DNA from: an uncultured Flavobacteriaceae bacterium
Lineage (GTDB): Bacteria > Bacteroidota > Bacteroidia > Flavobacteriales > Flavobacteriaceae
NCBI GenBank assembly: GCA_937924845.1
Contig: CALDUQ010000018.1
Span: 1 to 49,535 of the forward strand
Length of the DNA stretch: 49,535 nucleotides
Reading direction: 5' to 3'
Part shown: piece after piece, positions 1 to 49,535 of the stretch
Numbering within the stretch: position 1 is the stretch's first letter
Layout of the letters: each line of letters begins with the position of its first letter
Notes under the pieces: model-generated
The model's database searches: none
The model's input: only the letters and a program-made list of their open reading frames with translations
What the model was told of the DNA's origin: nothing
Translations under genes and position numbers: made by a program

Positions 1-406
1 CTATGAATTTAGTTTAGACGGAATTGAATGGCAAACCGAAAATAGGTTTGAGAATCTTAAATTTGGGCAGTATACAGTTTTTGTAAGAGATGTATTAAGT
101 TGTAATGCTTTGCAATCTAATACGGTAACTGTTATTGATTATCCTAGGTTTTTGACACCAAATAATGATGGTATTAATGACACATGGAATATTCAAGGAG
201 CAGAAGAAATACCTGATGCTATAATTTATATTTTTGATAGGCAAGGTAAATTACTTAAACAAATATTGCCAAACGGACAGGGCTGGAATGGCTTGGTAAA
301 TGGTGTAAAATTACCTGCTAATGATTATTGGTTTACAGTAGAGTATAACGAGCCAAACACTCAAATACGTAAACAATTTAAAGCGCATTTTACTTTAAAA
401 CGATAA
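1..406 (+). CDS. C-terminal part of a secreted protein with type IX secretion (type B) sorting domain, partial
   Basis: The reading frame is open from the first bases of the window (codons start at base 2) to TAA at 404-406, so this is the last 134 residues of a longer protein. The tail has the type B sorting domain pattern: a FLTPNNDGINDTW motif, then IYIFDRQGKLL, GWNG and LPANDYWFTVEY. This domain ('gliding motility-associated C-terminal domain') sends proteins through the Bacteroidota type IX secretion system. The residues before it look like the end of an Ig-like or SprB-type repeat. The role of the missing N-terminal part cannot be seen. It is convergent with lgt across a shared hairpin. 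Confidence 0.85.
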   Translation, partial: YEFSLDGIEWQTENRFENLKFGQYTVFVRDVLSCNALQSNTVTVIDYPRFLTPNNDGINDTWNIQGAEEIPDAIIYIFDRQGKLLKQILPNGQGWNGLVNGVKLPANDYWFTVEYNEPNTQIRKQFKAHFTLKR

Positions 407-420
407 TTTAACAGATAATA

Positions 421-458
421 AAAAAAGAGCCGTAACATAATTGTATACGGCTCTTTTT
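421..458. terminator. Bidirectional intrinsic terminator
   Basis: A 9-bp perfect stem (426-434 with 446-454, AGAGCCGTA/TACGGCTCT) with an 11-nt loop is flanked by an A-run on the left and a T-run on the right. It can therefore stop transcription from both the upstream plus-strand gene and lgt on the minus strand. Confidence 0.85.
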
Positions 459-475
459 ATGAGTTTAATATAAGG

Positions 476-1309
476 TTAATTAAGTTTTTTCTTATAAAAA
501 AACATAAAATATAGGCCTGTTAATATAAGAGGAATACTTAATAATTGACCTGTATTCATATATAAAAATAAATCCTCACGGCCTGTAACTTGTTCAATTT
601 TAAATTGTTCTACAAATAGTCTTACGGTCCATAATAAAACTAAAAATAATCCAAAAATAAAACCTAATTGTTTGCTTTTGTTAGTTTTCCAATAGGTAAA
701 GTAAATAATTACAAACACAATTATATATCCAAAAGCCTCGTACAATTGGCCAGGATGCCTTGCAATCAAATCATGTTTTGCAAAGGTAATTGCCCATGGT
801 AAATCGCTGCTAGCAGGCTTGCCAATCATTTCAGAATTGAAAAAATTGCCTATTCTTACAAAAACAGCGCCTAATGATACCGCTACAACCACACGATCTA
901 AAATCCATAAAATAGATTTTTTGAGTATTTTTTTATTATACAAATACATCGATAAAATCATGCCAATTGCAGCACCATGACTAGCTAAGCCTTGAAAGCC
1001 AGTAAATTTAAAACCACCATTAAATTTAAATGGCAAAAAAATGCTAAAAAAATCATCTTTAATAAGTTCGGGTTGGTAAAAAATAACATGCCCCAATCTG
1101 GCACCAATCATTATGCCTAATACCGAATACATGAATAATGAATCTAGTTTTTCGCTATTTAAGCCTTCACGTAAATATATTTTTTTTGTGATATGCCATC
1201 CTAGTATAAAGGCAACCATCCACATCAAACTATAGTAATGAATTTTAAAATCACCAAAAATTGTAATTCCTTCGGAAGCTGGGTCCCAAATAATTTGTAA
1301 AAAATACAT
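476..1309 (-). CDS. lgt: Prolipoprotein diacylglyceryl transferase
   Basis: Transfers a diacylglyceryl group from phosphatidylglycerol to the lipobox cysteine of prolipoproteins in the inner membrane. The 277-residue polytopic protein has the family landmarks: GARLGH at 69-74, the essential HG at 111-112, the Lgt signature RIGNFFNSE at 152-160, and HPGQLYEA at 185-192. Length is normal and ATG is the start. It follows queA on the same strand but is separated from it by a strong terminator, so it probably has its own promoter. At least two lipoproteins in this window (the DUF4837 protein and the efflux adaptor) would be substrates. Confidence 0.95.
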   Translation of the reverse strand: MYFLQIIWDPASEGITIFGDFKIHYYSLMWMVAFILGWHITKKIYLREGLNSEKLDSLFMYSVLGIMIGARLGHVIFYQPELIKDDFFSIFLPFKFNGGFKFTGFQGLASHGAAIGMILSMYLYNKKILKKSILWILDRVVVAVSLGAVFVRIGNFFNSEMIGKPASSDLPWAITFAKHDLIARHPGQLYEAFGYIIVFVIIYFTYWKTNKSKQLGFIFGLFLVLLWTVRLFVEQFKIEQVTGREDLFLYMNTGQLLSIPLILTGLYFMFFYKKKLN

Positions 1310-1374
1310 GCTTTAAATTTTAAGTATGTAAATATAAAGTTTAAAGATTGATAAATTCAATTGAGTTGCAATAA

Positions 1375-1402
1375 AAAAAAGCCTCGAATCGAGGCTTTTT
1401 TT
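1375..1402 (-). terminator. Intrinsic terminator after queA
   Basis: A GCCTCG/CGAGGC stem (1381-1386 with 1390-1395) with a 3-nt loop, flanked by runs of A and T. On the minus strand it follows the queA stop directly and ends in a T-run. Confidence 0.8.
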
Positions 1403-1404
1403 TA

Positions 1405-2454
1405 TTATATAATTAGCATGGCATCACCATAGCTATAAAATTTGTAGCCTTCTTTAACAGCTTCATCATAAGCACGTTTAATAAAATCAACTCCAGCAAA
1501 AGCCGAAACCATCATTAGTAATGTAGATTTTGGTGTGTGAAAATTTGTAATCATGCAGTTAGCAATGCTAAAATCATATGGAGGAAAAATAAACTTATTA
1601 GTCCAACCTTCATATTCATTTAAAGTGCCGCTTGATGATACTGAGCTTTCAATAGCTCGCATTGCTGTTGTACCTACAGCACAAATTCGCTTTTTGTTTT
1701 TTAATGCGGTATTAATTTTTTCGGTAGCTTCTTTTTTGATAATAATTTCCTCACTATCCATTTTATGTTTTGATAAATCTTCAACCTCAACAGGGTTAAA
1801 AGTACCCAAGCCAACGTGTAAAGTAAGTTCGGCAAAATCAACACCTTTTATTTCCAAACGTTTTAATAAATGCTTAGAAAAGTGTAAACCAGCAGTAGGA
1901 GCCGCTACTGCACCCTCATTTTTAGCAAAAATAGTTTGGTAGCGTTCTTCATCTTCAGGAATTATATCTCTTTTAATATACTTTGGCAAAGGGGTTTCGC
2001 CAAGCTCATTAAGTTTTTTTCTAAACTCGGTGTATGAACCATCATATAAAAAGCGTAATGTACGGCCTCTTGATGTTGTATTATCAATAACCTCAGCCAC
2101 CAAGGTTTCGTCATCACCAAAATATAATTTATTTCCAATTCGTATTTTACGAGCAGGATCAACAAGTACATCCCATAAGCGCTGTTCACTATTTAACTCT
2201 CGTAATAAAAAAACCTCAATACGTGCACCTGTTTTTTCTTTATTACCATAAAGGCGAGCAGGAAAAACCTTTGTGTTGTTAAGAATCATTATGTCATCTT
2301 CTTCAAAATAATCGATAAGATCTTTAAATTGTTTATGTTCAATTGTTTGTTCCTTTCGATTTAACACCATAAGTCTAGCTTCGTCTCTATTTTCTGAAGG
2401 AAATTCGGCTAATAATTCTTCTGGTAATTCAAAATTGAAGTTTGATAATTTCAT
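1405..2454 (-). CDS. queA: S-adenosylmethionine:tRNA ribosyltransferase-isomerase
   Basis: Moves the ribosyl part of SAM onto 7-aminomethyl-7-deazaguanine in tRNA, giving epoxyqueuosine at the wobble position of GUN anticodons. Recognised by [10 protein letters not shown] at 59-68, [10 protein letters not shown] at 151-160, [10 protein letters not shown] at 184-193, TLHVGLGTF at 211-219 and HKMDSE at 230-235. The 349-residue length is normal and ATG is the start. It lies 102 nt after aroA, but a good promoter in that gap and a terminator behind it suggest it can be its own transcription unit. tRNA-Tyr is among the tRNAs that receive queuosine, a loose link to the upstream Tyr pathway. Confidence 0.95.
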
Positions 2455-2481
2455 CGTTTATACGGGTTTTTAAATAATTTG

Positions 2482-2513
2482 CAAATATACAATGTTGATA
2501 TAGGCGTTGTCAA
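2482..2513 (-). promoter_or_regulatory. Predicted queA promoter
   Basis: On the minus strand a TTG (2513-2511) is followed after 21 nt by TATATTTG (2489-2482), a perfect match to the Bacteroidota TAnnTTTG -7 box. It lies 28 nt before the queA ATG, so queA need not depend on the aromatic operon. Confidence 0.6.
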
Positions 2514-2556
2514 GTAAATTGAGTTATATTTTACAGCTCATTTTTTACTTATAAAA

Positions 2557-3792
2557 TTAGTTGCTTGTGGTTTTAATGCCTACGGAATTTAAATCATGCC
2601 AAAAATCGGGATAAGATTTTGAAACCACTTGGGCGTCATTAATTGTAAATTCCTGTTTTAGCGCCAACGGAGCAAAAGCCATTGCCATTCGATGGTCATG
2701 GTAGGTGTTTATTGCAACATGTTGGTTTAGGTTTTTAATTTTGTTTATGCGTAAGCTATCTTTAGTTATAATAACTTCAGTCCCAAATTTTTCAATTTCA
2801 TTTTTTAAGGCTTGTAATCGATCGGTTTCTTTAATTTTTAAGGTGTGAAGCCCAGTTATATGGCATGGTATGTTTAGTCCTAAGCAGGTAACTGCAATTG
2901 TTTGAGCTATATCGGGCGCATTTGCCAAATCATAATTAAAAGCTGCATTAGCAGTAGGTTTACTGGTTTTTTGTAATGTAATATTGTGGGAGCTAAAACT
3001 AGTTTTAACACCAAATTGCTCATAAATTGAAGCCAAAACAGAGTCACCCTGTAGGCTGTTTTGCTTGTAAGATGACAGTGTTATTGCTGCGCCAATATCA
3101 CTTAAAGCTATTAGGCTGTAAAAGTATGATGCCGATGACCAATCTGACTCAACAATTAAAGTTTTTTGCTCAATTGGTTGTTTTGCCGAAACAATGGTTA
3201 TGGTGTTATTGTTAAATGATGTTTGTATGCCAATTTGGTTTAATAAATTAAGCGTCATTTTTATATATGGTACCGATGTAATTTGACCTTGAAGGTTAAT
3301 AGTAAAACCATTTTTAAATTTGCTGCCAATTAAAATTAGTGCCGAAATATATTGACTGCTAATATTTGCTTTAATCGAAACCGTATTTTTAACTAATTGT
3401 TTACCTGTTATTTTAATAGGTGGATAGCCTTCATGTTTTACATAACTAATACTAGCGCCAAGGCTATTTAAAGCATCAACTAGCACTTTTATAGGGCGTT
3501 CCTGCATACGGTTTGATCCTGTAAGTGTTATAGATGCATTAGTATTGTTGCTAGCAAAGTAGGCGGTTAAAAATCGCATGGCTGTACCAGCGTGGTTTAT
3601 GTCAATAATAGCTTCGTTAGATTGCAGGGCTTTTTGCATTAACTGCGAATCATCAGAATTAGAAATGTTTTTAATAGACAGTTTAGGGTATAAAGCTTGA
3701 AGTAAAAGCAGCCGATTGGATTCGCTTTTAGAGCCAGTAATTGTTATGTGCTGATTGTTTTTTAAAACAGATTTTTCTAATCGTAAATTCAT
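2557..3792 (-). CDS. aroA: 3-phosphoshikimate 1-carboxyvinyltransferase (EPSP synthase)
   Basis: Joins phosphoenolpyruvate to shikimate-3-phosphate, the sixth step of the shikimate pathway. Motifs seen are GSKSESNR at 20-27 (substrate-binding Lys and Ser), HAGTAMRFL at 67-75, RMQERPIKVLVDAL from 95, the NAPDIAQT stretch with the catalytic-region Asp, KETDRL, and YHDHRMAMA near the C-terminus. The 411 residues are slightly short for the family but all core motifs are present. It starts 3 nt after the MazG-like gene, so it is the distal member of the attenuator-controlled aromatic operon. Confidence 0.95.
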   Translation of the reverse strand: MNLRLEKSVLKNNQHITITGSKSESNRLLLLQALYPKLSIKNISNSDDSQLMQKALQSNEAIIDINHAGTAMRFLTAYFASNNTNASITLTGSNRMQERPIKVLVDALNSLGASISYVKHEGYPPIKITGKQLVKNTVSIKANISSQYISALILIGSKFKNGFTINLQGQITSVPYIKMTLNLLNQIGIQTSFNNNTITIVSAKQPIEQKTLIVESDWSSASYFYSLIALSDIGAAITLSSYKQNSLQGDSVLASIYEQFGVKTSFSSHNITLQKTSKPTANAAFNYDLANAPDIAQTIAVTCLGLNIPCHITGLHTLKIKETDRLQALKNEIEKFGTEVIITKDSLRINKIKNLNQHVAINTYHDHRMAMAFAPLALKQEFTINDAQVVSKSYPDFWHDLNSVGIKTTSN

Positions 3793-3795
3793 AAG

Positions 3796-4122
3796 CTATT
3801 TTAGCTTTTTATTATTATGATGTCTATCGTGGTCGCGTTTTGTTTTGATGTCTAGTTTTTTATCAAAAGCATCTTGTAAATTAACACCTGTTTGGTTTGC
3901 TAAGCATAACACTACAAACATAACATCGGCCAACTCTTCGCCCAAATCTTTGTTCTTGTCACTTTCTTTTTCGCTTTGCTCACCGTATCTACGTGCAATT
4001 ATTCGGGCAACTTCACCAACTTCTTCGGTGAGCTGAGCCATATTTGTAAGTTCATTAAAATAACGAACCCCATGGTTTTTTATCCACTCGTCTACTTGTT
4101 TTTGTGCGTTTTGTATATCCAT
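3796..4122 (-). CDS. MazG-like nucleotide pyrophosphohydrolase
   Basis: A small all-alpha NTP pyrophosphohydrolase of the MazG family; such enzymes hydrolyse (d)NTPs to monophosphate and PPi. The Mg-binding pattern is visible as EEVGE at 33-37 and EELAD at 62-66, within 108 residues, typical for single-domain members. Its ATG overlaps the dtd stop by one base (TAATG), indicating translational coupling. The lysine- and histidine-rich tail (RDHDRHHNNKKLK) is not part of the catalytic fold. The substrate cannot be predicted. Confidence 0.85.
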   Translation of the reverse strand: MDIQNAQKQVDEWIKNHGVRYFNELTNMAQLTEEVGEVARIIARRYGEQSEKESDKNKDLGEELADVMFVVLCLANQTGVNLQDAFDKKLDIKTKRDHDRHHNNKKLK

Positions 4123-4574
4123 TAGGTTTTATTTTTTGTATCAATAATAATAGTGACAGGCCCATCATTAATTAACTCTATTTTCATGTCAGCCCCAAAC
4201 TCACCACTTTTAATGGGGGCATTTAATTTGATTTCAAATGCCTTCAAAAATTGATTGTAAATAGGTTTTGCTATGTCTGGTTTTGCTGCTTTTATATAGC
4301 TAGGTCTGTTTCCTTTTTTTGTGCTAGCGTGTAATGTAAACTGGCTAATAATTAGCACTTCACCATTTATATCTAATAATGAGTTGTTCATAACATCATC
4401 AGCATTATTAAAAATACGCAGATTACAAATTTTATTGATTAACCAATTGATGTCCTCATCAGTGTCCTCATCAACAATGCCTACCAAAATAACAAGACCT
4501 TGTTTTATTTCACCAATTATATTTTGGCTCACCGTAACATTTGCTTTAGTAACTCGCTGTATAACGGCCTTCAT
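4122..4574 (-). CDS. dtd: D-aminoacyl-tRNA deacylase
   Basis: Removes D-amino acids (classically D-Tyr) wrongly attached to tRNA, and also clears Gly-tRNA(Ala). The protein is 150 residues with the two active-site signatures SQFTL (77-81) and the cross-subunit NDGPVT (136-141). ATG start, 2 nt after rsgA, and overlapping the next gene by one base. Its place inside a Tyr/Phe biosynthesis operon makes sense, since D-Tyr and D-Phe tRNA esters are its textbook substrates. Confidence 0.93.
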   Translation of the reverse strand: MKAVIQRVTKANVTVSQNIIGEIKQGLVILVGIVDEDTDEDINWLINKICNLRIFNNADDVMNNSLLDINGEVLIISQFTLHASTKKGNRPSYIKAAKPDIAKPIYNQFLKAFEIKLNAPIKSGEFGADMKIELINDGPVTIIIDTKNKT

Positions 4575-4576
4575 GC

Positions 4577-5533
4577 TTAGTTTTGTTCGTTGTCAAAATT
4601 ATCGGTTCGGTAGTGCGCATCTTCGCCTTCTAAAATTTGCACATAGCTTTTGTATCTAGAAAAAGCAATTTGGTCATTTTCTAGGGCATCTTTAATGGCG
4701 CATTTAGGCTCTTTTAGATGTAAACAGTTGTTAAATTTACAATTGTGTTTTAATTCAAAAAATTCTGGAAAATAGTCACCAACTTCTTCTTTTTCCATAT
4801 TAAAAATCCCAAAACCTTTAATACCAGGGGTGTCAATAATTTTGGCATTAAAAGTTAAATCAAACATTTCGGCAAACGTAGTGGTGTGTTGTCCTTGTTG
4901 GTGTTGTACCGAAATCATTTTAGTTTTTAAATTTAAATTAGGCTCAATAGTATTGACTAAAGTCGATTTACCAACGCCCGAATGGCCTGCAAACATGCTA
5001 ACTTTACCAAGCATTAATTTTTTTATTTTATCAATGTTTTTTCCTGTCTTCGCAGAAATGCCAATGCACTCGTACCCAATTTTTCGGTATAAATGAGCTA
5101 AATATTTAACCTCAAGCAAAGTATCATCGTCGTATGTATCAATTTTATTAAAAACAAGTACGGTTTTAATGTCGTAGGCTTGTGCAGTAACTAAAAATCG
5201 ATCAATAAAACTGGTGAACGTTTGCGGATTATTAATGGTTATTAATAAAAAAACTTGATCAATATTAGAGGCAATAATATGCGTTTGTTTTGAAAGATTT
5301 ACCGACTTTCTAACAATATAATTTTGGCGTTCATGTATGTTATGTATAACACCTGTAACGGTATTGTTTTTAGTTTCAGCTTCAAAATCTACGTAATCAC
5401 CAACCGCAATTGGGTTAGTGCTTTTAATGCCGTCAAGACGGAATCGTCCTTTTATTCGGCACTCAAAAGTTTCGTTAGTTTCTGTTTTAACAGTATACCA
5501 ACTGCCTGTAGATTTATATACTAAGCCAACCAT
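4577..5533 (-). CDS. rsgA: Ribosome small-subunit maturation GTPase RsgA
   Basis: A circularly permuted GTPase that helps late 30S subunit maturation. An N-terminal OB-fold (about 1-70) is followed by the permuted G motifs: NKID (129-132, G4), SAKTG (160-164, G5), GHSGVGKS (183-190, P-loop), a TTT switch (217-219) and DTPGIKGFG (234-242, G3). The C-terminal zinc knuckle is present as Cys265, Cys270, His272 and Cys278. Length (318) is normal. It lies 36 nt after the DAHP synthase gene and is tightly joined to dtd. Confidence 0.95.
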   Translation of the reverse strand: MVGLVYKSTGSWYTVKTETNETFECRIKGRFRLDGIKSTNPIAVGDYVDFEAETKNNTVTGVIHNIHERQNYIVRKSVNLSKQTHIIASNIDQVFLLITINNPQTFTSFIDRFLVTAQAYDIKTVLVFNKIDTYDDDTLLEVKYLAHLYRKIGYECIGISAKTGKNIDKIKKLMLGKVSMFAGHSGVGKSTLVNTIEPNLNLKTKMISVQHQQGQHTTTFAEMFDLTFNAKIIDTPGIKGFGIFNMEKEEVGDYFPEFFELKHNCKFNNCLHLKEPKCAIKDALENDQIAFSRYKSYVQILEGEDAHYRTDNFDNEQN

Positions 5534-5569
5534 TTTAAAAAATTTACGGTTACAGGTATTATCATATAT

Positions 5570-6652
5570 TTAGTTTTTAATAACTTTTTCTTGATGATTT
5601 ATTGATTCTTGATGAATGGCTTTAAACATACGTAAAATAAATTCTTCACTCAAGTTTTTTTCTTCACCTTCTAAAATCATATTGCCCAAAATTTCGTTCC
5701 AACGTTTGGATTGCAAAACGGCAACGTTTTTTTCTTTTTTAAGTTGTCCTATTTCTCTAGATATGGTCATGCGTTTACCAAGTAAATCAACCAATTGGTT
5801 GTCGGCAACATTAATTTGTGCACGAAGACTTTCTAAAGAGTCTTTATAGCTTGCATCTGTATTAGTTTCTTTTCTAATTGTTAAATCACTCATGATTTGC
5901 TTTAAGGTATTTGGCGTTACTTGTTGAGCCGCATCACTCCAAGCATTGTCAGGATCGGTGTGAGTTTCAATCATTAAGCCGTCAAAATTTAAATCTAAAG
6001 CGGTTTGTGATACATCAAAAATCATTTTTCTGTTTCCTGTAATATGTGAAGGGTCACAAATTAAAGGTAAATCAGGAAATTTGTTTTGAAATTCTATGGC
6101 AAGTTGCCATTCGGGGATGTTTCTGTACTTGGTTTTTTCGTAAGTAGAAAAACCTCTATGTATAGCGCCTAGATTTTTAATATTTGCTGTGTATAAGCGT
6201 TCAATACCACCTAGCCACAATGCTAAATCTGGGTTTACAGGATTTTTTACAAGTACAATTTTGTCAGTTCCGTTTAAAGCATCAGCAATTTCTTGCATAA
6301 TAAAAGGCGAAACGGTTGATCGTGCACCTATCCATAATAAATCGATATCATGCTCTAAGGCTAGTTTTACGTGTGCTGCATTTGCAACTTCGGTACAGGT
6401 TTTCATACCTGTTTCTTCTTTAACTTTTTGTAGCCATTTTAAGCCTAACGCGCCTACGCCTTCAAAGTTTCCTGGACGTGTTCTTGGTTTCCAAATACCA
6501 GCTCTGTAATAGTTAACATCAGAATCTTTTAATTCGTGCGCAATTTTTAAAACCTGTTCTTCGGTTTCTGCACTACAAGGCCCTGCTATTACTAGTGGAT
6601 GCGCTAAATTGATATCATCCAACCATGTTCTTAATTCTTTTTTGTTTTCCAT
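5570..6652 (-). CDS. Bifunctional 3-deoxy-7-phosphoheptulonate synthase / chorismate mutase (type II CM)
   Basis: Catalyses the first shikimate step (PEP plus erythrose-4-phosphate to DAHP) and also chorismate to prephenate. The N-terminal about 260 residues are a type I-beta/NeuB-like DAHP synthase (VIAGPCSAE at 21-29, WKPRTRPG at 54-61, CDPSHITG). A C-terminal AroQ-type helical chorismate mutase follows from about 268 (SLESLRAQINVAD, then LLGKRMTISREIGQLK). The fusion is usual in Bacteroidota. With pheA, tyrA and the aminotransferase it makes the operon self-sufficient for directing carbon from DAHP through prephenate to Phe and Tyr. In this fusion class the mutase part often serves as the allosteric sensor. 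Confidence 0.93.
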   Translation of the reverse strand: MENKKELRTWLDDINLAHPLVIAGPCSAETEEQVLKIAHELKDSDVNYYRAGIWKPRTRPGNFEGVGALGLKWLQKVKEETGMKTCTEVANAAHVKLALEHDIDLLWIGARSTVSPFIMQEIADALNGTDKIVLVKNPVNPDLALWLGGIERLYTANIKNLGAIHRGFSTYEKTKYRNIPEWQLAIEFQNKFPDLPLICDPSHITGNRKMIFDVSQTALDLNFDGLMIETHTDPDNAWSDAAQQVTPNTLKQIMSDLTIRKETNTDASYKDSLESLRAQINVADNQLVDLLGKRMTISREIGQLKKEKNVAVLQSKRWNEILGNMILEGEEKNLSEEFILRMFKAIHQESINHQEKVIKN

Positions 6653-6662
6653 TTTTCTCGGT

Positions 6663-7511
6663 TTAAATTCCTTTTAGTATTTGTTTTATATAATTAGTCG
6701 ATTCCATTGCTGTTTTTATTGCCTCAAAGTTGTCTTTTTCCATTAAGGTTTTAAAAGTTGTAAGGTTATTTATGTATTCGTTTAAGGTTTCAATAACATT
6801 ACTCTTATTTTGTTTAAAAATAGGCGCCCACATATTTGGTGAGCTTTTTGCTAACCTTACGGTAGATTCAAATCCGCTGCCAGCCATGTCAAAAATATCA
6901 CGCTCATTTTTTGCTTTTTCAATAACAGTTTTACCTAGCATAAATGAGCTAATGTGCGACAGGTGGGATACATAGGCAATGTGTTGGTCATGTGCCTCTG
7001 GGTTCATATACCTAATGCGCATGCCTATATCTTGAAATAATTTTAATGCCTTTTCTTGTAGTTTAAAGGTTGTTTTTTCGACCTCACAAATGATATTAGT
7101 TTTGCCTTCAAATAAATTTGAAATGGCTGCTTTTGGTCCAGAAAATTCTGTTCCTGCAATTGGGTGTGTTGCTAAAAAATTACGACGGTTAGGATGTTGT
7201 TCTACTACTTTACAAATGTCCATTTTTGTTGAGCCAACATCAATAACTAAGGTGTTTATGTTTATCAAATCTAGTAACTGGGGTAGTAATTTAACCGTTT
7301 TGTCAACAGGTATTGCTACAATCACTAAATCGGCATTTTTAATATCTACCAAATTTGCTTTTTTGTCGATTAAATGAAGCTTAATAGCTTGATTTAAGTG
7401 CTCGTCGCTATGGTCTACCCCAAAAATTGTTGCATTTGGGTTTGCTTTTTTTATTGATAAAGCCAAGCTGCCTCCAATTAAACCAACGCCTATTATATAT
7501 ATGTTTTTCAT
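6663..7511 (-). CDS. tyrA: Prephenate dehydrogenase
   Basis: NAD(P)-dependent oxidative decarboxylation of prephenate to 4-hydroxyphenylpyruvate, the Tyr precursor. The Rossmann motif GVGLIGGSLA is at 8-17, DVGSTK at 91-96, and the catalytic THPIAGTEFSG at 115-125; a helical dimerisation domain fills the rest. The 282-residue protein ends without an ACT domain. Its ATG overlaps the aminotransferase stop in ATGA (7508-7511), so translation is coupled. Confidence 0.93.
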   Translation of the reverse strand: MKNIYIIGVGLIGGSLALSIKKANPNATIFGVDHSDEHLNQAIKLHLIDKKANLVDIKNADLVIVAIPVDKTVKLLPQLLDLININTLVIDVGSTKMDICKVVEQHPNRRNFLATHPIAGTEFSGPKAAISNLFEGKTNIICEVEKTTFKLQEKALKLFQDIGMRIRYMNPEAHDQHIAYVSHLSHISSFMLGKTVIEKAKNERDIFDMAGSGFESTVRLAKSSPNMWAPIFKQNKSNVIETLNEYINNLTTFKTLMEKDNFEAIKTAMESTNYIKQILKGI

Positions 7512-8656
7512 TGGTTAAGTCGTTTTAAAGCATCGTTAAGTTGCTGTTGGTTTGCACATAATGAAAACCTAATATAGCCCTCGCCTTTACTGCCAAAAAT
7601 AGTACCAGGGGTAATAAATATATGATTGTTTTTTAGTATGTTATCAATTACGGTTTCAGAGGTTTGGCCTTTAGGTAATTTTGCCCAAACAAACATTCCG
7701 CTAGTATTTTTGCTGTAGGTACAGTTAAGTTTATCGGCTAATAGCCAAGTTAATTCTCGTCTTTTTTTATAAATAGAGTTGATGTGTTTAAACCAATCGT
7801 CCGAAAGGTTTAAAGCTTCAATAGCGCCTTTTTGTAAGCCAAAAAACATGCCAGAGTCCATGTTGCTTTTTACTTTCAAAATATTTTGAATGATGTGCTT
7901 GTTTCCTAAAACCATACCCACACGCCATCCAGCCATATTAAAGGTTTTACTTAGCGAGTTAAGTTCAATCGCTACATCTTTGGCGCCTTCGATTTGTAAA
8001 ATACTAATGGGGTTATCGTTAAGTATAAAGCTATAAGGGTTGTCATTTACAATTAAAATTGAATGGCGTTTAGCAAAAGCAATTAGGTTTTTAAAAAGTT
8101 GTAAAGGCGCGTTTGTTCCTGTTGGCATGTGCGGGTAATTTACCCACATTAGTTTCACTTTACTTAAATCGGTGTTTTCTAAAGCTTCAAAATTTGGTAA
8201 CCAATTATTGGTTTCCTCCAAATCATAAAACCGTGGTGTTGCACCCACTAATTTTGTGACCGATTGGTAGGTTGGGTAGCCAGGGTTGGGTATTAATACC
8301 TGGTCACCAGCGTTTAAATACGCCATTGAAATGTGCATAATACCTTCCTTACTTCCCATTAATGGTAAAATTTCATGGTCAGGGTTTACATTTACCTTAA
8401 AATTTTTATTATAAAATTGAGAAATAGCCAGCCTTAACTCAGGTAAACCTTGATAGCTTTGATATTTGTGGGCTGTTGTGTTGTTTATACTTTGTGTTAA
8501 AGCTGTAGTTACCGCAGTTGGAGGTTGTAAATCAGGGCTGCCAATACCAAGATTGATAACAGATTTTCCTTCAGCATTCATTGCTGCTACTTCTTTTAGT
8601 TTTCTTGAAAAATAATATTCTTCAACAGTTTGTAGTCGGTTGGCGGCTCTAATCAT
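7508..8656 (-). CDS. Class I/II PLP aminotransferase of the aromatic pathway
   Basis: A fold-type I aminotransferase, 382 residues from the chosen ATG at 8656 (an in-frame TTG at 8680 lies deeper inside pheA and is less likely). The PLP-binding lysine is in NSLSKTFNMAGWR (Lys237). The LGIGSPD N-terminal motif, PNPGYPTY, NYPHMPTG and NDNPY motifs are also seen. Placed between pheA and tyrA, it most likely transaminates phenylpyruvate/4-hydroxyphenylpyruvate or prephenate; a generic aspartate-type substrate cannot be excluded. It overlaps the 3' end of pheA by 8 nt. Confidence 0.88.
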   Translation of the reverse strand: MIRAANRLQTVEEYYFSRKLKEVAAMNAEGKSVINLGIGSPDLQPPTAVTTALTQSINNTTAHKYQSYQGLPELRLAISQFYNKNFKVNVNPDHEILPLMGSKEGIMHISMAYLNAGDQVLIPNPGYPTYQSVTKLVGATPRFYDLEETNNWLPNFEALENTDLSKVKLMWVNYPHMPTGTNAPLQLFKNLIAFAKRHSILIVNDNPYSFILNDNPISILQIEGAKDVAIELNSLSKTFNMAGWRVGMVLGNKHIIQNILKVKSNMDSGMFFGLQKGAIEALNLSDDWFKHINSIYKKRRELTWLLADKLNCTYSKNTSGMFVWAKLPKGQTSETVIDNILKNNHIFITPGTIFGSKGEGYIRFSLCANQQQLNDALKRLNQ

Positions 8657-9479
8657 TTTTTCCGTTTTTATATTCACCAAGTACTTTAAATTCTTCTGCC
8701 ATAATAATCATTAATGACTTTGCTTTTTGATAATCTTCATACAAATTAAAAGTCACGTCTACAAAAAATGAATACACCCATGGAGTGTTAATTTTTGGTA
8801 ATGATTGTATTTTGGTTAGGTTTAATTTACAGTCACTCATCACATTTAAAATTGCGGCAAGGCTACCTCGTTTATGGTCTAATTCAAATTTTAATGACGC
8901 TTTGTTAACAATAGTTTTGTCAGTTTTTGAATTGTTTTTTTGAACAACAACAAACCGTGTTTCGTTATGTTTAATGGTTTGAATGCTTTCTGCAAGCAAT
9001 TTTAATTTAAATATTTTTGCAGCCGATTTACTGGCTATAGCGCCAATGTGCTTTATTTGATTATCATGAATACGTTTAGCAACCTCGGCAGTATCTTTAT
9101 CTTCAACCAATTTAATATGCGGATGGTTTTTAAAAAACGACTTACATTGTAAAAGCGCCATGGGATGAGAGTGTACCTCGGTAATGTCACTAATGTTTTG
9201 ACCGTTTAAAGCCATTAAGTTATGTTGAATATCAAGGTAGTACTCATCAATAATGGTAAGGTTATTGTTGTCAATCAAAGCATAATTAGGTATGATAGAT
9301 CCCGCAATTGAGTTTTCGAGCGCCATAATACCTAAGTCACAGGTGTTGTTTGTTAAGCTGTCAACAAGTTCATCAAAACTTAAACATTTATTTAAAGTGA
9401 TAGTGTTGTCAAAAAAATGTTGACTAACAGCATGATGAAATGAGCCTTCTATACCTTGTATTGCTATTGATTTGTTCAT
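8649..9479 (-). CDS. pheA: Prephenate dehydratase
   Basis: Converts prephenate to phenylpyruvate, the committed step to Phe. A periplasmic-binding-like PDT domain spans 1-180 (ALENSIAGSI at 53-62, HPMALLQC at 105-112, catalytic TRF at 174-176). A C-terminal ACT domain occupies about 195-270. The usual ACT effector motifs are altered: RGSL where GALV is typical and QSLP where ESRP is typical, so feedback inhibition by Phe may be weaker or different. It is the first gene of the operon, and its ATG is one base from the end of an attenuator terminator, so it is expressed only on readthrough. Confidence 0.94.
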   Translation of the reverse strand: MNKSIAIQGIEGSFHHAVSQHFFDNTITLNKCLSFDELVDSLTNNTCDLGIMALENSIAGSIIPNYALIDNNNLTIIDEYYLDIQHNLMALNGQNISDITEVHSHPMALLQCKSFFKNHPHIKLVEDKDTAEVAKRIHDNQIKHIGAIASKSAAKIFKLKLLAESIQTIKHNETRFVVVQKNNSKTDKTIVNKASLKFELDHKRGSLAAILNVMSDCKLNLTKIQSLPKINTPWVYSFFVDVTFNLYEDYQKAKSLMIIMAEEFKVLGEYKNGKND

Positions 9480-9480
9480 A

Positions 9481-9510
9481 AAAAAAAGTCTCGATGTTTT
9501 ATCGAGACTT
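9481..9510 (-). terminator. Attenuator terminator (regions 3:4) directly before pheA
   Basis: On the minus strand a perfect 10-bp stem (9510-9501 with 9495-9486, AAGTCTCGAT/ATCGAGACTT) with a 5-nt loop is followed by a run of T that reaches the pheA start codon. This is a strong intrinsic terminator placed upstream of, not behind, a gene. Confidence 0.93.
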
Positions 9511-9619
9511 AGTATTTTTCGGTTAATTTATAATTTATAACTTACATTTACACAGTCTCGCTTCTTCCAAAAAAGAAGAAGTAAAAATAAGTGTAATATG
9601 TTAGTTTTGTAAAATTCAT
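9486..9619 (-). promoter_or_regulatory. Phe/Tyr operon transcription attenuator (leader-peptide type)
   Basis: Four pairing segments are visible on the minus strand. Region 1 is CTTCTTC (9581-9575), made of the Phe codons of the leader peptide. Region 2 is GAAGAAGCGAGACT (9567-9554). Region 3 is the left arm (9510-9501) and region 4 the right arm (9495-9486) of the terminator. Region 1 pairs with 2 (7 bp, 7-nt loop), 3 with 4 (10 bp), and alternatively 2 with 3 (CGAGACT 9560-9554 with AGTCTCG 9509-9503, 7 bp). Stalling at the Phe codons would mask region 1, free region 2, form 2:3 and prevent termination. Completing the peptide would cover region 2 and allow the terminator. This is the logic of the E. 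coli pheA and trp attenuators. Confidence 0.88.
9548..9619 (-). CDS. Phe/Tyr-rich leader peptide of the pheA operon
   Basis: ATG at 9619-9617 opens a 23-codon frame ending in TAA at 9550-9548. The peptide starts MNFTKL and carries Tyr at 8, 9, 11 and 13 and Phe at 3, 12 and 14-17, ending GRSETV. Ten of 23 residues are Phe or Tyr, the two end products of the downstream genes, and four consecutive Phe codons overlap the first attenuator segment. The stop codon lies 6 nt past region 2, the right place for a terminating ribosome to block it. Its role is regulatory; no function of the peptide itself is expected. Confidence 0.88.
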   Translation of the reverse strand: MNFTKLTYYTYFYFFFFGRSETV

Positions 9620-9629
9620 TTATACATTG

Positions 9630-9659
9630 CTAAAGTAAATAATATTTTAAAAAATCAAA
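9630..9659 (-). promoter_or_regulatory. Predicted promoter of the attenuated aromatic operon
   Basis: On the minus strand TTTG (9659-9656) is followed after 18 nt by TACTTTAG (9637-9630), 7 of 8 matches to TAnnTTTG. The start site would fall near 9625, leaving only a few bases before the leader peptide ATG, so the leader would be nearly leaderless. A second TTTG at 9664-9661 gives a 23-nt spacing. Confidence 0.45.
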
Positions 9660-9740
9660 GCAAAATATGATAAATTTTAGTTTTTTCGTTTAAAACTTAA
9701 TTGATATCACATTTTATTTTAAATATATAATAATAGATTT

Positions 9741-10634
9741 ATGTCTATAGAAGTAAATCACGTTTCAAAAATTTATGGCAAACAGGTTGCATTAAACGAT
9801 GTGTCATTTAAAATTAAAAGTCCTGAAGTGGTTGGTTTTTTAGGTCCAAATGGAGCAGGAAAATCAACCATGATGAAAATTTTAACTACTTATTTAGAGC
9901 CAGATTCAGGTGAGGTGGTCGTTTCAGGTTTCTCTGCTAAGCAAAATCAGTATAAAATAAAACAAAGGGTGGGATACTTGTCTGAGCAAAACCCATTATA
10001 TTTTGAAATGTATGTTAGGGAGTATTTGAGTTTTGTTGCAAAAACGCATAAAATTAAAGCCAATCGTATTGAAAATGTTATTGATATTACAGGCTTAACG
10101 CCTGAAGCGCATAAAAAAATTGAACAACTTTCTAAAGGTTATAAACAACGAGTTGGTTTGGCGGCTGCATTATTACACGATCCCGATGTGTTAATATTAG
10201 ATGAGCCTACAACAGGGCTTGACCCTAATCAATTATTGGAGGTAAGGCGGTTGATTAAAAATTTAGGCAAGCACAAAACCGTATTTTTATCAACACATAT
10301 CATGCAAGAGGTTGAAGCGATGTGTGATCGAGTTATTATTATTGATAAAGGTAAAATTGTAGCCGATAAGCATTTAGCAGATTTAAAAAAAGGGCAATCT
10401 CAAGTTATTGTTGTGGAGTTTGATTATAGGGTTGAAGATGCGTTTTTACTAAAGTTGCCTAACGTTAAAGCTGTTAAAAATACATTTGGTTTTGTTTATG
10501 AAATTACGTTTTCAACAGATGTTGATATGCGACCTTCAGTATTTGATTTTGCAAATTCAAACCAATTAAAAATTTTACAGCTTAATCAAAAAAATAATAA
10601 TCTCGAAACTTTGTTTAGAGATTTGACAAGTTAA
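9741..10634 (+). CDS. gldA: Gliding motility-associated ABC transporter ATP-binding protein GldA
   Basis: A 297-residue ABC ATPase with Walker A GPNGAGKS (35-42), Q-loop region YLSEQNPLYFEM, signature LSKGY (130-134), Walker B LILDEP (151-156) and an H-loop in LSTHIMQEVEAMCD. The MSIEVNHVSKIYGKQVALND start and C-terminal extension match GldA, which works with the membrane proteins GldF and GldG in flavobacterial gliding. Those partners are not adjacent here, as in many Flavobacteriaceae. An ordinary ABC-2 exporter ATPase is the alternative. It is divergent from the pheA leader across about 120 nt; no clear plus-strand -7 box was found. Confidence 0.85.
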   Translation: MSIEVNHVSKIYGKQVALNDVSFKIKSPEVVGFLGPNGAGKSTMMKILTTYLEPDSGEVVVSGFSAKQNQYKIKQRVGYLSEQNPLYFEMYVREYLSFVAKTHKIKANRIENVIDITGLTPEAHKKIEQLSKGYKQRVGLAAALLHDPDVLILDEPTTGLDPNQLLEVRRLIKNLGKHKTVFLSTHIMQEVEAMCDRVIIIDKGKIVADKHLADLKKGQSQVIVVEFDYRVEDAFLLKLPNVKAVKNTFGFVYEITFSTDVDMRPSVFDFANSNQLKILQLNQKNNNLETLFRDLTS

Positions 10635-10715
10635 CTGGTTTTTTATTGCGTTTTTTGTTGTTTGTGCTGATAATAAAAATGAATAATGTAATTTTTAGTT
10701 TTTTTTGATGTAAAA

Positions 10716-10748
10716 TTTGTTTTATATTTTTTTTAATTCAAATATTTG
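10716..10748 (+). promoter_or_regulatory. Predicted promoter of the SAM riboswitch-metY unit
   Basis: TTTG (10716-10719), 21 nt, then AATATTTG (10741-10748), 7 of 8 to TAnnTTTG. Transcription would start about 20 nt before the riboswitch P1 stem. The rest of 10635-10715 after gldA is AT-rich and shows nothing further. Confidence 0.45.
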
Positions 10749-10775
10749 TAATTCAAAGTTCAAACACATTTTGAA

Positions 10776-10904
10776 ATGTTATTAAGAAAGACCGAGGGAT
10801 TAGACCCAACGACGTCTTGGCAACCCTTTAATAGTTAGTATAGCTAAAAAAATTATTAAAGAAGGTGCTAAATTCTACCAAAAAATATTTTGGATAGATA
10901 ACAT
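10776..10904 (+). ncRNA. SAM-I (S-box) riboswitch aptamer
   Basis: P1 is formed by ATGTTAT (10776-10782) and ATAACAT (10898-10904). Inside are the conserved GAGGGAUU, a P2b AGAC/GUCU stem, UGGCAACC (10818-10825), a P3 stem CUUUAAUA/UAUUAAAG (10825-10832 with 10854-10861), the hallmark AAGGUGCUAAAUUC, and a P4 CCAAAA/UUUUGG stem before AGAUAA. The aptamer binds S-adenosylmethionine and here precedes metY and metX, so high SAM should reduce methionine synthesis. Confidence 0.93.
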
Positions 10905-11016
10905 GAGCTCAATTTTATTGAGTAACCATTTCTTATAACATTTTTTTATTACAATCTATATCGGAACGACCGGTGCAGATGAATTTTGATTATTTATTAA
11001 TTAAAAGTTTAAAAAA
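10905..11016 (+). promoter_or_regulatory. Expression platform and leader between riboswitch and metY
   Basis: Just after P1 is a hairpin with CTCAAT/ATTGAG (10908-10913 with 10917-10922), extendable through ATG/CAT (10903-10905 with 10927-10929) across an internal loop, followed by T-rich sequence. A second exact copy of the P1 3' arm, ATAACAT (10935-10941), runs into a T7 tract. Further on is a small GC-rich hairpin ATCGG/CCGGT near 10960-10974, unusual in this AT-rich leader. A chance 13-codon frame (10979-11020) overlaps the metY ATG. The switching mechanism is not obvious from sequence. Confidence 0.45.
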
Positions 11017-12306
11017 ATGAGCAATCACAATTTCGCAACAAAGGCATTACACTCAGGGCATGATGTAAACAAAAACGGGGGTACGCGCGCAGTGCCAATT
11101 TACCAATCATCAGCATACGTGTTTAAAAACTCTGATGATGCAGCAGGACGATTTAATTTGTCAATTCCCGATTTTATTTATACGCGGTTAAATAACCCGA
11201 CTACCGATGTTTTAGAAAAACGCTTAGCCGATCTTGAAGGCGGTATTGCGGCAGTAGCAACAGCCTCAGGTGCATCGGCAATTTCAACCACTTTATTAAC
11301 GCTGTTACGTGCTGGCGACCATATAGTGGCTTCAAATAGCTTGTATGGCGGCACATACAATTTGTTAAGTGTAACATTGCCTAGGCATGGTATTACAACC
11401 ACATTTGTTGACCCATCTGATCCTGAAAATTTTGCAAAAGCGGCACAGCAAAATACCAGAGCCGTATTTATAGAATCACTAGGAAATCCAAAACTTGATG
11501 TTTTAGATATCGAATTAATTGCCCAGCAAACAAAAGCGCTAAAGGTGCCGTTAATTGTTGATAATACAGTGGCAACACCAAGTTTGTTAAACCCAATACA
11601 ATATGGTGCGAATATTGTTATCCATTCACTTACAAAATATATTAACGGTACTGGTACGGCTTTAGGTGGTGTTATAATTGATGCAGGTACATTTGATTGG
11701 ACTAACGGAAAGTTTCCTGAATTTACCGAGCCATCCGCAGGATATCATGGTTTGGTATATAGCGAAGTGTTAAAAGAAGCTGCTTTTATTGCGAAAATCA
11801 GGATTGAAGGCTTGCGTGATTATGGTAGTGCGTTAAGTCCGTTTAACACATTTTTAATCCTTCAGGGTTTAGAAACTTTAGATATCAGGATTAAACAGCA
11901 TAGCGAAAACGCTTTAAAATTAGCAACTTGGTTAGAAAGTAATGATGAGGTGGCTTGGGTAAATTATCCAGGATTAGCATCTAGTAAATTTAAAAATTTG
12001 TCAAACAAATATTTGCCAAAAGGGCAAAGTGGTATTGTTACTTTTGGATTAAAAGGCGGTTTTGAAGCGGCAAAAAAGGTGGTAGACTCAACTAAAGTAT
12101 TTTCGTTATTAGCTAATATTGGCGACACAAAATCTTTAATTATCCATCCAGCTAGTACTACACATCAACAATTAAATGAGATCCAACAAAACGCTACTGG
12201 TGTTACTGCCGATTTAATTAGATTATCCGTAGGTATAGAAAATATTGAAGATTTAAAGCAAGATTTAAAAGCTGCATTTAAGTTAATTAGCCATGTATTA
12301 GCTTAA
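11017..12306 (+). CDS. metY: O-acetylhomoserine aminocarboxypropyltransferase (sulfhydrylase)
   Basis: A PLP-dependent Cys/Met-metabolism enzyme that makes homocysteine (or methionine) from O-acetylhomoserine and sulfide (or methanethiol). The Schiff-base lysine is in HSLTKYINGTG (Lys207), with YTRLNNPT at 55-62, TASGASA at 82-88 and VDNTVATP at 181-188. The 429-residue length and HSGHDVNKNGGTRAVPIYQ start match MetY rather than cystathionine gamma-synthase. It is the first gene under the SAM riboswitch, with metX after it. Confidence 0.93.
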   Translation: MSNHNFATKALHSGHDVNKNGGTRAVPIYQSSAYVFKNSDDAAGRFNLSIPDFIYTRLNNPTTDVLEKRLADLEGGIAAVATASGASAISTTLLTLLRAGDHIVASNSLYGGTYNLLSVTLPRHGITTTFVDPSDPENFAKAAQQNTRAVFIESLGNPKLDVLDIELIAQQTKALKVPLIVDNTVATPSLLNPIQYGANIVIHSLTKYINGTGTALGGVIIDAGTFDWTNGKFPEFTEPSAGYHGLVYSEVLKEAAFIAKIRIEGLRDYGSALSPFNTFLILQGLETLDIRIKQHSENALKLATWLESNDEVAWVNYPGLASSKFKNLSNKYLPKGQSGIVTFGLKGGFEAAKKVVDSTKVFSLLANIGDTKSLIIHPASTTHQQLNEIQQNATGVTADLIRLSVGIENIEDLKQDLKAAFKLISHVLA

Positions 12307-12311
12307 CCTTA

Positions 12312-12350
12312 ATTAGCTGCCAAAATTTATTTTGGCAGCTAATTTTTATT
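12312..12350 (+). terminator. Intercistronic intrinsic terminator between metY and metX
   Basis: A 14-bp perfect stem (12312-12325 with 12330-12343, containing TAGCTGCC/GGCAGCTA) and a 4-nt loop are followed by T-rich sequence. It stands 6 nt after the metY stop and 18 nt before the metX ATG, so metX must rely on readthrough or processing. Confidence 0.85.
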
Positions 12351-12360
12351 TTTTAATCAT

Positions 12361-13371
12361 ATGACAAACGGACTAAAATCTTTGTTAATTACAAACTTTG
12401 TGACGCAAAATCACACAAAAATTGACGCGATAAAATTAAGCTATCAGTTGTTTGGTAAACCTTTGGGTGATGCACCAATTGTTTTGGTAAACCATGCCTT
12501 GACAGGCAATAGTAATGTTTGTGGCGACAATGGTTGGTGGTGCAGTTTAGTTGGCAGTGGCAAAGTTATTGATACAGATTTTTATACAGTTTTAGCTTTT
12601 AATATCCCAGGTAATGGTTATGATGGGTTTATGATTACTAATTATCAAAATTTTGTAGCAAAAGATATTGCTGAGTTATTTTTATTAGGATTAAAAAAAT
12701 TAAACATAAAAAAATTATTTACCATAATTGGCGGCTCTTTAGGCGGTGGTATTGCTTGGGAAATGCTAGCTTTAAGTCCAAAACTAACTCAGCATTTAGT
12801 TCCAATTGCGAGCGATTGGAAATCTACAGATTGGTTAATTGCAAATTGTAAATTGCAGGCCTTAATACTCAATAACTCAAAACAGCCTGTTTATGATGCT
12901 CGCGTTCATGCCATGTTAAGCTATCGTACACCGCAATCGTTAAATAATAGATTTAATCGAGCAAACGATAACGGTGTTTTTGAGGTCGAAAATTGGTTAA
13001 ATCATCATGGTAAAATACTTCAAAATCGTTTTCAGCTTGCTGCATATAAGTTAATGAATCAATTATTAAGTGGTATTAATGCTGCAAAAAGCCATAAAAA
13101 TATAGCAAGTGCCTTAAAGACAACATCAGCAACTATTTGTATTGTTGGAGTTAACACTGATTTGTTTTTTATTCCGGAGGAAAATAAAAAAACTAAAAAC
13201 ACTTTACGTGCAGCAGGGCTGAAGGTGCATTATAATGAAATACAATCGGAGCATGGTCATGATGCTTTTTTGATGGAATATCAGCAATTAGCAAGCATAT
13301 TAAAACCTATTTTTAAAACAGATATAGCTATAAATAAGCCAAAAGCAGTTAACCATATTGCAAATGTTTAG
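12361..13371 (+). CDS. metX: Homoserine O-acetyltransferase
   Basis: An alpha/beta-hydrolase acyltransferase that acetylates homoserine, supplying the substrate of MetY. The oxyanion/NHALTG motif is at 44-49, the nucleophile elbow GGSLGGG gives Ser126, and the acid (Asp267) and base (EHGHDAFL, His300) complete the triad. The 336-residue length is normal for the lid-containing MetX family. Its start lies just behind a strong terminator, which should lower its expression relative to metY. Confidence 0.92.
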   Translation: MTNGLKSLLITNFVTQNHTKIDAIKLSYQLFGKPLGDAPIVLVNHALTGNSNVCGDNGWWCSLVGSGKVIDTDFYTVLAFNIPGNGYDGFMITNYQNFVAKDIAELFLLGLKKLNIKKLFTIIGGSLGGGIAWEMLALSPKLTQHLVPIASDWKSTDWLIANCKLQALILNNSKQPVYDARVHAMLSYRTPQSLNNRFNRANDNGVFEVENWLNHHGKILQNRFQLAAYKLMNQLLSGINAAKSHKNIASALKTTSATICIVGVNTDLFFIPEENKKTKNTLRAAGLKVHYNEIQSEHGHDAFLMEYQQLASILKPIFKTDIAINKPKAVNHIANV

Positions 13372-13411
13372 TTAAGCGGTTTTAAAATGAGGTGTTTTAA
13401 ACTATAATTAT

Positions 13412-13419
13412 TAAATTTG
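13412..13419 (+). promoter_or_regulatory. Predicted tatA promoter -7 box
   Basis: TAAATTTG is a perfect TAnnTTTG match 22 nt before the tatA ATG. No TTG was found at the right distance upstream. Confidence 0.4.
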
Positions 13420-13441
13420 CTTTACAAAATTAAAATTGATT

Positions 13442-13615
13442 ATGACATTTCCATTTTTAGCAATTAGCCCAATTCAAATAACTTTAATAGTTGTTGCAGT
13501 ATTATTATTGTTTGGCGGTAAAAAAATTCCAGAATTAATGCGTGGTCTTGGTAGCGGAATTAAAGAATTTAAAGATGCTAGTAAAGAAGAAGAAAACGCA
13601 GATGATAAAAAATAA
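13442..13615 (+). CDS. tatA: Twin-arginine translocase subunit TatA/TatE
   Basis: A 57-codon gene. The protein has one N-terminal membrane helix (about 8-24), the hinge [16 protein letters not shown] and an amphipathic helix IKEFKDASK, then an acidic tail: the complete TatA layout. TatA forms the pore for folded twin-arginine substrates in the inner membrane. tatC is not adjacent. A -7 box lies before it and a bidirectional terminator behind it, so it is likely monocistronic. Confidence 0.93.
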
Positions 13616-13641
13616 TTAAAAATTTTATCATTGTTTAATAT

Positions 13642-13674
13642 AAAAAAATCCAGCGCATTGCGCTGGATTTTTTT
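13642..13674. terminator. Bidirectional terminator between tatA and the DUF4837 gene
   Basis: ATCCAGCGC (13648-13656) pairs with GCGCTGGAT (13660-13668) around a 3-nt loop, with six more A-T pairs outside. A-run on the left and T-run on the right serve both converging genes. The minus-strand stop codon of the DUF4837 gene lies at the edge of the hairpin. Confidence 0.9.
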
Positions 13675-14656
13675 ATTTAATGGCTATAGATTTTATGATG
13701 GATTCGAGTTCAAATACAAACTCGCGTTTGGCTACCGATGGCGCAAAAACAAACCCTTCGGCAATAATATAACGGTTGTTAATTTTGTCTTCAATCGCAT
13801 AATTAATAAATGGACCCGACATAAATGCGCCTTTAACAATCCAAGTGCTTTTGGTTTCGTAAGTTGGCTTGTTATCTATACTCGTTTTGCCAAAAAACGG
13901 TGCGTAAGCTTTGTCGGTAACCATATACGTGTCTTCGGTAGGGCCAGGAATATGTTTTTTGCTAACAGAATCGCGCATGGCAACAATATCATCAATCAGT
14001 TTTTCATTGTTAGATGATGCGTTAAGCGGAATTTCATACAACATTAAGTTTACAGTGCCTGTTTTGATATCACGTCGTATCCAGAAAAAATTATCGTCTT
14101 CTTTGGCAATTCGGTAAGCCGACGGAAACTCAATAGTTATCCCTAGTTGCTCTTCAATTTTATCGGTTTTAAATGGCGATATTTTTGTGCGTCGTTGACG
14201 CTCTTTAATTTCAGCTTTTTTAAAGGTCGAAATTATTTTGTCCTTATTACTATATATTTGCTCAATAATATCGTGGTTTGTAGCCCCGCTTATCACCACC
14301 ATTTTTTGAGGTTTAGCAAATGGGTTGTCAAAAAACTTAGTTTCGGCAGTTTTGTTTTTGCCTTTTTCAATTTTTAAAACAGTTCGGTTTTTTCTTGCAA
14401 AATCTGTAAAAACCGATGTTGGCATTTGTCGCATCGAAAAACCAGGTTCGTCTTGAGGTAAACCGTAAACAGCCTCGCCAATTGAGTCACGTATGGCGTT
14501 ACCAATGCTTTCACTCCATAAGTCATTGTCAATTACAACCGATAAATGATTGATTTTTCCAGACGATTTTGGGAGGACTTTGTTTTGATTTTCTTTGCTA
14601 TTATTACATGAGGTGAAAAGTAATGCACAAAAGGCTAGGGTGAATAATTTATTCAT
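13673..14656 (-). CDS. DUF4837 family lipoprotein
   Basis: A 327-residue protein starting with a lipoprotein signal peptide (hydrophobic 4-15, lipobox ending at Cys17 in LFTSC). The rest resembles the DUF4837 family of Bacteroidota: IDNDLW near the start, then GLPQDEPGFSMRQ and WIVKGAFMSGPFINYAI. Function is unknown; it should be anchored in the envelope. The start is an ATG and there is no upstream partner in the same operon. Confidence 0.8.
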   Translation of the reverse strand: MNKLFTLAFCALLFTSCNNSKENQNKVLPKSSGKINHLSVVIDNDLWSESIGNAIRDSIGEAVYGLPQDEPGFSMRQMPTSVFTDFARKNRTVLKIEKGKNKTAETKFFDNPFAKPQKMVVISGATNHDIIEQIYSNKDKIISTFKKAEIKERQRRTKISPFKTDKIEEQLGITIEFPSAYRIAKEDDNFFWIRRDIKTGTVNLMLYEIPLNASSNNEKLIDDIVAMRDSVSKKHIPGPTEDTYMVTDKAYAPFFGKTSIDNKPTYETKSTWIVKGAFMSGPFINYAIEDKINNRYIIAEGFVFAPSVAKREFVFELESIIKSIAIK

Positions 14657-14765
14657 TTATTAATGAGTTATGTTTGTATGTAATTTTAGTACCACTAATA
14701 TCGTGCCTTTTTTTAAAAATTCAATAATATTAAAAATAAATATTTGTATGATGTAGGTTAAAATA

Positions 14766-15026
14766 TTAATTTTTGTAGTGATAACGGCAGGCGGCAATAA
14801 GTAACTGTGTGTTTTCGTATTTGTATACCAAGCGATGCTCGGAAGTTATTCGTCTAGACCAATAGCCTTGTAAATCACCTTTTAGGGCTTCAGGTTTTCC
14901 TATGCCTTCAAAAGGAGTTAGTAAGCAAACTTTAATTAAATTATTAATGCGTTGCGTCACTTTTTTGTCAACTTTTTGCCAATATAAGTAGTCTTCCCAA
15001 GATGATGTTGACCAAATTAACCTCAC
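14766..15026 (-). CDS. yoeB: YoeB/Txe family mRNA interferase toxin
   Basis: A ribosome-dependent endoribonuclease that cleaves mRNA at the A site. The 86-residue protein has Glu46, Arg65 and His83, the same positions as the catalytic residues of E. coli YoeB (84 residues), plus the family strings GKPEALKGDLQG and HRLVY. It begins with GTG, one base after the antitoxin stop, which favours coupled and lower translation than the antitoxin. The active-site residues are all present, so the toxin is probably functional. Confidence 0.93.
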   Translation of the reverse strand: MRLIWSTSSWEDYLYWQKVDKKVTQRINNLIKVCLLTPFEGIGKPEALKGDLQGYWSRRITSEHRLVYKYENTQLLIAACRYHYKN

Positions 15027-15027
15027 T

Positions 15028-15276
15028 TTATTCGATTAATTTTTTTTCTGTACCTCTGCCAGCTTCTAACTCTTTAATAGAATTTAATAAAACATCTCTA
15101 TTATTACCTGTTAATAAATAGGTGGTTTCTTTTAAAGAATTGTACTCGTCTAATGATATTAACACTAGATCCTTGCCGTTTTTTCTTTTTATGATAATAT
15201 CACTAACATCATTAATTACTTTGTCGAACCAGTGCTTTAGGTTTGAGCGAAAATCTGTATAATTTACTGTTTCCAT
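15028..15276 (-). CDS. yefM: YefM/Phd family antitoxin
   Basis: An 82-residue antitoxin that neutralises YoeB through a C-terminal tail and represses the operon through its N-terminal Phd/YefM fold (METVNYTDFRSNLKHW, then IIKRKNGKDLVLISLDEY). The ATG at 15276 is preferred over an in-frame ATG five codons upstream, because METVNYTDFR is the standard family start and the upstream codons come closer to the operator. The toxin gene follows after one base. Confidence 0.92.
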   Translation of the reverse strand: METVNYTDFRSNLKHWFDKVINDVSDIIIKRKNGKDLVLISLDEYNSLKETTYLLTGNNRDVLLNSIKELEAGRGTEKKLIE

Positions 15277-15295
15277 AAAGCTAAAATACAAAAAA

Positions 15296-15315
15296 AAGTA
15301 CTTAAAAAAGTACTT
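15296..15315 (-). promoter_or_regulatory. Twin palindromic operator of yefM-yoeB
   Basis: Two copies of the palindrome AAGTACTT (15296-15303 and 15308-15315) have centres exactly 12 bp apart and begin 20 bp upstream of the antitoxin ATG. The E. coli YefM-YoeB operator is also a pair of palindromes 12 bp apart with a related TGTACA core, so this is very probably the autoregulatory site. Confidence 0.7.
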
Positions 15316-15376
15316 TTTGATTTAAAATATCGAAATTACAATAGTAATCATCTTTTTTTAAGCGTATTGTTTTGTT

Positions 15377-15440
15377 ATTCCTTTGGGAAAAAAGGAATCT
15401 AGGTGGTTTTATTTTTTTGGATTCCTGCCTACGCAGGAAT
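15377..15440. repeat. Composite inverted repeat, REP-like
   Basis: Two hairpins with the same ATTCC...GGAAT ends lie side by side: ATTCCTTT (15377-15384) with AAAGGAAT (15391-15398), and ATTCCTGC (15421-15428) with GCAGGAAT (15433-15440) around CTAC. They are separated by 22 nt. The second has the look of a dispersed 'ATTCCTGC-loop-GCAGGAAT' element. It fills most of the gap between the toxin-antitoxin operator and rseP. Confidence 0.55.
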
Positions 15441-15464
15441 GAAAAACGATACTAAAACAGCTTG

Positions 15465-16808
15465 TTAATTAAAAATAGCCTTATAAATATCGTTACCGTT
15501 AGCAAACAACACAAGTCCTATTAAAATAAAAAAGCCAGCCATTTGTGCGTATTCCATAAATTTATCGCCAGGTTTACGACCAGATATCATTTCATAAAGT
15601 AAAAACATGACATGACCACCATCTAAAGCAGGTATTGGTAATAAATTTAATACCCCAAGCATTAATGATAAAAAAGCAGTTAAACTCCAAAAATCTGCCC
15701 ACGACCATGAGGCTGGGAAAATATCATAAATAGCTTTAAAGCCACCAACACCTTTGTATGCACCTGTGCTTGGCGAAAATATTTTAGCCAATTGGCTAAA
15801 ATAACCTGTAATTTGTTTTTTAAACATGGTGCCTCCAACAGCAAAGCTTTCAAAAAAACCGTAGTCTTTACGGATGATGTCAAAATAGCCTAATTCGGCA
15901 AAACGAGGGTTGTGGCTACTTGGATAAATGCCCATTTTACCATCGCTATCAATTTTTAATGAACGTGTAATTTTTTCGTTTCCTCTTAAAAATTCAGCGG
16001 TCACTGTTTGGTTTTTGTATGTGTTAAGTACTGTGCCTAGTTGATCAAAGTATTTTACAGGTGAGCCATTTATAGATAAAAGAATATCTCCCTGTATAAT
16101 GTCTGCATCTTTGTTTTGAGATTCTTCTGCAATAGCAGCGGCCATAAATGGTATGCGGTAATTAAATAAACCAGAATCTCTGTTTGATGCCGATAGCTGT
16201 CCTAAAAAATCCGCAGGCAATGTAATAGTTTGTTGTTTGCCATCGCGCTCAATGGTATAATTTTCAGCTTCAATCAATTCGGTTCTTACATCAGAGTCTG
16301 TATAAACTTTCTTGTCGTTTACGGCAATGATTTTATCGCCAGTTTTAAATCCTAAATCTAGTAGTAATTCATTCTCAATCCAATAGCCATCTTTTAAGCT
16401 TTTAAGTGATACATCAGTATTACCGTAGCCAAAAGCCAAACACACATAAATAATGTAGGCTAAAATAAAGTTTACGGTAACTCCGCCAAGCATAATGATA
16501 AGCCGTTGCCAAGCTGGTTTTGACCTAAATTCCCACGGTTGTGGTGGTAAAGCCATTTGTTCTTTATCCATGCTTTCGTCAATCATTCCTGATATTTTAA
16601 CATAGCCGCCAAGTGGTAGCCAGCCAATACCATAAACGGTTTCGCCTATTTTCTTTTTAAAAAGTGAGAATTTTACATCAAAAAATAAATAAAATTTTTC
16701 GACACGGGTTTTAAATGCTTTTGCAGGTATAAAATGCCCTAATTCGTGTAAAACAATAAGTAATGATAAGCTTAATAGAAACTGAGAAATTTTAATAATA
16801 AACTCCAT
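15465..16808 (-). CDS. rseP: RIP metalloprotease RseP (site-2 protease)
   Basis: An intramembrane zinc metalloprotease that cleaves transmembrane anti-sigma factors and leftover signal peptides. The zinc site HELGH is at 21-25 in the first helix and the distal ligand motif LDGGH at 395-399. Two PDZ-like segments lie between (around 120-200 and 215-290). The 447-residue length is normal. ATG start. A TACTTTTG -7 box upstream suggests it is transcribed alone. Confidence 0.94.
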   Translation of the reverse strand: MEFIIKISQFLLSLSLLIVLHELGHFIPAKAFKTRVEKFYLFFDVKFSLFKKKIGETVYGIGWLPLGGYVKISGMIDESMDKEQMALPPQPWEFRSKPAWQRLIIMLGGVTVNFILAYIIYVCLAFGYGNTDVSLKSLKDGYWIENELLLDLGFKTGDKIIAVNDKKVYTDSDVRTELIEAENYTIERDGKQQTITLPADFLGQLSASNRDSGLFNYRIPFMAAAIAEESQNKDADIIQGDILLSINGSPVKYFDQLGTVLNTYKNQTVTAEFLRGNEKITRSLKIDSDGKMGIYPSSHNPRFAELGYFDIIRKDYGFFESFAVGGTMFKKQITGYFSQLAKIFSPSTGAYKGVGGFKAIYDIFPASWSWADFWSLTAFLSLMLGVLNLLPIPALDGGHVMFLLYEMISGRKPGDKFMEYAQMAGFFILIGLVLFANGNDIYKAIFN

Positions 16809-16842
16809 ATGTTAAGTTGCAGTGTTTTTTTAAATAATCACA

Positions 16843-16850
16843 CAAAAGTA
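16843..16850 (-). promoter_or_regulatory. Predicted rseP promoter -7 box
   Basis: TACTTTTG on the minus strand, a perfect TAnnTTTG match, 34 nt before the rseP ATG. No clear -33 element. Confidence 0.4.
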
Positions 16851-16945
16851 AAGTTTTAAACTAATAATATAGGTATAACTTGATTTTTTGGTTAAAATTT
16901 AACAGCTTACATTAAATAAACCTTTTAACGCTCAAGCTTTACTTG

Positions 16946-16953
16946 TATTTTTG
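16946..16953 (+). promoter_or_regulatory. Predicted promoter -7 box of the SCO gene
   Basis: TATTTTTG, a perfect match, ends 15 nt before ATG 16969. It overlaps an upstream in-frame TTG (16951), which rules that codon out as the start. Confidence 0.5.
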
Positions 16954-16968
16954 CATTTTAATTACAAG

Positions 16969-17643
16969 ATGATGTTTTCGTATATAAAGCAATATAAATA
17001 TTTTTGGTTGGGTTTTTTTGTGTTTTCGTCAATTGTAATTAGGTTGTTTTATGGCGCTTTAAAACCTATTGAAAAATTGCAAATTCATAGCCCGTATTCG
17101 GTTAATCCAAAATTGGTTGATACGACAATTCAGCATGTTAAAAAAAGTCATTTTATAGCAGATTTTAGTTTGATTAATCAAAATGGCGACACGATTACTC
17201 AAAATAACTATCAAGATAAAATTTATGTTGCCGATTTCTTTTTTACAACCTGCCCGTCAATATGCGTTGCCATGGCTTATAACATGAGGGATTTGCAAAA
17301 CGTGTTTAAAGATGATGATGAGGTAATGTTTTTGTCACATTCGGTTAAACCGGAAGAAGACAGCGTTGCGCAGATAAAAAAATATGCATTGTCAAAAGGC
17401 GTAATTGATGGCAAATGGAATGTGGTAACTGGGTCAAAAAAACAAATATATGACCTTGCCAGAAAATCATACTTAGCGGTTGAAGATGCAAATTTTGCTG
17501 GGGATTATGATATGATTCACACCGAAAACTTCATGCTTATTGATAAAAAACGTCAAATACGAGGCTTTTATGATGGTACCGACCCTAAAGAGATGGAAAA
17601 ACTGTTAAACGACATTAAATTGTTAAAACGACTTTATAAATAA
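16969..17643 (+). CDS. SCO1/SenC family copper chaperone
   Basis: A membrane-anchored thioredoxin-fold protein that helps assemble the CuA centre of cytochrome c oxidase. From ATG 16969 it has 224 residues, one N-terminal helix (about 11-30), the copper/redox motif CPSIC (Cys95 and Cys99) and the third ligand His184 in MIHTENF. The upstream TTG frame start is rejected because it falls in the -7 box. Its partner in function, heme A synthase, is encoded at 35223. Confidence 0.92.
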   Translation: MMFSYIKQYKYFWLGFFVFSSIVIRLFYGALKPIEKLQIHSPYSVNPKLVDTTIQHVKKSHFIADFSLINQNGDTITQNNYQDKIYVADFFFTTCPSICVAMAYNMRDLQNVFKDDDEVMFLSHSVKPEEDSVAQIKKYALSKGVIDGKWNVVTGSKKQIYDLARKSYLAVEDANFAGDYDMIHTENFMLIDKKRQIRGFYDGTDPKEMEKLLNDIKLLKRLYK

Positions 17644-17691
17644 TTTAAGGGGTTTGTGCTCTAAAAACTTTATGGTTTGATAGTTTTCTAG

Positions 17692-17699
17692 TACTTTTG
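17692..17699 (+). promoter_or_regulatory. Predicted feoAB promoter -7 box
   Basis: TACTTTTG, a perfect TAnnTTTG match, 31 nt before the feoA GTG. No properly spaced TTG was found. Confidence 0.4.
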
Positions 17700-17730
17700 T
17701 TCTTTAAAATCAATCTAAATAAGAGCTAAA

Positions 17731-17952
17731 GTGACAATTGCTGATTTAAAAAAAGGGGAAAAAGGAATTATAACCGATATATCGTCAGATAATATTCCGT
17801 TAAAACTTTTAGAAATGGGTTGCTTACCTGGCAACCAAGTTGAATTGTTGCAAATAGCACCGTTTTTTGACCCCTTATACCTAAATATTAACGGTTGTAA
17901 GTTAGCGATACGTAAAGAAACGGCAAGTTCAATTTTAATAGATAAACTATAA
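17731..17952 (+). CDS. feoA: FeoA family ferrous iron transport protein
   Basis: A 73-residue SH3-like cytosolic accessory of FeoB: MTIADLKKGEKGIITDI, LLEMGCLPGNQVELLQIAPFFDP, then GCKLAIRKETASSI. The start is a GTG; no in-frame ATG would keep the conserved N-terminus. It ends 6 nt before feoB, so the two form an operon. Confidence 0.92.
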   Translation: MTIADLKKGEKGIITDISSDNIPLKLLEMGCLPGNQVELLQIAPFFDPLYLNINGCKLAIRKETASSILIDKL

Positions 17953-17958
17953 ATTACC

Positions 17959-20052
17959 ATGGGTAAACAATTAAATGTAGCACTTATTGGTAATCCTAAT
18001 ACAGGTAAAACCTCTGTTTTTAATGCCTTAACAGGCTTAAATCAAAAAGTTGGTAATTATCCTGGCATAACCGTTGATAAAAAAGAAGGGATTTGTAAAC
18101 TACCACGAGGGGTTAAGGCTCATATCTTGGATTTGCCGGGGACGTATAGTTTAAATGCGTCATCGCTAGATGAAAACGTGGTTGTTGAGTTGTTGCTTAA
18201 TAAAAACGATAAAGATTACCCAGATGTAGCTGTAATTGTAAGTGATGTTGAGAATTTAAAACGTAATTTGTTGTTGTTTACACAAATTAAAGATTTAAAA
18301 ATACCAACCATTTTGGCTATTAATATGGCTGATTTAATGCAGCGTAAAGGTATAGAGTTAAATATTCCTTTACTAGAAACGCAGTTAAATACAAAAATAG
18401 CCTTAATTAGTACACGCAAAAATAGTGGTATTGATAGTTTAAAAACATTAATTGCTAATTATAAATCATTGTCAATTGAGCCATGTTTGGATACTACAAC
18501 TATTGATATTGAGTATTTTGACCGACTTAAAAAGGCTTTTCCAGAGCAAGATTTGTATAAATTATGGTTGGTGATTACGCAAGACGTGAATTTTGGTAAG
18601 GTTGATCGAAACCCTATCGATATTAGTGTTTTTAAAACCAAGTCAGAGTCCGAGTTAAAGCGTTTACAACAGAAGGAAACTATAAAACGCTACCAATTTA
18701 TAAACACCGTTTTAAAGCAAGGTCAAACTATAGATGCGTCAAAAGCAACTGGGGTAAAAGCATCGCTAGACCGCTTGTTAACTCATAGAATTTTTGGTTA
18801 CGCCATATTTTTTGTGATTTTATTATTGATTTTTCAAGCCATTTACGTTTGGGCTACCATTCCAATGGATTTTATTGATGAGCAGTTTGCGGCATTATCC
18901 GATTGGGTAAAAACCACTTTGCCTAGCGGGGCATTTACAAATTTACTTGCCGAAGGTATTATTGCAGGTATAGGTGGTGTGGTTATTTTTATACCGCAAA
19001 TTGCATTTTTATTTTTATTTAGTGCCATTTTGGAAGAAAGCGGCTACATGAGTCGTGTGGTATTTTTAATGGATCGACTTATGCGTCGTTTTGGTTTGAG
19101 CGGTAAAAGTGTAGTACCTTTAATATCAGGTACAGCATGCGCAATTCCGGCAATTATGGCGGCACGAAATATAGAAAGCTGGAAAGAACGATTAATTACC
19201 ATTTTAGTAACCCCATTTACAACCTGTTCGGCACGTTTGCCAGTTTATATTATTATTATAGGTTTGGTAATCCCCGACGATACCTTTTTAGGCTTTAGTT
19301 ACCAAGCTTTAGCGCTAATGTTTTTGTATTTAATAGGTTTTTTGGTGGCTATTTTATCGGCTTATATTTTAAATAAAGTGCTAAAAATAAAAAACAAATC
19401 GTATTTCGTTATCGAAATGCCTAGTTATAAACTACCATTGTTAAAAAATGTCGTGTTTCAAGTCGTTGAAAAAACAAAGTCGTTTGTGCTTGAGGCAGGG
19501 AAAATTATTTTAACCATTTCAATCATTATATGGGCATTGGCGTCTTATGGGCCGGGGGAATCTTTCGCTAAAGCGGAAGAATTTGTAACTGCATCAAACC
19601 CAAGTTTAACAGCTATGGAGTTAGAAGATAAAGTGGCGTCTTACAAATTAGAGCATTCATATATTGGTATAATGGGTAAATTTATCGAGCCTGCAATAAA
19701 ACCCTTAGGTTATGATTGGAAAATTGGTATTGGTATTGTAACCTCATTTGCTGCTCGTGAAGTTTTTGTGGGAACTCTTGCTACAATTTATAGCGTAGGG
19801 AGCTCTGAAGGTGATGAAGATACGGTTAAGCACCGAATGGCTTCGGAGGTTTATGCCGATGGCTCTAAAGTGTTTACATTTGCATCGGGCATATCATTGC
19901 TTTTATTTTATGCATTTGCCATGCAATGCATGAGTACACTTGCTATTGTAAAACGCGAAACTAATAGCTGGAAATGGCCAATTATACAATTGATAGGGAT
20001 GACGGCTATTGCTTACATTGCTTCGTTAATTGCTTTTCAGTTCTTAAAATAA
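17959..20052 (+). CDS. feoB: Ferrous iron transport protein B
   Basis: The main Fe(II) importer: an N-terminal G domain (P-loop GNPNTGKTS at 11-19, DLPGTYSL G3, NMADL G4) and a guanine-dissociation-inhibitor-like helical part, then a membrane domain with the two Gate repeats (GYMSRVVFLMDRLMRRFGL, SGTACAIPAIMAAR, and FAAREVFVGTLATIY). The 697 residues are normal for Bacteroidota. feoA lies before it and a small Cys-tailed membrane protein after. Confidence 0.96.
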   Translation: MGKQLNVALIGNPNTGKTSVFNALTGLNQKVGNYPGITVDKKEGICKLPRGVKAHILDLPGTYSLNASSLDENVVVELLLNKNDKDYPDVAVIVSDVENLKRNLLLFTQIKDLKIPTILAINMADLMQRKGIELNIPLLETQLNTKIALISTRKNSGIDSLKTLIANYKSLSIEPCLDTTTIDIEYFDRLKKAFPEQDLYKLWLVITQDVNFGKVDRNPIDISVFKTKSESELKRLQQKETIKRYQFINTVLKQGQTIDASKATGVKASLDRLLTHRIFGYAIFFVILLLIFQAIYVWATIPMDFIDEQFAALSDWVKTTLPSGAFTNLLAEGIIAGIGGVVIFIPQIAFLFLFSAILEESGYMSRVVFLMDRLMRRFGLSGKSVVPLISGTACAIPAIMAARNIESWKERLITILVTPFTTCSARLPVYIIIIGLVIPDDTFLGFSYQALALMFLYLIGFLVAILSAYILNKVLKIKNKSYFVIEMPSYKLPLLKNVVFQVVEKTKSFVLEAGKIILTISIIIWALASYGPGESFAKAEEFVTASNPSLTAMELEDKVASYKLEHSYIGIMGKFIEPAIKPLGYDWKIGIGIVTSFAAREVFVGTLATIYSVGSSEGDEDTVKHRMASEVYADGSKVFTFASGISLLLFYAFAMQCMSTLAIVKRETNSWKWPIIQLIGMTAIAYIASLIAFQFLK

Positions 20053-20054
20053 AG

Positions 20055-20180
20055 GTGAATACGGTTATACAAAACATATTGGTTGTTGTGGTTGTTGCTT
20101 TGGCAATAGGGGTGTTACTTCGTAAATTTTTAGTTAAGCAAAAACCTAAAAACAACAAAGGATGCAATAATTGTAGTTAA
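20055..20180 (+). CDS. FeoB-associated Cys-rich small membrane protein
   Basis: A 41-residue protein from GTG at 20055, 2 nt after the feoB stop. One hydrophobic helix (about 4-22, rich in Val) is followed by a basic stretch and the tail KGCNNCS, which carries a CxxC pair. This fits the small FeoB-associated membrane proteins found behind feoB in many bacteria; they are thought to aid iron handling or complex assembly. The same frame is open farther upstream inside feoB, but the GTG next to the feoB stop is the sensible start. Confidence 0.8.
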   Translation: MNTVIQNILVVVVVALAIGVLLRKFLVKQKPKNNKGCNNCS

Positions 20181-20199
20181 AAATTATAGCTACACTATA

Positions 20200-20225
20200 A
20201 AAACTTTTTTTGTGTTAAAAGTTTT
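20200..20225. promoter_or_regulatory. Inverted repeat over the tetR promoter (possible operator; possible feo terminator)
   Basis: AAAACTTTT (20200-20208) pairs with AAAAGTTTT (20217-20225) around 8 nt. It overlaps the -33 element and spacer of the tetR promoter. TetR-family proteins usually bind such dyads in their own promoter. The site also follows the feo operon and could act as a weak terminator. Confidence 0.4.
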
Positions 20226-20238
20226 TGCAGTATATTTG
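20209..20238 (+). promoter_or_regulatory. Predicted promoter of the TetR-efflux operon
   Basis: TTTG (20209-20212), 18 nt, TATATTTG (20231-20238): both elements match the flavobacterial consensus. The tetR ATG is 24 nt downstream. Confidence 0.65.
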
Positions 20239-20262
20239 ATGTGTTAATTTACAGCAAATTAT

Positions 20263-20856
20263 ATGCGTGACAAAATTATAAATAAAGCTTCGAGCTTATT
20301 TTTAAACTTAGGTTTTAAAAGTGTCACCATGGATGATATTGCAGCTGGCATGGGCGTGTCAAAAAAAACCATTTACCAAAATTTTAGTAATAAAGCTGAT
20401 TTAGTGAAAGCGTGTACCTTACATGTTTTTCAGTTTATTTCCGAAGGTATCGATGCTATATGTGCTTTAGAGCATTGCCCTATAGAAGAGTTATTTGAGG
20501 TTAAAAAGTTTGTTATGAAGCATCTAAAAGATGAAAAATCTTCACCTCAATATCAATTGCAAAAATATTACCCCGAAATTTATAACACACTTAAATATAA
20601 ACAATTTGTGGTAATGCAGTCTTGTATTAAAAGCAATATACATAAAGGTATGAAGTTAAAATTATATCGGGATAATCTAGATGTAGAGTTTATTTCACGA
20701 ATTTATTTTTCTGGAATGTTAGCGTTAAAAGACAAAGAGTTATTTTTAGAGCATCAGTTTAACATGACTAATTTAATGCAAAATTATATCGAATATCATT
20801 TACGAGGTATATCAACCCCAAAAGGAATCGAAAAACTAAACGCCCTAGTGTTATGA
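20263..20856 (+). CDS. TetR/AcrR family transcriptional regulator
   Basis: A 197-residue repressor-type protein. The N-terminal helix-turn-helix is clear (SVTMDDIAAGMGVSKKTIYQ, about 20-40, then FSNKADLV). The C-terminal ligand-binding helices are not recognisable as to ligand. It is the first gene of an operon with an RND efflux pump and overlaps the tolC-like gene by ATGA, so it most likely represses its own operon until a toxic compound or lipid binds. Confidence 0.92.
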   Translation: MRDKIINKASSLFLNLGFKSVTMDDIAAGMGVSKKTIYQNFSNKADLVKACTLHVFQFISEGIDAICALEHCPIEELFEVKKFVMKHLKDEKSSPQYQLQKYYPEIYNTLKYKQFVVMQSCIKSNIHKGMKLKLYRDNLDVEFISRIYFSGMLALKDKELFLEHQFNMTNLMQNYIEYHLRGISTPKGIEKLNALVL

Positions 20857-22208
20857 TAATACGTAGTTTAAAAATGGTACTTGTAGTTTGTAGCCTAAGT
20901 GGTTTATTAGGTTTTTCTCAACAAAACCCAAAACAACTTAATTTACAAGAGGCTATAAATTATGCGCTTGAGCATAATGTAAATGCCTTAAATGCTAGAC
21001 GTGATATTGCAATTTCATTAAAACAAAAATGGGAAACTACAGCATCGGGTTTGCCTCAAATACATGGTGATATTAGTTATCAAAATCAATTAATTCAACC
21101 CACATCATTTATACCTTCAGAATTTTTTGGAGGAGCGCCAGGTACTTTTACACCTGTAGTTTTTGGTGTTAAGCAAAATGCCTCTGTAAATGCTACATTA
21201 ACACAATTATTATTTGATGGATCATATTTAGTGGGGTTACAAGCAGCAAAAACATTTTTAGAATTTTCTAAAAATGCTAATGAAAAAACAATTTTAGAAA
21301 TAAGAAAAGCTGTAATTAATGCTTATGGTGCTGTTTTAATTTCGCAAGAAAGTTTAGCCGTTTTTGATAATAATATTGAGGTATTAACTAAAAATTTACA
21401 CGATACTAAAATTATTGTTGAAAATGGTTTTGCCGAACTCGAAACCGTAGAGCAATTAAGTATTACGTTAGCACAGCTTACTAATGCTCGCGAAAATGCA
21501 TTGCAATCAAAACAAATAGCCTTGCAAGTTTTTAACAACACGATTGGGTTACCAATTGCAAATAATACGGTACTTACCGATACGCTACAAAGTTTGGCTT
21601 TGGTAAATGGTATAACTGCAAATCAAAACTTTGAAATTACTAAAAATATAGATTTTAAAATTGCAAAAAACTTTACCAAACAGCGCGAACTTGAGTTAAA
21701 ATTAGAACGTAGTAAAGCCTTACCAAGTTTATCAGGTTTTTTAACATTAGGAACCGCAACAGGAAGAAATGAATTTGATTTTTTAAGGGATGACACACCT
21801 TGGTTTGCGCAAAGTATCGTTGGCGTTAGTTTAAATGTGCCTATTTTTAGTTCGGGCCTAAGAGCTGCACGAACTGCCAAAGCAAAATTAGCTCTAGAAA
21901 AAGCCAATGCAGAGTTTGATAACACACAACAGCAATTGCAATTGGCTTATGCAAAAGCAAAAGCTAATCATGAATTTGCGGTTAAAACTTATAAAAATAC
22001 AATTGAAAATCTTGAGCTTGCTAATCGCATTGCGCAAAAAAACAACACCAAATTTAAAGAAGGACTTGCAACCTCTTTTGAGTTACGACAAGCACAATTA
22101 CAATTATATACAATTCAGCAGGAAATGCTGCAATCTATGCTAAATATTGTGCTTACAAAAGCCGAAATAGATACGCTACTAAACACGCCAAACTTTACTA
22201 ATGAGTAG
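20853..22208 (+). CDS. TolC family outer membrane efflux protein
   Basis: The outer-membrane channel of a tripartite pump, 451 residues. An N-terminal signal peptide (hydrophobic about 7-21, ending GFSQ) is followed by LNLQEAINYALEHN, typical of the TolC/OEP fold, and by two long coiled-coil repeats (for example LEKANAEFDNTQQQLQLAY and FKEGLATSFELRQAQLQLYT). The ATG overlaps the tetR stop, so translation is coupled. The adaptor gene follows after 37 nt. Confidence 0.93.
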   Translation: MIIRSLKMVLVVCSLSGLLGFSQQNPKQLNLQEAINYALEHNVNALNARRDIAISLKQKWETTASGLPQIHGDISYQNQLIQPTSFIPSEFFGGAPGTFTPVVFGVKQNASVNATLTQLLFDGSYLVGLQAAKTFLEFSKNANEKTILEIRKAVINAYGAVLISQESLAVFDNNIEVLTKNLHDTKIIVENGFAELETVEQLSITLAQLTNARENALQSKQIALQVFNNTIGLPIANNTVLTDTLQSLALVNGITANQNFEITKNIDFKIAKNFTKQRELELKLERSKALPSLSGFLTLGTATGRNEFDFLRDDTPWFAQSIVGVSLNVPIFSSGLRAARTAKAKLALEKANAEFDNTQQQLQLAYAKAKANHEFAVKTYKNTIENLELANRIAQKNNTKFKEGLATSFELRQAQLQLYTIQQEMLQSMLNIVLTKAEIDTLLNTPNFTNE

Positions 22209-22245
22209 GGTGGTTTGAATAAAAAAATTAAAAGAGTTCACGATT

Positions 22246-23400
22246 ATGAAACTTAAACTTATTTGTATTACATTACTAGTTGTTACTGCCTGTAAACCTA
22301 ACAAAAATGATAATTTTGACATCAATACGGCAAGTTTAGATAAACTGCAAAAGGAAAAATTAACACAACTTAAAGTATATGATAGTATAAACAACATTTT
22401 AAGTAAACTTGATGTTGAAATTTCAAAAAAAGACACACTTAAACGTTTGCCTGTAGTGACAGCCTATATAGTTAAAGATACACTATTTAAGCATTTTGTT
22501 GAACTACAAGGTAATGTAGCTACAGATAAAAATGTGTTAATATATCCAGAATATCAGGGTATGTTGACTAAAGTATATGTTAAGGAAGGTCAGCAGGTTA
22601 GAAAAGGAGAGCTTTTAGCAATTATTGATGATGGTGGGTTAGGCAATCAATTAGCACAGTTAAAAACACAATACCAATTAGCACAAACAACCTTTGAGCG
22701 ACAATCGCGATTATGGAAACAACAAATAGGCAGTGAAATGCAATATTTACAAGCCAAATCAGCAATGGAGTCTACAGGAAGTGCCGTAAAACAAATAAAA
22801 TCTCAATTAGCTCGTACTAAAATTAAAGCACCTTTTTCGGGTGTTATTGATGAGTTGGTAACAAAACAAGGTCAAATTGTAACCCCTGGGGCAGTGCCTT
22901 TAATGCGTATTATTAATCTTAATGCGATGTATGTTAAGGCCAATGTACCCGAAACGTATTTGAATACAGTTGTAAAAGGCGTGCCAGTAAATGTAACGTT
23001 TCCTTCAATCAAAAAGCAAGTGACAGGCGTTGTGAAAACGGTGAGTAACTATATAAATCCGAGTAATCGTACTTTTGATATTCAAATAAATGTGCCAAAT
23101 CAAGAAAAAAAAATAAAGCCAAACTTAATCGCTAAACTTGAAATTAACGATTACAATAAAAATAACGCAATATTAATACCAAGTAACGTCATACAAGAAA
23201 ATGCAATTGGCGATAAGTTTGTTTATGTAATTGATAAAAGTAAAGCTACTGCCATTGCGGTAAAAAGGAAAATTGAAATAGGTTTTAAAAATCAAGGTTA
23301 TTTTGAAGTTGTAAAAGGATTAAGCGCAGGAGATGTTATTGTAAATGAAGGTGCTTTAACCTTAAAAGATGGCACCGAAATTAAGATTGAAAATAAATAA
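22246..23400 (+). CDS. RND efflux periplasmic adaptor subunit (lipoprotein)
   Basis: A membrane fusion protein of 384 residues. The signal peptide ends in a lipobox with Cys16 (LVVTAC), so it is an inner-membrane-anchored lipoprotein. A coiled-coil (about 28-62) precedes the split biotinyl-lipoyl domain (VYVKEGQQVRKGELLAIID and APFSGVIDELVTKQGQIVTPG). Beta-barrel and membrane-proximal parts follow. It connects the RND pump encoded next to the TolC-like channel encoded before. Confidence 0.93.
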   Translation: MKLKLICITLLVVTACKPNKNDNFDINTASLDKLQKEKLTQLKVYDSINNILSKLDVEISKKDTLKRLPVVTAYIVKDTLFKHFVELQGNVATDKNVLIYPEYQGMLTKVYVKEGQQVRKGELLAIIDDGGLGNQLAQLKTQYQLAQTTFERQSRLWKQQIGSEMQYLQAKSAMESTGSAVKQIKSQLARTKIKAPFSGVIDELVTKQGQIVTPGAVPLMRIINLNAMYVKANVPETYLNTVVKGVPVNVTFPSIKKQVTGVVKTVSNYINPSNRTFDIQINVPNQEKKIKPNLIAKLEINDYNKNNAILIPSNVIQENAIGDKFVYVIDKSKATAIAVKRKIEIGFKNQGYFEVVKGLSAGDVIVNEGALTLKDGTEIKIENK

Positions 23401-23411
23401 TTTCAAAAAAA

Positions 23412-26400
23412 ATGACACAAAAAGCAAAATATTTTGGACTTTCAAATTGGGCAATAGGTAATAAAATGACAACCTTTGTTATCATTGCTATTGTGTTGAT
23501 AGGCGGATTAATGTCATACATTGGTTTGCCTAGAGAATCTTTTCCCGAAATTATTGAATCTAAAATTTATATAAGTTCGGTGTTTCCAGGAAATGCTGCC
23601 GAAGATGTAGAAAAACTGGTCACTAAGCCATTAGAGGAGGCTTTAAATGATATCACAGGAGTTACAAAAATCACATCAAATTCACTTCAAGATTATTCTA
23701 TTATAACGGTAGAGTTTGAGGAAACCATTCCGCCCGAAGCGGCAAAAGTAAAAGTTAAAAATAAGTTAGATGCGGTTAAATCACAGCCCGATTGGCCAAC
23801 TATGGATGGCGGTGCAAAAGTTGAACCTAACGCATTTGATTTAAATATATCAGAAATCACCCCAATTGCTCAAATAAATTTAAAAGGAGATTACTCAAGC
23901 GCGCAGTTAAAAACATTTGCAGAGTTACTTCAAGACGATATTGAGGATATTCCTGAAATTAAAGAAGCAACTTTACTGGGTATACAAGATAAAGAAATTG
24001 AAATAGCAGTTGATGTGTATAAAATGACTGCAGCTAACCTGAGTATGAATCAGGTTATTAGGGCGGTTCAGGGCGAAAATGTTACGATTTCCGGAGGAAA
24101 TATTATTGAAAATGGATTAGAACGTAATATTAGAGTTGTTGGCGAAATTAATACGCCGTCAGAGTTAAACGATATTGTGGTTAAAAATGATGGCGGTGCC
24201 GTGTCTATTAGAGATATTGCTACAATTAATTTTAGAGAAAAAGATAAAACCACGTATGCGCGTGAGTACGGCGACCAGGTAGTGATGCTTAGTATTAAGA
24301 AAAAAAGCGGTGAAAATATGATAGCCGCAATGGAAAAAATTAGAGCGATAATTAAGGCTTCAAGACAAACGTATTTACCTAGTAATTTACAAATATCAAT
24401 AGCAAGTGATCAATCGGTAAGAACAGAAGCACAAGTTGCCGAACTCGAAAATTCTATAATTTTTGGGGTGATATTAGTGGTTAGTGTTTTAATGTTTTTT
24501 CTAGGATTTCGTAACGCCCTTTTTGTAGGTATTGCCATTCCGCTTTCTATATTATTGTCCTTTTTACTTTTGCCTTTAGTGGGTGACTTTATAGGGATTA
24601 ATATTACCTTAAATACCATGGTGCTGTTTGCAACTGTAATGGGCTTAGGTATGCTTGTAGATAATGGTATTGTTGTGGTTGAAAATGTATACCGATTAAT
24701 GGATGAAGGCATGCCTCGACTTGAAGCCGCTAAGCAAGGTGTAGGCGAAATTGCTTGGCCCATTATAGCATCAACAGGTACTACTTTAGCAGCATTTTTG
24801 CCTTTAGGATTTTGGCCAGGTGTTATGGGGAAATTTATGATATATTTTCCGTTAACTTTAGCTACAGTTTTATTTTCGTCATTATTTGTTGCCTTAATAA
24901 TTAACTCAATGCTTACATCGGTTTTGATGAAAACCGAAGAAAACGAAATGTCAAGGAAAAACTTATTACGTATCAGTATTACCTTGTTGGTTTTTGGTTT
25001 ACTAATGGTTATATGTGGTTATCTTGAAAATACCATCTTGTTTACAATAATAGCAATTTTAAGTTTTGTTATCGCTTTAGTTTTATTAATATGGGGGTGG
25101 CTAGACCGTACAAAAACCAAATGGCTTAAACTTGGATTTGCAGTAGTTTTAATTGCTGTTTTATTTTTGTTCTTGGGAACAAAAGGCACTCCAAAAGCAT
25201 TAATTGGCTTCGGAAATGTATTTATTGCTATTGCAATATTGTTATGGTTTTTTAAATATGTATTGACACCAGCATCTCAAAAATTTCAATTTGTATGGAT
25301 GCCTGCACTTGAGCGTAAATATAAATTGTTTTTAGCAAAAGTTTTAAAAGGTAAAAATCCGTATATTTTTGTGTTTGGCACCTTTGTACTGTTAGTAATT
25401 TCGTTTGGGGTATTTGCCATTGCTCAGCCTAATATATTATTTTTTCCCGAAAATCAACCTAATCAAGCCATTGTATATATCGAGTATTCGCAAGGTACAG
25501 CGATAAATAAAACCAACGCAATTACCACAAAGATTGAAAAGGAAGTGTTTGGTGTGCTAGATCAATATAGTTACTCAAAAGACGGAATGCCCTATAATTT
25601 TATGGCAGAGTCAATTATTACACAAGTTGGTGAAGGCGCAGGAAACCCACAAACCGATGGTGGTTCACAAACAGAAATGCCACATCGTGGCAAGGTTACT
25701 GTGCTTTTTAGGGAATATAAATATAGGTATGATAAGCAAGGTAATAAGGTGTCAAGTGCTACAGTGCTTGATAAAATTAGAAAAAAAGTAAAAGATTACC
25801 CTGGTGTAAGTGTAATTGTAGATAAAGATCCTGCCGGTCCCCCTCCGGGTTATGCGATTAATTTAGAGTTAAAAGGTAATGATTATAATGAACTTTTGGC
25901 TGAAGCCGAAAAAGTAAGAAGCTATATTAATAAACAAGGTATTTTAGGTATAGAGGATTTAAAAATTAATGTTAATCAAAATAAACCAGAAATGGAGGTT
26001 TATGTTGATCGAAAAAAAGCAGGAGAATTAGGGGTTAGTACATCGGCAGTTGGTAGTGCGTTACGAACCGCAATTTATGGGTTTGATGCCTCTACGTTTA
26101 AAGATGATGATGACGATTATGATATTGTTGTGCGTTTTGACAAAGAAAGTCGTTATAATGAAAATGCACTTTTTAATCAAAATATTACTTTTAGAGATAA
26201 TAAGGGGCAACTTAAAAGCATACCCATTTCGGCAGTAGTATCAACTAAAAACATAGCAACCTTTAGTTCAATAAAAAGGAAAAACCTTAAGCGCGTAATT
26301 ACAATTTATTCAAATGTATTGGGCGAATTTAATGCGACTCAAGTTGTAGGTAAAATACAAAAGGCTTTAACTACTTATAAAATGCCAAAAACAATTACTT

Positions 26401-27050
26401 ATAATTTTACCGGTGAGCAAGAAGAGCAAGCTAAAAATCAGGAGTTTTTGTTTAAGGCTTTATTAATAGCATTGGCATTAATTTTATTAATAATAGTTGC
26501 TCAGTTTAACTCGGTTTCAAAACCTTTTATAATTTTTATCGCGATTATTTTAAGCTTTATTGGTGTGCTTTTTGGACTAGTGATTTTTAATATGGATTTT
26601 GTGGTAATCATGACCATGATGGGCATCATATCACTTGCAGGTATTGTTGTTAATAATGCCATTGTGTTGATAGATTATACACAGTTACTTATTGACAGGA
26701 AAAAGGACGAAATTGGTTTGTCAGAATCTCAATATTTAACACGTAGTGACTACCGTGATGCTATTATTGCCGCAGGACAAAATAGGTTGCGACCTGTATT
26801 ATTAACGGCAATAACAACTATTTTAGGTCTTATTCCGTTAGCAATAGGGTTAAATATTGACTTTTTTAGTTTGTTTACAACCTATAATCCGCAAATATAT
26901 ATTGGTGGAGACAACACAATGTTTTGGGGGCCAATGTCTTGGACTATAATTTTTGGTTTAACTTTTGCAACGTTTTTAACCTTAATCATTGTGCCTGCTA
27001 TGTTTTATTTATTAAATAGGGCTAAAATTAGGTTTTCTGAAGATAGTTAA
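23412..27050 (+). CDS. RND (HAE1/AcrB-like) efflux permease with an extra membrane insert
   Basis: A proton-driven inner-membrane pump of 1212 residues, about 150 more than AcrB-type proteins. The first helix is near 20-37, the TM4 proton-relay motif reads LVDNGIVVVEN (Asp417, with Asn where AcrB has a second Asp), and the second half has the SLAGIVVNNAIVLIDY and GQNRLRPVLLTAITT motifs. Between the usual TM6 and TM7, residues about 511-615 form four additional hydrophobic segments (521-538, 541-561, 573-588, 597-614). The operon context supports export of lipids, dyes or drugs; the substrate is unknown. Confidence 0.93.
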   Translation: MTQKAKYFGLSNWAIGNKMTTFVIIAIVLIGGLMSYIGLPRESFPEIIESKIYISSVFPGNAAEDVEKLVTKPLEEALNDITGVTKITSNSLQDYSIITVEFEETIPPEAAKVKVKNKLDAVKSQPDWPTMDGGAKVEPNAFDLNISEITPIAQINLKGDYSSAQLKTFAELLQDDIEDIPEIKEATLLGIQDKEIEIAVDVYKMTAANLSMNQVIRAVQGENVTISGGNIIENGLERNIRVVGEINTPSELNDIVVKNDGGAVSIRDIATINFREKDKTTYAREYGDQVVMLSIKKKSGENMIAAMEKIRAIIKASRQTYLPSNLQISIASDQSVRTEAQVAELENSIIFGVILVVSVLMFFLGFRNALFVGIAIPLSILLSFLLLPLVGDFIGINITLNTMVLFATVMGLGMLVDNGIVVVENVYRLMDEGMPRLEAAKQGVGEIAWPIIASTGTTLAAFLPLGFWPGVMGKFMIYFPLTLATVLFSSLFVALIINSMLTSVLMKTEENEMSRKNLLRISITLLVFGLLMVICGYLENTILFTIIAILSFVIALVLLIWGWLDRTKTKWLKLGFAVVLIAVLFLFLGTKGTPKALIGFGNVFIAIAILLWFFKYVLTPASQKFQFVWMPALERKYKLFLAKVLKGKNPYIFVFGTFVLLVISFGVFAIAQPNILFFPENQPNQAIVYIEYSQGTAINKTNAITTKIEKEVFGVLDQYSYSKDGMPYNFMAESIITQVGEGAGNPQTDGGSQTEMPHRGKVTVLFREYKYRYDKQGNKVSSATVLDKIRKKVKDYPGVSVIVDKDPAGPPPGYAINLELKGNDYNELLAEAEKVRSYINKQGILGIEDLKINVNQNKPEMEVYVDRKKAGELGVSTSAVGSALRTAIYGFDASTFKDDDDDYDIVVRFDKESRYNENALFNQNITFRDNKGQLKSIPISAVVSTKNIATFSSIKRKNLKRVITIYSNVLGEFNATQVVGKIQKALTTYKMPKTITYNFTGEQEEQAKNQEFLFKALLIALALILLIIVAQFNSVSKPFIIFIAIILSFIGVLFGLVIFNMDFVVIMTMMGIISLAGIVVNNAIVLIDYTQLLIDRKKDEIGLSESQYLTRSDYRDAIIAAGQNRLRPVLLTAITTILGLIPLAIGLNIDFFSLFTTYNPQIYIGGDNTMFWGPMSWTIIFGLTFATFLTLIIVPAMFYLLNRAKIRFSEDS

Positions 27051-27088
27051 GCTTTTAAAATATTATAATTACTGCCAATTTGTAATGG

Positions 27089-27574
27089 CTAATATTTGAT
27101 GTTTAAGGCTTCAAAAATATGACTCATGGTCCAAGCAGGGCCAATCATTAAAAATTGTAAGTCTTTTATAAAACTAGGTTTTTTACCTTCATGATTATGA
27201 CCAATAAATTGTAAAACCCATGCAAAAATAAAAATACAAGCCATAATGAGCCATAATGGAGCAAAATTTAAGACTTCTAGTTGATGGATTCCTAATAAAA
27301 CAAGTGCCGAAAATATAAGCATACCAATACATAAAGTAATTGAAAGGCGCAAATAATATATTAATCCAATAATACTAACTAATGTTCCGTAGTGTAAATA
27401 GGGGGATAAATAGTAAGGTAGTAATTGTTCAATACTATTGCTTATAGGGATAGAGGCAAGCAATCCTATTAAACTAAAAAAAATGGCAGGTACACAAAAA
27501 TAATGTATCATTTTATTTAGTTTAGTTTGATGACTTTCACCATACTCGTTAAGTAATTGTTCTATTTTTTTCAT
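27089..27574 (-). CDS. Mpo1-like (DUF962) membrane protein
   Basis: A 161-residue polytopic protein starting MKKIEQLLNEYGESHQTKLNKMIHYF-like, with the family's early His (HYFCVPAIFF) and a later H in FIGHNHEGKKP, followed by GPAWTMSHIF. Yeast Mpo1 is an iron-dependent dioxygenase of 2-hydroxy fatty acids, and bacterial relatives are uncharacterised. The ATG at 27574 is preferred to an upstream frame extension of 22 residues, which would add an unrelated hydrophobic stretch before the conserved start. Confidence 0.85.
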   Translation of the reverse strand: MKKIEQLLNEYGESHQTKLNKMIHYFCVPAIFFSLIGLLASIPISNSIEQLLPYYLSPYLHYGTLVSIIGLIYYLRLSITLCIGMLIFSALVLLGIHQLEVLNFAPLWLIMACIFIFAWVLQFIGHNHEGKKPSFIKDLQFLMIGPAWTMSHIFEALNIKY

Positions 27575-27765
27575 TAGTTGTATTATAATAGTTTGCAGGT
27601 AAAGCAATAGTTTTATATAAATATACTTAAATTTAATCAATACATTAAGTCTTAAATAAAAGCTTTATACTTGTTACTGTTTAATGTCATAATAACTTGT
27701 AGCTAGTATTTATTTAATAAGCAGCTCACTAAAACAGTTTTAATTTATTAGCACGTTTTAATTTT

Positions 27766-28195
27766 ATGAAAAGTAAATTTATACTACTTGTTTTACTTCC
27801 AGTTTTTAAAATAGCTGCGCAAAATGATAGTTTTAATTCATTTACTTTAACACCAGAACTTGCGATAGGTATAACAAATGCGTCAAACGCAAATTTTCCT
27901 GATAGAGGTTTGCAAAGGCAAGTTTTTATGAGTTTTGGTTGGGGTCATCAAATAAAACAGCAAGAATGGGCTTCGTTTCTAAAAACCACCAAATCTGGTT
28001 TTAGTATTGGGTATACTGATTTAGCTAACAATATCTGCTCGATTGGGCCTCAAGTATTATTTAATAAAAACAACAAAGCTACCAACTAATAATTTTTATG
28101 TAGGAGGGTTTATAAACTCTAATTTTGGACAAGCCGATTTTACTGAGTTGGCTATTGGTTTTACTAGAATTTTAAACCCAAAAACAAAAAATTAA
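27766..28195 (+). pseudogene. Frameshifted small exported protein, resembles part of a PagL-type acyloxyacyl hydrolase
   Basis: ATG 27766 opens a frame with a signal peptide (FILLVLLPVFKIAAQ) that stops at 28087-28089. The next frame continues without stops to 28195 with sensible beta-barrel-like sequence (YVGGFINSNFGQADFTELAIGF). Removing one A near 28066-28070 (an A5 run) joins the two into about 143 residues. The strings GRGLQRQVFMSFGWGH-like, QQEWASFLKTTKSGFSIGYTD resemble the start of Bacteroidota acyloxyacyl hydrolases (lipid A deacylases), but no catalytic HxSNG is present and the middle is missing. It could be a decayed paralogue, a sequencing indel or a distinct short family. Confidence 0.5.
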
Positions 28196-28200
28196 ATAAT

Positions 28201-28794
28201 TTAGTTAGTTTTAACTTTACCAGTTAAAACATTAGCATTTTTGTTAATAGGATTTCCTGTGGTACGTCTATAAATAGCAAGTTGCCCGCAATGCGTTAAT
28301 GCATCGGCAATTGGTCCGTTTAGCATATTCCAAAACGGGAAACTAGTTTCTTTTTTGTTAGTTTTAAAAACGATTTTGTTTTTTGTTAAGTCAATAGTTT
28401 TTAGATAAATTTCAGAGGCTTGTTGTAAATTTTCTAGCGTTTTTTTTCGTTTACCTTGGTAACTAATAGGCTTTTTAGTATTAGTTGTTTCACTATTATT
28501 AGGTTGGTTTAAAGCGGTGTTTAAAATATAGTGCGATAAATCTAAAATATGGTCAATGGTTTCAAGGCTTGTTCTGCCATCAGGATTAGCTTTGTAGTTT
28601 AAGTCTTTGTCGGTCAAACCTTCTGAAGCCCAGTAAAACCTAAAGCCTAATCCGTCAATCATTCGAGAAACAATGGCACCATTAGTATACTCGGTAGGTG
28701 CGTTAGGTAGCTCATAATACGGTAATGATGATACATTTTGAGCTTGGGTCATACTAAATAAAATTAAAAATAATGTGGTTAATAAAGTTTTCAT
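28201..28794 (-). CDS. Exported DinB-like superfamily protein
   Basis: 197 residues with a cleavable signal peptide (MKTLLTTLFLILFSMTQAQ). The body is DinB-like: four-helix pattern with candidate metal-binding histidines in IDHILDLSHYIL (first pair) and THCGQLAIYRRTTGNP (last). Most DinB proteins are cytoplasmic, so the signal peptide is notable though such forms occur in Bacteroidota. Function is unknown. It follows the PPK2 gene by 19 nt and ends the operon. Confidence 0.75.
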   Translation of the reverse strand: MKTLLTTLFLILFSMTQAQNVSSLPYYELPNAPTEYTNGAIVSRMIDGLGFRFYWASEGLTDKDLNYKANPDGRTSLETIDHILDLSHYILNTALNQPNNSETTNTKKPISYQGKRKKTLENLQQASEIYLKTIDLTKNKIVFKTNKKETSFPFWNMLNGPIADALTHCGQLAIYRRTTGNPINKNANVLTGKVKTN

Positions 28795-28813
28795 GTTAAA
28801 AAGAGTTTGTTAG

Positions 28814-29692
28814 TTATTCGTTGTTAAGTTGTTGTTTGTATATGTCGATATTTGCCTTTACATCGTCATCAAGTTCGGGTGTTTTAATATCAGAGTACGT
28901 TTTTAGTGTGTCGTATAAAGTTTTTGCCACTATATACCGTGCAGTCGGTTTGTTGTCTGCAGGAATGATAAACCAAGGCGCATGTGTTTTTGAAGTTGAA
29001 TTGATGGCTTTTTCATAACAATCTTGATAATTATCCCATAGTTTGCGTTCCTTTAAATCGCCAGGCGAAAATTTCCAGTTTTTTTCTTGTTTATCAAGTC
29101 TCCTAAGTAATCTGTTTTTTTGTTCGTCTTTAGATAAGTTTAAAAAGAATTTAAAAATTATAGTGCCGTTGTTAGCAATATGTTTTTCAAAATTATTAAT
29201 TTGTTCAAAGCGTTGGTTCCAAAAAGTATCATCAACATCAGCGATAGATTTGATATTAGGTAAATTTTCGCCCAAAATATATTCAGGATGTACTCTGGTA
29301 ACCAATACATTTTCATAATGTGTTCGGTTAAATACACCAAATTTACCACGTGCTGGTAGTGCGATATAATGACGCCATAAATAATCATGGTTGCGCTCTA
29401 AGTCCGTAGGCACTTTAAAACTATGTACCACAATACCACGGGTGTTAAAATCTTTAAATACTTCACGTATCATGCTATCTTTTCCGGCAGTATCCATGCC
29501 TTGTATGCAAATTAATACGGCATATTTACCATGAGCATAAATGGTATCTTGTAATTTGCCTAAGGCTTTACGTGTTTTTTTTAACGCTTTTTCAATGTCT
29601 TTTTCATCCGACTTTAAATCAATATGTGTGTTACAATTTTTAAGTTTTATGGTGCTGCTAACTTTAAAATCGGTTATGTTTAAGTTTTTCAT
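28814..29692 (-). CDS. ppk2: Polyphosphate kinase 2 family protein
   Basis: Transfers phosphate between polyphosphate and nucleotides. The Walker A is GMDTAGKDS (65-73), with FKVPTDLERNHDYLWR (lid region, about 92-107) and the Walker B region FNRTHYENVLVTRVHPE (121-137). The 292-residue single-domain length fits class I or III enzymes; the nucleotide (ADP/GDP or AMP) cannot be settled by eye. It starts 11 nt after the sigma-54 response regulator, suggesting a role in the same stress response. Confidence 0.92.
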   Translation of the reverse strand: MKNLNITDFKVSSTIKLKNCNTHIDLKSDEKDIEKALKKTRKALGKLQDTIYAHGKYAVLICIQGMDTAGKDSMIREVFKDFNTRGIVVHSFKVPTDLERNHDYLWRHYIALPARGKFGVFNRTHYENVLVTRVHPEYILGENLPNIKSIADVDDTFWNQRFEQINNFEKHIANNGTIIFKFFLNLSKDEQKNRLLRRLDKQEKNWKFSPGDLKERKLWDNYQDCYEKAINSTSKTHAPWFIIPADNKPTARYIVAKTLYDTLKTYSDIKTPELDDDVKANIDIYKQQLNNE

Positions 29693-29703
29693 ATTAAATC
29701 CAA

Positions 29704-30867
29704 TTATTTTGATGCAAAAAGTTTAACATCATTAACGCTAACTTCATTTTCGCCCAAAATTATTAAGCGTTCAATAACATTTCGTAGTTCACGTATGTTA
29801 CCCGTCCAATCATAATTTTGAAGTAACTTTATAGCATCTTGAGAGAATGTTTTTTTTGTTCCGCCTTGAGCTTTCGAAATTTGTTTTGTAAAATGTTCAA
29901 TAAGTAAAGGGATGTCATCTCGACGATCATTTAAAGCAGGTACCTTTATTAATATTACTGCCAAGCGGTGGTATAAATCTTCTCTAAAATTACCATCGGC
30001 AATTTCTTGTTTAAGGTTTTTATTAGTGGCAGCTACCACTCGCACATTAACTTTTATGTCTTTATCGCTACCAACTCGTTGGATTTTATTTTCCTGTAAA
30101 GCTCTTAATACTTTTGCTTGCGCAGAAAGGCTCATGTCTCCAATTTCGTCTAAAAAAATAGTGCCGTTTGTTGCAGCTTCAAATTTACCTGCACGATCTT
30201 TATTGGCTGAGGTAAAGGCGCCTTTTACGTGTCCAAACAATTCACTTTCAATTAATTCCGAAGGTATGGCAGCGCAATTTACCTCAATCATTGGGTGCTT
30301 TGAACGTTCGCTTTTTTGGTGTAACCAATGTGCAACTAGTTCTTTACCTGTGCCGTTTGGCCCTGTTATTAATACGCGTGCATTAGTAGGAGCAACTTTA
30401 TCAATAATTGTTTTAATTTGAGATATTTCGTTGCTATTGCCAATCATTTCGTAGTTTTTGCTAACTTTTTTCTTTAGTAGCTTGTTTTCTACAATGAGTT
30501 CTTTTTTGTCTAAGGCATTGCGAACTGTATTAAGCAATCGGTTTAAATCTGGTGGTTTTGATATGTAATCAAAAGCGCCAATTCGCATGGTGTTTACAGC
30601 GGTATCAAGATCGCCGTGTCCTGAAATCATTACCATTGGTGTTTCTGGTTTAGCTTTTTTTACGGCTTCTAGCACTTCTACACCATCCATTTTTGGCATT
30701 TTAATGTCGCATAACACCAAGTCATAATCTTCTTTTTTGATTTTATTAAGTCCAGCAATACCATCTTCGGCTTCATCTAGTATGTAGCTATCGTTTTCTT
30801 CAGATAAAATTTTAACTAATACACGGCGTATTGCAGCTTCATCTTCTATGACTAATATTTTTGGCAT
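29704..30867 (-). CDS. Sigma-54-dependent response regulator lacking a DNA-binding domain
   Basis: A receiver domain (1-120, phospho-acceptor Asp54 in LVLCDIKMPKMDG) is joined to an AAA+ sigma-54 activator domain: Walker A GPNGTGKE (169-176), GAFTSA (216-221; GAFTGA is usual), Walker B FLDEIGDM (238-245) and an arginine-finger region. The protein stops at residue 387, soon after the AAA+ lid (TGNIRELRNVIERLI), without the Fis-type helix-turn-helix that NtrC-like proteins carry. No histidine kinase is adjacent. It must act from solution or through a partner. It sits between mscS and ppk2 in a tight operon. Confidence 0.93.
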   Translation of the reverse strand: MPKILVIEDEAAIRRVLVKILSEENDSYILDEAEDGIAGLNKIKKEDYDLVLCDIKMPKMDGVEVLEAVKKAKPETPMVMISGHGDLDTAVNTMRIGAFDYISKPPDLNRLLNTVRNALDKKELIVENKLLKKKVSKNYEMIGNSNEISQIKTIIDKVAPTNARVLITGPNGTGKELVAHWLHQKSERSKHPMIEVNCAAIPSELIESELFGHVKGAFTSANKDRAGKFEAATNGTIFLDEIGDMSLSAQAKVLRALQENKIQRVGSDKDIKVNVRVVAATNKNLKQEIADGNFREDLYHRLAVILIKVPALNDRRDDIPLLIEHFTKQISKAQGGTKKTFSQDAIKLLQNYDWTGNIRELRNVIERLIILGENEVSVNDVKLFASK

Positions 30868-30877
30868 CTGTTATTAA

Positions 30878-31714
30878 TTAATGGTTATATACATGAACAT
30901 CGCGTTGCGGAAACGGTATGCTAATATTTTGCTCTTTAAAGGTTTGATAAATTTTAAAGCGTAAGTTGCTTTTTACAAGCGGGACATTAAAACTATCAGT
31001 AATAAAAAAATATAATCTAAACTGTAAAGCACTATCGCCAAAATCTTCAAAAAACACATCGGATTTTGGAGATTTTAGGATTGCTTTTTCTTGTTTAGTA
31101 ATGTTTAATAATAGTGTTTTTACTAAATCAATATCTGTGCCATAGGCAACGCCAACATCTACAAAATCACGTGTTATTTCGTTGTTTTGTGTCCAGTTGT
31201 ATAAGGTTTCGCTTAAAAATTTGTTGTTTGGTATTACTAGTATTTTGTCGTCATTAGTAATGGCTTTGGTGGTACGTAAGTTTACTTCGGTAATTTTACC
31301 AATTTTTTTGTCAATTTCAATAATATCGTTTACCGTTACGGTTTTGTCAAATAAAATAAAAATTCCTGAAATAATGTCCTGAAATAATTTTTGCATTCCT
31401 AAACCAATACCAACAAAAATAGCGGTAGATGCGGCGAGCAATGCGGTAACTTTAATTCCAGAGCTATTTAGTGCTGATACAATAACTATAGAAAACACAA
31501 AGTATTTTAAAAATGTAAAAACCGTTTTGAAACGGTTTTTATCATTTTCTTTAAGACGCTTTGACGCTATAAGGTGTATTGATCGAAGCGCATAATGTGT
31601 TATAATAAGTACAACAATTAAAATAAGAATAGCTTTGATACTTACTTGGATAGTTTCACCAAAATGAAATTTGTAATTTAAAACACTCGATATGTTATCC
31701 AAAATGCTATTCAT
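30878..31714 (-). CDS. MscS family mechanosensitive ion channel
   Basis: A 278-residue small-conductance channel: helices near 24-44, 68-85 and the pore helix from about 88 (LLAASTAIFVGIGLGMQKLFQDIISGIFIL), followed by the beta domain (VNDIIEIDKKIGKITEVNLRTT, VIPNNKFLSETLYNWT) and C-terminal cage. It protects against osmotic downshock. It follows the ABC permease by 3 nt and precedes the response regulator by 10 nt. Confidence 0.93.
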   Translation of the reverse strand: MNSILDNISSVLNYKFHFGETIQVSIKAILILIVVLIITHYALRSIHLIASKRLKENDKNRFKTVFTFLKYFVFSIVIVSALNSSGIKVTALLAASTAIFVGIGLGMQKLFQDIISGIFILFDKTVTVNDIIEIDKKIGKITEVNLRTTKAITNDDKILVIPNNKFLSETLYNWTQNNEITRDFVDVGVAYGTDIDLVKTLLLNITKQEKAILKSPKSDVFFEDFGDSALQFRLYFFITDSFNVPLVKSNLRFKIYQTFKEQNISIPFPQRDVHVYNH

Positions 31715-31717
31715 AAT

Positions 31718-33031
31718 TTAGTATTTAAGCCATTTAAGCAATTCTTTATAACTTGGTTTTTTGCCATACATTAAAATACCAACACGATATATTTTGGCAG
31801 CAAACCAAACTGTAAGCATAAATGTGCCATAAAGTAATACAAGTGATACTAATTGTTGCCAAATTGGTACGCCAAAAGGTATGCGCATAAGCATGACTAC
31901 TGGCGAGGTAAACGGGATAAATGAAAACACCGTTGATACTGTGCCATGAGGATCTTCAATAACTGTGAAAAAACCTACATAAATCCCTAACATTAACGGC
32001 ATTAAAATGGGCATCATAAATTGTTGCGTATCAGTTTCATTATCAACAGCAGCTCCAATTGCAGCGTATAATGAGCTATATAAAAAGTAGCCGCCAATAA
32101 AAAACATTAAAAACGCAATTATTAAGTTTAGCAAAGGTAGGTTGTAAATGCCTTGCATTATGCCTTGAACTTTACCCTGTAACCCATCTTGAGTTATAGT
32201 TTGCGCAATAAGTTCTTGCTGCTGTGTTTGCATTGCAGTTGGATCAATATTAAAAATCATTGAGCTAATGCTAACTAAAACACCTGCCAAAATAACCCAA
32301 ATTACAAATTGTGTAATACCAGCAAATGAAGTTCCTAATATTTTACCAAGCATTAATTGAATGGGCTTAACCGAAGAAATAATGACTTCAATAATGCGGC
32401 TAGTTTTTTCTTCAATTACACTTCTCATAATCATATTGCCGTATATAATAATAAACATAAATAAAAGGTAACCCGCAGCACCACCAAATACTAATTTTAT
32501 TACATTATCAACTTTGGATGATTTTTTACCTTCAAAACTTTCTTGAATAATATCAATCGAGGTTTCTGAAGCTTTAATCATGGCAATATCAACACCTTTT
32601 TTTTGAAGTTTTAAATTTCGGTATGTTTTTTCGAGCTTTGACTCTAAATTAGAAATCACTGATAAAGAAGGTGAATCTTCCGAATAAAAACTAATTGTGT
32701 TTTTTATTTGCGTAGTGTCAGTATTTTTAGCAATATGTAATAAGCCGTAGTTTTCATTAGTTTTTACTTGTTTTTTAGCGTCTTCTAAACTTATGTTACT
32801 TAGTAAGTTGTAAGTTGTATGTTCGGTATTTTTAAATACATTGCTCACCAAGCCCGATTCATCTAATATGGATATTGTACGTTCTTTATTTTTGTTAAGC
32901 TGAGTTAAATACCCAATAAATGTAAATAAGCCTATCATTATAATTGGGCTTAAAAACGTCATCATAATAAATGATTTGTTTTTAATTTTGGTTAAGTACT
33001 CGCGTTTAATTATTAATTTTAAATGATTCAT
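31718..33031 (-). CDS. ABC-2 type transporter permease (NatB-like)
   Basis: A 437-residue permease with one N-terminal helix (about 20-42), a long extracytoplasmic part (about 43-180) and five or six C-terminal helices, the layout of NatB/CcmB-like ABC-2 exporters. The string NMIMRSVIEEKTSRIIEVIISSVKP is the conserved cytoplasmic coupling region. It starts 3 nt after its ATPase gene. In Bacillus the family exports sodium; the substrate here is unknown. Confidence 0.9.
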   Translation of the reverse strand: MNHLKLIIKREYLTKIKNKSFIMMTFLSPIIMIGLFTFIGYLTQLNKNKERTISILDESGLVSNVFKNTEHTTYNLLSNISLEDAKKQVKTNENYGLLHIAKNTDTTQIKNTISFYSEDSPSLSVISNLESKLEKTYRNLKLQKKGVDIAMIKASETSIDIIQESFEGKKSSKVDNVIKLVFGGAAGYLLFMFIIIYGNMIMRSVIEEKTSRIIEVIISSVKPIQLMLGKILGTSFAGITQFVIWVILAGVLVSISSMIFNIDPTAMQTQQQELIAQTITQDGLQGKVQGIMQGIYNLPLLNLIIAFLMFFIGGYFLYSSLYAAIGAAVDNETDTQQFMMPILMPLMLGIYVGFFTVIEDPHGTVSTVFSFIPFTSPVVMLMRIPFGVPIWQQLVSLVLLYGTFMLTVWFAAKIYRVGILMYGKKPSYKELLKWLKY

Positions 33032-33034
33032 TTA

Positions 33035-33961
33035 TTAATTGTTTTGTACCGTTTTTATAAAAATTTCGTTAGCTGTTGGTATTAATTCATTAAAATGATT
33101 TACCTCTGCTTTTTCCATTAAAAATGATAGTAAGCTATTTGATGATTCTCCGTCTTGCAGTTTTATATTTAGTTTTAAATCGTTGTTAAGCGATTTAAAA
33201 TCGGCAGTAGAGGTTTTAAATTTACTGTTTATCGTGTTGATTAAATCATTTTCATTGTCAGTAACTAAGCCCACTTCAAACGTGTTAGATTTATATTGAC
33301 GCTTAATGTCAATTAATTTACCATCAAGTATTTTGTTAGATTGGTGTATAAGTGCAATATGGTCACAAAGCTCTTCAACCGATTCCATGCGATGTGTCGA
33401 AAAAATTACCGTTGCACCTTCATCCCGAAGTTGTAAAATTTCATCTTTAATTAAATTGGCATTAATAGGGTCGAAGCCCGAAAATGGCTCATCAAAAATT
33501 AATAATTTAGGCTGGTGTAGTACGGTAACAATAAATTGTACCTTTTGAGCCATACCTTTTGATAACTCCTGTATTTTTTTACCCCACCAGTCACCAATTT
33601 CAAATTTTTCAAACCAGTATTTTAGTCTTTTTTTTGCATCATGTTTACTCAGGCCTTTTAATTGTGCTAGGTATAATGCTTGCTCGCCAACTTTCATCGA
33701 TTTGTACAAGCCTCGTTCTTCAGGTAAATATCCAATGTCTTTAATGTGTGCAGGTTGTAAAGCTTGATTGCCTAAAAACACGTTGCCAGTATCTGGCATT
33801 GTAATTTGGTTAATAATACGTATAAGTGTTGTTTTTCCTGCACCATTTGGGCCTAATAGCCCAAAAATACTTCCTTCGGGTACCGCAATAGAAACATTGT
33901 TTAAGGCTTTGTATGTTCCAAATTGCTTTGATACGCCTTCGGCAACGAGTAAATTATTCAT
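33035..33961 (-). CDS. ABC transporter ATP-binding protein (NatA-like)
   Basis: A 308-residue ATPase with Walker A GPNGAGKT (37-44), signature LSKGMAQKVQ, Walker B LLIFDEPFSGFDP and H-loop FSTHRMESVEELCD. A C-terminal extension of about 80 residues is usual in NatA/DrrA types. It is first in an operon of six genes (ATPase, permease, mscS, response regulator, ppk2, DinB-like) with gaps of 3-20 nt. The best -7 candidate upstream is a TATCTTTA variant near 33990. Confidence 0.92.
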   Translation of the reverse strand: MNNLLVAEGVSKQFGTYKALNNVSIAVPEGSIFGLLGPNGAGKTTLIRIINQITMPDTGNVFLGNQALQPAHIKDIGYLPEERGLYKSMKVGEQALYLAQLKGLSKHDAKKRLKYWFEKFEIGDWWGKKIQELSKGMAQKVQFIVTVLHQPKLLIFDEPFSGFDPINANLIKDEILQLRDEGATVIFSTHRMESVEELCDHIALIHQSNKILDGKLIDIKRQYKSNTFEVGLVTDNENDLINTINSKFKTSTADFKSLNNDLKLNIKLQDGESSNSLLSFLMEKAEVNHFNELIPTANEIFIKTVQNN

Positions 33962-34075
33962 GTAATTTTGTTTTCAATAAGTGGTGTAAAGATATTAAAT
34001 GTTATAGTTTATTGAAATTAAAATTTGAGAGGTTTTTAATTGTAATTTCAATCTTAAAAATTAAGTTAATACCCC

Positions 34076-34083
34076 TATTTTTG
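34076..34083 (+). promoter_or_regulatory. Predicted promoter -7 box of the acyloxyacyl hydrolase gene
   Basis: TATTTTTG is a perfect TAnnTTTG match. Transcription would begin near 34090, about 11 nt before the ATA codon at 34101. Confidence 0.5.
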
Positions 34084-34100
34084 CATCCAAAAATATAGTT

Positions 34101-35195
34101 ATAAAATCACTTCTCAAATACCTGTTTTTATTACCCTGTTTCGTTTTGTTTTCGCAAGAAAAGCAAAACGATTACTTTTTTGATGTCAATTATTTTAGGG
34201 GGAATATAGCGTTGCATAATCCAACAATATTACATTTAATAAAAGGGCGCCCACAGGGTGGCATTATTGGCTGGAATAAAAAAACGTATGGCACTAAGGC
34301 TTGGCAGCAGCGGTATAATTATCCAGATTATGGGGTGTCGTTAAGTTTTCAAGATTATGCCAATCCTGTTTTGGGTGCTAGTTATGCATTACACGGGCAT
34401 GTTAATTTTTATTTTTTAAAACGACATTTAATGTTTAGGGTAGCGCAAGGTTTTTCATATAGCACAAACCCGTATGATAAAGAAGATAATCCTAAAAATA
34501 ATGCTTTTGGTTCAGATATTTTAAGTAGCACCTACTTGATGCTAAATTATAAAAAGGATAATGTGTTTAAGCAATTTGGTTTTCAAACAGGGCTAATGCT
34601 TATGCATAACTCAAACGGCAACACCAAAGCGCCTAATACAAGCATAAATACGGTGAATTTCAATTTTGGAATGACTTATGATTTATCATCTCCAGATAAA
34701 AAGTATATTGAGTCTAAAGATATCAACTCAAAATTTACAGAGTCAATTAAATATAATTTAGTGTTTAGAGGCGGTGTAAATCAAAATGATTTGGTTGGCA
34801 ATTCGCAATTTCCGTTTTATATATTTTCAGCTTACGCAGATAAACGATTAAGTTATAAAAGCGCTTTGCAATTTGGTGCCGAAGTGTTTTTTTCTAATTT
34901 CTTAAAAAATCACATTCGCTATCGCAGTATAGCATTTCCTGACCAAGATTTTGATCCTGATGCCGATTTTAAACGTGTAGGGATTTTTATTGGGCATGAG
35001 TTATTTGTAAGTAAAATTTCGGTAATTACACAATTAGGCTACTATGCGTATTACCCATACCCTTTTGAAAATAGGGTGTATTTAAGAGCAGGATTAAAAT
35101 ATTATTTTTACAAAAATTGGTTTGGCACTTTTACAGTTAAATCGCATGGTGCTGCGGCCGAAGCGGCCGAATTTGCAATAGGAATACGATTGTAG
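34101..35195 (+). CDS. Acyloxyacyl hydrolase / PagL-type lipid A deacylase, apparent ATA start
   Basis: An outer-membrane beta-barrel esterase that removes ester-linked acyl chains from lipid A. The catalytic motif HxSNG of PagL is present as HNSNGN, followed by a C-terminal barrel ending in FAIGIRL. The first ordinary start codon is TTG at 34146, which would lack a signal peptide. The same frame upstream encodes a perfect one: basic KSLLK, hydrophobic YLFLLPCFVLFS, then QEKQ, starting at an ATA (34101) with no ATG, GTG or TTG between the -7 box and 34146. Either ATA is used or the start was mutated. From ATA the protein has 364 residues. Confidence 0.82.
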   Translation: MKSLLKYLFLLPCFVLFSQEKQNDYFFDVNYFRGNIALHNPTILHLIKGRPQGGIIGWNKKTYGTKAWQQRYNYPDYGVSLSFQDYANPVLGASYALHGHVNFYFLKRHLMFRVAQGFSYSTNPYDKEDNPKNNAFGSDILSSTYLMLNYKKDNVFKQFGFQTGLMLMHNSNGNTKAPNTSINTVNFNFGMTYDLSSPDKKYIESKDINSKFTESIKYNLVFRGGVNQNDLVGNSQFPFYIFSAYADKRLSYKSALQFGAEVFFSNFLKNHIRYRSIAFPDQDFDPDADFKRVGIFIGHELFVSKISVITQLGYYAYYPYPFENRVYLRAGLKYYFYKNWFGTFTVKSHGAAAEAAEFAIGIRL

Positions 35196-35222
35196 TCGTT
35201 ATAGGTTTAAAATATAATACAT

Positions 35223-36245
35223 ATGAGAGATAATAAAAAAGTAATATATTGGTTGCTTACAGGTTGTGTACTTATTTTTATAATGGTAATTGTAGGTGGT
35301 ATTACCAGGTTAACACACTCTGGTTTATCCATTTCAAATTATAAATTAATATCGGGCACTATACCCCCAATTGGAGAGTCAGAATGGCAACAAGCCTTTG
35401 ATTTGTACAAGCAATATCCCGAATATCAAAAAATTAGAAATAATTTTACACTCGAAGATTTTAAAGGTATCTATTTTTGGGAGTGGATACACCGCCTAAT
35501 TGGTCGTTTAATTGGTATTGTGTTTTTAATACCATTTTTATATTTTTTAATCACTAAACAATTAACAAAGCCAACGGTTAAAAAAAGTATTATTCTCTTA
35601 GCGTTAGGCGCATTTCAAGGGTTTTTAGGTTGGTATATGGTAAAAAGCGGCTTGGTAGATCGCCCAGACGTGAGCCATTATAGGTTGGCAGCACATCTAA
35701 CCACCGCATTTTTAACCTTTGCCTACACGTTTTGGGTGGCTTTAGATTTGATTTTTTCCTTTAAAAAGGAAATTATCAAAGTGGGGTTTAAAAATTTACT
35801 ACGATTCACCTTTGCCATATTAATATTACAAATTATTTATGGAGCTTATGTAGCAGGTTTAGATGCAGGGTTTATTCATAATAATTGGCCTTTTATGAAT
35901 GACGGACACTTTATGCATGAAAGTGTTTTGATAGAGCAAACCCCAACATATAGAAATTTTATAGAAGGTAAAAGTGGTGTTCAATTTGTACATCGAAACT
36001 TGGCCTATGTGGTTGTCGTTTTGGTGATTGTAATTTGGATAAAAGCAAAACTAAGCCAGCTTACAGTGTATCAAAATAAAGGTGTAAATTTATTATTAAT
36101 AATGGTAGGTGTTCAATTTTTATTAGGAATTTTAACTATTTTGTTTTTGCCAAAAGCTCCTGTTTTACTAGGAGTGTTGCACCAAATAGGCGCGTTTTTT
36201 TTATTAACAATAATGACCTTTACCTTACATCGTTTTAGTAAATAA
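35223..36245 (+). CDS. ctaA: Heme A synthase (COX15/CtaA family)
   Basis: Oxidises heme O to heme A for cytochrome c oxidase. 340 residues with about eight helices. The heme-ligand histidines are seen in WEWIHRLIGR (His90), SHYRLAAHL (His152 and His158), QFVHRNLAYV (His257) and LGVLHQIGAF near the C-terminus. The VGGITRLTHSGLSI start (24-37) is the family signature. It lies 27 nt after the acyloxyacyl hydrolase gene, possibly co-transcribed. The SCO gene at 16969 belongs to the same oxidase-assembly process. Confidence 0.93.
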   Translation: MRDNKKVIYWLLTGCVLIFIMVIVGGITRLTHSGLSISNYKLISGTIPPIGESEWQQAFDLYKQYPEYQKIRNNFTLEDFKGIYFWEWIHRLIGRLIGIVFLIPFLYFLITKQLTKPTVKKSIILLALGAFQGFLGWYMVKSGLVDRPDVSHYRLAAHLTTAFLTFAYTFWVALDLIFSFKKEIIKVGFKNLLRFTFAILILQIIYGAYVAGLDAGFIHNNWPFMNDGHFMHESVLIEQTPTYRNFIEGKSGVQFVHRNLAYVVVVLVIVIWIKAKLSQLTVYQNKGVNLLLIMVGVQFLLGILTILFLPKAPVLLGVLHQIGAFFLLTIMTFTLHRFSK

Positions 36246-36257
36246 ATTTAAAAATAA

Positions 36258-36265
36258 TACCTTTG
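36258..36265 (+). promoter_or_regulatory. Predicted promoter -7 box of the pRiA4b ORF-3-like gene
   Basis: TACCTTTG is a perfect TAnnTTTG match, 19 nt before the ATG at 36285. Confidence 0.5.
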
Positions 36266-36284
36266 CAAATCAATACAACAGGGC

Positions 36285-36818
36285 ATGATATACAGATTTA
36301 GAATTATACTTGATAATGACACTGAGGATGATGTTTTTAGAGATATCGAAATAAGAAAAACAGATACTCTAGAAGATTTACACAATAGCATTGCGCAATC
36401 ATTTGGTTTTGATGGCTCAGAAATGGCGTCGTTTTACTTAAGTGATGATGAATGGAATCAAGGTGAGGAAATTTCTTTATTCGATATGAGCGAACGTGCA
36501 AATACTGTTAAGTTAATGAGCGAAACTAGTATTGGAGACACCTGTGGCGTTAAAAATACCAAGCTTATTTATGTGTACGACTTTTTTAGTATGTGGACCT
36601 TTTTTGTAGAGCTTGGTGAAATAGTAGAAGAATCCGAAGGTACAGATTACCCAAATTTAATGTATGTACATGGGCAATTGCCAGCATCGGCTCCCGAAAA
36701 AACTTTTGAAGCCGAAAACTTAGGTCTACCAAATGACGATTTTGAATCAGATGATTACAATGACGACTTTTTAGACCCAAGTAATTACGACGACTTAGAC
36801 TCGTTTCATTTAAATTAA
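36285..36818 (+). CDS. Plasmid pRiA4b ORF-3-like / IS1096 passenger TnpR-like family protein
   Basis: 177 residues. The N-terminal about 130 have the family pattern (MIYRFRIILDN, DTLEDLHNSIAQSFGFDGSEMASFYLSDDEW, then IYVYDFFSMWTFFVEL). The C-terminal 45 residues are strongly acidic (Asp/Glu-rich, PNDDFESDDYNDDF). The family name comes from transposon passengers, but in Bacteroidota it is a stable chromosomal gene of unknown function, and no transposase is nearby. Its stop codon lies within a terminator hairpin. Confidence 0.82.
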   Translation: MIYRFRIILDNDTEDDVFRDIEIRKTDTLEDLHNSIAQSFGFDGSEMASFYLSDDEWNQGEEISLFDMSERANTVKLMSETSIGDTCGVKNTKLIYVYDFFSMWTFFVELGEIVEESEGTDYPNLMYVHGQLPASAPEKTFEAENLGLPNDDFESDDYNDDFLDPSNYDDLDSFHLN

Positions 36819-36824
36819 ACGAGT
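36799..36824. terminator. Convergent hairpin between the pRiA4b-like and TM2 genes
   Basis: ACTCGTTT (36799-36806) pairs with AAACGAGT (36817-36824), with the inner ATTTAAAT also self-complementary, giving an almost continuous 26-nt palindrome. It includes the plus-gene stop codon and abuts the minus-gene stop. T-rich sequence is modest. Confidence 0.5.
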
Positions 36825-37289
36825 TTAAAACCAAGCTTTTTTAGCTTTTTGGTAAGTGTTTACAAAATCGGCATTGCTTTTTGTAAGATAAATTATGCCT
36901 TCAATAAAGGTAAATACCCATACGGCAGCACCTAAAATACTACCCATTCCTAAAAAGCCAAAAATATTTAAAGCCAAAGTAGCTCCTAATAAAATTAACC
37001 CTTCTTTGGTATAGCCTAATACAAATTTGTGAACACCAAAACCACCAAGGAGGATTGCAGTTACTCCAGCTAAAACTTTTTTGTTTTTACCCGTTAGCTT
37101 TTCATAAGCCTCTTTGGCTTCGCCAGAAAATTCATTCGCTTTTTCTTTTGCCTTATCGGCTAATTCTTTGGCGTCATCAGTAAAAATTTCGGCTTTTTCA
37201 CTAATTATTTTCTTTGCTTTTTTAAATTCTTCTTTAGTATCCCCAATCATCTCGTTGAGGTCATCTTGTAAATTTTTATTATCTGACAT
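36825..37289 (-). CDS. TM2 domain-containing protein with charged N-terminal helix
   Basis: 154 residues. The first 68 are a lysine/glutamate-rich amphipathic helix with repeated KAKEKANEF-like spacing. The TM2 domain follows (KKVLAGVTAILLGGFGVHKFVLGYTKEG, then two helices to about 140). TM2 proteins are small integral membrane proteins of unknown function. ATG start; the VOC gene lies 15 nt upstream on the same strand. Confidence 0.85.
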   Translation of the reverse strand: MSDNKNLQDDLNEMIGDTKEEFKKAKKIISEKAEIFTDDAKELADKAKEKANEFSGEAKEAYEKLTGKNKKVLAGVTAILLGGFGVHKFVLGYTKEGLILLGATLALNIFGFLGMGSILGAAVWVFTFIEGIIYLTKSNADFVNTYQKAKKAWF

Positions 37290-37304
37290 AATTTTTATTT
37301 TTAA

Positions 37305-37691
37305 TTATTTAAATGCGCTATCAATAGGTTCCCAAAGCTCAATTTTATTACCATCAGGATCGAGTATCCATCCAAACTTTCCGTAATCGTAGGTTTTCAT
37401 GTCGCCAATAATAGTTACGCCTTCATCTTTTAAGGTTTTAAGTAAGCGTTCTAAGTTTTCGACTCTGTAATTTACCATAAACGGTTGTTTACTTGGACTA
37501 AAATAAGTAGTGTCTTCCTTAAAGGGCGACCATTGTGTAGAGCAGTCGTTGTTATGTTTATCTTTCCACCAAAATGTGCATCCGTAATCATCTACGGGTA
37601 GCCCTAAGTGTTTAGCATACCATGATTTAGTTTTTTTTGGGTCTTTTGTTTTGAAGAAAATGCCTCCAAGGCCAGTAACACGTTTTTTCAT
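37305..37691 (-). CDS. VOC family (glyoxalase/bleomycin-resistance fold) protein
   Basis: 128 residues with paired beta-alpha-beta-beta-beta modules: GLGGIFFKTKDPKKTKSWYAKHLGLP near the N-terminus and GKFGWILDPDGNKIELWEP at the C-terminus, the latter carrying the usual metal-ligand Glu. Members are dioxygenases, isomerases or binding proteins; the substrate cannot be told. It is 41 nt after the DUF1801 gene. Confidence 0.87.
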   Translation of the reverse strand: MKKRVTGLGGIFFKTKDPKKTKSWYAKHLGLPVDDYGCTFWWKDKHNNDCSTQWSPFKEDTTYFSPSKQPFMVNYRVENLERLLKTLKDEGVTIIGDMKTYDYGKFGWILDPDGNKIELWEPIDSAFK

Positions 37692-37732
37692 ATACTTATG
37701 TGTAGGTGTTTTAATTGTATTGTTACAGTTTT

Positions 37733-38188
37733 TTATTTTTTTATAGATTTTTCATAAATATTAATCCATTCATCGCAGGTCATTTTTGTGATGAGTTCGC
37801 CTATTAACTCAAAAGGAATGTCATTCATTTTTTTGAATCTAATACAACTTTTACCCATATCAAGTTTGTATTTACAGTGTTTGGGATATTGGGTTATAAA
37901 CCAACCTAACAATTCTTTTTTAGCATATATTCCCATATGGTATAATGCGATAAAATTTTTTTGTGAAGCAATATTTATAAATGGCAAAGGGAGTTTGTTG
38001 TCGCAATGATAGCCGTTTGGGTAGTATGTGTGTGGTACATAATAACCAATCATATTGTAATTAATACCCTCATCAAAACCATCAGGAAGATGTTCTAAAA
38101 TAGTATTTCTAAGTAGTTGTAAAGCTGGTTGCCTTTCTGTTGGGGCTTGCTTAATGTAGTCGGTTGGGTTTAATATTTTAGTTTTCAT
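37733..38188 (-). CDS. DUF1801 domain-containing protein
   Basis: 151 residues resembling the DUF1801/YdhG-like family: ERQPALQLLRNTILEHLPDGFDEGINYNMIGYYVP, then FINIASQKNFIALYHMGIY and GKSCIRFKKMNDIPFELIGELI. Some relatives bind iron or copper, but no function is established. The ATG lies inside one arm of an inverted repeat (38188-38214). Confidence 0.83.
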   Translation of the reverse strand: MKTKILNPTDYIKQAPTERQPALQLLRNTILEHLPDGFDEGINYNMIGYYVPHTYYPNGYHCDNKLPLPFINIASQKNFIALYHMGIYAKKELLGWFITQYPKHCKYKLDMGKSCIRFKKMNDIPFELIGELITKMTCDEWINIYEKSIKK

Positions 38189-38214
38189 TTATAAGAGGTT
38201 TAATGTCTTATAAA
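38188..38214. promoter_or_regulatory. Inverted repeat at the start of the DUF1801 gene
   Basis: TTTATAAGA (38188-38196) and TCTTATAAA (38206-38214) are separated by 9 nt. There is no T-tract on the minus strand, so a terminator is less likely than an operator or a hairpin over the translation start. Confidence 0.35.
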
Positions 38215-38215
38215 T

Positions 38216-39151
38216 TTAATAAAATTTAGCTTTGATTTTGTCAACAATGGTTTGCGATAATTTTATATGACTTTCATTAGTCCAGCCAGCTACATGAGGT
38301 GTTAAAATAACATTATCAGCTTTTGTTAGATAATTAAAAGCATTGGGTATTTTGGTTGTAAATAAATTTTCAAAAGATGATTTTTCAAATTCTAAAACAT
38401 CAAGACCTGCGCCTAAAATTTTACCCGATTTTAAAGCCTCAACTAAACAAGATGTAACCACGCTTTTCCCTCTGGCTGTATTGATTAGCCAAAACGGTTT
38501 TTTAAATTGATTAATAAACGCAGTGTTTATCATGTTTTTGGTTAGTAAGGTTTCTGGCGTATGTAAACTTAAAACATCAGCTTCATTTTGGAGCTGCTCT
38601 AGGCTTACTTGCGTTGCATTTTTATCGCCAACGTTAGCTTTAATGTCGTAGCATAATACCATTACATCAAAGCCTTGTAGCTTTTTAGCAAAAGCTTTGC
38701 CCATGTTGCCATAACCAATAAGGCCTACTGTTTTGCCGTCAAGCTCAATACCTCTATTAGCTTCTCTAAGCCATTGTCCTCTTTTAACTTGGGTGTTTGC
38801 AATAGTGATTTTGTTAAACAGATTTAATAATAATGCAAGGCTATGCTCGCCAACGGCATTTCTGTTGCCCTCAGGGGCAGAAATTAAGTGAATGTGCTTT
38901 GATGCGGCATACTCGCAATCAATGTTTTCGAGCCCTGCACCAACGCGAGCAATAAATTTAAGCTGTGTTGCTTTATCAATAAATTGCTGGTCAATTTTAA
39001 ATCTACTTCTAATTACAATACCATCATAGTGATGGATTTTAGTTTCGATAATAGTTTTTGTAGACAAAAAATCTTCATCATTAACAGCACCTAATTCATT
39101 AAGTTGTTGTATTAATACATCATGGTTGCTGTCAAGATGAAGAATTTTCAT
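38216..39151 (-). CDS. D-isomer-specific 2-hydroxyacid dehydrogenase (phosphoglycerate dehydrogenase-like)
   Basis: 311 residues. The NAD-binding motif is GLIGYGNMGKAFAKKL. The catalytic residues are Arg in NTARGKSVV, Glu in LDVLEFE and His in LTPHVAGWT. There is no C-terminal ACT domain as in regulated SerA. It could be phosphoglycerate dehydrogenase or a hydroxypyruvate/glyoxylate reductase-type enzyme. It starts 28 nt after lpdA on the same strand. Confidence 0.87.
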   Translation of the reverse strand: MKILHLDSNHDVLIQQLNELGAVNDEDFLSTKTIIETKIHHYDGIVIRSRFKIDQQFIDKATQLKFIARVGAGLENIDCEYAASKHIHLISAPEGNRNAVGEHSLALLLNLFNKITIANTQVKRGQWLREANRGIELDGKTVGLIGYGNMGKAFAKKLQGFDVMVLCYDIKANVGDKNATQVSLEQLQNEADVLSLHTPETLLTKNMINTAFINQFKKPFWLINTARGKSVVTSCLVEALKSGKILGAGLDVLEFEKSSFENLFTTKIPNAFNYLTKADNVILTPHVAGWTNESHIKLSQTIVDKIKAKFY

Positions 39152-39179
39152 AGTCTAAAAATTTACTATTTAAAATTAA

Positions 39180-40580
39180 TTAAATATGTAAAGCTCTATC
39201 TTCTGTAGCAGCTAAAGCGGCTTCTTTAATAGCTTCGGTATATGTTGGGTGCGCGTGTGACATGCGCGAAATATCCTCGGCACTTGCGCGGTATTCCATT
39301 GCGATTACAGCTTCAGCTATTAAATCGGCAGCACGAGCTCCAACAATGTGTACGCCAAGTATTTCATCTGTTGTTTTGTCGGCCAAAATTTTAACAAATC
39401 CGTCAATATCCATACTTGCTCTACTTCGTCCTAAGGCACGCATAGGAAATTGTCCTGCTTTATAAGCAATGCCTTCGGCTTTTAATTCTTCTTCCGTTTT
39501 TCCAACGGCAGCAACCTCTGGCCAAGTATATACAACACCAGGTATTAAGTTGTAATTAATGTGTGGTTTTTGTCCAGCAATAGTTTCAGCAACAAAAACA
39601 CCTTCTTCTTCGGCTTTATGCGCAAGCATTGCACCTTTTACGACATCACCTATGGCGTATATGTTTGGTGCCGATGTTTGTAAATTGTGGTTAACTTCAA
39701 CACGGTTACGATCGTCTAATTTTACGTTAGCTGCATCGGTATTTAAGCCATTAGTGTAAGGTTGTCTTCCAACGCATACTAAGCAGTAATCGCCTTTAAA
39801 TTCAACAGTTTCACCTTTTTTATTGGTAGCCGTAACAGTTACTTCGTCGCCTTTGCGTTCAACTGCAGTTACCTGGTGAGAAGGGTTGATTTTAAATTTT
39901 TGTTTTTTAAGTATTTTATTAACCTCTTTAGATACGCCTTTGTCCATTGTAGGTAAAATGCGATCAGCATACTCAACAACCGTTACCTCAGCACCGAGGC
40001 GCTTGTATACTTGCCCTAATTCTAACCCAATAACACCGCCACCAATAACGATAAAGTGTTTTGGGATTTCTTTAAGTTTAAGGGCTTCGGTTGATGTAAT
40101 TACACGTTCTTTATCTAGTTTTATAAACGGTAAGTTGGCTGGTTTACTACCAGTAGCAATTATGGTGTGTTTAGCTTCAATTTCGGTAGTTTCATCACCA
40201 GTAATGGTAATATGTGTAGCATCTTTAAAACTGCCCAAACCATGGTAAACATCAATTTTATTTTTGTCCATTAAAAAGTTAATACCTCCAGTAGTTTGAT
40301 CAACTACAGATTGTTTACGTGCAATCATTTTTTCAAGGTTAACTTTAATTTCTCCAGGAATTTCAATACCATGCTCTTCAAAATGCTTAATAGCATCGTG
40401 ATAATGATGTGATGAATCTAAAAGTGCTTTACTAGGTATACAGCCTACATTTAAACAAGTACCTCCAAGCGTTGAGTATTTTTCAATAATAGCAGTTTTC
40501 ATGCCTAATTGTGCGCAACGTATAGCGGCAACGTATCCTCCAGGTCCAGAGCCTATAACAGCAACATCATATGAATTCAT
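39180..40580 (-). CDS. lpdA: Dihydrolipoyl dehydrogenase (E3)
   Basis: The FAD enzyme that reoxidises dihydrolipoamide in the pyruvate and 2-oxoglutarate dehydrogenase and glycine cleavage complexes. From ATG 40580 it has 466 residues: FAD motif IGSGPGGY (9-16), redox disulfide GGTCLNVGCIPSK (Cys42 and Cys47), NAD motif GGGVIGLELG and catalytic HPTYTEAIKE. An in-frame TTG 33 nt upstream is rejected because it lies in the -7 box. PdhB, which works in one of the same complexes, is encoded at 48539. Confidence 0.95.
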   Translation of the reverse strand: MNSYDVAVIGSGPGGYVAAIRCAQLGMKTAIIEKYSTLGGTCLNVGCIPSKALLDSSHHYHDAIKHFEEHGIEIPGEIKVNLEKMIARKQSVVDQTTGGINFLMDKNKIDVYHGLGSFKDATHITITGDETTEIEAKHTIIATGSKPANLPFIKLDKERVITSTEALKLKEIPKHFIVIGGGVIGLELGQVYKRLGAEVTVVEYADRILPTMDKGVSKEVNKILKKQKFKINPSHQVTAVERKGDEVTVTATNKKGETVEFKGDYCLVCVGRQPYTNGLNTDAANVKLDDRNRVEVNHNLQTSAPNIYAIGDVVKGAMLAHKAEEEGVFVAETIAGQKPHINYNLIPGVVYTWPEVAAVGKTEEELKAEGIAYKAGQFPMRALGRSRASMDIDGFVKILADKTTDEILGVHIVGARAADLIAEAVIAMEYRASAEDISRMSHAHPTYTEAIKEAALAATEDRALHI

Positions 40581-40610
40581 AAAGTGTAATATTTTATATA
40601 TTTTATATAA

Positions 40611-40618
40611 CAAAAATA
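40611..40618 (-). promoter_or_regulatory. Predicted lpdA promoter -7 box
   Basis: TATTTTTG on the minus strand, a perfect match, 30 nt before ATG 40580. It supports the shorter lpdA start. Confidence 0.5.
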
Positions 40619-40714
40619 CACTTTTGTAAATGTTTTTTTAGTTTTTTGATATTGAAATCTAAGTTTTTTCAACATAAAACTAATTGTTATTGTAATATTA
40701 TAGCGAATACTGTA

Positions 40715-41839
40715 TTAAATAAACAAGTTTGCAGCAATACCGTCAGCCAAAAATTTGCCTTTTGAGGTTGTTGTAACGGTGTTGTTAGGGTTGATTTGTA
40801 GTATATCCTGTTGGATGTAATTTTGTATGGATGCTAAAAGTTGTGTTTTATAGTTTGAGCCAAATTCGTTTTTTATGTAATTAAGATGGATCCCCCAAAT
40901 GGTTCGAAGTCCAATCATAATATACTCGTTATAGCGATCTGTTACCGATAATTTTTCTGTAGTTTGTGGTAAAACATTAGTATTAATAGCGTTGATATAT
41001 TTGCTGTTGTTAGCGATATTCCAGCTACGCTGAATTTTATTGTATGAATGGGCTGATGGTCCAATGCCTATGTAGGGTTTGCCTTGCCAATATGCGGTGT
41101 TGTGTTTTGAGTAAAAGTTAGGTTTGCCAAAATTTGAAATTTCGTAATGGGTATAGCCTGCTTTGTTTAAGGTTTTGGTAAGATAATTAAAATGTGATAA
41201 TGCTAAATCATCATCAATACTAGGGTAGGTGCCTTGTTTTATAAATTTATCTAAAGCTGTTTTGGGTTCTACCGTTAGCGCATAGCTAGAGATGTGATTA
41301 ACGTTAAATTTTAAAGCTATGTTTAAATTTTTAGCCCATTGCTCTAAAGTCATATTAGGGATGCCGTAAATTAAATCGATTGTAATATTATCGAAATACT
41401 TTGTAGCGATGTCTAAGCATTTTTGAGATTCGGTCGCAGTGTGTGCTCGATTCATGGCTTGTAAATCGTTTTCAAAAAATGACTGTATGCCAATGCTTAA
41501 TCGGTTTATAGGTGAATTTGCTAAGTCTTTGATTTTGCCTTCGGATAAATCATCAGGATTGGCTTCTAAAGTAATTTCTGGAGTGTTGCTTACAGCGTAA
41601 TTGTTGTAAACGGTTTGAATGATTTGATTAATTTGGGTAGATGATAATAAGCTAGGGGTGCCGCCTCCAAAATAAATGGTTTCAATAGTTTGGTTTTTGA
41701 GCTCGTTTTTTCTTAAAACTAATTCTTTATTGATGGCACTTAATAAATCGTCTTTTTTTTTGAGTGATGTCGAAAAATGAAAGTCGCAATAATGGCAAGC
41801 TTGTTTACAAAATGGAATATGGATATAAATGCCGCTCAT
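40715..41839 (-). CDS. hemW: Radical SAM heme chaperone HemW
   Basis: A radical SAM protein (formerly called oxygen-independent coproporphyrinogen oxidase-like) that binds heme and hands it to respiratory proteins. The cluster motif is CKQACHYCDF. GGGTPSLL, RLSIGIQSF and DLIYGIPNMT follow. The start is set at MSGIYIHIPFC (41839), the standard HemW beginning, giving 374 residues and a 10-nt gap to ruvC; an ATG 33 nt upstream would overlap ruvC by 23 nt and add polar residues only. Confidence 0.9.
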   Translation of the reverse strand: MSGIYIHIPFCKQACHYCDFHFSTSLKKKDDLLSAINKELVLRKNELKNQTIETIYFGGGTPSLLSSTQINQIIQTVYNNYAVSNTPEITLEANPDDLSEGKIKDLANSPINRLSIGIQSFFENDLQAMNRAHTATESQKCLDIATKYFDNITIDLIYGIPNMTLEQWAKNLNIALKFNVNHISSYALTVEPKTALDKFIKQGTYPSIDDDLALSHFNYLTKTLNKAGYTHYEISNFGKPNFYSKHNTAYWQGKPYIGIGPSAHSYNKIQRSWNIANNSKYINAINTNVLPQTTEKLSVTDRYNEYIMIGLRTIWGIHLNYIKNEFGSNYKTQLLASIQNYIQQDILQINPNNTVTTTSKGKFLADGIAANLFI

Positions 41840-41849
41840 GTTATTGTGA

Positions 41850-42404
41850 TTATTTTTTAACTCTGTTTTCATTTTGCTTTACAAAACTATCCCAGCCCGA
41901 GTAACTTTTACCAATGGTTACTTTGTTTGAGTTGTAAAAATGGCATACTGCAGCTGCTAAACCATCAGTAGCATCTAGATTTTTTGGTAATGTTTTTATG
42001 TTTAATTGGCTTTGTAACATTTTTGCAACTTGCTCTTTGCTTGCATTTCCGTTTCCGGTAATGGCCATTTTTATTTTTTTAGGTAAATACTCGGTAATTG
42101 GTATTTCTCTAGATAGGCCAGCTGCCATGGCAACGCCTTGAGCTCTCCCTAGTTTTAGCATACTTTGTACGTTTTTGCCAAAAAATGGGGCTTCGATAGC
42201 AATTTCATCGGGGTGATGCGTGTCAATTAATTGTATTGTACGCTCAAAAATTAGTTTTAACTTTAGGTAATGATCGGTATATTTAGATAAATTTAGTTCA
42301 TTAAACTGAATAAAGCGCATAGACTTATTTACAATTTCTATAAGCCCAAAGCCCATAATAGTAGTGCCGGGGTCAATGCCTAATATGATGCGATTGTTTT
42401 TCAT
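41850..42404 (-). CDS. ruvC: Holliday junction resolvase RuvC
   Basis: The endonuclease that cuts Holliday junctions moved by RuvAB. The RNase H-like fold has its four acidic metal ligands at Asp11 (GIDPGTT), Glu71 (IEAPFFG), Asp144 and Asp147 (DATDGLAAAVCHF). The 184-residue length is normal. It starts just after the tRNA-Phe terminator; a TATTTTTA near 42425 could be its -7 box. Confidence 0.95.
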   Translation of the reverse strand: MKNNRIILGIDPGTTIMGFGLIEIVNKSMRFIQFNELNLSKYTDHYLKLKLIFERTIQLIDTHHPDEIAIEAPFFGKNVQSMLKLGRAQGVAMAAGLSREIPITEYLPKKIKMAITGNGNASKEQVAKMLQSQLNIKTLPKNLDATDGLAAAVCHFYNSNKVTIGKSYSGWDSFVKQNENRVKK

Positions 42405-42436
42405 TTTTAAAATTTAATGATAAAAATAGTAAATAA

Positions 42437-42476
42437 AAAAACCCTTAAAATCTATATTTAGATTATTAAGGGTTTT
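42437..42476 (-). terminator. tRNA-Phe terminator
   Basis: ACCCTTAA (42441-42448) and AATCTA (42449-42454) pair with TTAAGGGT (42466-42473) and TAGATT (42459-42464), a 14-bp stem with one bulge. On the minus strand it ends in a long T-run 8 nt after the tRNA. Confidence 0.9.
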
Positions 42477-42480
42477 AAAG

Positions 42481-42553
42481 TGGTACCTCCAGGAATCGAA
42501 CCAGGGACACAAGGATTTTCAGTCCTTTGCTCTACCAACTGAGCTAAGGTACC
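42481..42553 (-). tRNA. tRNA-Phe (GAA)
   Basis: A 73-nt cloverleaf on the minus strand: acceptor GGTACCT/AGGTACC with discriminator A, D-arm CTCAGTTGGTAGAG, anticodon stem AAGGA/TCCTT with loop CTGAAAA (anticodon GAA), and T-arm with GGTTCGATTCC. CCA is not encoded. It supplies the charged tRNA that the pheA attenuator in this window would sense. Confidence 0.96.
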
Positions 42554-42568
42554 ATGCCTAAGCGGATG

Positions 42569-42599
42569 CAAATATATACGCATTTTTAAGATATGCAAA
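42569..42599 (-). promoter_or_regulatory. tRNA-Phe promoter
   Basis: On the minus strand TTTG (42599-42596), 19 nt, TATATTTG (42576-42569): both elements fit the consensus, 15 nt before the mature tRNA end. Confidence 0.75.
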
Positions 42600-42655
42600 A
42601 TAATTTATGTAAAAATTATTTAAAAAATACAACGATTTTAAAAGTGTGTTGAAAT

Positions 42656-43576
42656 TTAGCGTTTTACATAAGTGATAAATGAAAATGCATGTTTGTGTTT
42701 TTCACTTTTTTCATGATATATTGTTTGAGTTTGTTGCCAAATATCAGAGTTTATCTCAGGGAATAAAGTGTCACCTTCAAAACTATCATGAACCCGAGTT
42801 AACTCGATGGTTTGGGCTATATTAATTGATTGTTTGTATATTTCGCCACCACCAATAATAAAAGGTTGTTCGTCGTTTTTACAAGCTTTTATTGCTTGCT
42901 CAAGCGAATTTACTATAATCACACCATCTGGAGCGTTGTAGTTTGCTTGATTTGTAATAACAACATGCGTGCGATTTGGTAGTGGTTTTGGAAAACTTTC
43001 AAAAGTTTTTCGGCCCATTATGATATGATGTCCGTTTGTTAAGCGTTTAAAGCGCTTTAAATCATCACTTATGTGCCAAATAAGTTTATTGTCTTTGCCA
43101 ATAACATTGTTTTCCGCTGCAGCGGCAATAATTGTAAGTTTAGAGGTGTTTTGTGTTGTTATTGCTTTAGTAGTACTGTAATTAGCACTTTTTAGTTTAA
43201 TTAATTCTTCTTTTTCAAGTTGTAGCTTTAGCTTTTCAATCCTGTTTTCTTGCTGTGCCACAAGCTTGTTTAATTGCGCTTTTTCCCATGCTTTACCCAT
43301 AAATTTATGAGTTATATAAACATTAATAGTGTGATATATTACCAATGCAACCCATAATAAAATAACAATAAATGACCAATCGATTTCAAAATAGGTGTAC
43401 GTAGCGCCTATTTTTAAAAATAGGTTGCCAACTAATAGTAATGTGCCTACGATTAAAAATAGGATAAAGTGTGTGTGTAACCTTTTTTTTTGTTTTATGC
43501 GGCGTTGTGCATTTTCAATACGTTCTAATTGATCAGGATCAAGTTGTGTTTGTATTTTGTGTTTTTTTCCAAACAT
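42656..43576 (-). CDS. folA: Dihydrofolate reductase fused to an N-terminal 2TM membrane domain
   Basis: Reduces dihydrofolate made by thymidylate synthase. The C-terminal part (about 146-306) is a complete DHFR: IAAAAENNVIG, WHISDDLKRFK (catalytic Asp172), MGRKTFES (187-194) and FIIGGGEIY (239-247). The N-terminal 145 residues form a 2TM-type domain: two helices (about 35-54 and 68-86), then a charged coiled coil (about 96-130). There is no Met between residue 93 and the DHFR core, so a separate soluble DHFR from this gene would need a non-ATG start. It begins 10 nt after thyA. Confidence 0.93.
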   Translation of the reverse strand: MFGKKHKIQTQLDPDQLERIENAQRRIKQKKRLHTHFILFLIVGTLLLVGNLFLKIGATYTYFEIDWSFIVILLWVALVIYHTINVYITHKFMGKAWEKAQLNKLVAQQENRIEKLKLQLEKEELIKLKSANYSTTKAITTQNTSKLTIIAAAAENNVIGKDNKLIWHISDDLKRFKRLTNGHHIIMGRKTFESFPKPLPNRTHVVITNQANYNAPDGVIIVNSLEQAIKACKNDEQPFIIGGGEIYKQSINIAQTIELTRVHDSFEGDTLFPEINSDIWQQTQTIYHEKSEKHKHAFSFITYVKR

Positions 43577-43586
43577 GCATTTGTTT

Positions 43587-44411
43587 TTATATTGCTACTT
43601 TTCCCTTTATATGCGGATGTGGTTCGTAATTTTTAAGTGTAAAATCTTCGAACTTAAAGTCAAAAATATCTTTAATTTCTGGATTTAAAATCATTTTTGG
43701 TAAAGGTTTTGGCGCTCTACTTAATTGCAGTTTTAATTGGTCTAAATGATTATTGTAGATATGAGCGTCACCAAAAGTGTGAATAAATTCGCCAGCTTGG
43801 TAGCCGCAAACTTGTGCCATCATCATTGTAAATAATGCGTAAGATGCTATATTAAATGGTACGCCTAAAAATATATCGGCACTACGCTGGTATAATTGAC
43901 AAGATAGTTTTCCGTCAGCTACATAAAACTGAAAAAAGGCATGGCAGGGTGGTAGTGCAGCTTTGCCGTTTGCTACATTTTCGCTAAATGACAGGGCATT
44001 ATCGGGTAGTACAGACGGATTCCAAGCCGAAACAAGCATGCGTCTGCTATTTGGGTTATGTTTAAGGGTGTGAATAATATCCTTAATTTGGTCAATTTCT
44101 TCATTGTTCCAATTTCGCCATTGATGGCCGTATACGGGTCCCAGATTTCCGTTTTGGTCAGCCCATTCGTTCCAAATTTTAACACCATTTTCGGTTAAAT
44201 ACTTGGTGTTGGTATCGCCTTTTAAAAACCAAAGGAGTTCGAAAATTATTGATTTTAAGTGAATTTTTTTTGTGGTTACCATAGGGAAACCTTTACTTAA
44301 ATCAAATCGCATTTGGTGTCCAAATACACTTTTTGTACCGGTGCCTGTACGATCTCCTTTTTCGTTACCGTTTTCTAAAACATGTTTTACTAAATCTAAA
44401 TATTGTTTCAT
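43587..44411 (-). CDS. thyA: Thymidylate synthase
   Basis: Makes dTMP from dUMP with methylene-tetrahydrofolate. 274 residues with [11 protein letters not shown] (21-31), the active-site Cys156 in [11 protein letters not shown], the dUMP-binding [18 protein letters not shown] and a C-terminal KVAI close to the usual end. It lies between the nucleoside transporter gene and the DHFR fusion with gaps of 16 and 10 nt, an operon for thymidylate supply. Confidence 0.96.
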
Positions 44412-44427
44412 TTTCTAGTAGTGTGTT

Positions 44428-45858
44428 TTATCCAATTATCATTCCGGCTATTGTTGCCGAAATTAATGATGCGATTGTCCCGCCAATTAAGGCTTTCATG
44501 CCTAGTTTTGATAAATTTTTACGTTGCCCAGGTGCTAGCGAGCCAATACCTCCAATTTGAATACCAATAGATGCAAAGTTAGCAAAGCCACATAATAAGT
44601 AGGTTGCCATTATTATTGATTTATTGTATGTTAAATGGGTTGCGTTTGCTGCGTTTTTTAATTCGGCTAGTTGTATGTAGCCTACAAACTCACTTGCTGC
44701 TAGTTTTATGCCCAGTAATTGCCCCATTAGCATTGTGTCTTCTTTGGCAACTCCAATAATCCACATCAGTGGTGCAAAAACGCTTCCTAAAATGGCTTCG
44801 AGCGAAAATTTGTTGTATGACGTGTTATTTGCCATCCATTGATTTAAAGTTGTGATGTCGCCAACCCAACCTAAAATACCGTTTATCATAGCAATAAAGG
44901 CAACAAATACTAATAGCATTGCACCTACATTAACAGCAAGTTTAAGCCCTTCGGTAGTGCCGTTTGCTATGGCGTCTAAAACGTTTGAACCTATTTTTTC
45001 GGAAGAGACTTTAATATCGGAGTTTGTTTTTTCCGTTTGCGGTAATAAAATTTTAGAAATAACAATGGCTCCTGGAGCTGCCATAACTGATGCTGCTAAT
45101 AAATGTTTTGCGTAAAAAAGGCGTAAGGCATCATCTTCACCCCCCAAAAAGCCAATGTAAGCTGCTAATACTGCTCCTGCAACTGTAGCCATACCACCAA
45201 CCATAACTAGTAGTATTTCAGATTTGTTCATTTTCTCAAGGTATGCCTTGATAAGTAAAGGCGCTTCTGTTTGACCTAAAAATATATTACCGGCAACACT
45301 TAAACTTTCGGCACCCGAAATTTTAAGAAGCTTAGCAAGCGTCCATGCCATAAATTTTACTACTTTTTGTATGATACCAAGGTAAAATAGAAGGGATGTT
45401 AGCGCTGAAAAAAAGATGATTGTTGGAAGTACTTGAAATGCAAATATAAATCCGAAGGCATCCATATCTGTGACTAAGCCTTGAAATAAAAATTCGCTTC
45501 CGGCTCTTGTAAAGTCTAAAACATTTACAAAAACTTTACCAATGGCATTAAATGCTTTTTGAATAAATGGTATTTTTAAAACACCTATGGCAATTAATAA
45601 TTGTAGTGATAACCCAACACCAACACCTTTCCAATTGATGTTTTTTTTGTTACTACTAAATAGAAAGGCAATGCCTATTAAAGTAGCCATTCCTAAAACA
45701 CCTCGCCATAATGTATGTAGGCTAAAACCTTGGCTGGGTATTATGCCAGAGCCAACTTGTGCTACGTTAGGATTTAAGTTTAAGCTGAAGCTATTGCTTG
45801 CTGTTGCAAAAAATACTCCAAATAAAATGGCGATTGAGGATAGAACTATTTTTTTCAT
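44428..45858 (-). CDS. Concentrative nucleoside transporter (CNT/NupC family)
   Basis: A 476-residue ion-coupled nucleoside importer. Conserved CNT signatures are GNIFLGQTEAPLLIKAYL and the gate region MATVAGAVLAAYIGFLGG; the C-terminal half has the AGMIIG-ended last helix. The extra N-terminal about 45 residues include a signal-like helix. It is the first gene of the nupC-thyA-folA unit, 33 nt after the bifunctional nuclease gene. Confidence 0.9.
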   Translation of the reverse strand: MKKIVLSSIAILFGVFFATASNSFSLNLNPNVAQVGSGIIPSQGFSLHTLWRGVLGMATLIGIAFLFSSNKKNINWKGVGVGLSLQLLIAIGVLKIPFIQKAFNAIGKVFVNVLDFTRAGSEFLFQGLVTDMDAFGFIFAFQVLPTIIFFSALTSLLFYLGIIQKVVKFMAWTLAKLLKISGAESLSVAGNIFLGQTEAPLLIKAYLEKMNKSEILLVMVGGMATVAGAVLAAYIGFLGGEDDALRLFYAKHLLAASVMAAPGAIVISKILLPQTEKTNSDIKVSSEKIGSNVLDAIANGTTEGLKLAVNVGAMLLVFVAFIAMINGILGWVGDITTLNQWMANNTSYNKFSLEAILGSVFAPLMWIIGVAKEDTMLMGQLLGIKLAASEFVGYIQLAELKNAANATHLTYNKSIIMATYLLCGFANFASIGIQIGGIGSLAPGQRKNLSKLGMKALIGGTIASLISATIAGMIIG

Positions 45859-45891
45859 GTTAAAAAGTAAGTGTTCAAATGTAATGTTTTT

Positions 45892-46503
45892 TTATCTTTT
45901 AGATATTTCGTCTCTAATGATTGCAGCGGTTTCGTAATCTTCATTTGTAACGGCTTCCTCTAGCATGTCTTTTAGGTCTTTTAACGGTGTGCTAGCTAAT
46001 TTGTTTGAAGTTTCGCTTAAAAAATCATCAACATCAAGTGCGTTGTGTTCTTTTTCTATATTTTCTTCATTGGTATCGTCAGACGGTGATAATTTTAATT
46101 GAACACCTGCTTTGTTTAAAATATCTTTATAGGTAAATATAGGGGCGCCAAAGCGCAATGCTAGGGCAATTGCATCGCTTGTTCGGGCATCAATAATTTC
46201 TTCTTTTTGAGCTGATTCGCAAATTATACTTGAAAAAAATACGCCATCTACTAATTTATGAATAATAACTTGCTTAATTGTAATATGAAAACGTTGGGCA
46301 AAATCTTTAAATAAATCGTGAGTTAAGGGGCGTGGAGGTTTTATTTCTTTTTCTAGCTCAATTGCAATTGCTTGAGCTTCGTAGGCTCCGATTACAATTG
46401 GTAGTTTTCTTGAGCCATTTACTTCGTTCAAAATTAATGCATAGGCGCCATTTTGTGTTTGACTGTAAGAAATACCTTTAATATTAAGACGTACAAGACT
46501 CAT
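45892..46503 (-). CDS. Bifunctional nuclease family protein with UVR motif
   Basis: A 203-residue protein. The bifunctional nuclease domain is seen in LPIVIGAYEAQAIAIELE, TSDAIALALRFGAPIF and VIIHKLVDGVFFSSI. A C-terminal UvrB/UvrC-like helical pair (LKDLKDMLEEAVTNEDYETAAIIRDEI) follows an acidic linker. Plant and bacterial relatives show RNase and DNase activity. The ATG at 46503 is preferred; the in-frame ATG 20 codons upstream overlaps the etfA terminator and would add an unrelated hydrophobic stretch. Confidence 0.88.
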   Translation of the reverse strand: MSLVRLNIKGISYSQTQNGAYALILNEVNGSRKLPIVIGAYEAQAIAIELEKEIKPPRPLTHDLFKDFAQRFHITIKQVIIHKLVDGVFFSSIICESAQKEEIIDARTSDAIALALRFGAPIFTYKDILNKAGVQLKLSPSDDTNEENIEKEHNALDVDDFLSETSNKLASTPLKDLKDMLEEAVTNEDYETAAIIRDEISKR

Positions 46504-46548
46504 ATGGTGTTTTGTTGCTTTTGAAAGTAAGTTACAAAGAAAAAAAAT

Positions 46549-46582
46549 AATTGGACTATTCATAGTAAATAATAGTCCAATT
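46549..46582 (-). terminator. etfBA terminator
   Basis: A perfect 12-bp stem (46549-46560 with 46571-46582, AATTGGACTATT/AATAGTCCAATT) and 10-nt loop follow the etfA stop on the minus strand, with T-rich sequence beyond. It separates etfBA from the downstream bifunctional nuclease gene. Confidence 0.85.
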
Positions 46583-46601
46583 TTAAATTAAAAGGGTGAG
46601 T

Positions 46602-47570
46602 TTAGTTATTTTGAGCTTTAAAGGCTTTCAATTTTTCAATAAGTTGCGGTACTACCTCAAATGCATCGCCTACAATGCCATAGTCGGCTGCTTTAAAAAA
46701 TGGAGCTTCAGGATCTGTGTTAATCACAACTTTTACCTTTGAGGCATTTATGCCAGCTAAGTGTTGTATTGCACCCGATATGCCAATTGCAATATAAAGG
46801 TTTGAAGCAACTGGTTTTCCTGTTTGTCCAACGTGTTCGCTATGTGGGCGCCACCCTAAATCGGATACGGGTTTTGAGCAAGCCGTTGCAGCACCAAGCA
46901 CATCGGCAAGTTCTTCAATCATGCCCCAGTTTTCAGGCCCTTTTAGTCCGCGGCCTCCTGATACAACAATTTCTGCGTCAGCAATAGTTACTTTATCACT
47001 GGCGTTATCAACTGATTTAAGTATTACATTAAAATCAGAATCTTGAAAAGTGGGTGAAAATGTTTCTGTAACAGGGTTTGTTTTTGCTTCAACCAATCCA
47101 AATGCATTTTTTGAAAGTCCTAAAACTTTAATATTTGATGTAAGTTCATTAATAGCAAATGCTTTGTTAGTAAAGCTTGATGTTTTTATTGTAAATGGCG
47201 AAGTATTACTGGGTAACTCAACAACATTTGATACCATTGCAGCATCTAGTGCAATTGATGTCACTGGAGCTATATATTTACTGTTTAAGCTAGAGCTTAA
47301 TATTACTACTGTTGCGTTTTCGTGTTTGGCAGCTTGTGCTATTGCGCTTGCGTATGCTTTTGCGCTAAAGTTATTCAGTTTGTCGTTTTCGATGTTTAAT
47401 ATTTTATCAACACCGTAATTAGATAAGGTGTCGGTATTACTGGTATTAAAGGTTAAAGCTGTTACTGTAGTGCTTAATTGATTTGCAATTGCTTTTGCAT
47501 ATGAGGCAACTTCAAGAGCTGTTTTTTTGAAATTTCCTTGTTCTGATTCTGTATATACTAAAACTGACAT
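46602..47570 (-). CDS. etfA: Electron transfer flavoprotein subunit alpha
   Basis: The FAD-binding subunit that passes electrons from acyl-CoA dehydrogenases to the quinone pool. The C-terminal FAD domain is clear: SGGRGLKGPENWGMIEELA, AATACSKPVSDLGWRPHSEHVGQTGKPV, IAIGISGAIQHLAG and NTDPEAPFFKAADYGIVGD. 322 residues, normal. It lies 43 nt after etfB in the same operon. Confidence 0.95.
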   Translation of the reverse strand: MSVLVYTESEQGNFKKTALEVASYAKAIANQLSTTVTALTFNTSNTDTLSNYGVDKILNIENDKLNNFSAKAYASAIAQAAKHENATVVILSSSLNSKYIAPVTSIALDAAMVSNVVELPSNTSPFTIKTSSFTNKAFAINELTSNIKVLGLSKNAFGLVEAKTNPVTETFSPTFQDSDFNVILKSVDNASDKVTIADAEIVVSGGRGLKGPENWGMIEELADVLGAATACSKPVSDLGWRPHSEHVGQTGKPVASNLYIAIGISGAIQHLAGINASKVKVVINTDPEAPFFKAADYGIVGDAFEVVPQLIEKLKAFKAQNN

Positions 47571-47613
47571 AATTTTTAATTGAAGTTGTTAAATAGGATT
47601 AAAAAATATTGAA

Positions 47614-48360
47614 TTATATAACCTTGGCTTCGTTGTGCAATAGGTTTACTAATTCGTCAATATTATCTGCGTTTACAAGTTTTACTGCGCTTTTTTCTGG
47701 AGGTTTTTCGTAAGCTTGTACTTTAGTGTTAGCGTTGGCTTCGATAGGCTCAAGTACTGTAAGTGGTTTTTTTCGAGCCATCATTATGCCTCTCATGTTA
47801 GGAATACGTAAGTCACTTTCTTCAACAAGACCTTTTTGACCGCCTATAATAACTGGTAAATTTGTTGTTACGGTTTCTTTACCACCATCAATTTCTCTGG
47901 TTGCAGTAGCATTTGTACCGTCAATTTCTAGGTTTATGCAAGTGTTAACAAAGTTAGCGCCTGTTAAGGCTGCAATCATGCCTGGCACCATACCGCCATT
48001 GTAATCTATAGATTCTCTACCTGCTATGACTAGGTCATAGTTTTCGGTAGTAATTACTTTTGCCAATTGTTTTGCAACGTAATTAGCATCTTTTGCTTCA
48101 GTATTTATTCTAATAGCCGCGTCGGCACCTATAGCTAAGGCTTTTCTAAGTGTGGGTTCGGTTTCTGTACCACCAACATTTATAACAGTAACGTTTGCAC
48201 CTTGTTTTTCTTTAAACCACATCGCTCTAGTTAGTCCAAATTCATCATTTGGGTTAATTACAAACTGCACGCCATTGGTGTCAAAAGTTTTGTTATCGTC
48301 TGTAAAATTAATTTTAGAAGTGGTATCTGGCACGTGACTTATGCACACTAATATTTTCAT
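47614..48360 (-). CDS. etfB: Electron transfer flavoprotein subunit beta
   Basis: The AMP-binding partner of EtfA. 248 residues beginning MKILVCISHVPDTTSKI, with FVINPNDEFGLTRAM, the AMP-site AGRESIDYNGGMVPGMIA and the recognition-loop region DLRIPNMRGIMMARKKPL that docks with acyl-CoA dehydrogenases. First gene of etfBA. Its promoter region contains a long perfect palindrome. Confidence 0.95.
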   Translation of the reverse strand: MKILVCISHVPDTTSKINFTDDNKTFDTNGVQFVINPNDEFGLTRAMWFKEKQGANVTVINVGGTETEPTLRKALAIGADAAIRINTEAKDANYVAKQLAKVITTENYDLVIAGRESIDYNGGMVPGMIAALTGANFVNTCINLEIDGTNATATREIDGGKETVTTNLPVIIGGQKGLVEESDLRIPNMRGIMMARKKPLTVLEPIEANANTKVQAYEKPPEKSAVKLVNADNIDELVNLLHNEAKVI

Positions 48361-48411
48361 TTTATATAAGATTTTAAAATTATGGTTAAAAAAGCTGAAA
48401 ATTGATGTTTA

Positions 48412-48419
48412 CGAAGGTA
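48412..48419 (-). promoter_or_regulatory. Possible etfB promoter -7 box
   Basis: TACCTTCG on the minus strand, 7 of 8 to TAnnTTTG, 51 nt before the etfB ATG. The 24-bp palindrome lies 15 nt upstream, where the -33 element would be. Confidence 0.4.
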
Positions 48420-48434
48420 GGTAAAAATTGTCTA

Positions 48435-48458
48435 TTTTACTATGCATGCATAGTAAAA
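48435..48458. promoter_or_regulatory. 24-bp perfect palindrome (operator) between etfB and pdhB
   Basis: TTTTACTATGCA followed directly by its exact reverse complement, centred between 48446 and 48447, core ACTATGCATGCATAGT. It lies between divergent promoters and has no T-tract, so it is a protein-binding site rather than a terminator. The symmetry fits a dimeric regulator such as MarR, TetR or GntR type. Confidence 0.7.
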
Positions 48459-48487
48459 TTTTACATTAAAAATTATTTAATAATTAG

Positions 48488-48495
48488 TATTTTTG
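48488..48495 (+). promoter_or_regulatory. Predicted pdhB promoter -7 box
   Basis: TATTTTTG is a perfect match, 43 nt before the pdhB ATG. The palindrome ends 29 nt upstream, close to the -33 position. Confidence 0.5.
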
Positions 48496-48538
48496 TGCAT
48501 TCGTATATTTATAATGTATTTTTTAAGATAAAATAATA

Positions 48539-49516
48539 ATGAAAACAATTCAGTTTAGAGAGGCTATAGCCGAGGCAATGAGTGAAGAAATGCGACGAGA
48601 TGAAAGCATTTATTTGATGGGTGAAGAAGTTGCTGAATATAATGGTGCATACAAGGCATCAAAAGGGATGTTGGATGAATTTGGAGCTAAGCGTGTTATT
48701 GATACCCCAATTGCCGAATTAGGTTTTTCAGGAATAGCAGTAGGGTCAACAATGACTGGTAATCGCCCAATTGTTGAGTATATGACATTTAATTTTTCAT
48801 TGGTTGGTATTGATCAAATTATAAATAATGCCGCTAAAATTAGACAAATGTCTGGAGGTCAATTTAAATGTCCAATCGTATTTAGAGGCCCAACAGCATC
48901 TGCTGGGCAATTAGCAGCAACACACTCTCAAGCTTTTGAAAGCTGGTTTGCAAATACCCCAGGATTAAAAGTTATTGTGCCATCAAACCCCTATGATGCA
49001 AAAGGTTTGTTAAAAGCAGCAATACGTGATGACGATCCAGTAATTTTTATGGAAAGTGAACAAATGTATGGTGATAAAGGTGAAGTTCCTGAGGGTGAAT
49101 ATATAGTTCCGATAGGTGTTGCTGATATTAAGCGTGCTGGAGATGATGTTACTATCGTTTCATTTGGTAAAATTATTAAGGAAGCTTATAAAGCTGCCGA
49201 TGAGTTAGAAAAAGAAGGAATTTCATGTGAAATTATTGATTTACGTACTGTAAGACCAATGGATCATGAGGCTATTTTAAACTCAGTTAAAAAAACTAAT
49301 CGCTTAGTTATTTTAGAAGAAGCATGGCCTTTTGGAAACGTAGCTACCGAAATTACATACCAAGTACAGGCAAATGCATTTGATTATTTAGATGCGCCAA
49401 TAATTAAAATTAATACAGCCGATACGCCTGCGCCGTTTTCGCCAAATTTACTTAAAGAGTGGTTGCCAAACAGTAATGACGTTGTAAAAGCCGTTAAAAA
49501 AGTAATGTATAAATAA
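48539..49516 (+). CDS. pdhB: Pyruvate dehydrogenase E1 component subunit beta
   Basis: The beta half of the thiamine-diphosphate E1 enzyme that decarboxylates pyruvate. 325 residues: MKTIQFREAIAEAMSEEM start, MGEEVAEYNGAYKASKGM, DTPIAELGFSGIAVGSTMTG (with the TPP-interacting Glu), HSQAFESWFANTPGLKV and DLRTVRPMDHEAI in the C-terminal domain. It could also act on branched 2-oxo acids, but the length and N-terminus fit PdhB. The alpha subunit gene is not beside it upstream; the window ends before the next gene. Confidence 0.93.
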   Translation: MKTIQFREAIAEAMSEEMRRDESIYLMGEEVAEYNGAYKASKGMLDEFGAKRVIDTPIAELGFSGIAVGSTMTGNRPIVEYMTFNFSLVGIDQIINNAAKIRQMSGGQFKCPIVFRGPTASAGQLAATHSQAFESWFANTPGLKVIVPSNPYDAKGLLKAAIRDDDPVIFMESEQMYGDKGEVPEGEYIVPIGVADIKRAGDDVTIVSFGKIIKEAYKAADELEKEGISCEIIDLRTVRPMDHEAILNSVKKTNRLVILEEAWPFGNVATEITYQVQANAFDYLDAPIIKINTADTPAPFSPNLLKEWLPNSNDVVKAVKKVMYK

Positions 49517-49535
49517 AAGTTAAATTTAATATAGT

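Follow-up and report, generated by a model that had tools for sequence, protein, structure and literature searches.

The region upstream of pheA in the window, i.e. the whole 49,535-nucleotide stretch of DNA analysed here from an uncultured Flavobacteriaceae bacterium, is read as a ribosome-controlled transcription attenuator of a pheA–aminotransferase–tyrA–DAHP synthase/chorismate mutase operon, with a probability of roughly 0.87. The genes of this operon were assigned as follows:

8649..9479, minus strand: pheA, prephenate dehydratase (PF00800, E 8e-55), with its ATG at 9479
7508..8680, minus strand: class I/II aminotransferase (PF00155), probably the aromatic transaminase of the operon, with its substrate taken from context
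6663..7511, minus strand: tyrA, prephenate dehydrogenase (NF006307, above cut-off, 392 bits)
5570..6652, minus strand: DAHP synthase fused to chorismate mutase (PF00793 and PF01817)

The DAHP synthase of the operon is the only recognisable one in the genome, and nearly every relative had one type I DAHP synthase match besides KDO8P synthase, and no type II match. Two neighbouring genes were named from sequence only: an EPSP-synthase-like gene (aroA, window 2557-3792, minus strand), which lies 3' of the DAHP synthase gene and is possibly carried on the same long transcript, and an ABC-transporter-like gene, which begins at 9741 on the plus strand and is the divergent upstream neighbour of the leader.

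A promoter, leader peptide, hairpins, and terminator had been proposed by a sequence-only reading of this DNA, and all of these parts were found on the minus strand at the coordinates it gave:

9630..9659, minus strand: Bacteroidota-type promoter (TTTG at 9659-9656, 18-nt spacer, TACTTTAG at 9637-9630; 9/10 match to TTTG-N18-TAnnTTTG)
9548..9619, minus strand: leader ORF of 23 codons, MNFTKLTYYTYFYFFFFGRSETV and stop (ATG 9619-9617, TAA 9550-9548)
9574..9581, minus strand: region 1, CTTCTTCT, Phe codons, left arm of hairpin 1:2a (from folding and covariation)
9561..9568, minus strand: region 2a, GGAAGAAG, right arm of hairpin 1:2a, with compensatory changes at four of its pairs
9554..9560, minus strand: region 2b, antiterminator strand CGAGACT, adjoining 2a and lying within leader codons 20-22
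9501..9510, minus strand: region 3, AAGTCTCGAT, partner of 2b (antiterminator) or of region 4 (terminator)
9486..9495, minus strand: region 4, ATCGAGACTT, the right-hand strand of the terminator stem
9480..9487, minus strand: U-run that completes the intrinsic terminator and extends up to the pheA start codon

The leader ORF of the window has 4 Tyr, 6 Phe, and 0 Trp codons, with the sensor codons being Y8 Y9 Y11 F12 Y13 F14-F17, so that end-product codons are clustered in a short ORF 5' of a biosynthetic operon. The intrinsic terminator stands ahead of the first structural gene, with a 10-bp stem (9510-9501/9495-9486) and an AAAAC loop between AAGTCTCGAT and ATCGAGACTT, and an AT-rich spacer of 37 nt separates it from the leader stop codon. 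The antiterminator is a 7-bp pairing of 2b CGAGACT with AGTCTCG inside 9510-9501, and shares its bases with the terminator. The promoter was scored with the -7 box consensus TAnnTTTG (PMC9723704). No Rfam family reached its gathering score in the leader in searches at gathering and relaxed thresholds; Trp_leader (RF00513, 21.2 bits, gathering 41) and Phe_leader (RF01859, 20.3 bits, gathering 55) both fell below membership.

The leader segment of the window folded with z = -2.67, and two terminator-like sites (one stem, both strands) were found, versus 0.0 +/- 0.1 in shuffles; the comparative evidence is far stronger than either of these. Using a comparison set of 80 related pheA loci from named Flavobacteriaceae genomes, the full element was recovered at 79, with 76 found by the first parse, and three more in which the leader element was more distant from pheA or the terminator imperfect. 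At the 80th locus, the contig ends 150 nt upstream of pheA, and the terminator is still present. An aromatic-rich leader (at least 7 F/Y/W in 12 codons) was present in 76/81 regions of the Flavobacteriaceae set, versus 26/1620 Markov shuffles, and in 9/183 upstream regions of other genes, some of which may overlap a pheA region. The promoter motif matched at 9/10 or better in 63/74 relatives, with about 2 expected. The comparison shows the ORF with its codons, three helices that covary, and the ribosome-sized spacing described below; we infer leader translation, stalling, termination in vivo, and the identity of the sensed amino acids.

Codon content was counted from the leader start to the last aromatic codon in 40 non-redundant Flavobacteriaceae leaders, giving 185 Phe, 121 Tyr, and 35 Trp among ~610 sensor-zone codons, with other one-step neighbours of Phe codons being rare. 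A Trp codon was present in 35/40 of these leaders; this and the operon's sole DAHP synthase are points absent from the sequence-only reading. In the leader of the window, Thr-Tyr stands in place of the relatives' Asn-Trp, which leaves it with Phe and Tyr as its only aromatic codons. In the commonest leader type, YYNWFYFFF, changes within the core were almost all synonymous or aromatic-for-aromatic, and Trp was invariant, in a subset itself chosen by its TGG codon. Phe sites changed to Tyr and back. Since DAHP synthase is the step common to all three aromatic amino acids, its place in the operon provides a reason for the Trp codon, and the leader may report all three, based on the Trp codon of most family leaders and the sole DAHP synthase, with Tyr and Trp sensing being putative.

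The attenuator might instead be real and sense Phe only, with the Tyr and Trp codons as tolerated fillers, as in AroR of Corynebacterium glutamicum. This is unlikely, but it is the alternative that has to be taken most seriously, and the codons closest to 2b are mostly Phe. AroR is the closest studied analogue, and PMC11802643 (citing Neshat et al. 2014) describes it as a Phe-Tyr-Phe leader 5' of aroF (DAHP synthase) that responds to Phe and not to Tyr, so Tyr or Trp codons need not mean Tyr or Trp sensing. The two systems are alike in having a mixed Phe/Tyr leader before a DAHP synthase gene, and differ in that C. glutamicum belongs to an unrelated phylum and its reported aromatic motif is shorter (PMC11802643). 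Against a Phe-only sensor stand the abundance of Tyr and Trp codons relative to other one-step neighbours of Phe, the interchange of Phe with Tyr, and the occurrence of both Phe and Tyr in 32/32 leaders from other lineages, a set chosen on the F+Y+W sum only. The folding model described below also predicts antitermination for stalls at Tyr and Trp codons, and both Tyr and the precursor common to the three aromatics are products of the operon. Trp codons were found in 7/32 leaders outside Flavobacteriaceae, near the chance rate, and no Trp enrichment is claimed there.

Covariation was scored after 42 non-redundant leaders had been aligned with MAFFT without constraints, and all three helices covaried. 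The 2:3 helix had 17 double-change cells, versus 4.6 in shuffles, with 0/500 shuffles reaching 17. Four pairs with double changes were found in 1:2 and four in 3:4, and these two helices jointly gave 8 double-change pairs and 38 double-change cells (0/500 shuffles); the shuffles retain shared ancestry as a possible contributor to these counts. When the partners were slid out of register, the signal was gone, although 2:3 retained part of it at -1. Inspection across clades showed 2b, 3, and 4 changing together with the register kept (CGAGACT/AGTCTCG/CGAGACT, AGGATT/AATCCT/AGGATT, and GGGATT/AATCCC/GGGATT), and such agreement through several sequence families is hard to account for in any other way. 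RNAalifold recovered only the terminator from the alignment, the outcome to be expected of helices that are mutually exclusive or variable. A further outer helix, joining the Tyr codons to a segment 3' of 2b (in the window, TTACAC/GTGTAA), looked inconsistent in relatives by eye and was discarded. With conserved pairings and codons in relatives, the comparative check that the sequence-only reading had called for, i.e. a Flavobacteriaceae alignment with covariation of 1:2, 2:3, and 3:4 and conservation of codons, bore out its proposal of a transcription attenuator whose leader peptide has Phe and Tyr codons. Its four-region scheme survived in part: all helices are present, but hairpin 1:2a and the 2:3 helix use adjacent bases with none in common (gap 0-3 nt in 62/77 loci), need not exclude each other, and do not quite reproduce the E. 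coli pheA/trp arrangement that it had named.

The distance from the last aromatic codon to 2b was 13-14 nt in 62/75 loci, and 9-17 nt in 28/36 other-lineage leaders of entirely different sequence, a fixed distance corresponding to one ribosome edge. Relative to the first base of 2b, stop codons fell between 9 nt upstream and 23 nt downstream, so that a ribosome at the stop codon, or on its way there, covers 2b. The folding model considers partial transcripts that stop after region 3, at equilibrium, with a ribosome of E. coli footprint set at every codon, and its edge 13 nt past the start of the A-site codon. In this model, the median antiterminator probability of the flavobacterial leaders was 0.65 at the first aromatic codon, 0.03 at the stop codon, and 0.59 on free RNA (0.66 for free RNA of the window), with the antiterminator forming at nearly any stall through the last aromatic codon, and being lost 1-3 codons later. 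Other-lineage leaders, pre-filtered mostly for detectable 2:3 pairing, gave medians of 0.71 at the first aromatic codon, 0.04 at the stop codon, and 0.66 on free RNA. The E. coli controls pheL and trpL behaved as known, producing an antiterminator with the ribosome at the Phe or Trp codons or immediately upstream of them, none at the stop codon, and 0.17 and 0.00, respectively, on free RNA. Further E. coli leaders gave 0.01 (thrL), 0.07 (leuL), and 0.54 (hisL) on free RNA; ilvL was left out of the controls because its terminator was mis-parsed. By folding model and spacing together, a stall is predicted to free the antiterminator strand, and finished translation to cover it.

In the proposed mechanism, transcription would begin just 5' of the short leader ORF, and with charged Tyr- or Phe-tRNA scarce (or Trp-tRNA, in most relatives), the ribosome would stall at an aromatic codon with its front edge 5' of 2b, allowing 2b to pair with region 3 once region 3 is made. 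Formation of 2b:3 would block the terminator, and the operon would be transcribed. With all charged tRNAs plentiful, the ribosome would leave the last aromatic codon behind, reach the stop codon, and cover 2b, regions 3 and 4 would pair, and transcription would end ahead of pheA. A shortage of aromatic amino acids probably switches the operon on, and the off signal is most likely the ribosome itself, passing the last aromatic codon and covering 2b. Hairpin 1:2a would lie beside 2b without competing for it, and may serve as a pause hairpin or as a stacking partner for the antiterminator. Translation initiation in Bacteroidota is mostly without Shine-Dalgarno sequences.

A classical attenuator of the E. 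coli type, with hairpin 1:2 as the competitor of 2:3 and termination in the untranslated leader, was weighed against this mechanism and is improbable here. Hairpin 1:2 is conserved and covarying, as such a type would have it, and a few loci with a longer or overlapping 1:2 had low modelled free-RNA antiterminator values (L009, 0.02; L045, 0.08). In most loci, however, 1:2 and 2:3 abut, and in the model 1:2 does not exclude 2:3 and the untranslated RNA does not favour termination: since hairpin 1:2a ends where 2b begins, 2b is not sequestered, and free RNA favours 2:3, in contrast to pheL, trpL, thrL, and leuL. This difference from E. coli leaders is incomplete, as hisL is not clearly sequestered when free in the model.

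A plain intrinsic terminator with a chance reading frame and no switch is very improbable: AT-rich DNA readily yields Phe/Tyr-rich frames, and the nine control regions noted above were equally aromatic, but the conservation, the covariation of three helices, and the fixed spacing contradict it, and there is no same-strand upstream gene to terminate, the neighbour at 9741 being divergent. A riboswitch or T-box directly sensing an amino acid or tRNA would also have a structured 5' region with a terminator at its end, but is scarcely credible where no Rfam family reached its gathering score and the conserved feature is a codon string.

The element was found in nearly all sampled Flavobacteriaceae, and many further families of the class have it too, as mixed Phe/Tyr leaders of the same geometry. 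The leader was absent with the divergent pheA types of two lineages (f2 and f76), and in most genomes sampled from other classes of the phylum. Four loci (L172-L175), from genomes assigned to other classes but having an unusually close pheA type, carry the leader, with 2:3 clear in 1/4. One locus (L111) has two tandem aromatic leader ORFs (-354 and -192 relative to pheA), each with its own terminator, before one pheA. A broader claim is put forward tentatively, as possible but more doubtful than not: that this is a class-wide attenuator of Bacteroidota that integrates more than one aromatic amino acid, with Phe and Tyr throughout and Trp added in Flavobacteriaceae, placed on the sole-DAHP-synthase operon, having no competing 1:2 protector, and with a ribosome-free default that would be 'on' and turned off by complete leader translation alone.

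Leaders with codons for several operon-linked amino acids are known from E. coli ilvL and thrL, which are alike in this respect, and differ in being branched-chain and threonine leaders and not aromatic ones. E. coli pheL-pheA (RF01859) and trpL (RF00513) share with the flavobacterial leader a leader peptide of cognate codons, a 2:3 antiterminator, and a 3:4 terminator before pheA or trpE; pheL differs in having Phe only, and both in that E. coli free RNA sequesters strand 2, whereas flavobacterial free RNA mostly does not in the model. A 2010 survey described leader-peptide systems as known only from Proteobacteria and Actinobacteria before Firmicutes were added (PMC2965389). For Flavobacterium psychrophilum, a transcriptome study reported strong clues for leader-peptide attenuation 5' of amino-acid operons, and listed a structured pheA 5' element, i.e. 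at the same gene in the same bacterial family, as conserved in other Flavobacteriaceae and without an Rfam hit (PMC9723704), so the novelty claimed by the sequence-only reading was overstated. The main-text passages of that study describe neither a peptide nor pairings and do not address Trp/Tyr content or a wider distribution; overlap with its supplements is possible (PMC9723704). No description of a Phe/Tyr/Trp leader or of class-wide spread was found in the literature searched, largely papers available without subscription. The mechanism is a variant on leader-peptide attenuation, which is already known; the triple-aromatic codon set in Flavobacteriaceae appears new, as do the spread across the class and a 1:2 hairpin that does not compete with 2:3.

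Further features were noted in the same genome and window. The trpE gene (C102, locus L163, ~1311-1455) is preceded by a Trp-Trp leader of its own, MILKLITFWWCNFDTNLS, with a T8 terminator, and at hisG (C69, locus L168, minus strand) there is a leader, MIISKSHHNFKFCCIAS, together with a hairpin resembling a terminator and its T-run. A SAM riboswitch (RF00162, 77.8 bits, window 10776-10904, plus strand) lies 5' of genes at 11017 and 12361 that look like methionine-pathway genes, and a small gene pair at window 14766-15291 (minus strand) resembles YoeB/YefM-type toxin-antitoxin genes, judged by its ORF sequences.

Leader-peptide attenuation is textbook knowledge in E. coli, and little described in Bacteroidota. 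A conserved multi-aromatic leader suggests that ribosome-polymerase coupling is exploited in Bacteroidota too. The leaders form a natural series (Phe/Tyr, Phe/Tyr/Trp, and without Trp) bearing on how several end products are reported by a single leader, and on whether such a switch requires a protector hairpin in the first place, and unannotated leader genes are indicated in many genomes.

Follow-up and report, generated by a model that had tools for sequence, protein, structure and literature searches.

We propose that the longest palindrome in the window—the whole stretch of 49,535 nucleotides analysed here, from an uncultured Flavobacteriaceae bacterium—is very probably the operator of a MarR repressor whose gene heads a beta-oxidation operon, with a dimer, a repressing action and an inducer taken together as one model. 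Its role as the operator of a MarR-type beta-oxidation regulator is well supported by what can be read from sequence, namely the site, its positions, its conservation, its loss with the regulator and a correlated change with the recognition helix; protein–DNA binding at the palindrome and the repressor sign are what we infer. Flavobacteria count among the major groups living in sea and soil. In the fish pathogen F. psychrophilum, genes for beta-oxidation are reported in PMC9723704 to rise strongly with mucus and plasma; the main text of that paper does not contain the word MarR. Among open-access titles and abstract openings we found no MarR or other regulator of fatty-acid degradation in Bacteroidota, and a search of the same open-access scope with the operator sequence returned unrelated papers only; this MarR-type beta-oxidation regulator is apparently undescribed so far. 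The protein would give a major phylum its regulator of fatty-acid degradation, and its 16-bp operator could be read in any genome to locate the regulator, its targets and candidate lipid-uptake genes.

The palindrome is perfect over 26 bp (48434 to 48459, ATTTTACTATGCATGCATAGTAAAAT), is the longest in a palindrome scan of the window, and is entered here, from that scan and its conservation, as a predicted operator without strand. The first-pass annotation had described a 24-bp perfect palindrome between divergent etfB and pdhB; both points hold, as TTTTACTATGCATGCATAGTAAAA spans 48435 to 48458, one further complementary pair brings it to 26 bp, and the divergent arrangement is borne out by gene coordinates and by Pfam and NCBIfam matches. 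Inside it, genome search and site alignment define a 16-bp core, ACTATGCATGCATAGT (48439 to 48454, also without strand); the family consensus of this core is RYTATGCRYGCATARY, in which TATGC..GCATA hardly varies. A palindrome of 26 bp was reached in one of 100 order-2 Markov windows, where it was the longest seen, and the window holds a second perfect palindrome of 24 bp (15780 to 15803) within an M50-protease-like reading frame read as rseP, most likely there by chance; palindrome length by itself is thus suggestive only, and it is conservation that argues for an operator. The exact core is far from chance, since an independent-base model expects 0.0007 copies in 1.95 Mb and two were found.

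On the minus strand, etfB (47614 to 48360; PF01012), the electron transfer flavoprotein beta subunit, has etfA, the alpha subunit, downstream of it (46602 to 47570, minus strand; PF00766 and PF01012), and on the other side of the palindrome pdhB (48539 to 49516, plus strand; NF008854 above its cut-off) is the pyruvate dehydrogenase E1 beta subunit. We regard etfB as most likely the direct target of the operator, and pdhB as probably a neighbour and not the main target. The flavobacterial -7 box consensus is given as TAnnTTTG in PMC9723704. The predicted -7 box of etfB, TACCTTCG (48412 to 48419, minus strand), has one mismatch to it and stands 20 bp past the core, a distance shared by most relatives; that of pdhB, TATTTTTG (48488 to 48495, plus strand), is a perfect match 34 bp after the core, and the outer edges of these two boxes are the bounds of the interval first singled out, 48412 to 48495. 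Given a spacer of 19 bp, etfB should have its -33 position inside the core (48439 to 48442, minus strand), where there is no clear TTTG; this agrees with the earlier placement of the palindrome across the etfB -33 region and upstream of its pdhB counterpart.

The same geometry recurs across relatives, in counts that exclude six duplicate loci (L154, L155, L160, L164, L172 and L178). At etfB, a -7 box with no more than one mismatch begins 18–21 bp past the core in 47 of 56 loci (0–6 in eight control windows); at marR, an exact box starts 9–12 bp past the core in 28 of 54 loci (0 in eight control windows) and 90 bp past it in 22 more. The marR loci with the 90-bp offset that were inspected have a proximal second site, 83 bp from the first, that fills the gap. 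For pdhB, the exact box lies 53–56 bp from the core in 29 of 56 loci (55 bp in 24 of the 56) and 43–46 bp from it in 14. From these offsets, a bound dimer would block marR and etfB directly and would, in most species, leave the core promoter of pdhB uncovered, a geometry that fits repression of marR and etfB. Paired operators are seen in L037, L041, L043 and other Chryseobacterium-type loci: their spacing is 83 bp at 23 named loci and 28–29 bp at six others, and cooperative binding or looping is possible at such pairs.

The genome that carries the window (109 contigs totalling 1.95 Mb, completeness 87.8%) has one other exact core, at C53:11215-11230, placed 35 bp upstream of a 144-aa MarR-family gene (PF01047, 35.4 bits against a cut-off of 24.6). 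A long-chain acyl-CoA synthetase-like gene lies upstream of this marR, and the contig breaks off downstream within the first part of a 3-hydroxyacyl-CoA dehydrogenase; in two relatives with the operon on a single contig (L314 and L315, Pfam run on L314) the order is marR, 3-hydroxyacyl-CoA dehydrogenase/enoyl-CoA hydratase, thiolase and acyl-CoA dehydrogenase. A third site, ATTATGCATGCATAAT, differs by two symmetric changes and lies at G000:C13:4308-4323 (L003), upstream of a nitronate-monooxygenase/FabK-like gene. Operators upstream of such a gene are also found in L304, L311 and L376, with two sites 95 bp apart in L311. When three mismatches were allowed, the genome gave five sites against eight for the reversed control, so that three-mismatch matches such as C13:5095 and C44:9619 carry no meaning.

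Further copies near fatty-acid genes and conservation in relatives, the two points on which the first-pass annotation had staked its reading, were both found. The exact 16-mer is present in 104 of 397 family genomes, with 0 for the reversed pattern among the matches listed. We collected 149 exact sites from family loci, the genome's own sites and at least 118 records from named genomes, and sorted them by neighbouring gene, with classes assigned by Pfam on representatives and passed to the remaining cluster members through BLAST clustering: 59 are upstream of marR and 61 upstream of etfB (120 of 149 together), and 55 of the etfB sites have pdhB on the opposite side. The rest comprise two sites at pdhB (other side lost at the locus end), four at large acyl-CoA dehydrogenases and 23 classed as other; the last include eight at acyl-CoA dehydrogenases, four at a short-chain dehydrogenase beside methylmalonyl-CoA mutase, three at acyl-CoA carboxylase and one at pyruvate carboxylase. 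Seven of the 149, some of them near locus ends, have no clear fatty-acid neighbour (L021, L023, L035, L059, L068, L079 and L099). Beta-oxidation genes follow these sites more often than other genes do, as expected of a fatty-acid degradation regulon.

A site-blind sample gave the same picture. Gene coordinates were used to extract the 400 bp upstream of etfB and marR in each of 40 family genomes, which had been hand-picked, not drawn at random, along a ranked list and from those also present in a second one; the two lists show the better-scoring entries among 193 and 189 matches. The core was present within three mismatches upstream of etfB in 38 of 40 genomes and upstream of marR in 39 of 40—the position expected of autoregulation—and shuffled palindromes came as close in six (etfB) and three (marR) of 2000 comparisons. 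The pattern TATGC-NN-GCATA (TATGCNNGCATA) was found upstream of etfB in 39 genomes and upstream of marR in all 40; variation is confined, one cell excepted, to core positions 1, 2, 8, 9, 15 and 16. One genome (G193) has a single change within TATGC..GCATA at etfB, and its marR site is also unusual at the ends. The centre dinucleotides of the etfB and marR sites agree within 27 of the 40 genomes where 20 are expected (P = 0.03), a weak agreement between the two sites of one genome.

The site is lost along with the regulator. The fadB-linked MarR was detected in 189 of 199 family genomes, and the ten others gave no match at E 0.01, save a partial match of 24% in G095. Nine of these ten retain etfB, and in eight of the nine the site is absent upstream of it, the best match having 6–7 mismatches; two of the eight still keep etfB opposite pdhB. 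The pattern YTATGCRYGCATAR occurs nowhere in the genome in eight of the ten, compared with 40 such sites, and two for the reversed pattern, in ten genomes including the window's own. Since fadB is retained in five of the eight site-less genomes, site loss does not stem merely from loss of the pathway. For the site at etfB with and without MarR (39/40 versus 1/9), Fisher's test gives P = 1.8e-7 among genomes that are related; four of the MarR-less genomes share a divergent fadB type and are not independent, so there are fewer independent losses than counted. The exceptions are G138, in which MarR was not found and which keeps three sites, one of them at etfB, and G015, which keeps two; both are probably assembly gaps, as G138 has no fadB match and the fadB of G015 is cut near a contig end.

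Outside the family, 46 genomes of a phylum sample of 247 had the MarR at E 1e-12, and we took up 19 of these proteins that belong to other families within the order and class. In sixteen, fadB comes next, and each of these carries the site upstream (13 as exact TATGCNNGCATA, three with one mismatch); of the three without fadB as the next gene, two have no site upstream and one shows a lone weak word with one mismatch. In families f7–f9 the recognition helix has RSLTR in place of TSLSR or TSLTR. In nine of nine cases of this arginine type, the main site has G next to TATGC on one side or both; the 40 family genomes, with 81 sites, never show G in that position, nor do the sites of f2 and f3, and the weak secondary sites found in three arginine-type f8 genomes carry T, not G. 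A threonine-to-arginine change paired with a flanking G is the kind of change that would be expected if the MarR reads this DNA, and it may reflect only one or two events.

The first-pass annotation had gone further than an operator, suggesting that one regulator switches between fatty-acid and pyruvate use; the fatty-acid half is upheld by conservation and neighbours, while the pyruvate half is not, since the site follows etfB. In such a two-way switch the same dimer would repress etfBA and activate or repress pdhB. The divergent placement of the two genes around a common site in most relatives favours it, as does a Tenacibaculum site upstream of pyruvate carboxylase (L061), and the preferred distances of the pdhB -7 box from the core are compatible with upstream action; however, that fixed spacing could simply stem from a short conserved intergenic region, and the 34 bp found in the window is unlike most species. 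We consider the switch unlikely given the genomes in which the two genes are separated, where the site stays with etfB: in G156 they lie about 4.5 kb apart, with the site 67 bp from etfB and none within 1.5 kb on either side of the lone pdhB, and in G005 and G197, where another gene stands between them, the site keeps to the etfB side. From upstream, it may still act on pdhB to a minor extent.

It is harder still to credit a different transcription factor that binds the site with marR merely among its targets. First-look counts do give several MarR-like candidates per genome, but the site is lost together with the fadB-linked MarR, the recognition helix and the operator change together, and the site stands at this protein's own gene across the class and is absent at MarR homologues unlinked to fadB. 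We give almost no weight to an RNA hairpin, a terminator, a restriction or methylation site, or a chance sequence, even though the palindrome is self-complementary, AT-rich windows sometimes yield long palindromes, and the palindrome contains what we take to be NsiI- and SphI-type words. A terminator scan of the palindrome was negative, and the palindrome lies upstream of the predicted start sites and so would be untranscribed at etfB; hairpin and terminator were rejected. Chance can give 24 bp in a coding gene, but not gene-specific conservation or a fixed position relative to -7 boxes.

The MarR reading draws further support from the protein. An AlphaFold monomer model of a relative's MarR (L048, from our alignment A1 of 32 members; mean pLDDT 91) matches MarR-family structures, with SlyA bound to DNA (3q5f, TM 0.84) the best among the matches listed and MepR bound to DNA at TM 0.82. 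Two hallmarks of the family are present, the winged-helix domain (by PF01047 and by fold) and a short inverted-repeat site overlapping promoter elements. The SlyA/MepR/OhrR-type repressors have this fold in common with the fadB-linked MarR; their targets and signals are different. Pfam matches are solely to the MarR-type winged helix, with no GntR or TetR DNA-binding domain found, and no named NCBIfam MarR subfamily model reached its cut-off among the matches listed, so that membership in other named subfamilies was rejected.

Among known systems the closest working analogy is CouR together with FerC. CouR of Rhodococcus jostii is a MarR-family repressor of a CoA-thioester catabolic operon that is released by p-coumaroyl-CoA (PMC4737184), FerC is likewise a MarR repressor that a CoA thioester releases (PMC5487221), and in both systems one inverted repeat overlaps the -35 boxes of divergent promoters (PMC4737184, PMC5487221). 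The fadB-linked MarR is alike in family, in its CoA-thioester catabolic operon and in a single inverted repeat at divergent promoters; unlike it, CouR and FerC serve aromatic substrates in another phylum, and the sequence relation to CouR (chain 5cyv) is remote, at a profile E of 8e-08. FadR (GntR) and PsrA and FadP (TetR) control the fatty-acid degradation regulons of Proteobacteria (PMC5343134), a role like the one proposed here but in other protein families. FabT of Streptococcus is a MarR-family regulator of fatty-acid metabolism with acyl-ACP as co-repressor (PMC5487221); it controls synthesis, whereas the fadB-linked MarR is placed at degradation genes. The NCBIfam FabT model matches 18 of the 32 alignment members at E <= 0.001, and identity with FabT was rejected at 22 bits (first member) against a cut-off of 200.

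In the model that we favour, a MarR dimer would read the two TATGC half-sites; at 48439 to 48454 it would cover the -33 region of etfB and keep etfBA off, and upstream of marR, directly before the -7 box, it would keep the fad operon off. Fatty acids entering the cell would be activated to acyl-CoA, and a CoA thioester or fatty acid would release the dimer, upon which the beta-oxidation enzymes and their electron acceptor ETF would rise together. The inducer is probably acyl-CoA, judging from the CouR/FerC analogy and the regulon content, and pdhB is probably affected little or not at all. More tentatively, the MarR could be an acyl-CoA-sensing master repressor of fatty-acid catabolism that predates the split of the Bacteroidia families examined and holds a place like that of FadR, PsrA and FadP, over a regulon reaching from uptake to carboxylation. 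If so, the regulon would span uptake (through a glmS-linked TonB-dependent receptor with the site in five genomes), acyl-CoA dehydrogenases, ETF, thioesterase, KAS-III-like and nitronate-monooxygenase-like enzymes, and propionyl-CoA and pyruvate carboxylation, and the site could be used to find lipid-uptake genes of marine and soil Bacteroidota.

Two further settings of the operator were observed in relatives. In five family genomes (L278, site position 1501; L283, 1501; L310, 2463; L313, 2518; L375, 1501) it stands between glmS-like and TonB-dependent receptor genes; the two receptors tested, L283 and L313, have CarboxypepD_reg_2 and Plug domains, and the receptor is a candidate for fatty-acid or lipid uptake. 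Elsewhere, sites lie near 3-oxoacyl-ACP-synthase-III-like genes and 4HBT-type thioesterases (L309, L374, L378; L296; L287, L312).
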